The notes beneath the pieces are model-generated. The model was not told the DNA's origin. It did no database searches and worked only from the letters and a program-made list of their open reading frames with translations. From Gemmatimonadaceae bacterium (GTDB lineage Bacteria > Gemmatimonadota > Gemmatimonadetes > Gemmatimonadales > Gemmatimonadaceae), in the NCBI GenBank assembly GCA_017881585.1, contig JADGQS010000008.1, positions 1-49,783 on the forward strand: DNA of 49,783 bases, in the 5' to 3' direction. Positions within the stretch are counted from its first letter, which is position 1. Each line of letters begins with the position of its first letter. The translations under genes were made by a program, and so were the position numbers. Of the stretch, positions 1-49,783 are shown piece by piece.

Positions 1-819
1 TCGCTCCTCGTGACCACCGACTGGCTCGCGAAGAACCTCACGGATCGGTCGGTCGTGGTGCTCGTGGTCGACCGCACCGACTCCGCGTATCGCGCGGGTC
101 ACGTGCCCGGCGCGCGATTCGTGCCCTACGCGTCGTTCGGCCAGACGGTGAACGGCATTACTCTCGAGCTTCCGTCGTCCGACTCGCTGCGAAATCTTTT
201 CGAGTCCGTGGGCGTGTCGAACGCGACGCACGTCGTGCTCACCGGACGGCCGCTGATCGTCACCCGTGCGTTCTACACGCTCGACTACCTCGGGCTCACT
301 CATGTGTCGGCGCTCGACGGCGGATTCACGAAATGGAAACGCGAAGGCCGCGCGGTGGAGACCGCCGCGCCGTCCGGCGGGCGCGGGCACATCGCGCCGG
401 CGCCGCATCCCGAGATCGTCGCGGCGGCGCCGTGGGTGCTCGACCGGATCGGCAAGCCGGGCTATTCGTTCGTCGACACGCGAACGGACAGCGAGTACGT
501 CGGCACCGGCGCGCGCGGCGGGCTGAAGAGCACCGGCCATCTCGAAGGAGCGCGTCGTCTCGAATGGCAGACGGCGTTCACCGACACGAACGACTTTTCC
601 CCCAGGAGCATCGAGGAACTCGGCGCGCTCTGGCGCGAGCGCGTCGTCCCCGGCGACACCGTGATCGCGTACTGCTACATCGGCTACCGGGCGAGCGGCA
701 CGTATTTCATCTCGCGGCTGCTCGGCTACCCCGTGAAACTGTACGACGGATCGTACGACGAATGGGCGAAGCTGAAGTATCCGACCGTCACCACGCCGAC
801 CCCGCTCAGGAAACCCTGA
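1..819 (+). CDS. Two-domain rhodanese (thiosulfate sulfurtransferase-like), probably 5'-truncated by the window
   Basis: The protein has two tandem rhodanese domains, as in SseA-type thiosulfate or 3-mercaptopyruvate sulfurtransferases. The reading frame is open from base 1. A GTG at 10 could be a start, but the residues before it (S-L-L-V-T-T-D-W-L) already match the usual beginning of the mature domain, so an upstream start or signal peptide is probably cut off. The C-terminal domain keeps the active-site loop CYIGYR with the persulfide-forming Cys at about residue 222 (counted from the GTG). The N-terminal domain has no Cys at the equivalent place (VVLTGRP), which is the normal arrangement of one inactive and one active domain. 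Its last 14 bases overlap the end of the convergent fucosidase gene. The physiological sulfur donor cannot be told from sequence. Confidence 0.85.
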   Translation, partial: SLLVTTDWLAKNLTDRSVVVLVVDRTDSAYRAGHVPGARFVPYASFGQTVNGITLELPSSDSLRNLFESVGVSNATHVVLTGRPLIVTRAFYTLDYLGLTHVSALDGGFTKWKREGRAVETAAPSGGRGHIAPAPHPEIVAAAPWVLDRIGKPGYSFVDTRTDSEYVGTGARGGLKSTGHLEGARRLEWQTAFTDTNDFSPRSIEELGALWRERVVPGDTVIAYCYIGYRASGTYFISRLLGYPVKLYDGSYDEWAKLKYPTVTTPTPLRKP

Positions 820-2200
820 CTGGCGCCTCGAACTCGCACGCGAGCACGGAACACACGGGATCGCTCGCGTGATCGGAGAGTGAGACCACGACTCCGCCAT
901 CCACCTGCCTCACGGCGAGCGGGTGCCGGCTCGCATCGCCCATCATCCACGCGCGCCGCGGGAGCGCGCGAACGCCGGGGAGAAGCAGCTCTCGCGAGGA
1001 CGGCCACTCCGGAACGAAGCAGTAGAGCAGCTTGTCCTTGCGCGTCGCGCGATATCCGGCGTTCTCGAAGGGCGACGCGTCGGTGCCGCGAATCGCATCC
1101 GCGTGCACTCGCATCCACTCTCCAATGCCCTTTAAGCGGACGATGCTCTCGTTCGGCACGAGCCCTTCGCCCGTCGGCCCCACGTTGAGCAACAGGTTGC
1201 CGCCCTTCGACGCGGTCTCGACGAGCATGTTCACGAGTGTCGGCACGCTCTTGAAATTGTGGTCGGCGCGATTGTAGCCCCAGTTCCCGTTCATCGTCAC
1301 GCACGATTCCCAGTCGACGCCCGGAATACCGCGGTCCGGAATCTCCTGCTCGGGCGTGCTGAAGTCGCCGATCTCGGCGCGCGCGAGCTTTGCGTTCAGC
1401 CCGCTCGACTGTTTGGGAGCGACGCGGCTGTTGATGATCAGGTCGGGTGACAGCGCCCGGCACCTGTCGGCAAGTGCGAGTCCGAGTTCCCGCGTCCACG
1501 TGTTCTCCCACTCGCCGTCGAACCAGAGGACGCCGACGTCGCCGTAGTGCGTCAGCAGCTCCTGCACCTGTGAATGGAGATAGCCCACGTAGCGCTCGAA
1601 CCGCGCGCCGTTCACCGGACGCGTGTCGCGCTCCCAGTCGCGGCGCGGCAGGTAGTCCGGATGGTGCCAGTCCATGATCGAGTGGTACCAGCACGGACGC
1701 ACGCCGTGGCGGCGGCAGGCGTCGGCCACCATGCGCATGATGTCGCGCTTGTACGGAGTGTGCATCACGCTGAAATCCGTCTGCTTCGTGTCGAAGAGGC
1801 AGAATCCGTCGTGGTGCTTCGTCGTGATCACGAGGTACTTCGCGCCGGCGTCCGCGGCGAGCGAGGCGAGACGGTCGGCATCGAACTCGGTGGGATTGAA
1901 TCGTCCCAGCAGCTTCTCGTACTCGTCGATCGGGATTTTCGCGTTGTTGCGGATCCACTCCGCGTAATCGGTGCGGCCGCTCCACTCGCCGGCGAGCACC
2001 GAGTAGAGGCCCCAGTGCACGAACATCCCGAAGCGCGCCTCGCGCCACCACACCATGCGATTCCTCTTGGCGCCGGCCTGCGTTCCCTGATCGAAGATGT
2101 TGATGCGCGAAAGGCCGGCGGCGCCGAGCGCGAACGCGCCCGTGGTGCGCAGGAACTCGCGGCGGTCGCTCGGGCGGCGGTTTTCGCGATCGTTCGTCAT
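806..2200 (-). CDS. Tat-exported alpha-L-fucosidase, GH29 family
   Basis: GH29 enzymes remove alpha-linked L-fucose from glycans by a retaining mechanism. The start at 2200 forms an ATGA overlap with the stop of the IclR gene and gives 464 residues. The N-terminus carries a twin-arginine signal (SDRREFLRTTGAF, residues 11-23) followed by an Ala/Gly-rich hydrophobic stretch, so export by the Tat system is likely. The barrel shows typical GH29 motifs: the WWREARFGMFVHWGLYS block (residues 51-67), TTKHHDGF (127-133) and LWFDGEW, in which Asp228 is the expected nucleophile. It is the last gene of the permease-sox-iclR transcription unit. No other glycan-degrading gene lies next to it, so the link with an N-methyl amino acid oxidase is unexplained. 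Function is well supported by motifs; the substrate is inferred. Confidence 0.9.
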   Translation of the reverse strand: MTNDRENRRPSDRREFLRTTGAFALGAAGLSRINIFDQGTQAGAKRNRMVWWREARFGMFVHWGLYSVLAGEWSGRTDYAEWIRNNAKIPIDEYEKLLGRFNPTEFDADRLASLAADAGAKYLVITTKHHDGFCLFDTKQTDFSVMHTPYKRDIMRMVADACRRHGVRPCWYHSIMDWHHPDYLPRRDWERDTRPVNGARFERYVGYLHSQVQELLTHYGDVGVLWFDGEWENTWTRELGLALADRCRALSPDLIINSRVAPKQSSGLNAKLARAEIGDFSTPEQEIPDRGIPGVDWESCVTMNGNWGYNRADHNFKSVPTLVNMLVETASKGGNLLLNVGPTGEGLVPNESIVRLKGIGEWMRVHADAIRGTDASPFENAGYRATRKDKLLYCFVPEWPSSRELLLPGVRALPRRAWMMGDASRHPLAVRQVDGGVVVSLSDHASDPVCSVLACEFEAPVRVS

Positions 2201-2967
2201 TCGCCGCTCATCGTGCGGCGCGGATAGGCGCCAGCGTATCCGAGCGAGCGCGAGACGTCCTCCCCGGCCACGACGAGGATCTCGCCAAGTTCCGGGAGGC
2301 GCGCGCGGGTGACACGCGAGCGCGGCCCGCCGAGCGTGAGCGCCCCCTCGACTTCCTCCCGGTGGTTGAAGATCGGCACCGCCGCGCCCCATACGTCATC
2401 CATGAACTCCCCGCGAACCGTGGCATAGCCGCGGGCGCGGAGCTGCTTCAATTCGTGCCGGAGCGCGGACAGCGTGGTGATGGTCGCCGGCGTGTATCGC
2501 TTCAGCGGCTTCTTCAGAAGCTTCATCCCGTCTTTCTCTGGACGCCAGGCCAGCAGCGCCTTGCCGCCGGCTGACGCGTGCAGCGGCCAGTACCGGCCCA
2601 CGAGACCCTTCGCTACCACACGCTGCGCACTCTCAGAATGCAGCACGGCGATGCCCTCTCCATCGATGAGCAGCAGGAGGGTCGCGGTCTCACCCGTTTG
2701 CTGGCTGAGCTGCCGCAACACCGGCTGCGCGATCCGCTGCAACGAAGTCGAGTGCTGGGCCAGTTCTCCCAGTGCGGCCAGCCTGATGCCAAGGCGGTAC
2801 AGCCCCGTCTCGTGGTCCTGATCGAGAAACCCGGCCTTTTCGATCTGGGACATCAGCCGGTACGTGGTGCTGCGAGGCCGGCGCAGCAATGCCGCCGCGT
2901 CGAGGACGGAGAGTTCGGTCCGTTCGCGCGAGAACAGCGAGAGGATCTGGTCGAGTTGCTTGAGCAT
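2197..2967 (-). CDS. IclR-family transcriptional regulator
   Basis: The protein has an N-terminal winged helix-turn-helix (ELSVLDAAALLRRPRSTTYR region, about residues 17-36) and a C-terminal GAF-like effector domain containing the family signature around ASAGGKALLAW. I chose the ATG at 2967 (256 residues) because it starts just after the soxB stop at 2987. A longer in-frame start at 3036 would run into soxB and adds only a low-complexity tail without family similarity. IclR proteins usually control catabolic operons and respond to a small carboxylate or amino acid. Its place inside the operon, between soxB and the fucosidase gene, suggests autoregulation of the whole unit, with the CGTCTC repeats near 9152-9168 as a possible operator. 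That link is inference. Confidence 0.85.
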   Translation of the reverse strand: MLKQLDQILSLFSRERTELSVLDAAALLRRPRSTTYRLMSQIEKAGFLDQDHETGLYRLGIRLAALGELAQHSTSLQRIAQPVLRQLSQQTGETATLLLLIDGEGIAVLHSESAQRVVAKGLVGRYWPLHASAGGKALLAWRPEKDGMKLLKKPLKRYTPATITTLSALRHELKQLRARGYATVRGEFMDDVWGAAVPIFNHREEVEGALTLGGPRSRVTRARLPELGEILVVAGEDVSRSLGYAGAYPRRTMSGE

Positions 2968-2986
2968 TCCTGGCGTCGTTCTCTTC

Positions 2987-4195
2987 TTAATGTGTGCCGG
3001 CCGAGGCCCGTTCGGAGACGCAGCGATCCAGCGCAAAACGATCCAGTCCGAGCGGCGCGATGATCTCCGGTACGCGCTTCGTCGCGACGAGTTCCGCCAT
3101 CGCCTTGCCGCCGATTGGAATCGCCTTGAACCCCCAAGTCCCCCAGCCGGTCGACAGATAGAACCCGTCGATGGGCGTCGGGCCCAGCAGCGGCGAATAG
3201 TCCGGCGTCATGTCGCAGATCCCGGTCCATTGGCGGAGCAGGCGGAGCTTTGCCATGAATGGGAACAGGTCGATGGCGCGCGCCGCAGTCGAAGCCGCGA
3301 AGGTGAAAGTGGAACGCGTCGAGTAGCTCGTGTACGGGTCGATCTCCGCTCCCACCAGCATCTCGCCCCGCGCGCTCTGCGAAACGTAGATGTGCAGGTC
3401 GGCGGAGGCGACGACGCGGTCGAGCACCGGCTGGTACGACTGCGTGACGAAGGCCTGCAGCGGATGGGTGATGATCGGGATCTTCAGCCCGACCATGTCG
3501 GTGATCTGCGTGACGTAGCCGCCGACGGCGCTCACCACCGCCCCGGCGCTGATCACGCCGCTCGGCGTCCGGACGCCGGTGCAGCGACCTTTCTCCATGA
3601 CCATCCCCGTCACGGGCACGCCCTGGTGCACCTGCACTCCCAGGCGTGAGGCGGCGGTCGCATAACCCCATACGACTGCGTCGTGCCGGATGATCCCGCC
3701 CGGCAAGTGATACGCCGCGCCCCAGATCGGGCGTCGGCCGCCGCACGACATGTCCAGTTGCGGACAGACTTCATGGACCTCGGCCGCGTTCAGGTAGACC
3801 GTGTCGACGTCGTACACCTGGTTCTGCAGCGCTCGTTCGCGCTGGCTGTTCGCCTGCGCCTCCGAGTGCGCCATCCACAGGAGCCCGCGTTCGGAGCGGA
3901 GCGTGTGGTAGTCGAGCTCGGCGGAGAGCGTGCGGTACAGGTCGAAACTCGCCTTGTAGAACTTGATCGTCTCCGGCGTCTTGTAGTTCGCCCGCAGCAC
4001 GGTCGTGTTGCGCCCCGTGCCGCCGGAGCCGATGTACGAGCGTTCGAGCACCGCGACGTTCCGCACACCGTGATCCTTGGCGAGGTAGTAGGCCGTCGCC
4101 AGCCCATGTCCGCCTCCGCCGATCACGATGACATCGTAGTGCGATGCCAGCGTGCGCTCGGGCAGGTGGACGTCGCGTGAAAGAAGTCCGGGCAT
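2987..4195 (-). CDS. soxB: Sarcosine oxidase beta-subunit family flavoprotein
   Basis: This is the catalytic FAD subunit of heterotetrameric sarcosine oxidases, which oxidatively remove the N-methyl group of sarcosine or a related secondary amine. The Rossmann motif GGGGHG lies at about residues 26-31, followed by GGTGRNTT (58-65), a family hallmark near the flavin. His171 in RHDAVVWG lies at nearly the same position as the covalent-FMN histidine of characterised enzymes (His173 by my recollection). The DMTPDYSPLLGPTPIDGFY and GWGTWGFKAIP segments near the C-terminus are typical of the SoxB/DadA fold. Length (402 residues) is normal. Its ATG follows the soxG stop with no gap, so the two are surely co-translated. 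The gene order here is soxD-A-G-B rather than the common B-D-A-G. The true substrate is uncertain. Confidence 0.88.
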   Translation of the reverse strand: MPGLLSRDVHLPERTLASHYDVIVIGGGGHGLATAYYLAKDHGVRNVAVLERSYIGSGGTGRNTTVLRANYKTPETIKFYKASFDLYRTLSAELDYHTLRSERGLLWMAHSEAQANSQRERALQNQVYDVDTVYLNAAEVHEVCPQLDMSCGGRRPIWGAAYHLPGGIIRHDAVVWGYATAASRLGVQVHQGVPVTGMVMEKGRCTGVRTPSGVISAGAVVSAVGGYVTQITDMVGLKIPIITHPLQAFVTQSYQPVLDRVVASADLHIYVSQSARGEMLVGAEIDPYTSYSTRSTFTFAASTAARAIDLFPFMAKLRLLRQWTGICDMTPDYSPLLGPTPIDGFYLSTGWGTWGFKAIPIGGKAMAELVATKRVPEIIAPLGLDRFALDRCVSERASAGTH

Positions 4196-4669
4196 CTACG
4201 CGAGCCTCAGCGCGGCACCGTCAGTCCGGCCGCGGCACACGTCCTGGAGGCGGGAAGCGACGTGGTGCCGAAGTGTAGAGGGCACGAACAGCTCGATGTA
4301 TCCATCGCAGGCCATGATCTTCGCGCTCCCTCCGGCGACCGCGCCCTGCAGGAACGCCGGGCGGCGCGCGGGAAGCGGCACCGTCGAGAGCTGCGCGAAT
4401 ACGTTGTCGGCCTCGTCTCCGCGAAGCGTGAACGCGCACCAGCCGTCGCTCTGGTCGATGACGAGCGCATCGGGCTCGGCGGCCGCGAAGTGTTCCGTGG
4501 CCCGGCGTTCGGTCACGCCGGCGAGCTCCGGCGTCGCCGCCACGAGCAGCAACTCGTCGGGAGCCACCCGGCACCGGTGTGTCCCCGGCTGCACGGGCAG
4601 CGTATCGAGCGCCTGCGGACTGGCGAAACACGCGACGACCGCGGCGTGTGCGCGTTCGATGCTAAGCAC
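4196..4669 (-). CDS. soxG: Sarcosine oxidase gamma-subunit-like protein
   Basis: I place the start at a GTG at 4669, overlapping the soxA stop by 8 bases. It is preceded by a purine-rich AAGGGGGAA stretch that can serve as ribosome binding site. The product is 157 residues. Similarity is to the weakly conserved SoxG family, whose fold resembles the GcvT/YgfZ folate-binding proteins; the segment LSTVPLPARRPAFLQGAVAG and the following DGYIELFVPS strand fit that fold. Identification rests largely on context: it sits exactly where soxG belongs, between soxA and soxB, and has the right size. In characterised enzymes the gamma subunit is needed for assembly of the heterotetramer and carries no cofactor. 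A longer open frame up to 4771 exists, but it is antiparallel-looking Arg-rich sequence inside soxA. Confidence 0.75.
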   Translation of the reverse strand: MLSIERAHAAVVACFASPQALDTLPVQPGTHRCRVAPDELLLVAATPELAGVTERRATEHFAAAEPDALVIDQSDGWCAFTLRGDEADNVFAQLSTVPLPARRPAFLQGAVAGGSAKIMACDGYIELFVPSTLRHHVASRLQDVCRGRTDGAALRLA

Positions 4670-7358
4670 GAAGCCGTTCCCCCTTGGGATCGTAGAACGG
4701 GCCCTTGGTGACGACTCCCTCCGTGTGGCCGATCGTGTCGCGCGCCATGACGCGCGACGGCGGTGCGCCATCGGGATGCCGGACCCACCCGAGTGCGACG
4801 CCGCAGTCCAGCGCCGGCGACCAGCGCGACGACGTGACGTTGCCGACGTGCGCCCCGTCGGCGAACAGTTGCGCGCCTTCCTCGGGCGCCCGCGCCCCGG
4901 CGAACGTCATCGGAAGGAGCGAACGCTCGCGGGGAAGCTTCGCGATTCGCTCGAGAGCGGTGCGCCCGACGAAGTCCGGCTTGCTCATCTTGACCGCGAA
5001 GTCGAGTCCGACCTTCGATGGCGTCGTGTCGAAATCCGTGTCTTGGCCGATCAGGATGTGCCCCTTCTCGAGGCGGAGGAGCTTGAGCGCGTCGAGGCCG
5101 TGCGGCAGCATGTCGAACTCGCGGCCGGCGTCCAGCAGGGAATCCCAGAGTGCCTCAGATTGCCGGCTTGCGTGGTGCAGCTCGAAGCTGAGCTCACCCA
5201 CGAACGCCACGCGAATCACGAGGCAGTTTACTCCGGCGACGACCATCTCGCGCAGCCCGCCGTAGGGAATCGCCTGCGCGTCGCAGGCGTCGCTCGACAG
5301 CCGGCTCAGGAGCTCGCGCGCTCGCGGGCCGGCGACGTTGATCGCGCTGCGCGATGCCGTCACGTTGGCGATGTGCACCGTGAGCCCCCGCTCGTCGGTC
5401 CAGTCGCGGAGCCATGACTCGGCGCCGTCGCCGCCGCTCGACGTGAACGTGACGTAGTATGAGCCGTCGCCGAGCTTGCAGACCATGCCGTCGTCGAGCA
5501 GGTACCCCGCCTCGTTCAGCAGCAGCGTGTACCGGCTGCGCCAGGGCTTGAGGTCGCCGACGTGGCAGGGATAGATGTGCTCGAGGAGGGCCGTCGCGTC
5601 CGGGCCGGCGACGCGATACTTCCCGAGGGTCGAGACGTCCATCACGCTGACGCGCTCGCGCACGGCCCGGTACTCCTGCGCGACGTCTCCGTAGTTGGAG
5701 GGTCGCTTCCAGGTGCCCGCCCAATCCATCAATGCCCCGCTAGCCACGTGCCGCTCGTGCAGCGACGTGTGATGTTCCAGCGGCACGCGCGCGCCGGCGG
5801 CAAGATCCTCGAGCCGAACGGTTCGCGCCGGCGGGCGCGCCCTCGTGGGCGATCCGGTCCAGGAACCCGGCGAGCGCTGGCGGACGAATGCCTTCAGGTG
5901 CGCGTGACAGAGCGCGCCCTGGCACGCACCCATGGTGACCGTGGAATAGCGCTTGAGCAACTCCGTCGAACGGTAGCCCTCGTCCCACGCGTGCTCGAAC
6001 TCCTCCACGGCGACGTCCTCGCACAGGCACACGAATCCCTCGGCCGATCCGAGCTGCGGAGCACTCGACTGGCTGCTCGCGGCCGCCGGCTCCGGCACGG
6101 CGGCGCCCGCCGTTCGCCGTCCGTCATCCTCGGCCTCCTCCGCACTGCAGCCCGGGCGCGCGACGTCGCCCGCGCCGAGGACCGCCTCGAACTCCGCCTG
6201 ACGCAACAGTCCGTCACGTGGTTCGAGTCCGAGCGACAGCACGAGCGCGTCGCACCGCAGCGTGCGGCGACGGCCGGCCGCTTCGACGACCACCGAGCGC
6301 AACGCGCCGCTGCCCGATGCCTCGACGACGGTTCCATCGGCGATGACTTCGATGCCCGCCGGCACGCCGCTGGCGAGCGAGGCTGGTACGACCGCGGCGA
6401 CGACCGCACCGCCTCCCTGCCGAGTGACGTTTCGATGCAGCACGTCCAAGTGCAGCAGGCCTTCGGCCGTGTTCGTTGCGACGACGATGGCCCGCCCCGG
6501 CGAGAGCCCGTGAACGCCGGCCAGCCGGGACGCGCCCCGGCCGAGCCAGACGCCGGGCAGGTCGTTGCCGGGGAAGACCGCGTGCCGCTCGACCGCTCCG
6601 GTGGCGACGACGATGCGAGCCGGATGCACCAGATGGAGGAAATCGGCGTCGATGACGGGCACGAGCGGCCCTTCGAAGATTCCGAACGCGGTTGCCCGCT
6701 CGAGAATGCTCGCCGAGGCGTGGCGCGCGAACGCGTCTCGCAGCACGCCGATGCGATCGCGCAGCGCTCCCGGCGCGATGCGCTCGCCGATCGCTCCTTC
6801 GTCGACGAGCAGCACCCGTTCGCCCCCGTCCGCGGCCGCCAGCGCCGCCGCCAGCCCGGCGATGCCGCCGCCGATGACGAGGACGTCCGGGTGGTGGTTC
6901 AGCCGCTCCTTGGCCGACTCCGACGGCTCGCGCGGCACGGGCCCGAGGCCGGCGATGCGCCGGATCACGCGCTCGGCGATCGGGAACAGCCAGCGGGGAC
7001 GGATCATCGACTTGTAATAGAACCCGACGGGCATGAGCCACCGCAGGCGCCAGAGTATCGACAGCGCGTCCCGGTCGGCCGACGGCCAGCCGGCTCCGCG
7101 CGCGACCCGCCGGACGCTCGCTGCCGGCGTGACGCACGTGCGGACCGCGGGCTCTCCGTCCACGGTCATGAGGCAGTTCGGACAGTCGCCCGAGAGGCAG
7201 TAGAGACTGCGGCGCCGATGGTACTTGAATGAACGAGAGAAAGTGCGCACTCCCGCGCGAAAGAGCGCGGACGCGATCGTGTCGTCCGCGCCGGAGGGAA
7301 TCGTGCGGCCCTCGAACTCGAACGACGCGCCGGCGGAGCGGGGCTCAGCCGTGGCCAT
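4662..7358 (-). CDS. soxA: Sarcosine oxidase alpha-subunit family protein with extra iron-sulfur-type cysteines
   Basis: At 898 residues this has the full SoxA layout. It begins with a ferredoxin-like domain (about 1-85) with C54-x4-C59-x2-C62-x12-C75, followed by a pyridine-nucleotide-disulfide oxidoreductase module with GGGIAG at 163-168. A C-terminal aminomethyltransferase (GcvT-like) half follows, ending in EDGA-type beta strands; it is expected to pass the oxidised methyl group to tetrahydrofolate. Between the last two lies a BFD-like segment with CLCED and, further on, MGACQGALC, another four-cysteine arrangement suggesting a second [2Fe-2S] site. As far as I recall, the crystallised heterotetrameric sarcosine oxidases lack these clusters, so electron transfer to something other than oxygen is possible. 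Start at 7358 overlaps soxD by 14 bases. Confidence 0.88.
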   Translation of the reverse strand: MATAEPRSAGASFEFEGRTIPSGADDTIASALFRAGVRTFSRSFKYHRRRSLYCLSGDCPNCLMTVDGEPAVRTCVTPAASVRRVARGAGWPSADRDALSILWRLRWLMPVGFYYKSMIRPRWLFPIAERVIRRIAGLGPVPREPSESAKERLNHHPDVLVIGGGIAGLAAALAAADGGERVLLVDEGAIGERIAPGALRDRIGVLRDAFARHASASILERATAFGIFEGPLVPVIDADFLHLVHPARIVVATGAVERHAVFPGNDLPGVWLGRGASRLAGVHGLSPGRAIVVATNTAEGLLHLDVLHRNVTRQGGGAVVAAVVPASLASGVPAGIEVIADGTVVEASGSGALRSVVVEAAGRRRTLRCDALVLSLGLEPRDGLLRQAEFEAVLGAGDVARPGCSAEEAEDDGRRTAGAAVPEPAAASSQSSAPQLGSAEGFVCLCEDVAVEEFEHAWDEGYRSTELLKRYSTVTMGACQGALCHAHLKAFVRQRSPGSWTGSPTRARPPARTVRLEDLAAGARVPLEHHTSLHERHVASGALMDWAGTWKRPSNYGDVAQEYRAVRERVSVMDVSTLGKYRVAGPDATALLEHIYPCHVGDLKPWRSRYTLLLNEAGYLLDDGMVCKLGDGSYYVTFTSSGGDGAESWLRDWTDERGLTVHIANVTASRSAINVAGPRARELLSRLSSDACDAQAIPYGGLREMVVAGVNCLVIRVAFVGELSFELHHASRQSEALWDSLLDAGREFDMLPHGLDALKLLRLEKGHILIGQDTDFDTTPSKVGLDFAVKMSKPDFVGRTALERIAKLPRERSLLPMTFAGARAPEEGAQLFADGAHVGNVTSSRWSPALDCGVALGWVRHPDGAPPSRVMARDTIGHTEGVVTKGPFYDPKGERLRA

Positions 7359-7599
7359 GGAACACGTTGGTGCGCGTGTCGCGTTCGGTGACGAGCCACC
7401 GGCGGCAGCCCGCGTGATGGAACCAGCGTTCGCTCTGCACGCCGGCGACGTTCGTCCGCAGCCAGACGCGCTCGAAGTCCGCCCTGAGCGCGTCGACGCC
7501 GGGCGCGGCGGGCGTCGCGCGCGGAACCGGCTCTCCGCCGAACCAGAACTCCGTGGTGTAGCGGGGGCCGCAGTTGGGGCAGGTGAGCTTGAGCGTCAT
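7345..7599 (-). CDS. soxD: Sarcosine oxidase delta-subunit family zinc protein
   Basis: This small subunit (84 residues) binds structural zinc in heterotetrameric sarcosine oxidases. The N-terminal CPNCG (Cys7 and Cys10) and the later WFHHAGCRRW segment supply the Cys/His zinc ligands and are diagnostic of SoxD. The ATG at 7599 is preceded by GGAG eight bases upstream, and it is better than the upstream in-frame ATG at 7620, which adds seven residues with no family match. It overlaps soxA by 14 bases and follows the permease gene by 66 bases. It is therefore the first enzyme gene of the operon. Confidence 0.88.
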   Translation of the reverse strand: MTLKLTCPNCGPRYTTEFWFGGEPVPRATPAAPGVDALRADFERVWLRTNVAGVQSERWFHHAGCRRWLVTERDTRTNVFHGHG

Positions 7600-7665
7600 G
7601 TCAGCGCTCCGTGTTCGCAAGTCTCATTTCGTGAGGCATGTTCTCACAAAACATACAAGCGGCGG

Positions 7666-9120
7666 CTACGCACGCAAGCCGCCGCGGGGCCGGAACAGGT
7701 ACATCGGAATTCCCAGCGCGATGATGACGAGACCCGGCCACGTGAACTGCGGCTTCTGGATCAGCAAGTTGACCGACAGGGCCGCCGTGAAGAGCAGGAA
7801 GAAGCCGGGCAGCCACGGATAGCCGATGGCTCGGACCGGCCTGACGAACTGCGGGTGCCGGAGCCGCAGCGCGAACATCGCGCAGGCGGTCAGGACGTAG
7901 AAGAGCAACGACGCGAACACCATGTATTCCAGAAGCTGGCTGTACGTTCCGGAGAGGCAGAGCAGGCACGCCCACGCCGCCTGCGCCACGAGGGCGACGT
8001 GCGGCGTCCGGTAGCGCGGGTGCAGCACGGCCGCCGGGGCGAAGAACAGGCCGTCGCGGGCCATCGCGTAATAGACGCGCGCGCCCGACAGGATGAGCGC
8101 GTTGTTGCAGCCGAAACAGGAGATCGCGATCGCCGCCGCCATCACGTAAAGTCCCGACGGCCCGAACACCGCCTGCAGCGCCGCCGTGCCCACGCGGTCC
8201 TGCGCTGCCCCGGCGATGTCCGCCGCCGGCAGGATGTCGAGGTAGGCGACGTTCGCGAAGAAGTACAGCGCCGCGACGATCAGGGTGCCGAACAGCATCG
8301 CCTGCGGAATGTCGCGCACCGGATTCTTCACCTCGCCCGCCGAGAAGCCGATCTGGTACCAGAGATCGGCGGCGGCGATCGAGCCGACCATCGCCGCGCC
8401 GAGCGTAGGAAGCAGGGCGAGCGTCACCCCGCCGGCCGGCCAGAACGCGGGCCCGAAGTTCGCCGCCACCGCTGCCGCGTGACGTCCGATCGTGAAGCCG
8501 AGGACGATGAGAATCGCGAGGCAGCTGGTCTTGATCACGGTCAGGATCGTTTGCAGCAGCGCCGCGGTCCGCACGCCGCGGATGTTGATCCACGTCAGCA
8601 GCAGAATGGACGCGATCCCCAGCGCCCGCTGCCGCGACAGGCCGATCTCGATCGGTCCGCTGGGAAGGTGGACCGTCGTACCGAGGAACACGTCCGGCGT
8701 GATCTCCGGAATCAGCACGGCCACGAATCGCGAGAACGCCGCGCCGACGGCGGCGATCGCGCCCGTCTGGATCACCGCGAACAGCGCCCACCCGTAGAGG
8801 AAGCCGGACAGCGGCGACAATCCCTCGCGCAGGTAGACGTACAGCCCTCCCGTGCGCGGGAACATCGCGCTCAGCTCGCCGTAGGTGAGCGCGCCGAGCA
8901 CCACCACGAGCCCGGTGACCGCCCACACGAGGAGCAGCAGTCCGGGCGCACCCACCTGCCGGAGGATGTCGGCGGGGGTGATGAAGATCGCCGAGCCGAT
9001 CATCGATCCGGCGACGAGGGCCGTGGCGTCGAAGCGGGAGAGCGCCTTCACGAAGCCCGGGTCGCGGGCGTCGTCGCCGGGCGCGTCGGGGGGGTGGTGC
9101 TCTGCGATGCCGTGCGCCAC
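7666..9120 (-). CDS. APC-superfamily amino acid permease
   Basis: The protein has 484 residues with about a dozen hydrophobic segments. The first contains the APC signature around ATALVAGSMIGSAIFITP, the unwound substrate-binding helix of this fold. The hydrophilic N-terminus starts with a GTG at 9120, and the residue pattern ends with a positively charged tail (RPRGGLRA), as usual. It belongs to the amino acid-polyamine-organocation transporters, and the GELSAMFPRTGG loop is conserved among them. It is the first gene of the minus-strand operon and lies 66 bases before soxD, so it probably imports the amine that the Sox complex oxidises. Whether that is sarcosine, another N-methyl amino acid or a cyclic amino acid cannot be seen. 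Confidence 0.88.
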   Translation of the reverse strand: MAHGIAEHHPPDAPGDDARDPGFVKALSRFDATALVAGSMIGSAIFITPADILRQVGAPGLLLLVWAVTGLVVVLGALTYGELSAMFPRTGGLYVYLREGLSPLSGFLYGWALFAVIQTGAIAAVGAAFSRFVAVLIPEITPDVFLGTTVHLPSGPIEIGLSRQRALGIASILLLTWINIRGVRTAALLQTILTVIKTSCLAILIVLGFTIGRHAAAVAANFGPAFWPAGGVTLALLPTLGAAMVGSIAAADLWYQIGFSAGEVKNPVRDIPQAMLFGTLIVAALYFFANVAYLDILPAADIAGAAQDRVGTAALQAVFGPSGLYVMAAAIAISCFGCNNALILSGARVYYAMARDGLFFAPAAVLHPRYRTPHVALVAQAAWACLLCLSGTYSQLLEYMVFASLLFYVLTACAMFALRLRHPQFVRPVRAIGYPWLPGFFLLFTAALSVNLLIQKPQFTWPGLVIIALGIPMYLFRPRGGLRA

Positions 9121-9142
9121 GGTGACCCCGGAATCTCAAACG

Positions 9143-9170
9143 ATGATATTGCGTCTCACTATCGTCTCGA
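9143..9170 (-). promoter_or_regulatory. Candidate promoter of the permease-sox operon with a possible operator
   Basis: On the minus strand a TATCAT at 9148-9143 lies 16 bases after TCGAGA at 9170-9165, a reasonable sigma-70-type pair. Transcription would start near 9136, shortly before the GTG at 9120. Between the two boxes are two direct copies of GAGACG (plus-strand CGTCTC at 9152-9157 and 9163-9168) spaced 11 bases apart, about one helical turn, which could be a regulator site. This is sequence pattern only. Confidence 0.4.
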
Positions 9171-9237
9171 CCCATGTTACGCGTGGCGGGAGGTCACGGC
9201 AAGCACCGCCACCAGCCGCCACCGACCGGAGACCGCG

Positions 9238-9759
9238 ATGCCCATCGAGCCGCCGCCGCCCGCGCGCGCCGACATCTACGACGTGCTGGCGCAGCTGGGC
9301 ATCAGCTACGTGCGCCACGACCACGATCCCGTATACACGTGCGACGAGGCGGCGCGCGCGGTTCCGGATCTCGGCGGCGCCGCGCACACGAAGAACCTCT
9401 TCCTCCGCGACAAGAAGGGACGCCGGCACTGGCTGGTGGTGACGCTGTGCAGCAAGGCGGTCGACCTGCGCGCGCTCGCCGCCGTCATCGGCGCCGACAA
9501 CCTGAGCCTCGGCTCGCCGGAGCGGCTCGCCGACCGCCTGCAGATCACGCCGGGAGCGGTGACCGCCCTGGCGCTCGTCGCCGACCCGCAGCACGCCGTC
9601 GAGCTGGTGGTTGACTCCGACGCTTGGCGATACGAGGCGTTGTGCTGCCATCCGCTCGTCAATACGTCCACCCTCGTGCTCGCGCGCGCGGACCTGCAGC
9701 GCTTCTTCGATTTCACCGGGCACGTGCCGCTGATCGTGCGCGTGCCGGCACGCGGTTGA
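9238..9759 (+). CDS. ProX/YbaK-family aminoacyl-tRNA deacylase
   Basis: The 173-residue protein belongs to the YbaK/ProX fold (prolyl-tRNA synthetase associated editing domain), which hydrolyses mischarged aminoacyl-tRNAs such as Ala-tRNA(Pro). Recognisable features are the N-terminal helix ending LGISYVRHDHDPVYTCDEA, then GGAAHTKNLFLRDKKG, where the lysine in TKNLF is the conserved catalytic-site lysine, and RHWLVVTLCSKAVDL. The C-terminal CCHPLVNTSTLVL segment contains the HP-x-x-N motif of this family. The ATG at 9238 is preceded by GGAG at a good distance. A much longer open frame extends upstream, but it is only the antisense of soxA and soxD. The gene stands alone and is divergent from the permease operon. 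Confidence 0.9.
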   Translation: MPIEPPPPARADIYDVLAQLGISYVRHDHDPVYTCDEAARAVPDLGGAAHTKNLFLRDKKGRRHWLVVTLCSKAVDLRALAAVIGADNLSLGSPERLADRLQITPGAVTALALVADPQHAVELVVDSDAWRYEALCCHPLVNTSTLVLARADLQRFFDFTGHVPLIVRVPARG

Positions 9760-9790
9760 CCGGCAACATCCCCTGAGAGAGAGAGAGACG

Positions 9791-11716
9791 ATGAGCGAAT
9801 CACGCAGCCTCCGGATGCGCGGCCACGCAACGGCACGCGCCGTTCTCCTCGCCCTCGCCGCCCTGTCGGCGACGCTCCCGAGTCCGGCCGCGGCGCAGAC
9901 CTACGCGCAGAAGACCACCGCCGCCGTGGACTACATCCTCACGCACGCCGATCGCGAGGACCTGGTGCGGATGCCAATGCGCGACGGCGTGCGTCTCTCG
10001 GCGACCATCCTGTTTCCCAAGGGCCGGTCGCGCGAGAACCTGCCGACGGTTCTCATCTTCATTCCCTACCTCACCGAGGGAACGATCCGCGGGAGCTTCA
10101 GCCACTACATCCGCAGCTTCATCGAGAACGGCTACGCCGTCATCATCGAGAACGTGCGCGGCCGCTACTTCTCCGAGGGCACCTACCGCTATCTCGTCGG
10201 CTCGGGGCAGGACGGGTACGACTCCATCGACTGGATTTCGAAGCAGCAGTGGTCCAACGGCAAGGTCGGCACCATCGGCTGCTCCTCCAGCGCCGAAGAA
10301 CAGCACAAGATGAACGCGGCGCGGCACCCGGCTCATGCGGCGGCGGTGCCGATTTCCTCCGGGGCCGGCATCGGGAAGGTCGGCGCGTACAACGAGATGG
10401 GAAATTTCTATCGCGGCGGCACGGTGCAGACGTGGTGGTTCTCGTGGTACTACGGCTCGGGCTACAAGTACCACCCGACCTGGCCGGCGGAGCTGACACG
10501 TGACCAGATGGTGAAGATCGGCAGGTTCTGGAACATGGAGCCGGAGCTCATGCACCCGGCCAACCTCGACAGCGCCATCTGGACACTGCCCGTCAACCAG
10601 GTCATGAAGAACCTCGGCGCGATGCCGAGTGACATGGACGACTTCGTGAACCGCCAACCGAACGATCCGAGGTGGAAGGAAACCGACTTCGGAAACGAAG
10701 GGGATCGCTCGGGCACACCGACGCTCTACATCAACGCGTGGTACGATCTCTCGATCGGCCCCAACGTCGCGATGTTCGACTACCAGACCAGGAACGCCGC
10801 GACGCAATCGGCGCGCGACAACATGTTCATGGTCATCGCCCCCACGCTGCACTGCAACCAAGGACGGAGTGAGTCCGAGCACACGGTCGTCGGCGAGCGC
10901 GACATGGGCGACGCGCGCTACGACTACGTCGGCCTCGTGCAACGGTGGTTCGACCACTGGCTCAAGGGCGCCGACAACGGCGTCACCAAAGAGCCCAAGG
11001 TCCGCTTCTATATGATGGGGGCCAACCAGTGGAAGACTTCGGACACGTGGCCGCCGAAGAACGTGGACCTCGTGCCCTACTACCTCGACAGCGACGGCGG
11101 GGCAAACAGCGCGCTGGGCAACGGTCGCTTGACCACGGCCAAGCCGGCGAAGGCCGCGTCCGACGCGTTCAGCTACGACCCCATGCACCCGGTCCCGTCG
11201 CTGGGAGGGCAGATCTGCTGCTTCGCCATTCTCCCCGGCGGGTCATTCGACCAGTCGGGCCTCGAGATGAGGAACGACGTCCTGGTGTATACGACGGCTC
11301 CCCTGACGGAACGAGTGGACGTCAGCGGCAACATCGACGTCGAGCTCCACCTGTCGTCGAACGTCAAGGACACGGATCTCGCGGTCAAGCTCGTGGACGT
11401 GGGGCCCGACGGAAAGGCCTTCAACCTCGACGAGAGTATTCTGCGCGTGCGGTGGCGGGAGGGCTGGGACAAGCCGGTCTTCATGGAGAACGGCAAGGTC
11501 TACAAGGTGAGCATCCCGCCGCTGGTGACGAGCAACTCGTTCGCCGCCGGCCATCGCATCCGCGTCGAGGTGTCGAGCAGCAGCTTCCCGCACTTCGATC
11601 GGAACCTGAACACGGGCGGCAACAACTTCGATGAGAAAGACGGGATCGTCGCCCGCAACGTAATCCATCACGCGCCGGCCTACCTGTCCAGGATCGTTCT
11701 CCCCGTCGTGCGGTAA
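9791..11716 (+). CDS. Secreted CocE/NonD-family hydrolase (peptidase S15-like)
   Basis: This 641-residue alpha/beta hydrolase begins with a Sec signal peptide (hydrophobic core about residues 17-30, then PAAAQT), so it is exported. The family includes cocaine esterase and X-Pro dipeptidyl peptidases. The N-terminal catalytic domain has RMPMRDGVRLSATI, typical of the family start, and a nucleophile elbow GCSSSA with probable Ser165. The usual elbow is G-x-S-Y-x-G, and here the final Gly is Ala. The acid is probably the Asp in NAWYDLS, and the histidine the one in APTLHC. The C-terminal half is the jelly-roll CocE/NonD domain, ending DRNLNTGGNNF. A GA-rich stretch precedes the ATG. Peptidase, esterase and amidase activities are all possible. 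Confidence 0.85.
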   Translation: MSESRSLRMRGHATARAVLLALAALSATLPSPAAAQTYAQKTTAAVDYILTHADREDLVRMPMRDGVRLSATILFPKGRSRENLPTVLIFIPYLTEGTIRGSFSHYIRSFIENGYAVIIENVRGRYFSEGTYRYLVGSGQDGYDSIDWISKQQWSNGKVGTIGCSSSAEEQHKMNAARHPAHAAAVPISSGAGIGKVGAYNEMGNFYRGGTVQTWWFSWYYGSGYKYHPTWPAELTRDQMVKIGRFWNMEPELMHPANLDSAIWTLPVNQVMKNLGAMPSDMDDFVNRQPNDPRWKETDFGNEGDRSGTPTLYINAWYDLSIGPNVAMFDYQTRNAATQSARDNMFMVIAPTLHCNQGRSESEHTVVGERDMGDARYDYVGLVQRWFDHWLKGADNGVTKEPKVRFYMMGANQWKTSDTWPPKNVDLVPYYLDSDGGANSALGNGRLTTAKPAKAASDAFSYDPMHPVPSLGGQICCFAILPGGSFDQSGLEMRNDVLVYTTAPLTERVDVSGNIDVELHLSSNVKDTDLAVKLVDVGPDGKAFNLDESILRVRWREGWDKPVFMENGKVYKVSIPPLVTSNSFAAGHRIRVEVSSSSFPHFDRNLNTGGNNFDEKDGIVARNVIHHAPAYLSRIVLPVVR

Positions 11717-11777
11717 GAGGAAGGCATGCCAAAGGCGCGGCGTGCGGGCGCGCCGGCGGCGCGCAGGAGCCGGCGGC

Positions 11778-11804
11778 GGACCGGCGGCCGCGGGCCGCCG
11801 GTCC
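11778..11804. terminator. Perfect 12-bp hairpin between convergent genes
   Basis: GGACCGGCGGCC and GGCCGCCGGTCC form a perfect 12-bp stem around a GCG triloop, followed on the plus strand by GTTTCG. It lies between the stop of the CocE-type gene (11716) and the stop of the convergent flavoenzyme gene (11811). It probably terminates transcription from one or both sides, although there is no long T run. Confidence 0.6.
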
Positions 11805-11810
11805 GTTTCG

Positions 11811-12767
11811 TCATGCCTCCGCGAACCGCTCGATCCGGAACGGCGAGAGATCGAACCGGCGCCGCTCCCCCATGAGAACGTCGGCGATCGCCTCGCCGAT
11901 GGCGATCGAAAACTTGAAGCCGTGGCCCGAGCAGGGGCTCGCGATGAACACCGCGGGATGTTCGGGATGCACGTCGAGAATGAAGTTCTCGTCGGGCGTA
12001 TTGGTGTAGAGGCACACCGAGGTGGCGCGCAGCGCGCCGTTGGCGTCGGGGAGGAACGCCTTCAGGAGGCCGCGAACGCCCGCAACCTCGCTGTCGCTCA
12101 CGGCGCGGCGCACGGCCTGCGCGGTGGTCAACTCGCCCTGATGGTGCAGCGCGACCTTCACGCCATCGCCGAAGTTCGCGAATCCGTACCAGGTGCGCCC
12201 GGGTGCGTACTCGTGAATGAAGACCGGGAGCTTGTCCGGCGTGAACTCCGCGGCCTTCAGCGGATCGAACCAGTAGACGGCATTGCGCTCGATCTCCAGC
12301 GGGAGCGCGAGTTCCGGGACGAGGTCACCCATCCACGGGCCGGCGGAGATCACCAGCCGAGCGGCGGCGTCGTCGGGCGGTCGCAGGGCAGGGAAGCGGT
12401 CGCGCAGTTCGCCCGCGCTCAGCTCTTCGTACGGAAGGCGATGCTCGACCGCACTCGCGCGCGCGCCGCTCACCACCGCGCCGTCCGGTGCCCCGATCAT
12501 CAGCCCGCCCGTGCGCGTGAGCACGCGCTTCCCGGAACGTGCCTGCAGCTCAGCCCAGCCGTTGTACGCGCGCTTCACGAACGGCACGTAGAGCGGATCC
12601 TCGAAGTACGTCTCACGAATGATGCGCGACTTCCCGTGCGACGATCCGAACGAATGTGGCGGTGAGAACTGGTCGATGCCGAGCACGGCTTGTCCGCGCA
12701 GCGCGAGCTGATAGGCGGTGGAAGTTCCCATCGCACCAAGGCCGACGACTATGACGTCGTAAGGAAT
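11811..12767 (-). CDS. MSOX/SolA-type FAD amine oxidase, shortened and probably impaired
   Basis: The protein resembles monomeric sarcosine oxidase and N-methyltryptophan oxidase. It keeps FGSSHGKSRIIRETY, the CLYTNTPDENFILD segment with the covalent-FAD Cys, and SGHGFKFS near the end. Two things are wrong. The first ATG in frame (12731) would remove most of the FAD-binding GLGAMG motif; the similarity starts upstream at an ATT at 12767 (PYDVIVVGLGAMG), directly after a stop codon, with no ordinary start available. In addition, about 65 residues are missing between RFPALRPPDD and RLVISAGPWMGDL compared with relatives of about 370-390 residues; the frame is kept. The result is about 318 residues. 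I think it is a decaying gene or an odd variant, and expression would need an ATT start. Confidence 0.65.
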   Translation of the reverse strand: MPYDVIVVGLGAMGTSTAYQLALRGQAVLGIDQFSPPHSFGSSHGKSRIIRETYFEDPLYVPFVKRAYNGWAELQARSGKRVLTRTGGLMIGAPDGAVVSGARASAVEHRLPYEELSAGELRDRFPALRPPDDAAARLVISAGPWMGDLVPELALPLEIERNAVYWFDPLKAAEFTPDKLPVFIHEYAPGRTWYGFANFGDGVKVALHHQGELTTAQAVRRAVSDSEVAGVRGLLKAFLPDANGALRATSVCLYTNTPDENFILDVHPEHPAVFIASPCSGHGFKFSIAIGEAIADVLMGERRRFDLSPFRIERFAEA

Positions 12768-12779
12768 GGGTCTGTACTA

Positions 12780-12842
12780 GTGGGAGAGGTGAGGTTGAGT
12801 CGGAGGGATGAGTTTGCTCCAACTCAAACTCACTCCTCCCAC
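12780..12842. repeat. Hairpin of nine 7-base units (heptad repeat element)
   Basis: Sixty-three bases divide exactly into nine 7-mers. The left arm (12780-12800) is GTGGGAG, AGGTGAG, GTTGAGT. The right arm (12822-12842) is ACTCAAA, CTCACTC, CTCCCAC, its reverse complement with three mismatches. The 21-base loop is again three 7-mers (CGGAGGG, ATGAGTT, TGCTCCA). It lies just upstream of the damaged flavoenzyme gene and downstream of the ALDH stop, so it may act as an RNA hairpin or terminator for the latter. Confidence 0.75.
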
Positions 12843-12849
12843 TGCCGTG

Positions 12850-15273
12850 CTATTCGCCGTACGGAATCCAGATGTTCTTCACTTGCGTCGCGCGACGCAG
12901 GAACTCTCTTCCCTCACCCTGCTCGGCGCCGCTCCAATCTCGAGTGAACCCCTCGCACCACGCCTGCTTCATGTTCCCCGTCGACGCCATCTCGCACGCG
13001 CGAACGCCGTCCGCCGTGCCGAAATACCAGATCGCATCCACGTCGTCGTGCTCGGCGAGAACCTTCGCGAGTTCGTCGCGCCGGCCCGTCACGATGTTCA
13101 CCACACCCGCCGGCACGTCGGAGGTTTCGAGCACCTGATAGAAGTCCGTGACCGCCAGCGGGTGATGCTGGCTGGGAATCGCCACGACCGTATTGCCCGT
13201 CGCAATCGCCGGCACGATCGTCGAGATGAATCCGAGCAGCGGATATTCCGCGGGCGCCGCCACGCCGACCACGCCGATCGGCTCGTTCATCGCGAGCGTC
13301 ACGCCGCGAATCGGCGTCTGGTGCACCTGGCCATCCCACTTGTCCGCCCACGCCGCGTAGGTGAACAGCCGCGCGATCGTCGCGTCGACTTCGCCCTTGC
13401 CGTCACGCCCCGTGAGATCGCGGATGCGCGCCGCGAATTCGGCGGCTCTCGCAGAAAGGTTCTCGGCGATGTAGTAGAGAATCTGTCCGCGGTTGTGCCC
13501 TGTGCTCCGCGCCCAGCCCGACGCGGCGTTGCGCGCGGCCTCGACGGCGTTGCGGATGTCCTTTCGGTTGCCATCTCCGACATCGCCTGCGTGCGCGCCG
13601 TTGGCCGCGATGATCGGAATCGAGTAGCCGCTGTCCGGCCGGGCCTGCTTGCCGGCGATGAAGAGCTTGGGTGTGCGGTCAACCTGTGAAGCGTCGGAAG
13701 CCGGAAGCCGGAGGCCGGAGGATGACCTGGCTTTGGCCGCAACTATCTTCTTCTTGGCGTTGTCCGGCTTCCGGCTTCCGGCTTCCGGCTTCCGGCCCGT
13801 CCAATCCGCTTTCAGGTACTCCCACATCCCCTCCCGCCCACCCTCTCGGCCGTAGCCGCTCTCCCGGTATCCGCCGAATCCCGCGGCGGCATCGAACAGA
13901 TTCGTGCAGTTGATCCACACCACGCCCGCCTTCACCTTCGGCGCGACATCCAGCGCAAGGTTGATGTTCTCGCTCCAGATGCTCGCCGCGAGCCCGAACG
14001 GCGTGTTGTTCGCGAGCGCGACCGCTTCTTCGGGCGTGCGGAAACTCATCGAGACGAGCACCGGTCCGAAGATTTCCACCTGCGCGATCGTGCTGCTCGG
14101 TGCGACGTTCGTGAACAGCGTCGGCGGATAGAAGCATCCTTCTTTCGGCACCGCCCAGGTCGGCTGCCACAGCTCGGCGCCGTCCTTCGCACCCTGCTCG
14201 ACGAGCGAGCGGATGCGCTCGAGCTGCACCGGCGCGACGATCGCGCCCATGTCGATCGCCTTATCGAGCGGTGAGCCGACGCGAAGTTTCTCCATTCGCG
14301 CGCGCAGCTTGGTGACGAGCTTGTCGGCGATGCCCTCCTGCATCAGGAGGCGCGACCCGGCGCAGCAGACCTGTCCCTGGTTGAACCAGATCGCGTCCAC
14401 CACGCCCTCGACCACGCTGTCGAGATCGGCGTCCTCGAACACGATGAACGGGCTCTTGCCGCCGAGCTCGAGCGAGAGTTTCTTGCCGCTCCCCGCCGTG
14501 GCCTTTCGAATGATGCGGCCCACGTCCGTGCTGCCGGTGAATGCGAGCTTATCCACGTCCGGATGATCGACGAGCGCAGCGCCGGTGGAGCCGTCGCCCG
14601 TCAGGATGTTCAGCACACCCGGCGGCAGGCCGGCCTCGGCGGCGAGCTCGGCGAACGCAAGCGCCGTGAGCGGCGTGAACTCCGCCGGCTTGAGAATCAC
14701 GGTGCAACCCGCGGCCAGCGCCGGCGCGACCTTCCACGCCAGCATCAGCAGGGGGAAGTTCCACGGAATGATCTGACCGACGACTCCCGCGCCGTGATAG
14801 CCGGGGAATTCCGTCTCGAGCAACTGCGCCCATCCCGCGTGGTGGTAGAAGTGGCGCGCCACGAGCGGAATGTCGATGTCGCGCGTCTCGCGAATGCTCT
14901 TGCCGTTGTCCATCGATTCGAGCACGGCAAGCAGGCGCGCGTTTCGCTGCACGCTGCGCGCGAGCGCGTAGAGGTGCCGCGCGCGCTGATGTCCGCTGAG
15001 TTTCCGCCACGCGGGGAGCGCCTTGCGCGCCGCCTTCACCGCAACGTCCGCGTCACCCTTGCTCCCCTGCGCGACCTTCGCGAGAATTTGTCCGGTTGCC
15101 GGATCGATCACGTCGAATCGCGCGCCCTTCGCCGGCTTCGTCCACGCGCCACCGATGAAATGCCCGAACGACGCCTCGTGCTGGGCGATCCATGCGAGCG
15201 CCGGCTTGTCGCTCTCCGGCGCCGGTCCGTACTCCATCGACTCGAAGATTCCTGCGACGGTGCTGGCTGCCAT
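12850..15273 (-). CDS. Two-domain aldehyde dehydrogenase (ALDH16-like)
   Basis: The 807-residue protein joins two aldehyde dehydrogenase domains. The first (about 1-485) is complete, with IIPWNFPLLM, LELGGKSP (general-base Glu) and FNQGQVCCAG (catalytic Cys). The second (about 530-807) keeps the fold (GVAAPAEYPLLGF) but lacks the QGQxC motif, as in ALDH16 proteins, where the second domain is non-catalytic. The linker contains a 7-residue repeat (RKPEAGS-RKPD) and its inverted DNA copy, which come from heptanucleotide repeats at 13695-13722 and 13766-13793. The gene follows deoC after 3 bases, so it may oxidise the acetaldehyde released by DeoC; that is inference. The start at 15273 is the only sensible one given the deoC stop. 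Confidence 0.9.
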   Translation of the reverse strand: MAASTVAGIFESMEYGPAPESDKPALAWIAQHEASFGHFIGGAWTKPAKGARFDVIDPATGQILAKVAQGSKGDADVAVKAARKALPAWRKLSGHQRARHLYALARSVQRNARLLAVLESMDNGKSIRETRDIDIPLVARHFYHHAGWAQLLETEFPGYHGAGVVGQIIPWNFPLLMLAWKVAPALAAGCTVILKPAEFTPLTALAFAELAAEAGLPPGVLNILTGDGSTGAALVDHPDVDKLAFTGSTDVGRIIRKATAGSGKKLSLELGGKSPFIVFEDADLDSVVEGVVDAIWFNQGQVCCAGSRLLMQEGIADKLVTKLRARMEKLRVGSPLDKAIDMGAIVAPVQLERIRSLVEQGAKDGAELWQPTWAVPKEGCFYPPTLFTNVAPSSTIAQVEIFGPVLVSMSFRTPEEAVALANNTPFGLAASIWSENINLALDVAPKVKAGVVWINCTNLFDAAAGFGGYRESGYGREGGREGMWEYLKADWTGRKPEAGSRKPDNAKKKIVAAKARSSSGLRLPASDASQVDRTPKLFIAGKQARPDSGYSIPIIAANGAHAGDVGDGNRKDIRNAVEAARNAASGWARSTGHNRGQILYYIAENLSARAAEFAARIRDLTGRDGKGEVDATIARLFTYAAWADKWDGQVHQTPIRGVTLAMNEPIGVVGVAAPAEYPLLGFISTIVPAIATGNTVVAIPSQHHPLAVTDFYQVLETSDVPAGVVNIVTGRRDELAKVLAEHDDVDAIWYFGTADGVRACEMASTGNMKQAWCEGFTRDWSGAEQGEGREFLRRATQVKNIWIPYGE
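13695..13793. repeat. Inverted heptanucleotide repeats inside the ALDH linker
   Basis: On the plus strand 13695-13722 reads CGGAAGC twice, then CGGAGGC and CGGAGGA. From 13766 to 13793 come four perfect copies of GGCTTCC. The unit GGAAGCC and its reverse complement thus face each other across about 43 bases. Both arms stay in frame with the aldehyde dehydrogenase, because three 7-mers make seven codons. No spacer-repeat arrangement is present, so it is not a CRISPR array. Confidence 0.85.
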
Positions 15274-15276
15274 CGG

Positions 15277-16311
15277 TTACACCATGGGCTGGCGATGGGC
15301 CGCGGCGTAGCGCCCGGTGGCGAAGTGCTCGAGCTGGCGTTCGATGTCGGTGAGCAGGCCCGACGCGCCGAATCGGAACAGATCGGGCCGCAGCCAGCGG
15401 TCGCCGAGCTCCTCCTTCATCAGGTACAGGTACTCCAGCGAATTCTTCGCCGAGCGAATGCCGCCGGCGGGCTTGTATCCGATCGCGAACCCCGTCTGTT
15501 CGAAGTACTCGCGGATCATGCGCACCATCACGAGCGAGATCGGCAGCGTCGCGTTCACGCCCTCCTTTCCGGTGCTCGTCTTGATGAAGTCCGCGCCGGC
15601 CATCATCGCGACCATCGACGCGCGCGCCACGTTCGTCAGGGTGGCGAGGTCACCGGTCCCGAGGATTGTCTTCATGTGCGATTCGCCGCACGCGTCGCGG
15701 AAGGCGCGGACTTCATCGTAGAGCGCGTGCCAGTTGCCCGTGAGCACGTGGCCGCGCGTGATGACGATGTCGATCTCGCGCGCGCCCGCTGCGACGCTCG
15801 CTTTCACTTCCGCGATCCGCGTGGCGAGCGGAGAGAGCCCGGCCGGGAAACCGGTGCTCACCGCGGCGACCGGAACGTTCGAACCGGCCAGCGCCTCGAC
15901 CGCGACCGCGACGAGCTGGTGATAGACGCATACCGCGCCGGTGGTGATGTGGAGCTGCTCGACGCCAAGCGTGCGCTCGAGATCCGGGCGGATCGGGTGC
16001 ATCGCCTTCGCGCAGAGCCGGCGGACGTTTCCGGCGGTGTCGTCGCCGGACAGCGTGGTGAGATCGATGCATGAGACCGCCCGCAGCAGCCACGCAGCCT
16101 GCCACTGCTTCTTCACCGTGCGGCGGCCGGGCAGCGTGGCCGCGCGCCGCTCGACTGCGCTGCGGTTCACGCGCTGCGCGAGCACGAGGTCGAGATCCAG
16201 GGGCATCCCCGGATTTCGGGTGACGTGCCCGCCGGGAACTTCGCGGCGTTCGTCCGCCGGATCCGGGTCGGCGCCGGCCAGCTTGAGCGCGGCGTGGCGT
16301 GGTGCGGTCAT
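15277..16311 (-). CDS. deoC: Deoxyribose-phosphate aldolase
   Basis: DeoC splits 2-deoxyribose 5-phosphate into glyceraldehyde 3-phosphate and acetaldehyde in deoxynucleoside breakdown. The Schiff-base lysine lies in GADFIKTSTGKEG and the second catalytic lysine in GYKPAGGIRSA; SCIDLTTLSGDDT near the start of the barrel and AREIDIVI are also conserved. The protein is long (344 residues from the ATG at 16311), matching the human-like DERA branch with an N-terminal extension rather than the short bacterial type of about 220-250 residues. In-frame starts at 16341 and 16368 exist; the former overlaps a possible TATCTT promoter box. It is followed after 3 bases by the ALDH16-like gene, so both are co-transcribed. 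Confidence 0.92.
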   Translation of the reverse strand: MTAPRHAALKLAGADPDPADERREVPGGHVTRNPGMPLDLDLVLAQRVNRSAVERRAATLPGRRTVKKQWQAAWLLRAVSCIDLTTLSGDDTAGNVRRLCAKAMHPIRPDLERTLGVEQLHITTGAVCVYHQLVAVAVEALAGSNVPVAAVSTGFPAGLSPLATRIAEVKASVAAGAREIDIVITRGHVLTGNWHALYDEVRAFRDACGESHMKTILGTGDLATLTNVARASMVAMMAGADFIKTSTGKEGVNATLPISLVMVRMIREYFEQTGFAIGYKPAGGIRSAKNSLEYLYLMKEELGDRWLRPDLFRFGASGLLTDIERQLEHFATGRYAAAHRQPMV

Positions 16312-16400
16312 TGGAAGACTCGGGCTGATTGTACGACCCATAAGATAGCGCCTTCGGCGTCCCGCCACGATGTTTACCCCGAACGCGAACTGAGGATACC

Positions 16401-17327
16401 GTGGCCTTTTGTCGAACGATCGCCGCTCTCGCCACCGCCGTGCAGCTGCAGGGCACGCAGCCGGTGCCCGCGCTCGATTCGGCGCGCCTCATCGCGGACC
16501 TCTCCGCGCTCGCCGCCGACTCCATGGAAGGGCGGCGGATCGCCACGCCGGGCGGCGCTCGGGCGCGGGCCTACCTGCTGCGCGCCTTCACGCGGATCGG
16601 GCTCGCCCCCGTGCGCGACAGCTTCCCCGCGCCGTTCGTCGCGAAGACCCGCGCCGCCGAACTCACCGGAGTGAATCTCGTCGGCATGATTCGCGGCACG
16701 AAGCACGCCGACCGCTATCTCGTCGTTTCGGCGCACTACGACCACCTCGGCGTGCGCAACGGGGTCATCTACAACGGTGCGGACGACAACGCCTCCGGCA
16801 CCGCCGCCGTGCTCGCGATGGCGCAGTGGTTCAAGTCGCACCCGCCGGAGAACTCGGTCATCTTCGCGCTCTTCGACGGAGAAGAGACGGGCCTTCTCGG
16901 CGCCAAGGCATTCCTGGAAAAGCCGCCGGTGCCGATCGAGCGCATCGTCGCGAACGTGAACCTCGACATGGTGAGCCGCAACGTGAAGGGCGAGCTGTAC
17001 GCGTCGGGGGCGTCACCATTTCCCGTGATGAAGCCGCTGCTCGACAGCATCGCGGCGATCGCGCCCGTGAAGCTCCTGCTCGGACACGACACCGGGGTCG
17101 GCGAGTCCAACTGGATCCAGCAGTCCGATCAGGGGCCGTTCGACACAAAGAAGATTCCGTTCGTGTACTTCGGCGTTGAGGATCATCCCGACTATCACAA
17201 GCCCGGCGACAAGGTGGAGCACATCGAGCCGGGGTTCTACTACCGGTGCGTTCAGACCATCGCGGAGTTCGTGCGGCGGCTGGATCTTGCCCTCGATCGA
17301 GTGGCGGCGGTCAGGGTTGGGCACTGA
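16401..17327 (+). CDS. M28-family zinc metallopeptidase
   Basis: The protein (308 residues) has the five metal ligands of M28 aminopeptidases: His112 in SAHYDHLG, Asp128 in NGADDNASG, Glu162 in DGEETGLLG (with Glu161 as general base), Asp189 in NVNLDMV and the His of DYHKPGD near residue 260. Binding of two zinc ions and release of N-terminal residues are expected. A GTG at 16401 with GAGGA six bases upstream is the likely start. The N-terminus (MAFCRTIAALATAVQLQG) is moderately hydrophobic and may be a weak signal peptide, since most relatives are exported. It is transcribed alone, divergent from deoC, and is followed by the heptad hairpin at 17331-17458. Confidence 0.9.
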   Translation: MAFCRTIAALATAVQLQGTQPVPALDSARLIADLSALAADSMEGRRIATPGGARARAYLLRAFTRIGLAPVRDSFPAPFVAKTRAAELTGVNLVGMIRGTKHADRYLVVSAHYDHLGVRNGVIYNGADDNASGTAAVLAMAQWFKSHPPENSVIFALFDGEETGLLGAKAFLEKPPVPIERIVANVNLDMVSRNVKGELYASGASPFPVMKPLLDSIAAIAPVKLLLGHDTGVGESNWIQQSDQGPFDTKKIPFVYFGVEDHPDYHKPGDKVEHIEPGFYYRCVQTIAEFVRRLDLALDRVAAVRVGH

Positions 17328-17330
17328 CAG

Positions 17331-17458
17331 GCGACGGGCGACGGGTGAGGGGCGACTTGGTTAGAGGCGACGAGTGAGGAGTGAGGTGACCGTCTCGTTG
17401 CTTCTCGCACGTCGCTCTTCACCAAATTGCCCCTCACCCGTCGCCCCTCGCCGTTTTT
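17331..17458. repeat. Heptad-repeat hairpin and probable terminator
   Basis: From 17331 the sequence reads in 7-mers: GCGACGG, GCGACGG, GTGAGGG, GCGACTT, GGTTAGA, GGCGACG, AGTGAGG, AGTGAGG. The right part reads CCCCTCA, CCCGTCG, CCCCTCG (17430-17450). Bases 17337-17361 and 17421-17445 form a 25-base inverted repeat with two mismatches, and a T5 run follows at 17454-17458. It lies between the convergent M28 gene and the response regulator gene and probably ends transcription on the plus strand. Confidence 0.8.
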
Positions 17459-17463
17459 AGGTG

Positions 17464-18129
17464 CTACTCGAGCAACCCTTGCTCGAGTGCGAGCCGCGTC
17501 AGCCCCGCCACCGTCCGGATGCCGAGCTTTCGCATGAGCGAATCCCGGTGCGCCTCCACCGTTCGTGTGCTGATGCCAAGCTCCGCCCCGATCTCCTTGT
17601 TGGTCTTCCCCTGCGCGATGTGCACGAGTATCTCGCGCTCGCGCCCGGTCAGCACGTCCGTCGCTTGCGCGGGCGCCTCTTCCCTGGCCTCCTTCCCCTT
17701 GCGCAGCGCCTCGGTCATCTGCGCCGCCAGCGCGGGTGAGTAGTAGGTGCGCCCCGCGTGCAGGGCCCGGATTGCCTCGCGGAGCTCCGCCGGCGTCGAG
17801 TCCTTGCGCAGGTAACCGTGCGCGCCGGCCCGCACGCTTTCGAGCACGTATTCGACATCCTCGTGCACGCTGAGCATCAGCACCCGCACGCCGCTCACGC
17901 GCTCGAGCAGCTCGCCCACCGCGTGAAGTCCCGAACCGCCCGGCATGGAGATGTCGAGCACGACGACGTTCGGCAGGAGCTGTGTCGCGCTCGCCACGGC
18001 CTCGGCCCCGCTCTGCGCCTCACCGACCACCGAGAACTCGGTGCCGTCGCTGAGCACGTGGCGGATCCCCTCGCGCACCACGGCATGATCGTCCACCACG
18101 AGCACGCGAATCGATTCAGCACCACTCAT
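17464..18129 (-). CDS. NarL/LuxR-type response regulator
   Basis: The protein (221 residues) has an N-terminal receiver domain with acidic residues Asp13 and Asp14, the phospho-accepting Asp59 (VVVLDISMPG) and a conserved Lys in GYLRKDST, and a C-terminal LuxR-type helix-turn-helix (LTGREREILVHIAQGKTNKE, about residues 158-177, then STRTVEAH). Its ATG overlaps the stop of the histidine kinase gene by 4 bases, so the two are cognate partners. It closes the five-gene operon that also holds pnuC and the NadR-type kinase gene. Targets are unknown. One reasonable guess is the operon itself or NAD-related genes. Confidence 0.92.
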   Translation of the reverse strand: MSGAESIRVLVVDDHAVVREGIRHVLSDGTEFSVVGEAQSGAEAVASATQLLPNVVVLDISMPGGSGLHAVGELLERVSGVRVLMLSVHEDVEYVLESVRAGAHGYLRKDSTPAELREAIRALHAGRTYYSPALAAQMTEALRKGKEAREEAPAQATDVLTGREREILVHIAQGKTNKEIGAELGISTRTVEAHRDSLMRKLGIRTVAGLTRLALEQGLLE

Positions 18130-19442
18130 ACCGAGCTGCCCTCCGAAACGGGAATTCGAATCACGATCGCCACGCCCGCGCCCGGCGAAGATTTCAGGAG
18201 CACCTCGCCGCCGAGCGCGGTGATGCGTTCGCGCATCCCCGCCAGCCCGAGATGGCCCTCGGCCTCGAGGCGCGCGAGCGAGTGCTCGCCGCCGAATCCC
18301 GGCCCGCGGTCGGCCACACGCAATATGACGTCGTCGCTCGTGGCCCGGATCTCCACGTGCGCCGGCGCGTCACCGGCGTGGCGCGCCACGTTCGAGAGCG
18401 ATTCCTGCAGCGCGCGAAAGAGGGCGACCTCGGCTTCGTCGCTGAGCACCGGCAGGGCATCGGGCGCGTCGAGCGTGACGTTCACGCCGCGCCGCTCCGC
18501 GAAGTCCGCCACCATCGATCGAAGCGCCGGCAGGAGTCCGAGGTCGTCGAGCAGGGACGGCCGAAGGTCGTTGGTCACGTTGCGAATGCCGCGCATCCCC
18601 TCGTCCACGAGCTCGAGCGCGCGATCGAGGCGCCGCGCCATCTCCGGTTCCGCGCGCTCGCGCACCACGCCGAGCTGCATCTTCACCGACGCGAACACCT
18701 GCGCGGTCTCGTCGTGAAGCTCGAGCGAGAGGCGTCGCCGCTCCTCCTCGTGCTGGCGCACCATGCGCCGCGAGAGCTGCTCGAGTTCGAGCGTGCGCAC
18801 CTGCAGGCGGCTCGCGAGGTCGGCGTTCACCAGCAGCAGGATGCCGGCGCCCACGGCGAGCAGGAAGAGGATGTCGATGTAGTAGCCCCACGGGCTCCAT
18901 TCGCCGCGCGCCCGCAGGAACGTGTAGTCGAGATGATGCAGGCCCCAGAGCAGGAAGGTCCAGCCGAGCAGCGTGCTCGCGCCGCGCGTCTCGTCGCGGC
19001 GATAGCGCAGGAGCACGATGCCGGTCCAGAGCGTGGCCGCGGAGAGGAACATCACGGCGGGGACCGCGGCGAGCACGAAGTTCTCGAGCCGGATCACCGC
19101 GACGTAGCTCCAGAGCAACGGGAACGCCACGAGGAGCCAGTAGCGGCCCTTCCACGCCGCCGCGTGCGAGAACACGATCGCGGCCCAGAGGAGCGCGACC
19201 GCCGTCCAGCCGGTGATGACCTGGTGCCAGAAGAGCCACGCGCGATCGTTGGTGGCGATGAACACCGCGATGACCGTGATGCGCAGGAGGAAGAGCGCGA
19301 ACGCGAGGGCCCACCATCCGAAGTACGGCTGCCTGGTGCGCCGCCATTGCGCCGCGCAGAGGAGCGCGAGCGCGAGCGTGATCGCCGCCTCCAGGATGGC
19401 GGCGGACAACTCGCCGGTGAGCGCCACGGGGAACTCCTGCAT
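18126..19442 (-). CDS. Membrane-bound NarX/DesK-type sensor histidine kinase
   Basis: Starting at the ATG at 19442 (TGATG overlap with the upstream gene) the protein has 438 residues. Roughly the first 205 residues form about seven hydrophobic segments, a 7TM-like membrane sensor. A coiled-coil linker (LELEQLSRRMVRQHEEE) follows, then a HisKA_3 dimerisation domain with the phosphorylated His243 (RLSLELHDETAQ) and a HATPase domain with the N box around LFRALQESLSNVARHA and the G boxes ADRGPGFGG and GHLGLAGMRER. This is the architecture of NarL-partner kinases. The ligand is not visible; because pnuC and a ribosylnicotinamide-kinase-like gene lie directly upstream, a link to NAD precursors is an attractive but unproven idea. 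Confidence 0.9.
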   Translation of the reverse strand: MQEFPVALTGELSAAILEAAITLALALLCAAQWRRTRQPYFGWWALAFALFLLRITVIAVFIATNDRAWLFWHQVITGWTAVALLWAAIVFSHAAAWKGRYWLLVAFPLLWSYVAVIRLENFVLAAVPAVMFLSAATLWTGIVLLRYRRDETRGASTLLGWTFLLWGLHHLDYTFLRARGEWSPWGYYIDILFLLAVGAGILLLVNADLASRLQVRTLELEQLSRRMVRQHEEERRRLSLELHDETAQVFASVKMQLGVVRERAEPEMARRLDRALELVDEGMRGIRNVTNDLRPSLLDDLGLLPALRSMVADFAERRGVNVTLDAPDALPVLSDEAEVALFRALQESLSNVARHAGDAPAHVEIRATSDDVILRVADRGPGFGGEHSLARLEAEGHLGLAGMRERITALGGEVLLKSSPGAGVAIVIRIPVSEGSSV

Positions 19443-19972
19443 CACCGATGCCCCGCCGCGGCGACAAGCGCCGTCGCCGCCGAGAGCGCCGCGCGCTCGC
19501 GCGCCGTGCCGAGGCCCGACACATCGGCGCTCACGCAACCGAACTCCTGCAGTGCGGCCTCGAAGAGCCCGAACATTTCCTGCCGCCGTGCCGGGCGGTC
19601 GCGCACGCCGTCGGCGCTCCACGGGAGATCGGGCGCGCACAGCAGGTAGAGATCGCCGCGGCGCGCGCGCGCCGCGGCCTCGATCCACGCGGGGCATGGG
19701 CCGTAGTAGTGCCGCACGTACACGACCGTGCTGATGAGGTCGGTATCGAGGAGGAGCAGCGGCGGATCCGGCGCGAGCGCGGCGTCTTCCGCGTCGATCG
19801 CGCGCTGCGCGATCAGTGCCGCATCGGTCGCGGTGAGATCGCGCTTCACCTCCTCCGCGTAGAGGCGCGACGTCTCGGGCAGCCACGGTGAGCGGAACCG
19901 GCGCGCGAGCGCGGACGCGAGCGTCGTCTTGCCCGTGCTTTCCGGACCCGTGAGCACGATGCGCCGCGTCAC
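19442..19972 (-). CDS. NadR-type ATPase/kinase (ribosylnicotinamide kinase-like)
   Basis: The 176-residue protein has a Walker A motif, GPESTGKTT (residues 9-17), and the AAA_28/NadR kinase pattern (PETSRLYAEE, then LLLDTDLISTVVY and a LLCAPDLPWSADGVRD segment). This is the C-terminal domain of NadR, which phosphorylates nicotinamide riboside to NMN. The adenylyltransferase domain of classical NadR is absent, so only the kinase step is expected here. The GTG start at 19972 overlaps the pnuC stop (GTGA). Direct linkage to PnuC strongly supports a role in trapping imported nicotinamide riboside by phosphorylation. Confidence 0.85.
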   Translation of the reverse strand: MTRRIVLTGPESTGKTTLASALARRFRSPWLPETSRLYAEEVKRDLTATDAALIAQRAIDAEDAALAPDPPLLLLDTDLISTVVYVRHYYGPCPAWIEAAARARRGDLYLLCAPDLPWSADGVRDRPARRQEMFGLFEAALQEFGCVSADVSGLGTARERAALSAATALVAAAGHR

Positions 19973-20559
19973 GCCGGAACTATGTCCCCGGCAGAAGCAT
20001 GATGTGCCTTGAACGACCGCCGCCACTGCCGGTGGCCCATCACCGCGAGGACGAGGAATCCCGCGTAGAGTCCCGACGTCAGATAGAGGTGCTTGTAGAT
20101 GAACATCCCGATGTAGACGACGTCCACCGCGATCCACACGGCCCAGTTCTCGAGGACCTTCCGCGTCATCATCCACTGCGCGACGAGACTCGTGGTGGCC
20201 GTCGCCGAATCCACGTACGGGAGCGCGGCGTCGGTGAAGCGCGCGAACAGCGTCCCGAGCACCGCGACGCCCACCACGGCGATCGCCGCGAGCGAGATCG
20301 CCATCCTCGGGTCGGCGCGCGACACTTTCAACTCGGTGCGATTCTCGCCGCCGTAGAGCCATTCGTACCATCCGTACAGCGACAGCACGAAGTAGATCAC
20401 CTGCAGTCCCATGTCCGCGTACAGCTTCTGCTCGCGAAAGACCACGAAGTACAGCGCGACGTTCACGAGCGCGGTCGGCCAGCTCCAGATCTTCTGCTTT
20501 ACGCTGAGGTAAACGCTGATGATCCCCGTCGCGACGGCGACCGGCTCGAGCCAGTTCAT
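19969..20559 (-). CDS. pnuC: Nicotinamide riboside transporter PnuC
   Basis: PnuC proteins are small SWEET-like transporters that let nicotinamide riboside enter by facilitated diffusion. The 196-residue product starts [20 protein letters not shown] and contains the typical [17 protein letters not shown] and [22 protein letters not shown] segments; the two Trp-rich motifs are hallmark substrate-site features. About seven hydrophobic segments are seen. The ATG at 20559 overlaps the stop of the M20 gene (ATGA), and its own stop overlaps the start of the NadR-type kinase gene. Transporter and kinase thus form a salvage pair for NAD synthesis. Confidence 0.93.
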
Positions 20560-21899
20560 TTCGCTCCGCCGGAGAGGTAATCGAAGGCGAGGCCCGCCAG
20601 CGCCTTCACGCCCACCGGCAGCGCGTCCTCGTTCACGAAGAACAACGGCGAGTGATTCGCCGCGGCGTCGTCGGCCTTCACGCCGGGCTTGTTGATGCCG
20701 AGGAACAGGAACAGCCCCGGCACCTTCTCCTGATAGAGCGCGTAGTCCTCGCTCGGCATCCATACGGCGTTCGGATTGACCTTGCCGAGCGCGACGCGCG
20801 TGATCGTCGGCGTCATGCGCGCGAGCAGCGCCGGATCGTTGAACACGGGTGACGATCCCGACGCCGCGCCGAAATCCACCGTCGCCGTCGCGCCCGACGC
20901 CCGCGCGATGAGTTCGGCCGTGCGCGTGATCCGCATGTGCACGTCCTCGCGCATCGCCTTGTCGAACGTGCGGACGGTCCCCGTCATCACCACGCTGTCG
21001 GGAATGATGTTGCCGCGCACGCCGCCGTTGATCGTCGCGACGGTCACGACGGCGGGTGCGAGCGTGATGTCCGTCTGGCGCGCCGTGATCGTCTGCAACG
21101 CCGTGATGATCTCGGCCGAGACGACCACCGGATCGACGCCCTTCCACGGCTGGGCGCCGTGCGTCTGCTTGCCCTTCACGATGATCGTGAGGCCGTCCGC
21201 CATCGACATCGCCGCGCCCGGCTTGAAGCTGAGCTTGCCCGGTTCCTCCGGCCACACGTGCAGTCCGAAAATTGCCGAGGGAGCCGGATTTTCGAGCGCG
21301 CCCTCTTCGATCATGACCCGCGCGCCGCCGCGCTCACCCGGCGGCGGTCCTTCCTCCGCGGGCTGGAAGATGAACTTCACCGTGCCGGGGATCTGCGCCC
21401 GCATCCCGGCGAGCACCGTCGCCGCGCCCATGAGCATCGCGGTGTGCGCGTCGTGGCCGCATGCGTGCATCACGCCCACGTCCTGTCCCGCGAACGTCGT
21501 CCGCACCTTGGACTTGAACGGCAGGTCCACCTGTTCCGTGACCGGCAGCGCGTCCATGTCCGCGCGCAGTGCGACCACGCCGCCGGGCTTCCCGCCGCGC
21601 AGCACGCCCACGACGCCGGTCTTCGCGACGCCCTCGCGCACCTCGAGTCCGAGCGACCGCAGGTAGTCCGCGACGATCTTCGCCGTGCGCACCTCGTGGT
21701 TGCCCAGCTCGGGATGCTCGTGAAAATCGCGCCGCCACGTGATCACCTGCGGCATCACCGCCGCCACTCGGCGGTCGATCTCGTCATCGCCGGTCTTCTG
21801 GAGGGCCGCTTGTTGCGATCCGGCGCGCGACGAAGCGGCCGCGAGAATGACGATGGACAGCGCGGCGGCGCGCCGGGCGGAGACGAGTGAATCGCGCAT
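20556..21899 (-). CDS. Exported M20 amidohydrolase (IAA/hippurate hydrolase-like)
   Basis: The protein (447 residues from the ATG at 21899) starts with a signal peptide (hydrophobic core about residues 12-22, then SSRAGSQQ). The M20D amidohydrolase domain shows [18 protein letters not shown], the metal-binding [20 protein letters not shown] with the catalytic Glu, and the FGLHVWP histidine; a dimerisation domain begins near [17 protein letters not shown]. Such enzymes split N-acyl amino acids and related amides. It heads the operon with pnuC and overlaps it by 4 bases. An amidase that frees a pyridine compound outside the cytoplasm would fit PnuC, but this is only contextual inference. Confidence 0.9.
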
Positions 21900-21901
21900 G
21901 A

Positions 21902-21930
21902 TGACGTTGAGTCCGTTGCCTGGGTATGAT
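21902..21930 (+). promoter_or_regulatory. Candidate osmC promoter
   Basis: TATGAT at 21925-21930, preceded by GGG, is a good -10 box. The -35 position 17 bases upstream (TGACGT, 21902-21907) is weak. Transcription would begin near 21937, leaving a short leader containing the CGGAG ribosome binding site of the osmC-like gene. The M20 operon starts divergently only 64 bases away, so both promoters share this gap. Confidence 0.4.
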
Positions 21931-21963
21931 TGGAGGGTAACCATATCACGGAGATCGCGAAAT

Positions 21964-22389
21964 ATGGACCGCAAGGGAAGCGCAGTCTGGCAGGGCACAC
22001 TGAAGGAAGGGAAGGGCACCGTCTCAACCGAGAGCGGCACGCTGAAGGAAGCGTCGTATTCGTTCACGAGCCGATTCGAACAGGGCGCCGGCACGAATCC
22101 CGAGGAGCTGCTCGCCGCCGCGCACGCCGGCTGCTTCTCGATGGCGCTCTCCGGCCAGCTGATGGGCGAGAAGCTCACGGCCGAACGCATCGCGACGACG
22201 GCGACCGTCACGGTCGAGAAGGTGGAAGGCGGCTTCGGCATCACGCACGTCCATCTCGCCGTTGAGGCGAAGATCGCCGGCGTGGATCAGGCCACGTTCG
22301 AGCGGCTCGCCGGCGAGGCGAAGGCGGGTTGCCCGGTGTCGAAGCTGTTCAACACCAGGATCACGATGGACGCCAAGCTGGTAGGCTGA
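21964..22389 (+). CDS. osmC: OsmC-family peroxiredoxin
   Basis: OsmC proteins reduce organic hydroperoxides with two cysteines. The 141-residue product has both: Cys57 in [12 protein letters not shown] and Cys123 in AGCPVSKLF, with the conserved [10 protein letters not shown] helix before the first. The N-terminus ([18 protein letters not shown]) is typical of the OsmC rather than the Ohr branch. The ATG at 21964 is preceded by GGAG nine bases upstream. The gene lies between the divergent M20 operon and infA and probably has its own promoter. It responds to osmotic or oxidative stress in well-studied relatives; regulation here is not visible. Confidence 0.92.
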
Positions 22390-22405
22390 GGGCGGCCCCG
22401 CTACA

Positions 22406-22432
22406 TTGAACAGGCTGCCCTGTGGCTATAGA
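22406..22432 (+). promoter_or_regulatory. Possible infA promoter
   Basis: TTGAAC (22406-22411) and TATAGA (22427-22432) lie 15 bases apart, a little short for sigma-70. Transcription would start near 22439, giving a very short leader without a clear Shine-Dalgarno sequence before the infA ATG at 22450. Confidence 0.35.
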
Positions 22433-22449
22433 CCTCTGACCCGGATTCC

Positions 22450-22671
22450 ATGGCGAAGGAAGAAGCGATCGAGCTGGAAGGAACCGTCACCGAAGTGCTG
22501 CCGAGCGCCACGTTTCGCGTGCATCTGACGAACGGACATGATGTGCTCGCGACGATGGCGGGCAAGATGCGGCGATTTCGCATCAGAGTGCTGCAGGGTG
22601 ATCGGGTCTCGGTCGAAGTGTCGCCGTACGATTTGAGCCGGGGCAGAATCACTTTTCGCCATAAGAATTAG
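22450..22671 (+). CDS. infA: Translation initiation factor IF-1
   Basis: IF-1 binds the A site of the 30S subunit during initiation. The 73-residue protein is an S1-like OB fold and shows all family blocks: [40 protein letters not shown] and the C-terminal [13 protein letters not shown]. It is not in a ribosomal protein operon here but stands alone between osmC and a repeat region with a strong terminator, so this could be one of several infA copies. No ordinary ribosome binding site precedes the ATG. Confidence 0.95.
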
Positions 22672-22680
22672 CGGCGGGCT

Positions 22681-22861
22681 GACAACTCGAACCGGCAGCT
22701 GTCAGCTGCAGGCCTCTGTCTGAGAGCTGTCAACTGACAGCTATCCGCTGACAGCTCCCAGAGAGGAATTCAAAAAGGCAGAGCCAACCCGGCCCTGCCT
22801 TTTCTTGTTTCATCTTTTGGAGCCTTCACCTGACACCTGTCAGCTGAGAGCTCTCAGAAAG
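22681..22861. repeat. Two heptad-repeat blocks (CAGCTG-type units) flanking a terminator
   Basis: Bases 22695-22757 read in 7-mers: GCAGCTG, TCAGCTG, CAGGCCT, CTGTCTG, AGAGCTG, TCAACTG, ACAGCTA, TCCGCTG, ACAGCTC. A second block at 22827-22861 reads CACCTGA, CACCTGT, CAGCTGA, GAGCTCT, CAGAAAG. The CAGCTG core is itself a palindrome, so many alternative hairpins can form. The blocks fill the space between infA and the convergent hydroxylase gene, on both sides of the terminator at 22772-22810. Confidence 0.8.
22772..22810 (+). terminator. Rho-independent terminator after infA
   Basis: AAAAGGCAG at 22773-22781 pairs with CTGCCTTTT at 22795-22803, and GCC with GGC extends the stem inside after one mismatch. 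The loop is short, and a T-rich tail (TTTTCTTGTTT) follows. The A-rich left flank makes it usable from the minus strand as well, ending the convergent hydroxylase operon. Confidence 0.8.
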
Positions 22862-22865
22862 TGAC

Positions 22866-23444
22866 CTACTTCTTTATGAATTCCGTCCTGAAAATCCGAT
22901 CCCAAAACCGCATCGTGACCCCGTAGTTCGTCTCCGGCAGCGCATGATGAATCCGGTGCTGCGACTGGAGATGCCGGAACCACGAATAGCTCAGCTTGTA
23001 GTGATGCAGGCTGTGGTGCATGAAACTGTACGCGATGAAACCCAGGAACCATCCGGCCAGTAACGACGAAAACCCGTGCACGCCGTAGTAGCCGGCCACC
23101 AGGAGCTGCGGCGGCAGGAACAGCAGCGGCGTTACGAACCACGGCATCGCGAGATGCGCGAGCGGATCGTCGTGATGCTTATCGTGTCCGCTGCGCGTGA
23201 GCGCGAAGCCCCAGTGGTAGAGCCAGCGGTGCGCGCAGTATTCCGTGAGCGTCCACACCAACAGCCCCAGCGCGAACATCCCGGCCATCGCGTACACGCC
23301 GTAGCCCAGACGGAATCCATCCCAGCCGATGAAGAACAGCATCAGCGAGAAGTCCACCGCGTACGTCGCCCAGTAATTGGCCTTCGATTCGGAAACGCGG
23401 AGTATCCACGACGTCTGGCTCGTCAGGCGCTGCGTCTCAGGCAC
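22866..23444 (-). CDS. Fatty acid hydroxylase/sterol desaturase superfamily membrane protein
   Basis: These di-iron membrane enzymes hydroxylate or desaturate lipids, carotenoids or sterols. The 192-residue protein carries the histidine-box pattern: HRWLYH, then HDKHHDD, HHSLHHY and HRIHHALPE, interspersed with four or so hydrophobic segments (for example VYAMAGMFALGLLVWTL). This set of His boxes is typical of the fatty acid hydroxylase superfamily. The GTG start at 23444 follows the stop of the 52-residue membrane protein with no gap (TGAGTG), so the two are translationally coupled. The substrate is not deducible; 2-hydroxylation of lipid acyl chains or carotenoid hydroxylation are both possible. 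Confidence 0.85.
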   Translation of the reverse strand: MPETQRLTSQTSWILRVSESKANYWATYAVDFSLMLFFIGWDGFRLGYGVYAMAGMFALGLLVWTLTEYCAHRWLYHWGFALTRSGHDKHHDDPLAHLAMPWFVTPLLFLPPQLLVAGYYGVHGFSSLLAGWFLGFIAYSFMHHSLHHYKLSYSWFRHLQSQHRIHHALPETNYGVTMRFWDRIFRTEFIKK

Positions 23445-23603
23445 TCAGCGGCCCTGTTCTGCTGAGGTGCTCGCCTTGTCCGGCTTCAGATATGTCGCCT
23501 TGTGGATCGAGTAGGCCGTCACGTTGGCGATGATCGCCAGCGCGACGATCAGGGCTGCGACGCCCCATCCTTTATTGTTCGGATTGTATCGATCGGTGCT
23601 CAC
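23445..23603 (-). CDS. 52-residue single-pass membrane microprotein
   Basis: A GTG at 23603, preceded by GGAG eight bases upstream, opens a short frame of 52 codons ending TGA directly before the GTG of the hydroxylase gene. The protein begins with a polar stretch (STDRYNPNNKGWG), then has one hydrophobic helix (about residues 15-30, VAALIVALAIIANVTAY) and a charged tail. I do not recognise a family. The perfect ribosome binding site, the membrane helix and the tight coupling suggest a genuine small subunit or stabiliser of the hydroxylase. It could also be a leader peptide. Confidence 0.65.
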   Translation of the reverse strand: MSTDRYNPNNKGWGVAALIVALAIIANVTAYSIHKATYLKPDKASTSAEQGR

Positions 23604-23702
23604 TGTTCGGCTCCATTCTGGACGTGGAATCTTAGCGCCTTGAGGTACTACCCCGCAATCGCCCCACTGGCCGCCGGCTTACGGCCTCGCTTCATTATCA
23701 GG

Positions 23703-24752
23703 ATGGCAACCACCGCGCAGGACCCCACGGTTCGCCGCGAGCCCCACCGGATCGGCGACCACATCGTCACCGGCGCGTTCGTCGTGGATCTGCGCGACCA
23801 GCCGCCCGATATGTTCGTGGACCACACGACCACGGACTGGCGCTCGCTCACCTGGCGCGGAGTCGGCCGTCCGTACAAGGTCGAAAAGTGGGCCACGGAG
23901 AAAAAGGTCTACGAGAAGACGCACGGCGAGCCGCTCCCCGTGCTCGAAGGGTGGAAGAAGTTCAACCAGAACTTCCATCACTACTTCAATACCGACGTCC
24001 CGGAGGCGCAGGGCCGTGCCCGCGCCGAGCTCATGCAGGCCATCGCGAAGGCCGACGTGCACGGAGCCCGCGAAGCCGTCGAGGAGATGTTCCACCTCCT
24101 CGTGTGGAACCGCATCCATCGCGTCGAGGACGCCGTGTGGGATCCGCGCGGCAAACGCGCGCTGTTCAGCGGGCTCGACGTGAAGAACCCGCGCATCCTT
24201 TTCCTCGGCGCTGCCGACGGCTACGAGGCGATGGCGCTCGCCGCGATGTATCCCGGCGGCAACACGGTGCTCGTGGACTACGACGAGTTCTGCAAGACGC
24301 ACCGCTTCGGCCAGTTCCCCGAGTCGTATCCGTTCCTCGGCGTCGACACGGCGACCGGAAACAAGCGCGTGTGGTATCGCGACCAGATGGACATGGACTT
24401 CGAGGTCGAGGACATCCGGAACCTGAAGTACGGCCGCGAATTCGACATCGTCGTGAGCATCGGCCTCATCGAACACTTCCCCGACGAGCACAAGGGACTC
24501 GCGTTCGAGTTCCATCGCCGGTTCGTGAAGCCCGGCGGATACGTCATCATGACGACGCCCCGCGACCAGCTGCGGAGCCGCGCCTGGTATCACGTGATGG
24601 CCGACGAGCTCAACTACGGCTATCGCGAGCTGATGAACGTGCGGCAGATGGGGCTCTACGCGACGGAAAACGGATTCGACGTGCTGCGTGCCGGTGTGAT
24701 CAAGGCCCACAACGGACTGATCTGCAAGGTGCGCGACACGGCCGCCGCGTGA
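23703..24752 (+). CDS. Class I SAM-dependent methyltransferase
   Basis: The 349-residue protein has a Rossmann methyltransferase domain in its second half: motif I ILFLGAADGYEAMAL, an acidic loop VLVDYDE, motif IV/V region DIVVSIGLIEHFPDEHKG and PGGYVIMTTPRDQ. The first 150 residues are not a family I know; they contain a helical, charged part (ARAELMQAIAKADVHGAREA). I use the ATG at 23703 because sequence upstream looks non-coding, but no good Shine-Dalgarno sequence precedes it. The following esterase-like gene starts within its stop codon (GTGA), so the pair is one operon. The substrate is unknown. Confidence 0.8.
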   Translation: MATTAQDPTVRREPHRIGDHIVTGAFVVDLRDQPPDMFVDHTTTDWRSLTWRGVGRPYKVEKWATEKKVYEKTHGEPLPVLEGWKKFNQNFHHYFNTDVPEAQGRARAELMQAIAKADVHGAREAVEEMFHLLVWNRIHRVEDAVWDPRGKRALFSGLDVKNPRILFLGAADGYEAMALAAMYPGGNTVLVDYDEFCKTHRFGQFPESYPFLGVDTATGNKRVWYRDQMDMDFEVEDIRNLKYGREFDIVVSIGLIEHFPDEHKGLAFEFHRRFVKPGGYVIMTTPRDQLRSRAWYHVMADELNYGYRELMNVRQMGLYATENGFDVLRAGVIKAHNGLICKVRDTAAA

Positions 24753-25468
24753 GCGACCTTCGCGCCATCCGCACGGTCTCGATCGCGGTCACACGCTCGG
24801 CGCGGCTCGCGATGCTCGGGCCGGAAGGACCCGGACTGCGCGAGCTCTGGTACGTGCTGCACGGCTACGGCCAGCTCGCCACGCCGTTCCTCGGGGACTT
24901 TCGCGCGATCGACGACGGCAGCCGGCTCATCGTCGCTCCCGAGGCGCTCTCGCGTTTCTACGAGGGCGATGTGCAGACGCGGTTGCACAGGGACGCGAAG
25001 GTCGGCGCGAGCTGGATGACGCGGGAGGATCGGGAGTCGGAGATCGCGGACTACATCGCCTACCTCGACACCGTCCACCAGTCGATTCTCACGAGGCTCG
25101 GCGGCGCGGACCACGCGCCGGAGGTGACGGTGCTCGGCTTCTCCCAGGGCGCGGCAACGGCCGCTCGCTGGGTCGCGAGCGGCCGCGTGAACGCCGCGCG
25201 GCTGGTGGTGTGGGGCTCGCAGCTCCCGCCAGAACTCGACCTCGCGGATCCCGGCGCTCCGCTGCGCCGCGCGGAAACCGTTCTCGTGATGGGCACGACC
25301 GACGTCTTCGCGACGCCGAAGCTCGTCGAGAAGGAAACCGCGCGCCTGCGCGCGGCGAATTATCCCTTTCGTTTCGTTTCGTTCAACGGCGGACACCGCA
25401 TGGACGACGACACGCTGCGCGCGCTCGCCGGCATGTCCACCGACTACGACGCCACTGGCGCCGTTTGA
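24749..25468 (+). CDS. Alpha/beta hydrolase, phospholipase/carboxylesterase-like
   Basis: The GTG at 24749 overlaps the methyltransferase stop. The 239-residue product is a compact alpha/beta hydrolase of the serine esterase type: oxyanion loop LHGYGQLA, nucleophile elbow GFSQGAAT with the catalytic Ser, a strand VLVMGTTDVFA carrying the probable acid Asp, and the final His in NGGHRMDDD. This resembles the dienelactone hydrolase and acyl-protein thioesterase group. No signal peptide is present, so it acts in the cytoplasm, perhaps on the methylated or esterified product of the upstream methyltransferase. Confidence 0.82.
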   Translation: MSDLRAIRTVSIAVTRSARLAMLGPEGPGLRELWYVLHGYGQLATPFLGDFRAIDDGSRLIVAPEALSRFYEGDVQTRLHRDAKVGASWMTREDRESEIADYIAYLDTVHQSILTRLGGADHAPEVTVLGFSQGAATAARWVASGRVNAARLVVWGSQLPPELDLADPGAPLRRAETVLVMGTTDVFATPKLVEKETARLRAANYPFRFVSFNGGHRMDDDTLRALAGMSTDYDATGAV

Positions 25469-25477
25469 CGGCGCGCT

Positions 25478-25879
25478 TCAAAACCCCTTGAACTTGTTGA
25501 GATCGCGCCGGTCCTTCTTCGTCGGACGCCCCTCACCGGGATCGATCACGGGCGCCGCGTGCTTGAGCTGCCAGTGAAGCTTTTCCCTCGCCGCTCGCGA
25601 CTCCGCCGTCTCCTCGTAGAGCAGCGCGGCCTGCGCCGCCGGCCCGCGGCGGTCGCTCAGCGCGCGAACGATCACCACGTGCTCGTAAGGACCGAGCCGC
25701 ACCCGAATGGCTTCGCCGGTCTTCACGTCGCGCGAGGGCTTCACGCGCTCGCCGTTCACGGTCACCTTGCCGCCCTCGATCGCCGTCACCGCGATCGAAC
25801 GCGACTTGAAAAACCGCGCCGCCCAGAGCCACTTGTCCACCCGGACGGATGCCGTCCCGACCGCCTGCTCTCGTGCCAT
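25478..25879 (-). CDS. hslR: S4-domain RNA-binding protein, Hsp15-like
   Basis: Hsp15 rescues 50S subunits that carry a stalled nascent-chain tRNA. The protein (133 residues from the ATG at 25879) has an N-terminal S4 domain starting RVDKWLWAARFFKSRS and VNGERVKPSRDVKTGE, followed by a basic tail (GRPTKKDRRDLNKFKGF), exactly the Hsp15 pattern. A longer frame up to 25981 exists but is antisense of the lipoprotein gene. The start codon lies only 10 bases from that of the divergent lipoprotein gene, so the promoters of both must lie within each other's coding sequences. Confidence 0.9.
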   Translation of the reverse strand: MAREQAVGTASVRVDKWLWAARFFKSRSIAVTAIEGGKVTVNGERVKPSRDVKTGEAIRVRLGPYEHVVIVRALSDRRGPAAQAALLYEETAESRAAREKLHWQLKHAAPVIDPGEGRPTKKDRRDLNKFKGF

Positions 25880-25889
25880 GGCTGATAAT

Positions 25890-26393
25890 ATGCGCGCTGC
25901 GCTGATCGTGTTCACCGTGGCCCTTGGCGCCTGCGCCCCGTCCGGCGAGAAGCAGGCGCGCGTCGAGCAGGCCGCGCGCACCGCGATCGCCGCCGAATCC
26001 TCGACGGCCGCGGCGGCCGCGTCGTTGCCGTCCTCCGGGAAATGGGACGAGCCGCATCTCGTCGAGCGGCTCGTTCGCGCCGGCCTCGCTCCGCAGGCGA
26101 TGCACGACCAGAAGGGCGATGAGTACTGGAAAGTCTCCGTGCTCGCGTACCAGGTCGGCCCGTCGATCCTCTACGTGTACCTGTACGGCGACAGCCTCGC
26201 CCGCAAGGCGGTCACGTCCACGCTCGACACGCTCATGGCAGCGCCCCCCGGGCGCTCGGACGTGTATCCGCCCCGTCACATCCTGATCATGCAGAACAAT
26301 CTCGCGGCTGTGATGGTAGGAGGAAGCGACACGCAGCAGGAGCGCGTGCGGCTCGCGCTCGAGGCCGGCCTGCCGGCTCCCTCACGCCGCTGA
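25890..26393 (+). CDS. Small lipoprotein of unknown function
   Basis: From the ATG at 25890 the protein has 167 residues and begins MRAALIVFTVALGACAPSG, a lipoprotein signal with the lipobox LGAC; the mature N-terminal Cys would be lipid-modified. An in-frame ATG at 25878 would add four residues and overlaps the start codon of the divergent Hsp15 gene. The rest is an alpha/beta pattern without a family I recognise (for example KVSVLAYQVGPSILYVYLYGD). A GATAAT box at 25884-25889 sits directly before the ATG but is too near to serve as its -10 element. Its function is unknown. Confidence 0.75.
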   Translation: MRAALIVFTVALGACAPSGEKQARVEQAARTAIAAESSTAAAAASLPSSGKWDEPHLVERLVRAGLAPQAMHDQKGDEYWKVSVLAYQVGPSILYVYLYGDSLARKAVTSTLDTLMAAPPGRSDVYPPRHILIMQNNLAAVMVGGSDTQQERVRLALEAGLPAPSRR

Positions 26394-26487
26394 CCGGCCT
26401 GCGTCGTGGCGCCGCTTCGTCGCCATCGCGATATTCAACCGTTCGGGCGGATCGAGCCTGAACGCAACCTCACTCCTCGAGGACCAG

Positions 26488-27252
26488 ATGCGCTCCATTC
26501 GTACATTCCGCGTCATCGCGTGCGCCGCGATCGCCATCATCGCACTCGCCGCGCCCGTCCAGGGAGCGCACGCTCAAACGCTTCCGTCGGCGAAGTCGTT
26601 GCTGGAGAAGCACGACGCCGCCGTCGGTGGACGCGCGGCGATGGACAAGCACTCGTCCATGCACATGTCCGTCGCGCTCATGGTCGCCGCGATGAATGTC
26701 AGCGGCACGATGGAGACCTATCACGCCAAGCCGAATCTCTTCCTCATGAAGCAGACCTTCGCCGGGGGTGAGGTGCAGAGCGGCTTCGACGGCAAGACAG
26801 CGTGGGCCATCGCGCCCGGGGCGGGCGCACAGGTGCTCGACTCGGCGATGACCTCCCAGCTCAAGGAGCAGGCGGATTTCTTCGGCGATTACTACGATCC
26901 CAGCCGAACCAAGTCGGCCGAGACCCTCGAGATCACGGACTTCGAGGGGCAGCGCTGTTACAAGGTGAAGATCGTCCACACGGACGATAGCGAAGCGACG
27001 GTGTACCTCGACTCCGCCACGGGGCTTCGTGCGGGGCAGACGCAGTCGACCAAGATGATGGGGCAGGACATGCAGAGCACGACGGTCATGAGCGGCTACA
27101 AGGATTTCGGCGGCGTGAAGATGCCCACCAAGCGCGTCCAGAAGATTCCGATGGCCGAAATCCTGATGGACATCACCGCCGTCGAGTTCGACAAGGTGGA
27201 CGCCGCGATGTTCGCTCTCCCCGACGCCGTGAAGGCACTCGTCAAACCGTAA
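26488..27252 (+). CDS. Exported LolA/outer membrane lipoprotein-sorting-like protein
   Basis: The 254-residue protein starts with a clear Sec signal peptide (VIACAAIAIIALAAPVQGAHAQ). The mature part is a beta-rich LolA-like fold typical of proteins annotated as outer membrane lipoprotein-sorting protein or DUF4292-like: LLEKHDAAVGGRAAMDK, METYHAKPNLFLMKQ, a GFDGKTAWAIAPGAG loop, and near the end MPTKRVQKIPMAEILMDITAVEF. Two such relatives often precede secreted metallopeptidases. GAGGACC precedes the ATG as ribosome binding site. The next gene, a large metalloprotease, starts 31 bases downstream and is probably in the same operon. The true function is unknown. Confidence 0.75.
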   Translation: MRSIRTFRVIACAAIAIIALAAPVQGAHAQTLPSAKSLLEKHDAAVGGRAAMDKHSSMHMSVALMVAAMNVSGTMETYHAKPNLFLMKQTFAGGEVQSGFDGKTAWAIAPGAGAQVLDSAMTSQLKEQADFFGDYYDPSRTKSAETLEITDFEGQRCYKVKIVHTDDSEATVYLDSATGLRAGQTQSTKMMGQDMQSTTVMSGYKDFGGVKMPTKRVQKIPMAEILMDITAVEFDKVDAAMFALPDAVKALVKP

Positions 27253-27283
27253 CGAATCCTTCGCGCAACAGCAGGAGCACGCG

Positions 27284-29752
27284 ATGCAGAAGCTCGTTGG
27301 TCCCGCGGGCGCGACTGCGCGCGCCGTCGCCGCATTCGCGCTCGCGGTGCCGCTCCTCGCGCAGCAGCCCGCCTCGCCGGCCACTCCCACGGCGCCGGGA
27401 GCGCAACCCACGACGATCGCCGCCCGTACGACAAACCTCGAGAAGCGCGACGGATTCATTCCGTTGTATCTCAACGACAGGACCGGCGCGATCTGGCTCG
27501 AGATCCCGCGCGATTCCACGCGCGTCCTGATGCTCACCACGCTCGCCACCGGGCTCGGCTCGAACCCGGTCGGTCTCGACCGCGGGTCGGGCGGCGGCGA
27601 GCAGGTCACGCGTTTCGAGCGCAGCGCCGACAAGGTGCTCGTGATCTTCGAGAACACGCGGTATCGCTCGAGCGGCGGTGCCGATAACCTGCGCACGGTA
27701 CTGGAAGCGTTTCCGCCGAGCACCATCGCCGCGCTGCCGGTGATCGCCGAAGAAGGCGGCCGCATTCTCGTGGATGCCACGGAGTTCGTGATGCGCGACT
27801 GGAACGACGTCGCCGCCACGCTGCAGCGCAGCCAGCAGGGCGCGTACGCCGTCGCGCGCGACCGCTCGCACGTGTACAAACCGTATACCAAGGCGTTTCC
27901 CGACAACACCGAGATCGACGTCGCGCTCACCTGGGCCGCGAACGGCAATCCGGGCGGCATCGTTTCGCGCGTCGCGCCCGACGGGAAGGCGATCACGCTG
28001 CGCCAGCACATCACGCTGCTTCGTCTGCCCGACGACAACTTCAGGCCGCGCGCCGCCGATCCGCGCGTCGGTTTCTTCGGCGTGTCGTTCAAGGATTACG
28101 CGCAGCCGATCCAGGGATCGCTCGAACAGACCTGGGCCGCGCGCCACCGCCTCGAGCGCGTGAACCCGAACGACCCCAACAGCCCGATCAGGAATCCGAT
28201 CGTATACTACGTCGACCGGGGCATTCCGGAGCCGATGCGCACCGCGACGTTCCAGGGCGTGAGTTGGTGGACGGAGGCGTTCGACAAGGCCGGCCTGAAG
28301 GGCGGCTTCAAGGTGGAGTGGCTCCCCGAGGGTGCCGACCCGATGGACGTCCGGTACAACGTCGTGCAATGGGAGAATCGCAACGAGCGCGGATGGAGCG
28401 TGGGAGGAGCGCTGAGCGATCCGCGGACGGGCGAGATGCTGAAGGGAATGGCGCGTCTCGATTCGCACCGCGCGCGCACCGACTACAACATCTATGCGGC
28501 GTTCATGGGCGCCGACGCCTCCCCGGCCGACACGGCGTTCGTTCTCGCGCGCGTCCGCCAGGTGAGCGCGCACGAAGTCGGCCACACGCTCGGCCTCGGC
28601 CACAACTACATCGCGAGCACCTACGACCGCGCGTCGGTGATGGACTATCCTGCGCCGCGCGTGCTGCTCACGAACGGGCAGATCGACCTGAGCCAGGCGT
28701 ACGGAGCTGGCCCCGGTGCCTACGATGTCTGGGCAATTCACTGGGGCTACGGAATTTTTGCCTCAAATCAGGAGGCCGATTCGCTCCGGGCCATCATGGC
28801 CGACGGTCTCAGGAAGGGATACCTGTACCTGAGCGACGCCGATGCACGTCCGGAAAACGCCGCGGACCCGCGCACGAATCTCTGGGACGACGCGGCCACG
28901 CCAGGCGATTTCCTCAAGCACCAAACGGACGTGCGCCGTCTCGCGATGTCGCGCTTCGGCCTGCGCAACGTTCGCGACGGCGATCCGCTCGCGCTGCTCC
29001 AGGATCGCTTCCCGCTGCTCTACTTCTTCCACCGCTTCGCGATCAACTCGGTGACGAAGACGATCGGCGGCATGGAATACGCGAACCCGCTCAAGGGCGA
29101 TGGACAGCAGGCGACACGCCCGATCGGCGGAGCGCGTCAGCGCGAGGCCTTGTCGTCACTCCTCGCCGAGCTCGACCCGAAGGAACTCGCGATTCCCGAT
29201 ACGGTGCTCGCGCTCTTCCCGCCGCGATTCGATTTCGGGAACGTCGAGCTGCTCGGTTCTCACACCACACCCGTGTTCGACGAGCTGGGCGCGGCCCGGA
29301 CGCTCTCGCAGATGATCATCGACGGCATCCTCCAGCGCGAGCGCGCGGCGAGGCTGGTGCAGTTCGCGTCGCGCGGCGCCAACCCGCTCACGCTCGCCGA
29401 GACGATCGACAAGCTCGTCGCCGCGACGTGGAATGGCGCCGCGCAACCGAACGCGAAGCTCTCCGCGCTGCAGCGCACCACGCAGCGCGCGCTGGCCGAC
29501 CGCCTGCTCACGATGGCCGCCGACAAGGACGCCGCGCCCGAGGTTCGCGCGATGGCGGAGTTCAAGATCGTCCAGCTGAGAGCGAAAGCGGCCGCGAGTG
29601 CGGCCGCTCCGGGGACGGATGAGGTGCGCGCCCATTGGCACGCGATCGCAGGCGACTTCACGCGATGGATCGAGCGCCGCGAGCTTCCCGCGCCGACGCC
29701 GGCCCTGCGCGCGCCGCCGGGGGATCCGTTCGGAGAGCCGCCGGCCCTCTAG
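27284..29752 (+). CDS. Secreted zinc metalloprotease with DUF5117-type domains
   Basis: This 822-residue exported protein (N-terminal signal with core AVAAFALAVPLLAQ) belongs to the zinc-dependent metalloprotease family found with DUF5118, DUF5117 and DUF4953 domains. The active site is HEVGHTLGLGH, with His430, Glu431, His434 and third ligand His440, followed by a Met-turn at SVMDYPAPR. The domain before it contains SFKDYAQPI and the YYVDRGIPEP segment typical of the family. A good ribosome binding site (AGGAG, nine bases before the ATG) is present. The stop codon is the TAG in CTAG at 29749-29752, which on the other strand is also the stop of arfB. Substrate unknown; probably periplasmic or outer-membrane degradation of proteins. 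Confidence 0.88.
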   Translation: MQKLVGPAGATARAVAAFALAVPLLAQQPASPATPTAPGAQPTTIAARTTNLEKRDGFIPLYLNDRTGAIWLEIPRDSTRVLMLTTLATGLGSNPVGLDRGSGGGEQVTRFERSADKVLVIFENTRYRSSGGADNLRTVLEAFPPSTIAALPVIAEEGGRILVDATEFVMRDWNDVAATLQRSQQGAYAVARDRSHVYKPYTKAFPDNTEIDVALTWAANGNPGGIVSRVAPDGKAITLRQHITLLRLPDDNFRPRAADPRVGFFGVSFKDYAQPIQGSLEQTWAARHRLERVNPNDPNSPIRNPIVYYVDRGIPEPMRTATFQGVSWWTEAFDKAGLKGGFKVEWLPEGADPMDVRYNVVQWENRNERGWSVGGALSDPRTGEMLKGMARLDSHRARTDYNIYAAFMGADASPADTAFVLARVRQVSAHEVGHTLGLGHNYIASTYDRASVMDYPAPRVLLTNGQIDLSQAYGAGPGAYDVWAIHWGYGIFASNQEADSLRAIMADGLRKGYLYLSDADARPENAADPRTNLWDDAATPGDFLKHQTDVRRLAMSRFGLRNVRDGDPLALLQDRFPLLYFFHRFAINSVTKTIGGMEYANPLKGDGQQATRPIGGARQREALSSLLAELDPKELAIPDTVLALFPPRFDFGNVELLGSHTTPVFDELGAARTLSQMIIDGILQRERAARLVQFASRGANPLTLAETIDKLVAATWNGAAQPNAKLSALQRTTQRALADRLLTMAADKDAAPEVRAMAEFKIVQLRAKAAASAAAPGTDEVRAHWHAIAGDFTRWIERRELPAPTPALRAPPGDPFGEPPAL

Positions 29753-30201
29753 TCCTCGCCGTTGTCCCGGCGATCGTGCTTGCGCTTGGACTGCAGCTTT
29801 TTCTCGGCGAGCCGCCGCTCGACGGCGCTGCGCGTGGGCCGGGTCTTCCTTCGCGCCTTCTTGACGATCAATGCGCGGCGGACGACTTCCGCGAGGCGTT
29901 GCTCGGCGAGGGTACGGTTTCGCCGCTGGCTGCGCGTGTCGCTCGCCACCACGCGGAGGTCGCCCGCGGCGGAGAGCCGCGTGCGCAGCGCGTTCATTAT
30001 CAATGCGCGCTGATCGTCGAACAAGACTGACGAGGTGCGGACGTTCCAGAGCACCTCGACCCGGGTGGATGACGTATTCACGTGCTGCCCGCCGGGTCCG
30101 CCGCTGCGCGATGCACGCACGACCAGCTCCGAGCGCGGTATCGAAAGGATTTTGTCGACCACCAGCTCGTTGGCCTCAGTTTCCATGCTCCTCTCTTGCA
30201 T
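29749..30201 (-). CDS. arfB: Alternative ribosome-rescue factor ArfB
   Basis: ArfB is a release-factor relative that hydrolyses peptidyl-tRNA on stalled ribosomes. The 150-residue product has the catalytic GGQ in RSGGPGGQHVNT, the SSTRVEV strand, and a long basic C-terminal tail (ARRKTRPTRSAVERRLAEKK), which enters the mRNA channel. Two starts are possible, at 30201 and 30186; the first lacks a good ribosome binding site, while the AGAGGAG before the second lies too close. It starts 18 bases from the divergent pilS gene. Confidence 0.92.
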   Translation of the reverse strand: MQERSMETEANELVVDKILSIPRSELVVRASRSGGPGGQHVNTSSTRVEVLWNVRTSSVLFDDQRALIMNALRTRLSAAGDLRVVASDTRSQRRNRTLAEQRLAEVVRRALIVKKARRKTRPTRSAVERRLAEKKLQSKRKHDRRDNGED

Positions 30202-30219
30202 TATGCAACGTGAAGGGCG

Positions 30220-31941
30220 ATGATGCGGGTAACGCGTTTTGCAATGCCTCTCGAGGTAGCCGTGCGCCCTTCGTCACCGCAGGTCGACAATCTGTACCTC
30301 GTCGTCCTCGATCCCCGCCGGCTCATCCGATGGATGTATATCGGCCGGCTGTCTATCGCGTCGTCGATCTTCATCGCTGCGTCGTTCAACTGGTTCCAGG
30401 CCGAGGCCTCAAGGACGTTCGTCGCGACCTGGACACTGGTTGGCGCGATTTTTTTCACCGCCGCTTCGTTCCTCTGGACGGAAGTTAATCGAAAGCCGCT
30501 CACGAAAGGGTTTCTCTACGGTCAGCTGATTTTCGATCTCCTCGTCGTGACCGCCGTCGTGCACGTCACGAGTAGTGCGAACACGGGTGCCCAGTTCGCC
30601 GCACTCTACATTCTCGTGAACGCGGCGGCCGCGCTGATGCTGCCGATCGGCGGCGCGCTGCTCATCGCCGCGCTGGGGCTGGTCATCTACGCGTTTGACG
30701 CGATCATCATCAGCGGGTTCAGCAACGCCACTTCGCTGCAGTTGTCCGTGTTTTCCGTCGTCGCGCTGAGCACGGTCTACATCAGCGCGCGGCTCCAGCA
30801 GGCCGGACAGGGACGCGAGCAGCTCGTCGCGGAGCTCACCCGCGTCCGCCTGCGAGAGAAGGACATCCTCGCGAACATCAAGAGCGGCATCATGACGGTC
30901 GACGACACCGGAACCCTGCTCTTCGCCAACCCGAGCGCGAGCGAACTGCTCGGTATCGACCTCGAGTCGCTCATCGGCTCGCCCATCGTCTCGGTGGTTC
31001 GCGCGGTTTCACCGGTCCTCGCGGATTCGTTCGACCATGCGGTGCGCGACCACATGAACTCCTCGCGCGCCGAGGGCGAGATCAGCCGCCCCGACCGCAC
31101 ATTCTCCTTCGGGGTCACGACGACGTCCGCCGTGGGAGTCGACGCCAACATCGGCCTCAGCACCACCGCGATCTTCCAGGACATCTCCGACCAGAAGCGG
31201 CTCGAGCAGCTGAAACTGCGCGCGCATCGGCTCGAGGCCGTCGCCGAGCTGTCGGCGTCGCTGGCGCACGAGATCAAGAATCCGCTCGCGTCGATTCGCA
31301 GCGCGGTCGAACAGCTCTCGGCCCGCCCCGTCGCGACGAACGACGAGCGTACGCTCGGCAACCTCATCGTGCGCGAGTCCGATCGTCTCTCGCGCCTGCT
31401 CTCCGAGTTCCTTGATTTCGCCCGCGTGCGCGTCACGCGTCGCGAGCCCGTGGACGTTGCCGCGGTCGTGCGCGGCGCCGCGGCGCTCGTCGGCGAGCAT
31501 CCGGCGCGCATCGACTCGGTGAAGCTCGAGGTCGACGTCCAGCCGGTGCCGCTCATGGTGTTCGGCGACGACGATCTGCTCCACCGCGCGGTGTTCAACC
31601 TGGCGCTGAACGCGGTGCAGGTGAGCCGTCCGAACGAATGCGTGCGCCTCGTCGCGGGGATCGCCACGCCCGACCAGCTTCCGCGCGGCATGCCCTTTCC
31701 GCACGGCGCGGTGGCGGTGCAGGTGATCGACGAAGGGCCGGGAATCCCGGTGCAGGTGCAGGACCGGCTGTTCGAGCCGTTCACCACCACGAAGACGGGC
31801 GGCAGCGGCCTCGGCCTCGCCATCGCGCATCGCGCGATCGAGGCGCACCGCGGCGTGATGCTCGTGGACACGAACGAACGCGGCACGCGTTTCACAGTAC
31901 TGCTGCCGCGCGCGGAACCCCTGGACGGAGCAACGACGTGA
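30220..31941 (+). CDS. pilS: PilS-like sensor histidine kinase with PAS domain
   Basis: The protein (573 residues) has about six hydrophobic segments in the first 200 residues, a PAS domain (IKSGIMTVDDTGTLLFANP, then DISDQKRLEQ), a HisKA domain with His350 in SLAHEIKNPLAS, and a HATPase domain with VFNLALNAVQ, DEGPGIP and GGSGLGLAIAH. This is the NtrB/PilS group. It overlaps the following pilR by 4 bases (GTGA). In Pseudomonas, PilS senses pilin in the membrane and controls PilR. Starts at 30220, 30223 and 30244 are possible; GAAGGG precedes the first two. Confidence 0.88.
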   Translation: MMRVTRFAMPLEVAVRPSSPQVDNLYLVVLDPRRLIRWMYIGRLSIASSIFIAASFNWFQAEASRTFVATWTLVGAIFFTAASFLWTEVNRKPLTKGFLYGQLIFDLLVVTAVVHVTSSANTGAQFAALYILVNAAAALMLPIGGALLIAALGLVIYAFDAIIISGFSNATSLQLSVFSVVALSTVYISARLQQAGQGREQLVAELTRVRLREKDILANIKSGIMTVDDTGTLLFANPSASELLGIDLESLIGSPIVSVVRAVSPVLADSFDHAVRDHMNSSRAEGEISRPDRTFSFGVTTTSAVGVDANIGLSTTAIFQDISDQKRLEQLKLRAHRLEAVAELSASLAHEIKNPLASIRSAVEQLSARPVATNDERTLGNLIVRESDRLSRLLSEFLDFARVRVTRREPVDVAAVVRGAAALVGEHPARIDSVKLEVDVQPVPLMVFGDDDLLHRAVFNLALNAVQVSRPNECVRLVAGIATPDQLPRGMPFPHGAVAVQVIDEGPGIPVQVQDRLFEPFTTTKTGGSGLGLAIAHRAIEAHRGVMLVDTNERGTRFTVLLPRAEPLDGATT

Positions 31942-33335
31942 CCGACCGCGACTCAAGCCTGACGCCCACCGGGGACAAGCCCACCGTGCTCGTCGTCGAC
32001 GACGAATCGGGAATCCTCGAGACGCTCGAGATTCTCCTGCGCAATGAAGGGTTCTCGCCGCACGTCGCGCTCGGCGGCAAGGCGGGCCTCGAGAAGATTC
32101 CGCAGCTCTCGCCGGACATCGTGCTGACCGACGTGCGCATGCCGCAGGTGGGCGGCGTCGACATTCTCTCGGCGGCGCGCGCACACGATCCGGACACGCC
32201 CGTGATCCTCATGACCGCGCAGGCCACGCTCCAGTCCGCGATGCAGGCCGTGAACGAGGGCGCGTTCTATTACATCCAGAAGCCGTTCCGCAACGACGAA
32301 CTCGTCGCGATCCTCCGGCGCGCGGCGGAGCACCGCATGCTGCGCGTCGAGAACACGACGCTCAAGAAGGAGATCCGCCGCCGCGATCGCAGCGCGGCCG
32401 GCGCACCGATCGGCACCAATCGCAAGTGGCTCGAGGTGCTGCGGCTCGCCGAGGCCGTCGCCCCGACCGAGAGCACGGTGCTGCTCATGGGCGAGTCGGG
32501 GACGGGCAAGGAAGTCGTCGCGCGCTACATCCACGACCTCTCGCATCGCACCGACGGTCCGTTCCTCTCGATCAACTGCGGAGCCCTTCCGGAGGGACTG
32601 CTCGAGAGCGAGCTGTTCGGGCACGTGAAGGGATCGTTCACCGGCGCCGTGCGCGACAAGTCCGGACTCTTCACGGCCGCGGCCGGCGGAACGTTCTTCC
32701 TCGACGAAATCGGCGAGACGACGCCGGCCACCCAGGTGAAACTGCTCCGCGTCCTGCAGCACCGCGAAGTCATTCCCGTGGGCGCGACGGACACGATTCC
32801 CATCGACACGCGCATCCTCGCGGCCACCAATCGCGACCTCGAGGAGGAGATCAAGCGCGGCAACTTCCGCCGCGACCTGTTCTATCGTCTCAACGTCATC
32901 GCCCTGCACCTGCCGCCGCTGCGCCAGCGCGCGGACGACATCCCGCTCCTCGCCGAGACCTTCCTCGCGCGCCACGCGGAGCAGCGCGGCGAGCCGCCGA
33001 AGCACATCAGCGATTCCGCGATGGAGATCCTGCAGTCGTACTCCTGGCCCGGCAACGTGCGCGAGCTGGAGAATGCGATTGAGCGCGCCGTGATCCTCAC
33101 CGAGGGCGAGGTCATCGCCCTCGACGGGCTGCCGGAGAAGATCGCGGAGCGACGCGCCGAGCCGCTCGTGTCCGACCGGACGGCCACGAACCCCACGATG
33201 GAAACGATCGAGCGGGCCTACATCATGTGGGTGCTGGAGAGCGAACAGGGCAACAAGACGCGCGCGGCCGAGGTGCTCGGGATCGATCCGTCCACGCTGC
33301 ACCGCAAGCTCTCGCGATTCGGTGTCGAGGCGTGA
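31938..33335 (+). CDS. pilR: PilR-like sigma-54-dependent response regulator
   Basis: The 465-residue protein has a receiver domain with phospho-acceptor Asp65 (DIVLTDVRMP), a sigma-54 activation AAA+ domain with Walker A GESGTGKE, the sigma-54 contact loop GSFTGA, Walker B FFLDEIGE and the arginine-finger region, and a C-terminal Fis-type helix-turn-helix (NKTRAAEVLGIDPSTLHRKL). GTG at 31938 overlaps pilS. A well-matched sigma-54 promoter stands before pilA at 39131, the expected target. The next gene (GT39-like) starts inside its stop codon, so the four glycosyltransferase-type genes are translationally tied to pilSR. Confidence 0.92.
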   Translation: MTDRDSSLTPTGDKPTVLVVDDESGILETLEILLRNEGFSPHVALGGKAGLEKIPQLSPDIVLTDVRMPQVGGVDILSAARAHDPDTPVILMTAQATLQSAMQAVNEGAFYYIQKPFRNDELVAILRRAAEHRMLRVENTTLKKEIRRRDRSAAGAPIGTNRKWLEVLRLAEAVAPTESTVLLMGESGTGKEVVARYIHDLSHRTDGPFLSINCGALPEGLLESELFGHVKGSFTGAVRDKSGLFTAAAGGTFFLDEIGETTPATQVKLLRVLQHREVIPVGATDTIPIDTRILAATNRDLEEEIKRGNFRRDLFYRLNVIALHLPPLRQRADDIPLLAETFLARHAEQRGEPPKHISDSAMEILQSYSWPGNVRELENAIERAVILTEGEVIALDGLPEKIAERRAEPLVSDRTATNPTMETIERAYIMWVLESEQGNKTRAAEVLGIDPSTLHRKLSRFGVEA

Positions 33336-34906
33336 TTGACGGACCGCGCCGCTCACGCGGCGCGACCTGGTATCCGCTCGCCGCGGGCGCGATCGTGGCT
33401 GCCATTGCGCTCGCGGCGATCACCGCGGTCCCCGTCGGCGTGTTCTGGGACGACGGCGTGTATCTCATCGGCGCGAAGTCGCTTGCGACCGGAGCGGGCT
33501 ATCGCTTCCTGCATCTGCCCGGCGCGCCGCCCGCGGTGCACTTCCCGCCGGGATGGCCAGCGGTGCTCGCCGTCGTCTGGAGACTGGGCCCGGCGTTTCC
33601 CGGCAACGTCGTGCTGCTCAAGCTCGTGAACCCGCTGCTGCTCGCGGCCGGCGCGGCGCTCGCGTGCTGGTACGGCGTGAACCGGCTCCGCGTTCCTCCC
33701 CTCGTCGCGGCGGCGGCAGCCGTCGTGTTCGCGGCCGCGCTGCCGGTGATGGTGATGGCGGGCGTGCTCTTTTCGGAGCCGCTCTTCTTCGTGGTGCTGC
33801 TGATCGCGCTCGCGCTCGCCGATCGCGCCGCGGATCGCGGCGGTTGGCGCCCCGCGCTCGAGGCGGGCGTCGCCGCCGGCATCCTCACGCTGGTGCGAAG
33901 CGCCGGACTCACGCTCCTGCCCGCCCTCGTCATCGCCCTGCTCCTCGCGCGCCGGCGGCGCGAGGCGGTGGTCGCCGCGGCCGGTGCGTTCGCGGTGCTC
34001 GCCCCGTGGCAGCTCTGGATCACGCTGCGCGCGCACGACCTCGCCGCGCCGTTCCGCGGAAGCTACGGTCCGTATCTCGATTGGGTGCTGGGCATGTACC
34101 GCGAGCGCGGGGCGGCGTTCGTCCTGGTCATGGCGCGCATGAACCTGCTCGCGATCATGCGCTCGCTCGGCATCTCGCTCTTTCCATTCGGGCCGCGCGA
34201 CATCCGCCCGCTGCTCGTGACGCTCGTGCTCGTGGTGTCCGCGATCGCGCTGATCCGCTCGCGCCGGCGCGCGACGACGGCGCTGTTGTTCCTGCTGTTC
34301 TATTTCGCGCTCGTCTTCGCGTGGCCGTATGCGCCGGACCGCTTCCTGTGGGCGATCTGGCCGTTGCTCGGCATGCTGCTCGCGAGCGGCGCCGTCGAAT
34401 GCTGGCGCCTCGGCGCGCGGCACGGCGCGGTGCCGAGCGTGCGCGTGACGAGCGCGTTCGCATGTGCCGTCGGCGTGTTCGCTCTCGGAGGGCACGCGGG
34501 CTATTCGATTCGCGGAGCCTCACGCCATTGGCGGGACGCCGAGGCGCGCAACAACGCCGACGCGCTCCTCCCGGTCGCTGACTGGATCAACGCGAACACG
34601 AGGCCGGACGACGTGGTCGCGGTCGACGGCGAACCGTTCATCTACCTGCACACGGGCCGCACGGTCGTTCCCGTGCACATTCTTTCGCCCGACGAGTACT
34701 TCGCCGGCACGCCGCTCGAGCGCGCGGCGGCCGACCTGCGTGCGCTGATCGTCGTTGGCAAGCCACGATACGCCGTCTTCTCGGCGGCTGCCGGCGAGCG
34801 CGACGCCGCGCCGATGCTGGATGGGCGGAACGGCACGCCGAAGCTCGAGTGGATCACCGCGCTTCCCGGCGGCGGCGCCGCCTATCGCGTGGTGCTGGCA
34901 CAGTGA
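33332..34906 (+). CDS. GT39-like membrane glycosyltransferase (ArnT/PMT superfamily)
   Basis: The 524-residue protein has around eleven hydrophobic helices and the N-terminal acidic loop FWDDGVYLIG (Asp40, Asp41) typical of GT-C enzymes of the PMT/ArnT superfamily, which use polyprenyl-phosphate sugars. LPGAPPAVHFPPGWPAVLA and LFSEPLFFV are further family patterns. A soluble C-terminal part follows. It starts GTGA inside the pilR stop and ends inside the start of a paralogous gene. The two share the GYRF-LPG-P-HFPP and PWQLW motifs, so they arose by duplication. Acceptor and sugar are unknown. Confidence 0.82.
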   Translation: MIDGPRRSRGATWYPLAAGAIVAAIALAAITAVPVGVFWDDGVYLIGAKSLATGAGYRFLHLPGAPPAVHFPPGWPAVLAVVWRLGPAFPGNVVLLKLVNPLLLAAGAALACWYGVNRLRVPPLVAAAAAVVFAAALPVMVMAGVLFSEPLFFVVLLIALALADRAADRGGWRPALEAGVAAGILTLVRSAGLTLLPALVIALLLARRRREAVVAAAGAFAVLAPWQLWITLRAHDLAAPFRGSYGPYLDWVLGMYRERGAAFVLVMARMNLLAIMRSLGISLFPFGPRDIRPLLVTLVLVVSAIALIRSRRRATTALLFLLFYFALVFAWPYAPDRFLWAIWPLLGMLLASGAVECWRLGARHGAVPSVRVTSAFACAVGVFALGGHAGYSIRGASRHWRDAEARNNADALLPVADWINANTRPDDVVAVDGEPFIYLHTGRTVVPVHILSPDEYFAGTPLERAAADLRALIVVGKPRYAVFSAAAGERDAAPMLDGRNGTPKLEWITALPGGGAAYRVVLAQ

Positions 34907-36456
34907 ACCGCTCGGCCATCGGCTGGCCCGCGGTCGTCACGGTCGTGCTCGCGCTGGCGCTCGGAGTGTTCGCCATGAACCCGCTGCCGATCGGCATCGT
35001 TCGCGACGATGCGCGCTACCTGCTGCTCGCGCACTCGATCGCCGAAGGCACGGGCTATCGTTTCATGCTCCTGCCCGGTTCGCCGGCCGGCACGCATTTT
35101 CCACCCGCGTTTCCGCTCGTGCTGGCCGCCGTCTGGAAAGTCGCGCCAGCGTTCCCGGCGAACGTGACGCTCTTCAAGGCGCTGAACGCGCTGATGCTCG
35201 GGCTCGCGGCAACTGCGGTATTCGCGTTCGCGCGCGACCGAGCGAAGCTCGCGTCCTGGGCTGCGACCGGCGTTGCCCTCGCGTTCGCCGGCTCTGCTCC
35301 CGTCCTCTTCCTCGACGGCGTGTTGTTTTCCGAACCGTTTTTTATCGCCGCGATGTGCGGTGCGCTGATCGTGTCGGAACGATCGATCCGGCCCCGGGAG
35401 TCGGCGGCCGCCGACAAACCTCCGATCGCTCATATCGCCTTCGCCGCCGGACTCGCCATCGGCGGCGTCACGATGATCCGCACGCTCGGAATAGCAGTCG
35501 GCGCCGGAATTGCGGTCACGCTCATCATTCGAAGGCAGGGGCGTGAGCTCGCGAGTTCGATGGCGGGGATCGCCTTGGTCGTCGTGCCCTGGCAACTTTG
35601 GACGATGCGGCACGGGGGCGAGATCCCCCCGATCCTCAGCGGTGACTACGGCACCTACCTGAGTTGGTTGGGGACGGCGCTTCACACGGAGGGAGCAGGA
35701 TTCTTCGCGCGCGTGTTCGCGGCCAACTTGACGGGATTCTCCGCCGTTCTCATCCTGTTCGGCGTGAGCGGAACGATGGCCGCGATCGTCGCCGTGCCGC
35801 TGCTCCTGGCGCTGGCCGTCGGCACCGTGCGGCTCGCGCGCAGCGCGCCGGTGAGCGTCGTCTCGATCGCGGCCTATCTCCTCGTCGTGCTCTTCTGGCC
35901 GTTCACACCCGACCGCTTTCTGTGGCCCGCGTGGCCGTTCCTGCTCGTTGGCGTTGCGCGCGGCGCGTCGGAGATCGCGAAGTGGAGGCCGTCATCGGCG
36001 CAAAGGCGGCTTGCGCGCAACAGCACGCTCGCCGCCCTCGCCGGATGCGCGCTGCTCTTCGTGCGGTACAACGTCGGGACGTACGGCTCCCGCACCTGGG
36101 AGGGGTACGCGCGCGACAATGCGAAATTAGCGATCGCCGAGTCGGAGACCGCGGCCCAGCTCCCGGACGGTCTGGTCGCAAGCGAATTCGACGCGCTCGT
36201 CAGCCTCTATACCGGCCGCCAGGCCATCCCGCTGCTGCCGCTGATGGCCGCGAATTATCTCCGGAAGCGAACCCCGCGTGAGGCGGCCGACCAGCTTTCG
36301 GACATGCTCGACGCTTACCATCCCCGCTTCCTGCTCGTCGGTACCGGCGAGGCGCTCGAAGCTGCGCGACTCCTCGCGCATGCCAGCGTGCCGCGCATCC
36401 GCTTCGGTGGCATCTCGCCAGCCGGCATCCTGCTGTACGTTCCCACCTCGCCATGA
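34903..36456 (+). CDS. Second GT39-like membrane glycosyltransferase, paralogue of the preceding one
   Basis: This 517-residue protein repeats the plan of its neighbour: acidic loop [14 protein letters not shown] (Asp35, Asp36), [37 protein letters not shown] and a [15 protein letters not shown] block near the end of the membrane part. The GTG start overlaps the upstream stop (GTGA). The paralogue pair has diverged well beyond recent duplication, so separate roles (different sugars or acceptors) are likely. The 22-base gap to the GT2 gene has no clear ribosome binding site. Confidence 0.82.
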
Positions 36457-36478
36457 TTCCCGTCCGCCAGACCCGTAC

Positions 36479-37252
36479 ATGACTTTTCCTTCCCGCTTGA
36501 CCCCGACGAACGCGATCGACGCCCTCCCGCGCCTGCGCGGACGGACGCCGATGGCGCCATCGGCGCTCGTGCTCTCGGTGCTCATCCCCGTGTACAACGA
36601 GCGCGCCACCATCGAGCTGATCCTCGACCAGGTGCACGCGGTGCCGGTCCGCAAGGAAATCATCTGCGTGGACGACTTCTCCACCGACGGCACACGCGAG
36701 CTGCTCCAGCGGATGAAGGACGCGGGCCGGATCGACAAGCTGATCTTCCACGATCTCAACCGCGGCAAGGGCGCCGCGATCCGCACCGCGCTCGCCGCGA
36801 GCACCGGCAACGTCGTGATCGTGCAGGACGCCGACCTCGAGTACGACCCCGCCGACTGGCCCACCCTGCTCGAACCGATCCTCGACGGCCGCGCGGACGC
36901 GGTGTTCGGCTCGCGCTTCCTCGGCGGCCCGCATCGCGTGCTCTACTTCTGGCACTCCGTCGGCAACCTGTGCCTCACGACGTTCAGCAACATGCTCACG
37001 AACCTGAACCTCACCGACATGGAGACGTGCTACAAGGCGATCCGCGGCGACGTCGCGCGCGCCCTCCGCCTCACGTCGGACCGCTTCGGGTTCGAGCCCG
37101 AGATCACGGCGCGCCTCTCGCGGGCGAAGCTCCGCATCTTCGAGGTGCCCATCTCGTACTCCGGCCGCACGTACGCCGAGGGCAAGAAGATCGGCTGGAA
37201 GGACGGCGTCGCCGCCATCGGGCACATCCTCCGCTTCAACCTGTTCGCGTGA
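36479..37252 (+). CDS. GT2 glycosyltransferase, dolichyl-phosphate-mannose/glucose synthase-like
   Basis: The 257-residue GT-A protein shows [20 protein letters not shown], the DxD-type QDADLEYDP (about 116-124) and [10 protein letters not shown], the pattern of DPM/DPG-synthase-like GT2 enzymes that charge a polyprenyl phosphate with mannose or glucose. No extra membrane domain follows, as in the short DPM1-like branch. Start could be the ATG at 36479 or at 36551; the latter is nearer the conserved core. It directly precedes the TMTC-like gene (GTGA overlap), which supports a donor-synthase plus transferase pair. Confidence 0.85.
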
Positions 37253-38970
37253 GCATCGCGCCGCGGCCGTACGACGCCGGCGCCGACGATCCGCGGGGCT
37301 GGATGTGGCTCGGACTGACCATCGCCGCGCTCGCGCTGCTCTCGTCCGGCGTCGGACTCCATAACGGATTCGCGTACGACGACCGCTGGATCATCGTGCA
37401 GAATGCGAACGCGCACTCGCTGAACAGGCCGTGGGAGCTGTTCGGCTCCACGTACTGGCCGACGAGCCGCGGCGCCTCCCTGTACCGCCCGCTCACGATC
37501 CTGATCTACGCCGCGCAGTGGGTGTTCGGCGGCGGCGCGCCGTTCCTGTACCATCTCGTGAACGTGTCGCTCTACGTGGTGGATGCCGTGCTGGTGTTGC
37601 TGCTGGGACTGCAGTGCCTGCCGCGCAGCGGGGCATGGGTCGCGGCGGCACTCTTTGCCGTGCATCCGGTCCATGTGGAGGCGGTCGCCAACGTCGTGGG
37701 CCAGGCCGAGTTGTGGACCGGCCTCGTGCTGCTCAGCGCCGTGCTGATCTACGTTCGCGAACGTCAGGGCGGCGTGACGATCCCGCGCGGATCCGCGATC
37801 GCGATCGTCGCGCTGTTCGTCGCCGGGATGCTGATCAAAGAAAACGCCATCGTCCTTCCGGCACTGCTGGTCATCGCCGAGCTGTTCCTCGTGCACGACA
37901 CGCGCCCGTGGCGCGAGCGCGCGGACAAGCTCTTCACCCTGCTCCTGTGGATGACGATGTTCGCCATGGCGTACCTCTGGGTGCGCCTGCGCGTTACCGG
38001 CGAGATCGGCGGCGACACGGAGCACCCTGCGCTGAGCCATCTCTCGATGGGACAGCGCTCGCTGCTGATGCTCGGCCTGGTGCCCGAGTTCGGGCGGCTG
38101 CTCGTGTGGCCCGATCATCTCTCGGCCGACTACTCGCCGCAGATGGTTCCCGGGTATGGCGGCTGGCACGCGGGACTGATTCCCGGCGCGGTGCTGCTGC
38201 TATGCGTCGCGATCCTCATGTTCGTTTCATGGCGCCGGGCCCCCGTGGTGGCCTTCGGGATCGCGTGGCTCGTGATCGCGATCTCGCCCGTGGCCAATAT
38301 CCTCATTCCGAGCGGGATACTCATTGCGGAGCGGACTCTGCTGGTGCCGAGCGTGGGCGTGGTGCTCGCGGTCGGCATGCTGGTGCCGTGGGTGCTTGAG
38401 CGCGTGAACAAGCAGACGCGCATCGTACGCATCGCCGCCGCCGGCGCGTTCGCGCTCCTGCTGACGCTCGGCATCGGCCGGAGCGTCGAGCGCACCTACA
38501 GCTGGAAGGACAGCGATACCGTGTTCAACACGCTTGTCGCCGACGCGCCGCTCAGCTTCAAGGCGCACTACGTGAACGGCGGCATGCTGTTTGAGGAGCA
38601 CCATGGGCGGGAAGCGGAAATCCAGTGGCTCATCGCGATCAAGCTGATGCCGGACTACTATGCCGTCCGCGTGGATCTCGCGCACAAGTATCGGGAGCTC
38701 CACCACTGCGTCGCGGCGGTGCCCCTCTATCTCAAGGCGCTGGAGATCGAGCCGGCACTCCCGCTCGCGCGCATCGGGCTCGTTGCGTGCTATCTGGAAC
38801 TCGCGCAGTTCCGCAAGGCGCGGCTCGCGGCCCTGATGGCTCGAGCCGAGGGCTACTCGCCGCGGGCATTCCAGTTCACGGTCGAGATCGCCGACAGCGC
38901 GCTGGTCGCGACGGACTCCGGGGGCGGCATCAACCAGTGGACCGGCAAGCACCGCACTCGGAAGCCCTGA
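37249..38970 (+). CDS. TMTC-like membrane and TPR protein (DUF1736-type putative O-mannosyltransferase)
   Basis: The 573-residue protein starts GTG inside the stop of the GT2 gene. It has about ten hydrophobic segments, an N-terminal acidic loop [12 protein letters not shown] (Asp44, Asp45), SLYRPLTIL and the block [16 protein letters not shown] (139-154), which are hallmarks of eukaryotic TMTC1-4 and their bacterial relatives. The C-terminal 110 residues form degenerate TPR-like helices ([38 protein letters not shown]). TMTC proteins attach mannose from dolichyl-P-mannose to cadherins. In this context it is a candidate transferase of mannose or another sugar to an exported protein. Confidence 0.8.
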
Positions 38971-39130
38971 GGTATGGCAGTTCCGGACAACATGACCGAA
39001 TCGGTCGTCCTGACCTCACCACGCAATCTGCAACCAGTCCCGCACTCCACCGTCCGACCGGTCCCCCGGCGGTGAAGGATGCCGTACCTAAATCGTTCCT
39101 TCCCTTGCACTAAGCTGGTTCCGAAAGCTC

Positions 39131-39146
39131 TGGCAAGGGGTTTGCA
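39131..39146 (+). promoter_or_regulatory. Sigma-54 promoter of pilA
   Basis: TGGCAAGGGGTTTGCA matches the -24/-12 consensus TGGCACG-N4-TTGCA except for one base, with exactly ten bases between the GG and GC dinucleotides. Transcription would begin near 39157, giving a leader of about 60 bases. The neighbouring gene pilR encodes the matching activator type. The 160 bases upstream (38971-39130) hold no gene and presumably the PilR site. Confidence 0.78.
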
Positions 39147-39218
39147 TTGTACCGTGTCGTGTGGACCACCGATGTCCCGCCGTATGCACGATTTTTCTCA
39201 TTGAACAGGAGTCTCGCG

Positions 39219-39596
39219 ATGCCGCAGAACCGGAAGGGTTTCACCCTGATCGAGCTGTTGATCGTCGTCGTCATCATCGGCATTCTCGCCGCGATCGCGA
39301 TTCCGAAGTTCGCGAACACGAAGGAAAAGGCGTACGTCGCCTCGATGAAGTCGGACCTGCGCAATCTCATCACCGCGCAGGAAGCCTACTTCTCGGACAA
39401 CAACAGCACGTACGCGGCGAGCACGGGGAGCTTGGGCACGAACTACAAGGCGTCGAGCGGCATCACGGTTACGCTCGGCACCGTAACGAACACCGGCTGG
39501 GCTGCGACCGCGATGAGCAACTCGACGGCGAGGACCTGCTCGATCCAGCTCGGCGGCGGTTCGACGGTCGAAGGCGATCCGATTTGCACTCCGTAG
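39219..39596 (+). CDS. pilA: Major type IV pilin, PilA
   Basis: The 125-residue prepilin has a short leader MPQNRKG, then mature F-T-L-I-E with Glu5 and a hydrophobic N-terminal helix (FTLIELLIVVVIIGILAAIA). Cleavage and N-methylation by a prepilin peptidase are expected. The globular part is short, rich in Ser and Thr (about one residue in four), and has two Cys near the C-terminus that probably form the D-region disulfide. The ATG at 39219 is preceded by AGGAG. It lies alone between the sigma-54 promoter and a hairpin. The many Ser/Thr make it a plausible O-glycosylation target of the upstream enzymes (inference). Confidence 0.93.
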   Translation: MPQNRKGFTLIELLIVVVIIGILAAIAIPKFANTKEKAYVASMKSDLRNLITAQEAYFSDNNSTYAASTGSLGTNYKASSGITVTLGTVTNTGWAATAMSNSTARTCSIQLGGGSTVEGDPICTP

Positions 39597-39624
39597 GCGT
39601 TTCGACACCGCAGTCTGATGTGCC

Positions 39625-39652
39625 GCGGGCCGGGCGATCTTGCCCGGCCCGC
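39625..39652 (+). terminator. Hairpin after pilA
   Basis: GCGGGCCGGGC and GCCCGGCCCGC form a perfect 11-bp stem around a 6-base loop, followed by TCGTAATTTG. It lies 28 bases after the pilA stop. The tail is only moderately T-rich. It may terminate, or partly attenuate, transcription so that pilin is made in excess over the downstream genes. Confidence 0.65.
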
Positions 39653-39669
39653 GTCGTAATTTGCTGCAC

Positions 39670-40611
39670 ATGAACACCGCCGGCACGTCGGTCCTCTCCG
39701 CCGTGGGAGCCGCAGCCGTCGTGCTGGCCGCCGGCTGGCTGCGCAGCCGCCGGCTTCGCGGCAGGGTGTCTTCGCTCGAGTCGCAGCTCGGGGCGGCGCG
39801 CGCCGAGAGTGAGGCGGCCAAGCGCCTCGCCGGTGCGGGACGCGTCGCAGCCGGCCTCGCGCACGAAGTGGGGAATCCGCTGTGCGCCATCACGAACTAC
39901 GCGCACTCGCTCGAGGACAAGGTCGCGCCCGAGTTGCGGCCCTCGATGCAGTCCCTGCAGCGCGAGGTCTCGCGCATCCAGCGCATGATGGACGGACTGA
40001 TCGACTACGCGCGTCCCAGGGAGGCGGGCACGCTCGGGGCCGACGTCAACGCCGCATTGCGCGACACGCTGCGCTTCCTCGGCGAGCAGGGGGTGCTCCG
40101 CCGCATCTCGATCGACGAGCGCCTCGACACCGCCGCGCTCCCCGTGAAGGGCACGGCGCTCGAGCTCGAACAGGCGTTCGCGAATCTCCTCCTCAACGCC
40201 GTCGATGCCATGCCGGCGGGCGGACAGCTCGCCCTCTGGACCCGGCGGCTGCCGCGCACGACGCTCGTCGACGGCTCGCTGCGCCGCGCTGGGGACGATC
40301 CGGCACCCGTTCCCTTCCGGCGCGATGAACGCCTGGAGCGCTGGCTCGCGTCGCACGAGATGGCGCAGGTGGTGAAGATCGTCGTCGCCGACAGCGGCCA
40401 CGGTGTGGAGCAGGGACACGAGGAGCGCATCTTCGAGCCGTTCGTGACCACAAAGGCGGCGGAGCACGGCACCGGCCTCGGTCTCGCGATCGTGCGCGGC
40501 ATCGTGAACACGATCGGCGGGATCGTGTGGGTCCAGCGTTCCCGAGAGGGCGGCGCGGCGTTTCACATCGTGCTTCCCGTGCATGCGAGCGACGAACGGC
40601 TGCCGCGCTGA
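39670..40611 (+). CDS. Orphan NtrB-like sensor histidine kinase
   Basis: From the ATG at 39670 the protein has 313 residues: one N-terminal membrane helix (SAVGAAAVVLAAGWL), a short coiled coil (LESQLGAARAESEAAKRLA), HisKA with His65 in GLAHEVGNPLCAI, and HATPase with FANLLLNAVDAMPAGG, ADSGHGVEQ and HGTGLGLAIVRG. No sensory domain is visible and no response regulator gene adjoins, so it may act on PilR or an unlinked partner. Its position between pilA and the minor pilins suggests a role in pilus control. An in-frame start at 39640 would run into the hairpin. Confidence 0.85.
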   Translation: MNTAGTSVLSAVGAAAVVLAAGWLRSRRLRGRVSSLESQLGAARAESEAAKRLAGAGRVAAGLAHEVGNPLCAITNYAHSLEDKVAPELRPSMQSLQREVSRIQRMMDGLIDYARPREAGTLGADVNAALRDTLRFLGEQGVLRRISIDERLDTAALPVKGTALELEQAFANLLLNAVDAMPAGGQLALWTRRLPRTTLVDGSLRRAGDDPAPVPFRRDERLERWLASHEMAQVVKIVVADSGHGVEQGHEERIFEPFVTTKAAEHGTGLGLAIVRGIVNTIGGIVWVQRSREGGAAFHIVLPVHASDERLPR

Positions 40612-40674
40612 TTCGCTTCGCCGCGCACTGCGGCGGTGACGCTTCCGAAGCCGCGGACTCGCACGTTGTGCAGC

Positions 40675-41034
40675 ATGCATCGAAGCCGCGCACGCCGCGC
40701 ACGCCGCGCATTCACGATCGTCGAACTCCTCGTCGCGCTCATCTTGATGGGCGTCGCGGCCGCGGGCCTCGTCGGCGCGCTCACCGGCGACCGGCGGCTG
40801 CGCGAGCTGGCCGCCGCGCAGGCGTTCGCCGCCGATCGCGCGCGCGAGCGGCTCGAGCTGCTCGCGGCGCTCCCCTGTTCGTCGGATGCATCCGGTACGA
40901 GCGCGTCCGCATGGGGATCGGAGCGCTGGCGCGCCTCGTCCTCGCAGTTCGCCTGGTCTCTCACGGACTCGCTCCTGCTCCGCCGGTCGGCCGCGCCGCT
41001 CGTCATAGAGGCGCGCGTCGTATGCCCCGACTGA
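40675..41034 (+). CDS. Type IV pilin-like minor pilin/pseudopilin with Ala before the cleavage site
   Basis: The 119-residue protein has a basic leader (HRSRARRARRA) and the prepilin core F-T-I-V-E-L-L-V-A-L with Glu5. The residue before the presumed cut is Ala12 rather than Gly, which prepilin peptidases handle less well. The start is the ATG at 40675; a GTG at 40636 would lengthen the leader with no benefit. The remainder is a short globular domain. It overlaps the next pilin-like gene by 13 bases. The three pilin-like genes (40675-42331) probably form the initiation complex at the pilus tip. Confidence 0.78.
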   Translation: MHRSRARRARRAFTIVELLVALILMGVAAAGLVGALTGDRRLRELAAAQAFAADRARERLELLAALPCSSDASGTSASAWGSERWRASSSQFAWSLTDSLLLRRSAAPLVIEARVVCPD

Positions 41035-41873
41035 GGGCGCGGCGCGGCGCCGGACTGGCGGAAATGATCGTCGCGCTCACCCTGTCGGCGATCGTGTCGG
41101 CCGCAACTGTTGCGGCGCTCTCGGGCGCCGAGCGCTACATGCGGCGCTCACGTGCCGCATCCGACGCGCGACGCACACTGCGCGAGGCCGAGTCGGTGCT
41201 CGCGTCCGAACTGCGCGCCGCCGCCTCGGATTCCGTCCGCGTTCGCGGCGACACCGCCGTGGATTTTCTCGGCCTGGTGGGCGTCTCGGTGGTGTGTGTC
41301 ACATCGGGTACCGTTCTCGTGCTCCCGCCGGACGTCGCGGCCGGCGGCCTCCCATACTCGTCGTGGAGAGCCTCGCCAGAAACCGGTGATGTCGTCGCCG
41401 TGTTCGACACGGCGAGCGGCGGCGCGTGGCGAACGGCCGTCGTCGATTCCGCCTCCACGCGCACCGACGGCGCGGGCTGCAAGCCGTCGAGTGGCCTGCT
41501 CTCGGCCGCGGACAGCGCCGCCCGCCGCCCGGTCATGCGCGTGGTGCTCCGATCATCGCTGGATACTGCAGCCGCCATCGTCGGCACGCCGGTGCGCGTG
41601 CTGCGGAACGGCCGGTACGCGCTCACTCGCGCGGCGGATGGAAGCTGGTCGCTGTCGTATCGGCGGTGCACCGGATCGTCGTGCGGCGTCGCGCAGCCGG
41701 TGGCGGGGCCGTTTGCCGCGCCTTCGGATTCCGGTCTGGTGTTCACGAACGTCGCGAGCGAGTCCCGCATCGAAGCGTTCTTTCGGACACTGTCAACAGG
41801 ATCGGCGGAGGCGCCACGAGAGTCGGCCCTTCTGCGTGTCACGCTGCGAAATCGAGGCCCCGGGGCCCGGTGA
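41022..41873 (+). CDS. PilW/GspJ-like minor pilin
   Basis: The protein (283 residues) has a basic leader and Gly9 before A-G-L-A-E-M-I-V-A-L, which puts Glu at mature position 5, then a hydrophobic helix (TLSAIVSAATVAALSG). The large beta-rich globular part with several Cys is typical of PilW/GspJ. It starts 13 bases inside the previous gene, and its stop overlaps the next start (GTGA). No specific function can be assigned beyond pilus initiation or tip structure. Confidence 0.8.
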   Translation: MPRLRARRGAGLAEMIVALTLSAIVSAATVAALSGAERYMRRSRAASDARRTLREAESVLASELRAAASDSVRVRGDTAVDFLGLVGVSVVCVTSGTVLVLPPDVAAGGLPYSSWRASPETGDVVAVFDTASGGAWRTAVVDSASTRTDGAGCKPSSGLLSAADSAARRPVMRVVLRSSLDTAAAIVGTPVRVLRNGRYALTRAADGSWSLSYRRCTGSSCGVAQPVAGPFAAPSDSGLVFTNVASESRIEAFFRTLSTGSAEAPRESALLRVTLRNRGPGAR

Positions 41874-42331
41874 TCGCAGCGGGGAGCTTCGCGCGCCGGG
41901 GATTCGTGCTGCCGCTCGCCCTGTTCATGCTCATGGTGATGGCCTTGCTCGTCGCGCTCCTGCTCGAGGGCGCCGTGCAAGAGCTGCGCATCGCCCGGGG
42001 CGACGTCGCCGGCGCGCGGGCGCAGGCGGCCGCGGGCACGGCGCTTGCCGACTTCTTCGCCTCGCACCCGGACAGCGCGCTGCTCGCCAGGCCGCGTGGC
42101 TTCATCGCGTCCGGTTCCAACACCGCCGGCGCCGATACCACGCGTGTAACCCTCCAGTCGCTTGGGAACGGGATGCTTCGGGTGACGGCCAGTGCCCGAG
42201 CCTGGTCCGGCGGCGTCCGCGGAGACGCCGCAAACCTCGGATTCGTCCGCATTGTCCCGGACTCATCGGGATCCCCTGGGAGCCTTCGGTACCGGCGCCT
42301 CCCGGGCTGGTGGTGGGCCCAGCTTCCGTAG
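41870..42331 (+). CDS. PilX/GspK-like minor pilin lacking Glu5
   Basis: From the GTG at 41870 the protein has 153 residues. The leader ends in RRG and the mature chain starts F-V-L-P-L-A-L-F-M-L-M-V-M-A-L, a long hydrophobic helix. Position 5 is Leu rather than Glu. Absence of Glu5 is known for GspK- and PilX-type tip subunits, which cap the complex. The order of genes (Glu5-containing, then PilW-like, then Glu5-less) mirrors the GspI-J-K tip complex. It ends 138 bases before pilM. Confidence 0.75.
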   Translation: MIAAGSFARRGFVLPLALFMLMVMALLVALLLEGAVQELRIARGDVAGARAQAAAGTALADFFASHPDSALLARPRGFIASGSNTAGADTTRVTLQSLGNGMLRVTASARAWSGGVRGDAANLGFVRIVPDSSGSPGSLRYRRLPGWWWAQLP

Positions 42332-42469
42332 GTCTGTTCCGGGCCAACTGTTACCTCTCGCGCCCGCCATTCGTGTCATGGTGACAGGCCGTCCGTTCGT
42401 GCCATCGAGGCTCGAGCGGGTGGTGGGCGTCGGCAGCCAACATCAGTCCTCACGGATCGGCGACAGCTC

Positions 42470-43513
42470 ATGGCACTTTTTGCCCGTAAGAAGACCACGG
42501 TGGGTCTCGACATCGGTTCCGGCCTCATCAAGGTGGCCGTGATCGATCATTCCAAGCCGGAACCCGAGCTCGTCAAGGTCGCCATCACGCCCCTGCTCGC
42601 CGACGCGATCGTCGAAGGCGAGATCATGGATCCGGGCATCGTGTCCGAGGCGATCACCGGCTGCCTCGCCGCCGCGGGTGTCACCACCCGCGAGGTCGTC
42701 ACGGCCGTTGGCGGCCGCGACGTGATCATCAAGAAGATTCAAATCGAGCGCGTGAAGGAGCAGCAGGCGCGTGAACTGATGCGATGGGAAGCGGAACAGC
42801 ACGTGCCCTTCGACATGGAGTCGGTCGAGCTCGACTTTCAGATCCTCGATCCGGACGGCGAAGGGATGGAAATGAACGTCCTGCTCGTCGCGGCCAAGCG
42901 CGAGCTGGTGGAAGCAAAGCTGCGCGTGCTCTCGGAGGCCGGCCTCACGCCCGCCATCGTCGACGTCGACGCCTTCGCGCTCCACAACGCGTTCGAGGTC
43001 AACTACCCCGACGCCATGACCGGCGTGGTCGCGCTCGTGAACATCGGGCATGAAGTGACGAACATCAACATTCTCGACGAAGGTGTGCCGATCCTCACGC
43101 GCGACATCACCGTGGGCACGCGCCGTTTTCGCGAGGACCTGCAGCGCGAGCGCGGCCTGAGTCCGGAAGACGCGGCCGCGCTCATCCAGGGTTACGATCG
43201 CTCGCCGCATCTCGACGCGGTGATCGAGGGACGCGGCGAGGAAATCGCCGTCGGCATCGAGCGCGCGGCAGCCTTCCTGGCTTCGTCGTCGCGATCGGCC
43301 GGCGCGCTTCGCGCCGTCTACCTCTGCGGCGGCGGCTCCCGCATTCCGGGGCTCTCCGACGCGCTCGGCACACGCCTCCGTCTGCAGGTCGATCACGCCA
43401 ACCCGCTGACGAACCTGCGCGTGCGTGACGGCGCTCTCGAGTCGCTCGTCACTGACGAAGTCGCTCCGCTCCTGATGCTCCCCATCGGGCTGGCCCTGCG
43501 CCTGCCCAACTGA
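42470..43513 (+). CDS. pilM: Type IV pilus inner membrane ATPase-fold protein PilM
   Basis: PilM is a cytoplasmic actin-like protein that binds the N-terminus of PilN and links the alignment complex to the assembly motors. The 347-residue product shows the phosphate-binding loop TTVGLDIGSGLIKVAV, the adenosine motif YLCGGGSRIPGL and the long FtsA-like helices typical of the family. The ATG at 42470 has no strong ribosome binding site. The 138 bases before it contain TGTCA-TGG-TGACA (42374-42386) and two near-copies of TTCGTGNCAT, possible regulatory sites. It is the first gene of pilMNOPQ. Confidence 0.93.
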   Translation: MALFARKKTTVGLDIGSGLIKVAVIDHSKPEPELVKVAITPLLADAIVEGEIMDPGIVSEAITGCLAAAGVTTREVVTAVGGRDVIIKKIQIERVKEQQARELMRWEAEQHVPFDMESVELDFQILDPDGEGMEMNVLLVAAKRELVEAKLRVLSEAGLTPAIVDVDAFALHNAFEVNYPDAMTGVVALVNIGHEVTNINILDEGVPILTRDITVGTRRFREDLQRERGLSPEDAAALIQGYDRSPHLDAVIEGRGEEIAVGIERAAAFLASSSRSAGALRAVYLCGGGSRIPGLSDALGTRLRLQVDHANPLTNLRVRDGALESLVTDEVAPLLMLPIGLALRLPN

Positions 43514-43550
43514 CCGTGCAATCCACACCAACGACGGTCACTCGCGAAAA

Positions 43551-44306
43551 ATGATTGAAATCAACCTGTTGCCTGGCGCGCGCAAGCAGAAGCGGAGCCG
43601 ATCGGCTGCCTTCGATTTCGGTGCCGTCGTTGGCAATGTCACCGAGCGGATCAAGGATCCCTTCCTGATCGCCGCCGTCGTGAGCATGGTCCTCGCGCTC
43701 GTGGTGGTGGGCGGGCTCTTTCTGTACCAGAATCGCAAGATGAGCGCGCTGACGGAACATGAGACGAAGTCCACGCAGGACTCGACTCGCTACGCCGACG
43801 TGATCGCACAGCGCCGCGCCGCGGAACAGCAGCGCGACTCCGTGATCCGGCAGATCAACGTCATTCGCGCGATCGACGGCTCGCGATACATCTGGCCGCA
43901 CATCCTCAATGAAGTGAGTCGCGCGCTCACGCCGTATACCTGGCTGAAGTCGCTCGCGCAGACGAGCGCCGTGCCGAGCCTCTCGCCCGAAGTCGAGGCG
44001 GGACTCGACGCCGGCGACGCGAAGAACAAGACGAAGCTCGAGGTCAAGGCGGATTCCGACGCCGTGGCCGCCACGCAGCTCTCGTTCCGCGTCGTGGGCC
44101 AGACGATCGACATCCAGGCGCTCACGCGCTTCATTACGCAGCTCGAGGCGTCGCCCTGGATCGAGAACGTCGTCCTCGTGAAGACGGAGAACACGACGGT
44201 GCAGCCGGGCAACAAGGACGCCATCGAGTTCACGCTCGACATGAAGCTGCAAAAGGCCGATTCGTCCGCGATCAGAAGGGTCCCGCTCTCCGTCGCGGTG
44301 AGGTAA
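43551..44306 (+). CDS. pilN: Type IV pilus assembly protein PilN
   Basis: PilN is a bitopic inner membrane protein that pairs with PilO. The 251-residue product starts with the invariant cytoplasmic motif MIEINLLPG, which docks into PilM, then a membrane helix at about residues 38-60 and a periplasmic ferredoxin-like domain with a coiled coil in between. Somewhat longer than usual, with a linker rich in charged residues. pilO starts 2 bases after its stop. Confidence 0.93.
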   Translation: MIEINLLPGARKQKRSRSAAFDFGAVVGNVTERIKDPFLIAAVVSMVLALVVVGGLFLYQNRKMSALTEHETKSTQDSTRYADVIAQRRAAEQQRDSVIRQINVIRAIDGSRYIWPHILNEVSRALTPYTWLKSLAQTSAVPSLSPEVEAGLDAGDAKNKTKLEVKADSDAVAATQLSFRVVGQTIDIQALTRFITQLEASPWIENVVLVKTENTTVQPGNKDAIEFTLDMKLQKADSSAIRRVPLSVAVR

Positions 44307-44308
44307 CC

Positions 44309-45031
44309 ATGGCAATCCTCCCGACGAAACAGCGCGACCAGATCATGATGCTCGTAACGATTCTCGCGGTTGGGCTCGTGGGGCTCTTCTGGTACTTCGT
44401 CTACGATCCCAAGAGCACCGACATCGACAAGCTCGCCGCGCACGTCGACACGCTCGACGACATGAACCAGAAGGCCAAGTCCGAGATGGCGAAGGGCACG
44501 GTCGAGCAGATTCGCGAGCAGGCGCGCGCTTCGCGCGAGAACCTCGACCTCATGCGCACGCTCGTGCCGGCCGCGAACGAAGTCTCGAGCCTCATCGACC
44601 AGGTGTCGACGGCCGCGCGCCGCGCGCGCCTGGACGTCGGCGCGCTCGAGCCCGAACCGGTCATCGAGGGCGAGCTGTTCGACACATACCGCTATCGCAT
44701 GCGGATGAACGGGTCGTATCACGACATCGCCCAAATGCTGACGAACATCGGATCGCTCAACCGCATCGTGTCGTCCCTCGACCTCCATCTGACGCTCGCG
44801 TCGGGCGGCGCAGGTGCGGCCGCCGGCAAGCAAATGCTCGCTTCCACGTTTGAAATCCAGACGTATGTGGTGCGCACGTCGCCCCGGGTGAAGCCCGGTG
44901 GCAAGAAATCGCCGAACGCCGAGAAGGCAGCGGCCGCCGCGGCTGCAGGCGGCCCTCCCACGGCCGCTCCTCCGGGTCCGACGCCGCCCGGCTCGCCGAC
45001 GCCCAAGAAGCCGGATGGAGGCGGGGCATGA
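44309..45031 (+). CDS. pilO: Type IV pilus assembly protein PilO
   Basis: The 240-residue protein has a short cytoplasmic N-terminus, one membrane helix (about residues 11-28, IMMLVTILAVGLVGLFWYFV), a coiled-coil stretch (VDTLDDMNQKAKSEMAKG) and a periplasmic PilO domain (MNGSYHDIAQMLTNIGSL). The C-terminus is an extended Ala/Pro/Gly-rich tail, unusual for PilO. Its stop overlaps the start of pilP (ATGA). Confidence 0.9.
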   Translation: MAILPTKQRDQIMMLVTILAVGLVGLFWYFVYDPKSTDIDKLAAHVDTLDDMNQKAKSEMAKGTVEQIREQARASRENLDLMRTLVPAANEVSSLIDQVSTAARRARLDVGALEPEPVIEGELFDTYRYRMRMNGSYHDIAQMLTNIGSLNRIVSSLDLHLTLASGGAGAAAGKQMLASTFEIQTYVVRTSPRVKPGGKKSPNAEKAAAAAAAGGPPTAAPPGPTPPGSPTPKKPDGGGA

Positions 45032-45702
45032 TGCGCCGCGTGATGTGCACAATCGCGTTCGTCGCCTGCGCCGTTCCGGCGTCGGCGCAGATGCCGCCTT
45101 CGATCAAGGGACCGATCGACGCCGCCAAGCGCCAGGCGAACAAGACGAGCGCGCAGATCAACAACGAGCAGAAGGTCGGCAACGACCAGGGCGCCAAGGC
45201 CGCCTCGATGCCCGCCCCCGCGGCGCAGGCCGCGACGCAGTCCGGCGCGCAGAAGGGTGTGCCGTCCAAGCAGTCGTCCACCACAGTGACGAAGACCACG
45301 ACGACCGTCGATTCGGCGCAGAAGCGTGGCAGCGTCTCGCAGAGCGGTTCCAGGGGCTCGGTGACGTTCTATCGCGAATCGTTCTCGTACGACGCGGCTG
45401 GAAGGCGCGATCCGTTCCTGTCGCTCATGGCGACGGGCGAACTGCGTCCGATGATATCCGACCTGACGCTCGTCGGAATCATATACGACGAATCGGGGCG
45501 GAACTCCGTTGCGATCCTGGTCGATGCGTCGGCCGGCGGCCAGACCTACCGCAAGAAGACCGGTGACCTCCTCGGCCGCATGAAGGTCACGAAGATTTCC
45601 GAAAACAACATCACGTTGAACATCGAAGAATTCGGGTTCGCTCGTCAGGAGACGCTCCTGATCGACCGACATCCGCGGACAGGTGCCAGGAGACCGCAAT
45701 GA
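45028..45702 (+). CDS. pilP: Type IV pilus assembly protein PilP
   Basis: The 224-residue protein has a signal peptide (MMRRVMCTIAFVACAVPASAQ) rather than the lipobox found in many PilP proteins; Cys17 might still be noted but lacks lipobox context. A long disordered Ala/Lys/Gln-rich stretch precedes the conserved GRRDPF (residues 125-130) and the beta-domain that contacts PilQ (LTLVGIIYDESGRNSVAIL). It overlaps pilO and pilQ by 4 bases each. Confidence 0.88.
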   Translation: MMRRVMCTIAFVACAVPASAQMPPSIKGPIDAAKRQANKTSAQINNEQKVGNDQGAKAASMPAPAAQAATQSGAQKGVPSKQSSTTVTKTTTTVDSAQKRGSVSQSGSRGSVTFYRESFSYDAAGRRDPFLSLMATGELRPMISDLTLVGIIYDESGRNSVAILVDASAGGQTYRKKTGDLLGRMKVTKISENNITLNIEEFGFARQETLLIDRHPRTGARRPQ

Positions 45703-47669
45703 AGCGAGTCTGGAGTTCGGCCGCACTCGCGGCAATGCTTTCGATGCCCATCACCGGTCGCGTGGCAGACGCCGCCGCGATCGGCCGCGACATGCCGCCC
45801 GCCGGCTCGGTCACCGCGCTCAGCGTGGTGCCCGGATCCGGACACGCGGACGTCGTCATCGCGGTGGAGGGCCCATCGATCGAGATCATCGACTTCACGC
45901 TCGAGAATCCCCGCCGCATCGTCGTGGACCTGAAGGGCACCACGCTCGGCATCCCGGCGCGGCTCTACGACAAGGTCACGCGCGGCGGCATCACGAACGT
46001 CCGGATGGCGCAGTGGAAGCCGGAGATCGTGCGCCTCGTGCTCGACCTCGACGGTCCGCGCGAGTACTCGGTGGTGCGCGGTGAACACGACGTGCGAGTC
46101 TCCGTGAACGGGCCCGACGACTTTGCCGCGTGGCGCATCGGCGGCGCGCGCGCCGCGGTCGTGTCCGACATGTCGGTCACGGCATCGGCCGCTGCCGCGT
46201 CGGTCACGGCTGCGCCCGCTGCCCCGCCCGCGCCAGTACCAGCGGTGCAGATGGATCCTCCCGCCAGGAGCGTGCCGCTGGCCAAGGCCGCCGCGCCCAA
46301 GGCGTCGGAGCCGCAGCAGTCACAGGAGCCGCGCATCAGCGTGGACTTCCAGGACACCGAAATCCGCGATGTGATCATGTCGTTCTCGGTGTTCAGCGGG
46401 CGCACGATCGTCGTCGGCAAGGGCGTCGCCGGCCTGGTCACCGCGAGCATCAAGGACCAGCCGTGGGACGTCGCGCTGCGCTCGATCCTGCAGTCGCAGG
46501 GACTCAACGCGATCGAGGATGCCACGGGCATCATCACGGTCGACAGCTACCTCAACATCGCGGATCGCGCCAAAGTGGAGCCGCTCTTCACGCACGTCAT
46601 CTCGGTGAACTACGCGAAAGCCGAGACCATGGCCACCACCGTGAAGTCGCTGCTGGGCGCAGGATGCGGCGGCGGCGGCGGCGGCGCCCCCGCGGGTGGT
46701 GGCGCGGCCGCGCCTGCCGCAGCCGGAGCGACCACGTGCAGCGCGCGCGGGTCGGCGAGCTTCGACGAAAAGACGAACACCGTGATCGTCACCGAGACGC
46801 CGTCGCGCCTCGCCGACATCGAGAGCTACATCCACGACCTCGACATCCGCACGCCGCAGGTGTCGATCAAGGCAAAGATCATTTCGGTGGATCGCACGGG
46901 AACGGAGCAGCTCGGCTTGAGCTACGATCTCGGCAGCGCGAACACCTTCTCGAACCAGCTCGTGACCCGCTTCATCGACGCCGCCGGCACGCAGCCGGTG
47001 GCCGGCAACTATCGCGTGAATCTCTCCGGCGACGGGTTCGCCGGCGTGGCGAACGCGACACGCCAGTACCAGTCGTCGTCGGCGCTCTCGCTCATCTACA
47101 ACATGACGCTGGGCGGATTCAACCTCACGTCGTTCCTCGACGCGCTCAGCGAGCAGCAGCTGACGGACGTACAGGCCGAGCCGAGCGTGACGACGGTGGA
47201 CAACAAGGAAGCCACGCTCTTCGCTGGAACGAACATCGCGTATCTGCTCACGCCGCCGATCATTCCTGGGCAGATCCAGGCAGTCGCGCCGCAGATCCAG
47301 AAACAGGATATCGGGATCACGCTCCGCGTCACGCCGCACGTGACCGCCAATCGCCAGGTGCTGATGGATGTGTACGCCGAGCAGCAGGTGCTTCAGGACG
47401 TCACCGTGGCCGGCCCCACAGTCGCCAAGCGCAACAGCACGAACCAGGTGCTGGTCGCCGACGGCGAGACCGCCGTCATCAGCGGCCTCACGCAGACGCA
47501 GATCGTGAGGAATCGAAAGGGCATCCCGTTCCTGATGAACCTCCCCGGCATCGGCAAGCTGTTCTCGCAGAGCGACAGCCAGGAGCGGAAACAGGATCTG
47601 CTGATCCTCGTGACGCCGCACATCGTCGACGAAGGCGAGGTGATCGGCCCGGCGGTCAAGAGGCCGTAA
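45699..47669 (+). CDS. pilQ: Type IV pilus secretin PilQ
   Basis: The 656-residue outer membrane secretin has a signal peptide, an AMIN domain (about 35-145) for peptidoglycan binding, an Ala/Pro linker, an STN domain (RISVDFQDTEIRDVIMSFS), N1-type domains and the secretin barrel (VQAEPSVTTVDNKEATLF, VADGETAVISGL, GIPFLMNLPGIGKLF). Within the N1 region lies a Gly/Ala-rich insertion of about 25 residues between Cys323 and Cys347, encoded partly by GGC repeats. Only one AMIN domain is visible, whereas some relatives have two or more. It ends the pilMNOPQ operon. Confidence 0.93.
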   Translation: MKRVWSSAALAAMLSMPITGRVADAAAIGRDMPPAGSVTALSVVPGSGHADVVIAVEGPSIEIIDFTLENPRRIVVDLKGTTLGIPARLYDKVTRGGITNVRMAQWKPEIVRLVLDLDGPREYSVVRGEHDVRVSVNGPDDFAAWRIGGARAAVVSDMSVTASAAAASVTAAPAAPPAPVPAVQMDPPARSVPLAKAAAPKASEPQQSQEPRISVDFQDTEIRDVIMSFSVFSGRTIVVGKGVAGLVTASIKDQPWDVALRSILQSQGLNAIEDATGIITVDSYLNIADRAKVEPLFTHVISVNYAKAETMATTVKSLLGAGCGGGGGGAPAGGGAAAPAAAGATTCSARGSASFDEKTNTVIVTETPSRLADIESYIHDLDIRTPQVSIKAKIISVDRTGTEQLGLSYDLGSANTFSNQLVTRFIDAAGTQPVAGNYRVNLSGDGFAGVANATRQYQSSSALSLIYNMTLGGFNLTSFLDALSEQQLTDVQAEPSVTTVDNKEATLFAGTNIAYLLTPPIIPGQIQAVAPQIQKQDIGITLRVTPHVTANRQVLMDVYAEQQVLQDVTVAGPTVAKRNSTNQVLVADGETAVISGLTQTQIVRNRKGIPFLMNLPGIGKLFSQSDSQERKQDLLILVTPHIVDEGEVIGPAVKRP

Positions 47670-47695
47670 AAACAACGTTAGCCTGCTAACTTTGA

Positions 47696-47723
47696 CGGGC
47701 CCGGCGAGAGTTCGCCGGGCCCG
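47696..47723 (+). terminator. Terminator hairpin after pilQ
   Basis: CGGGCCCGGCGA and TCGCCGGGCCCG form a perfect 12-bp stem around the loop GAGT, 27 bases after the pilQ stop. A smaller inverted repeat GTTAGC-CT-GCTAAC (47677-47690) lies between. No T run follows. Confidence 0.7.
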
Positions 47724-47741
47724 CGAAGTTTCGGGAAGGAC

Positions 47742-47783
47742 GATGGAAGATCGAAGATGGAAGATCGAAGATGGAAGATCGAA
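47742..47783. repeat. Tandem heptad repeat (GATGGAA/GATCGAA)
   Basis: Three perfect copies of the 14-mer GATGGAAGATCGAA stand in tandem, that is, six alternating 7-mers GATGGAA and GATCGAA. They lie in the 166-base gap between pilQ and aroC, upstream of the unusual TTG start of aroC. Both 7-mer types are purine-rich on the plus strand. Confidence 0.88.
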
Positions 47784-47835
47784 ACGGAGAGTTCGCCGAG
47801 TACCAACGATCAATGACCAATAACTTTCTACTCGC

Positions 47836-49032
47836 TTGAGTATCCGCTTCACCACCGCCGGCGAAAGCCACGGCAAAGCCCTCATCTCCATTCTCGAAGG
47901 CTGTCCCGCCGGCTTGCCTCTCCTCGCCGCAGATATCGACGAGCAGCTTGTGCGCCGCCAGCAGGGCTACGGCCGCGGCCGCCGCATGCAGATCGAACAG
48001 GACCACGTCGAGTTCCTCTCCGGTGTCCGCGCCGGCGAAACGCTGGGCTCGCCGATCGCGATGCTCATCCCGAATCGTGACTGGAACAACTGGCAGGACA
48101 TCATGGACCCCGCGCCGCGCCCCGAGGATGCGGCGGAGGGACGCCAGCGCCAGGTCACCCGCGTGCGCCCGGGCCATGCCGATCTCACCGGCCTCCTCAA
48201 GTACGATCGCGACGACGCGCGCGACATTCTCGAGCGCGCCTCCGCGCGCGAGACCACCGCGCGCGTCGCTGCCGGCGCCATCTGCAGGAACCTGCTCGCG
48301 CAGTTCGGCGTCACCATCGGCTCGCACCTCGTGCACTTGGGCGGCATTGATGCCGAGCGCCCGGATCCGTTTCCGGCGGACATCAACATCGTCGCCGACC
48401 GCTCGCCGCTGCGGACACTCGATACGGACGCCGAGGCGAAGATGATCGTGCGCATCGACGCTGCGAAATCCGACGGCAACACCCTGGGCGGTATCTGCGA
48501 AGTCGTCGTCGACGGTCTTCCGGTCGGGCTCGGCAGTCATGTGAGCTGGGATCGCAAGCTCGACGGCCGTCTCGCGGGCGCGATGCTCTCCATCCCCGCC
48601 GTCAAAGGCGTCGAGATCGGCATGGGTTTCGAGGCCGCGCGTCGCATGGGCTCCGAAGTGCACGACGAGATCGAGATGGCGCACGATCGCGTGCGCACCG
48701 GCAACGTGCGCCGCAGGACGAATCGCGCGGGCGGACTCGAGGGCGGCATGACGACCGGCGAGCCGCTCGTCGTTCGCGTTGCGATGAAGCCGATCAGTAC
48801 GCTCATGAAACCGCTCGGAACGATCGACACGAAGACCGCCGCGCCCGCCGCCGCGACCGCCGAACGGAGCGACGTCACCGCCGTGCCCGCGATGGGCGTC
48901 ATCGCCGAAGCGATGGCTGCGCTCGTGCTCGCCGATGCGTTCGTCGAGAAATTCGGCGGAGACTCCCTACCCGAATTGCGCCGCAACCACGATGCCTACC
49001 TTTCGCACATCGCAACCCGTCTCCAAGGCTGA
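47836..49032 (+). CDS. aroC: Chorismate synthase
   Basis: AroC makes chorismate from EPSP and needs reduced FMN. The protein (398 residues) starts RFTTAGESHGKAL, the first signature, and includes RRQQGYGRGRRM, the PGHADLTG-type RPGHADLTGLLKYD block, and GFEAARRMGSEVHDE. It is a little longer than the usual 360 residues. Similarity begins exactly at a TTG at 47836; no ATG or GTG lies nearby and no clear ribosome binding site is present, so translation may be weak. It overlaps aroK by 41 bases. Confidence 0.94.
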   Translation: MSIRFTTAGESHGKALISILEGCPAGLPLLAADIDEQLVRRQQGYGRGRRMQIEQDHVEFLSGVRAGETLGSPIAMLIPNRDWNNWQDIMDPAPRPEDAAEGRQRQVTRVRPGHADLTGLLKYDRDDARDILERASARETTARVAAGAICRNLLAQFGVTIGSHLVHLGGIDAERPDPFPADINIVADRSPLRTLDTDAEAKMIVRIDAAKSDGNTLGGICEVVVDGLPVGLGSHVSWDRKLDGRLAGAMLSIPAVKGVEIGMGFEAARRMGSEVHDEIEMAHDRVRTGNVRRRTNRAGGLEGGMTTGEPLVVRVAMKPISTLMKPLGTIDTKTAAPAAATAERSDVTAVPAMGVIAEAMAALVLADAFVEKFGGDSLPELRRNHDAYLSHIATRLQG

Positions 49033-49546
49033 CGCCTCGCGGCCTCACCTGATCCTGGTAGGGCTGCCCGGTGCGGGAAAGACCACGGTCGCCCGCGCGG
49101 TGGGCGATAAGCTCGTGCGACAGGTGCTCGACTTCGATGCGGAGATCTCGCGCCGCGAGCACGTTTCCATCACCGAGATCTTCGGCTCGCAGGGCGAGGC
49201 GCACTTTCGAAGGCTCGAGCGCGCCCTCACCGAGGAGCTGCAGGAGACCGGTGGAATGGTGCTCTCTCCCGGGGCCGGCTGGATCGCCAACCCGGGCTGC
49301 CTGGAGCTTCTCAGGCCGCCCGCCATCGTGGTGTATCTCAAGGTGCGCCCCGAGCTGGCTCTGGCCCGCATGGGGCCGGCAGCGGCCGAGAGGCCGCTTC
49401 TGAGTCGTCCCGATCCCGTTGGGGAAGTCCGCCGCCTTCTGGAGGCGCGGGAGAGCCTGTATCTGCAGTCAGATTATACGGTTAGCACTGATAAGATGAC
49501 GTTCCAGCAGGTCGTGGACGATATAGTTGCGCTTGCGAGGGCTTGA
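48992..49546 (+). CDS. aroK: Shikimate kinase
   Basis: Shikimate kinase makes shikimate 3-phosphate, two steps before AroC. The 184-residue product has Walker A GLPGAGKTT (residues 24-32), the shikimate-binding DFDAEI (Asp47, Asp49) and the conserved FRRLE, and a lid region with MGPAAAERPLL. The ATG at 48992 lies within aroC in another frame. A later start is unlikely since few residues precede the first strand. It forms an operon with aroC. Confidence 0.92.
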   Translation: MPTFRTSQPVSKADASRPHLILVGLPGAGKTTVARAVGDKLVRQVLDFDAEISRREHVSITEIFGSQGEAHFRRLERALTEELQETGGMVLSPGAGWIANPGCLELLRPPAIVVYLKVRPELALARMGPAAAERPLLSRPDPVGEVRRLLEARESLYLQSDYTVSTDKMTFQQVVDDIVALARA

Positions 49547-49605
49547 CGGGGGGACTAGGATAGGCTTCAGGTGATTGGAGCTACAACTATAGAGTGAACT
49601 TCTGC

Positions 49606-49639
49606 GGGCCGGGGTCGCCGTCAGGGCGGTTTCCGGCCC
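49606..49639 (+). terminator. GC-rich hairpin after aroK
   Basis: GGGCCGG (49606-49612) pairs with CCGGCCC (49633-49639), and the bases between contain a further short CGCC/GGCG stem. It lies 60 bases after the aroK stop and upstream of two tandem repeats. A possible TATAGA box stands just before it at 49588-49593, so it could instead belong to the leader of the next gene. Confidence 0.45.
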
Positions 49640-49652
49640 ATCGCATCGGATC

Positions 49653-49705
49653 CGGTCTGCGCGAGAGCGCAGGCTACTTTCGGTCTGCGCGAGAGCGCAG
49701 GCTAC
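49653..49705 (+). repeat. Two tandem 25-base repeats, each with a GNRA-capped hairpin
   Basis: Two identical 25-mers (49653-49677 and 49681-49705) are separated by TTT. Each contains CTGCGC-GAGA-GCGCAG, a 6-bp stem with a GAGA loop, a stable RNA tetraloop type. The second copy ends seven bases before the ATG at 49712, in place of an ordinary Shine-Dalgarno sequence. Confidence 0.8.
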
Positions 49706-49711
49706 AATAAA

Positions 49712-49783
49712 ATGGCAACCAAGAAGAAGACCCCAGCGCCCCCAGCAAAGAAGGCCGCCGCGAAGGCCGCCGCGAAGGCCGCC
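49712..49783 (+). CDS. Start of a Lys/Ala-rich protein, cut by the window end
   Basis: The first 24 codons are open and encode MATKKKTPAPPAKKAAAKAA and more of the same. Such Lys/Ala/Pro tails occur at the ends of DNA-binding proteins (histone H1-like, HU-type, topoisomerase I). I cannot say which this is, as the folded domain lies outside the window. The repeats just upstream could control it. Confidence 0.6.
   Translation, partial: MATKKKTPAPPAKKAAAKAAAKAA

Follow-up and report, generated by a model that had tools for sequence, protein, structure and literature searches.

The hairpin at positions 12780-12842 of the window, which is the whole stretch of 49,783 nucleotides analyzed here (contig C38 of a Gemmatimonadota MAG, G000, of 3.09 Mb in 240 contigs), is probably a copy, with its centre deleted, of a non-coding palindromic repeat scattered over the genome and named family A; the copy would have reached the gap between an aldehyde dehydrogenase (ALDH) gene and an FAD-dependent oxidoreductase (DAO) gene in the lineage of G000 only. 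By itself, the hairpin is a modest finding. In its genome, long inverted repeats number about 70 per megabase; they fall into several families, are patchy within one genus, and lack the transposase expected of REP elements. The features of the region are as follows.

12850..15273, minus strand: upstream gene, double aldehyde dehydrogenase of 807 aa (Pfam Aldedh, two stretches)
11811..12767, minus strand: downstream gene, FAD-dependent oxidoreductase (Pfam DAO)
12779..12845, no strand assigned: short family A copy (AGTGGGAG...CTCCCACTGC), from blastn matches to about 8 other loci of its own genome and alignment to full-length ends
12779..12816, plus strand: left 38 nt of the element, which align with the left ends of full-length family A copies
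12817..12845, plus strand: right 29 nt of the element, which align with the right ends of those copies

The 63-nt hairpin consists of two complementary 21-nt arms with three mismatches (GTGGGAG AGGTGAG GTTGAGT and ACTCAAA CTCACTC CTCCCAC), between which lies CGGAGGG ATGAGTT TGCTCCA. It folds with -41.1 and -42.0 kcal/mol on the two strands (z -7.0 and -6.8), and none of 200 shuffles folds as well; the arms described in the earlier note are therefore borne out by both the letters and the fold. In the window, two inverted repeats of hairpin-like span with a score of at least 15 were observed, where an order-3 Markov control gives an expectation of 0.1. No match to Rfam covariance models at the gathering score was found in the window. 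The boundaries of the repeat, as given by the family alignment, are 12779-12845 and not 12780-12842. Its own genome holds about nine family A loci detected by blastn. Inverted match pairs occur at C156, C194, C126, and C6, their two members separated by about 165-285 bp, while C134, C6, C171, and C151 show single or partial matches. Full copies of about 200-300 bp begin with AGTGGGAG or AGCGATGAG and form imperfect palindromes whose arms measure 41-71 nt; the core GAGTACGAGTCGGAGGGATGAGTTGGAGAAAGTAG is present in both arms and GAGTGGGAG words are internal. Like a MITE, family A is short, non-coding, and dispersed, with terminal inverted repeats. Judged from the alignment to these copies, the window hairpin is an internally deleted family A copy, in which the outer 38 nt and the outer 29 nt are joined and a centre of about 150-230 bp is absent. 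A shortening of the right arm by 13 nt was also considered and dropped, since the alignment shows the two outer ends simply joined. Among 149 relatives searched, family A matches at E <=1e-4 were found in 6 of 17 same-genus genomes and, outside the genus but within the bacterial family, in a single genome; the core pattern is restricted to two Gemmatimonadetes MAGs among the genome contig records searched.

The history of the site is read from its relatives. The ALDH gene, which ends with a stop codon 7 nt away from the hairpin, is kept in 16 of the 18 genus genomes, and its pairing with DAO is common to G011 (ALDH protein 94-95% identical), G002 (90%), and G014 (89%). In these three nearest relatives the junction contains no hairpin, and the distance from the ALDH stop to the conserved DAO start region (D-V codons) is 16-24 nt, versus about 91 nt in G000. 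Given the absence of the hairpin from all three, it is read as a recent insertion in the G000 lineage; a single gain is simpler than three losses. Two further loci show the insertion polymorphism against empty sites that is typical of MITEs. The family A copy at C220 of G002 is absent from G000, G011, and G014, while the C156 copy is present with species-specific sequence in G000, G002, and G014 and missing from G011. Direct repeats at the flanks, TAGCAC/TAGTAC at the window copy and GCCCTGAC/GCCCGTGAC at C156, are no more than suggestive of target-site duplications; a flanking direct repeat was looked for at G002 C220 and none was visible. It is proposed that family A spread as a non-autonomous MITE/REP-like element, which would be moved by a trans-acting enzyme or would spread when its copies recombine. 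No gene-sized insert with family A ends on both sides, as expected of an autonomous parent transposon, was seen. As for the downstream gene, an in-frame TAG is located at 12779-12777 in the DAO frame. No ATG, GTG, or TTG start of DAO retains the FAD motif, and the sole candidate is ATT at 12767-12765; ATT is also the sole candidate in G002, with GTG in G011 and TTG in G014.

The window hairpin is one of many palindromes in this genome. The genome-wide counts rest on 788 kb of the 3.09 Mb, in which 55 long inverted repeats were found, versus one in a local-shuffle control. The families include A (the window hairpin), B (GGCGAGACCAGTGGGGAGTGG), D (CGAGTAATCGGTCGTTGGTCATTGG), and E (GATGCAGGATGCAG), and four further members, of families C, F, G, and H, lie in the window.

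13695..13796, no strand assigned: family G, inverted CCGGAAG heptamer arrays within the coding linker joining the ALDH halves
17330..17452, no strand assigned: family C (GGCGACGGGTGAGGGGCGA) palindrome, which fills a convergent-gene gap, leaving 2 and 12 nt to the stop codons
22719..22858, no strand assigned: family H (CTGACAGCTGTCAG), CTGACAG-type heptamers, a palindrome round an ordinary T-tailed hairpin
47742..47783, no strand assigned: family F (GATGGAAGATCGAA)x3 heptamer array

One point against the family A reading is that many family sites are long-standing orthologous ones, not new insertions. The family C element has an orthologue in G011 and only its right half in G014, and G002 carries a 3-kb insert there; around the T-tailed hairpin of family H (about 22772-22805), the orthologues in G011, G014, and G002 have kept their position while their sequence has drifted. 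Convergent-gene gaps are over-represented at palindromes (11/31 vs 35/229, Fisher p = 0.009, with crude gene calls). The presence and absence of the elements in relatives, which had been proposed as a check, turned out to be patchy: G014 is about as dense in palindrome families as G000, whereas none of families A-H was found in 200 kb of the same-genus G015 or in 100 kb of G095. Four contigs of G011 (C121:1, C50:1, C157:1, and C131:4) terminate within family B palindromes; the repeats therefore interrupt assemblies, which makes the copy numbers too low. In several families, a GC[AC]GTT tag lies just outside one end, pointing outward only (GCAGTT was counted 7 times vs 0.5 expected in G000 and 4 times vs 0.35 expected in G014; GCAGTT or GCCGTT sites include L059:16207, L072:18526, and L059:10640). 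It is possible that GCAGTT/GCCGTT is a recognition tag for the palindrome families; it was not seen in family A. No relevant publication on palindromic repeats of Gemmatimonadota turned up in the literature searched.

The sites shared between species reveal changes of word at a fixed position. At C9:7652, family B is present in G000 and G011 and a family A-like arm in G014; at C9:10545, these three genomes have different hairpin sequences in one gap. The C4 site of G014 contains A in that genome and B-like arms in G000, G011, and G002, with a similar left boundary. At 47742, GATGGAA/GATCGAA in G000 stands against GGCAGAC heptamers in the nearest relative, G011, and the ALDH coding linker contains CCGGAAG pairs in G000 and G014, a GACCGAA/GTCCGAA pair in G002, and none in G006/G008 (two ALDH contigs of G011 break at this linker). 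The alignable overlap of G000 and G014 is 70 kb. Since words and families are swapped at fixed sites, A and B may be drifted versions of one superfamily. The swaps fit repeated insertion at tolerant sites and renewal of the palindrome in place alike. In the second case, hairpins would be kept and renewed by replication, with slippage amplifying the words and template switching copying one arm to the other in the absence of any transposase, and a small recombination event between elements of this kind would have yielded the window copy. We regard this as unlikely, although it survives better than the other alternatives. Besides the swaps at C9, G014 C4, 47742, and the ALDH linker, it is favored by the lack of the Y1 transposase and by the agreement of arms within copies (in family A, an identity of 0.90 within a copy vs 0.83 between copies, p = 0.04, four copies; this agreement also counts in favor of the family A reading), but for families C and D, anchoring at palindrome ends partly confounds the arm test. 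Against renewal in place, near-identical cores at scattered loci, as well as the clean presence or absence at the ALDH-DAO junction and at G002 C220, require copying between loci. A broader proposal, to which we also give a low probability, is that within a Gemmatimonadota sub-clade the palindrome positions persist while the 6-7 nt words are replaced wholesale by species, in both arms together. If this is correct, then hairpin turnover would be self-templating and transposase-free, even in coding linkers, and the window would show a site where a hairpin had just been seeded. Fixed sites with differing words in species whose proteins are about 90-95% identical constitute a natural test of the origin, spread, and homogenization of palindromes, and of whether selection acts on hairpin shape itself.

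Returning to the deleted family A copy, its position between two co-oriented genes suggests a role in RNA. In an ALDH-DAO transcript, the element would form a stable intercistronic hairpin, which would mainly protect the upstream message and/or lower expression of the downstream gene. The strong fold and the start of the hairpin 7 nt past the ALDH stop could also point to an ordinary intrinsic terminator of the ALDH gene. However, no T-run follows on either side and no terminator-like site was found, the tandem gene pair is conserved in relatives whose junction has no hairpin, and family A copies occur at gene arrangements other than the tandem pair; a terminator is therefore improbable as an account of the element. 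Since this stable hairpin between co-oriented genes lacks a U-run, protection of the ALDH message or lowered DAO expression seems likelier than clean intrinsic termination.

A REP/REPIN-type origin has also been considered, in which the element would be moved by a RAYT (Y1) transposase. Palindromes tagged with GTAG/CGTC are known, REPINs are doublets of palindromes associated with RAYTs, and Y1 transposases are thought to mobilize REP elements (PMC3116915, PMC3733652). The elements of this genome resemble REPs and REPINs in being dispersed, extragenic palindromes with inverted pairs, hairpins, and genome-specific families (PMC3116915, PMC3733652), and the centre-deleted window copy is similar to defunct REPIN remnants (PMC3116915). 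In the search for transposases, whose scope was the Y1 type, PF01797 was found in 0/18 genus genomes, including that of the window, though the controls were positive. Moreover, no GTAG/CGTC tag adjoins the ends (on the gene strand, the sequence at the ends is CACGGC-AGTGGG...CCCACT-AGTACAG), and family A, at 200-300 bp, is much longer than REPs. We consider this origin very improbable.

The earlier note had read the hairpin as nine 7-mers, three in each arm and three in the loop, and had placed it in an STRR-like class of variable units with a constant length of seven. The genome-wide part of this claim stands for heptanucleotide elements as such: in the 788 kb, 37 lag-7 segments were found, versus 0-5 at lags 5, 8, 10, 11, and 13, and Markov controls gave 0-1, so that the proposed comparison with controls gave the excess expected for a heptanucleotide class. 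The words of the arrays are diverse, and many arrays come in inverted pairs. The part concerning the hairpin itself does not stand. Lag-7 identity is at chance level in its left part (8/28, p = 0.90) and in its right arm (5/14, p = 0.61), and, beyond a C.A mismatch, GGAG/CTCC extends the stem further than the 21-nt arms; since this pairing reaches into the supposed loop, the claimed 21-nt loop is not three 7-mers, and the stem and loop boundaries lie off the 7-mer grid. In family A arms, identity falls short of chance at lag 7 (z -3.7) and exceeds it at lags 6 and 13 (z 7.1 and 8.5), and the spacing from GAG to GAG is most commonly 6, then 2 and 7. The rhythm of family A is mainly hexameric, GAGNNN, with GAG at 6-base and sometimes 7-base steps, and the length of 63 = 9 x 7 is mere arithmetic. 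The heptamer reading of the window hairpin was thus refuted by the lag analysis, and an STRR-like element is the least probable of all the explanations, despite its length of 63 and the plentiful true heptamer arrays elsewhere in the genome.

Among known systems, cyanobacterial STRRs are abundant intergenic heptanucleotides arranged as direct tandem repeats. Abundant intergenic TAACTGA heptamers, also in direct tandem repeats, were described in Beggiatoaceae (PMC4679880). In Geobacter metallireducens, multicopy families of 4-5 heptamer repeats between and within genes were proposed to be regulator sites or RNAs; the multicopy organization is like that of G000, but the words are different (PMC2700814). 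The nearest published parallel found for the heptamer class is the inverted GGGAATC heptamer pairs of Xanthomonas, which are G-rich short inverted units, number 70-75 per genome, and occupy sites common to the species with variable length (PMC4692102). However, Xanthomonas has one dominant word (PMC4692102), whereas G000 has many words together, and the window hairpin is not heptameric. STRR and TAACTGA repeats are both direct tandem 7-mers, whereas the window hairpin has no 7-nt period.

Palindromic repeats of the MITE type in bacteria include ERIC, Correia/NEMIS, RUP, and SMAG. Family A shares with MITE, ERIC, Correia, RUP, and SMAG elements that it is a short, dispersed, non-coding palindrome, mostly intergenic and near stop codons, polymorphic between relatives, and able to form strong RNA hairpins (PMC3733652), although its arms drift very fast and the likeness is one of description. 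The best reading is that the window element, which misses the tested defining features of both heptamer and REPIN systems, behaves as a palindrome of the MITE/REP type.
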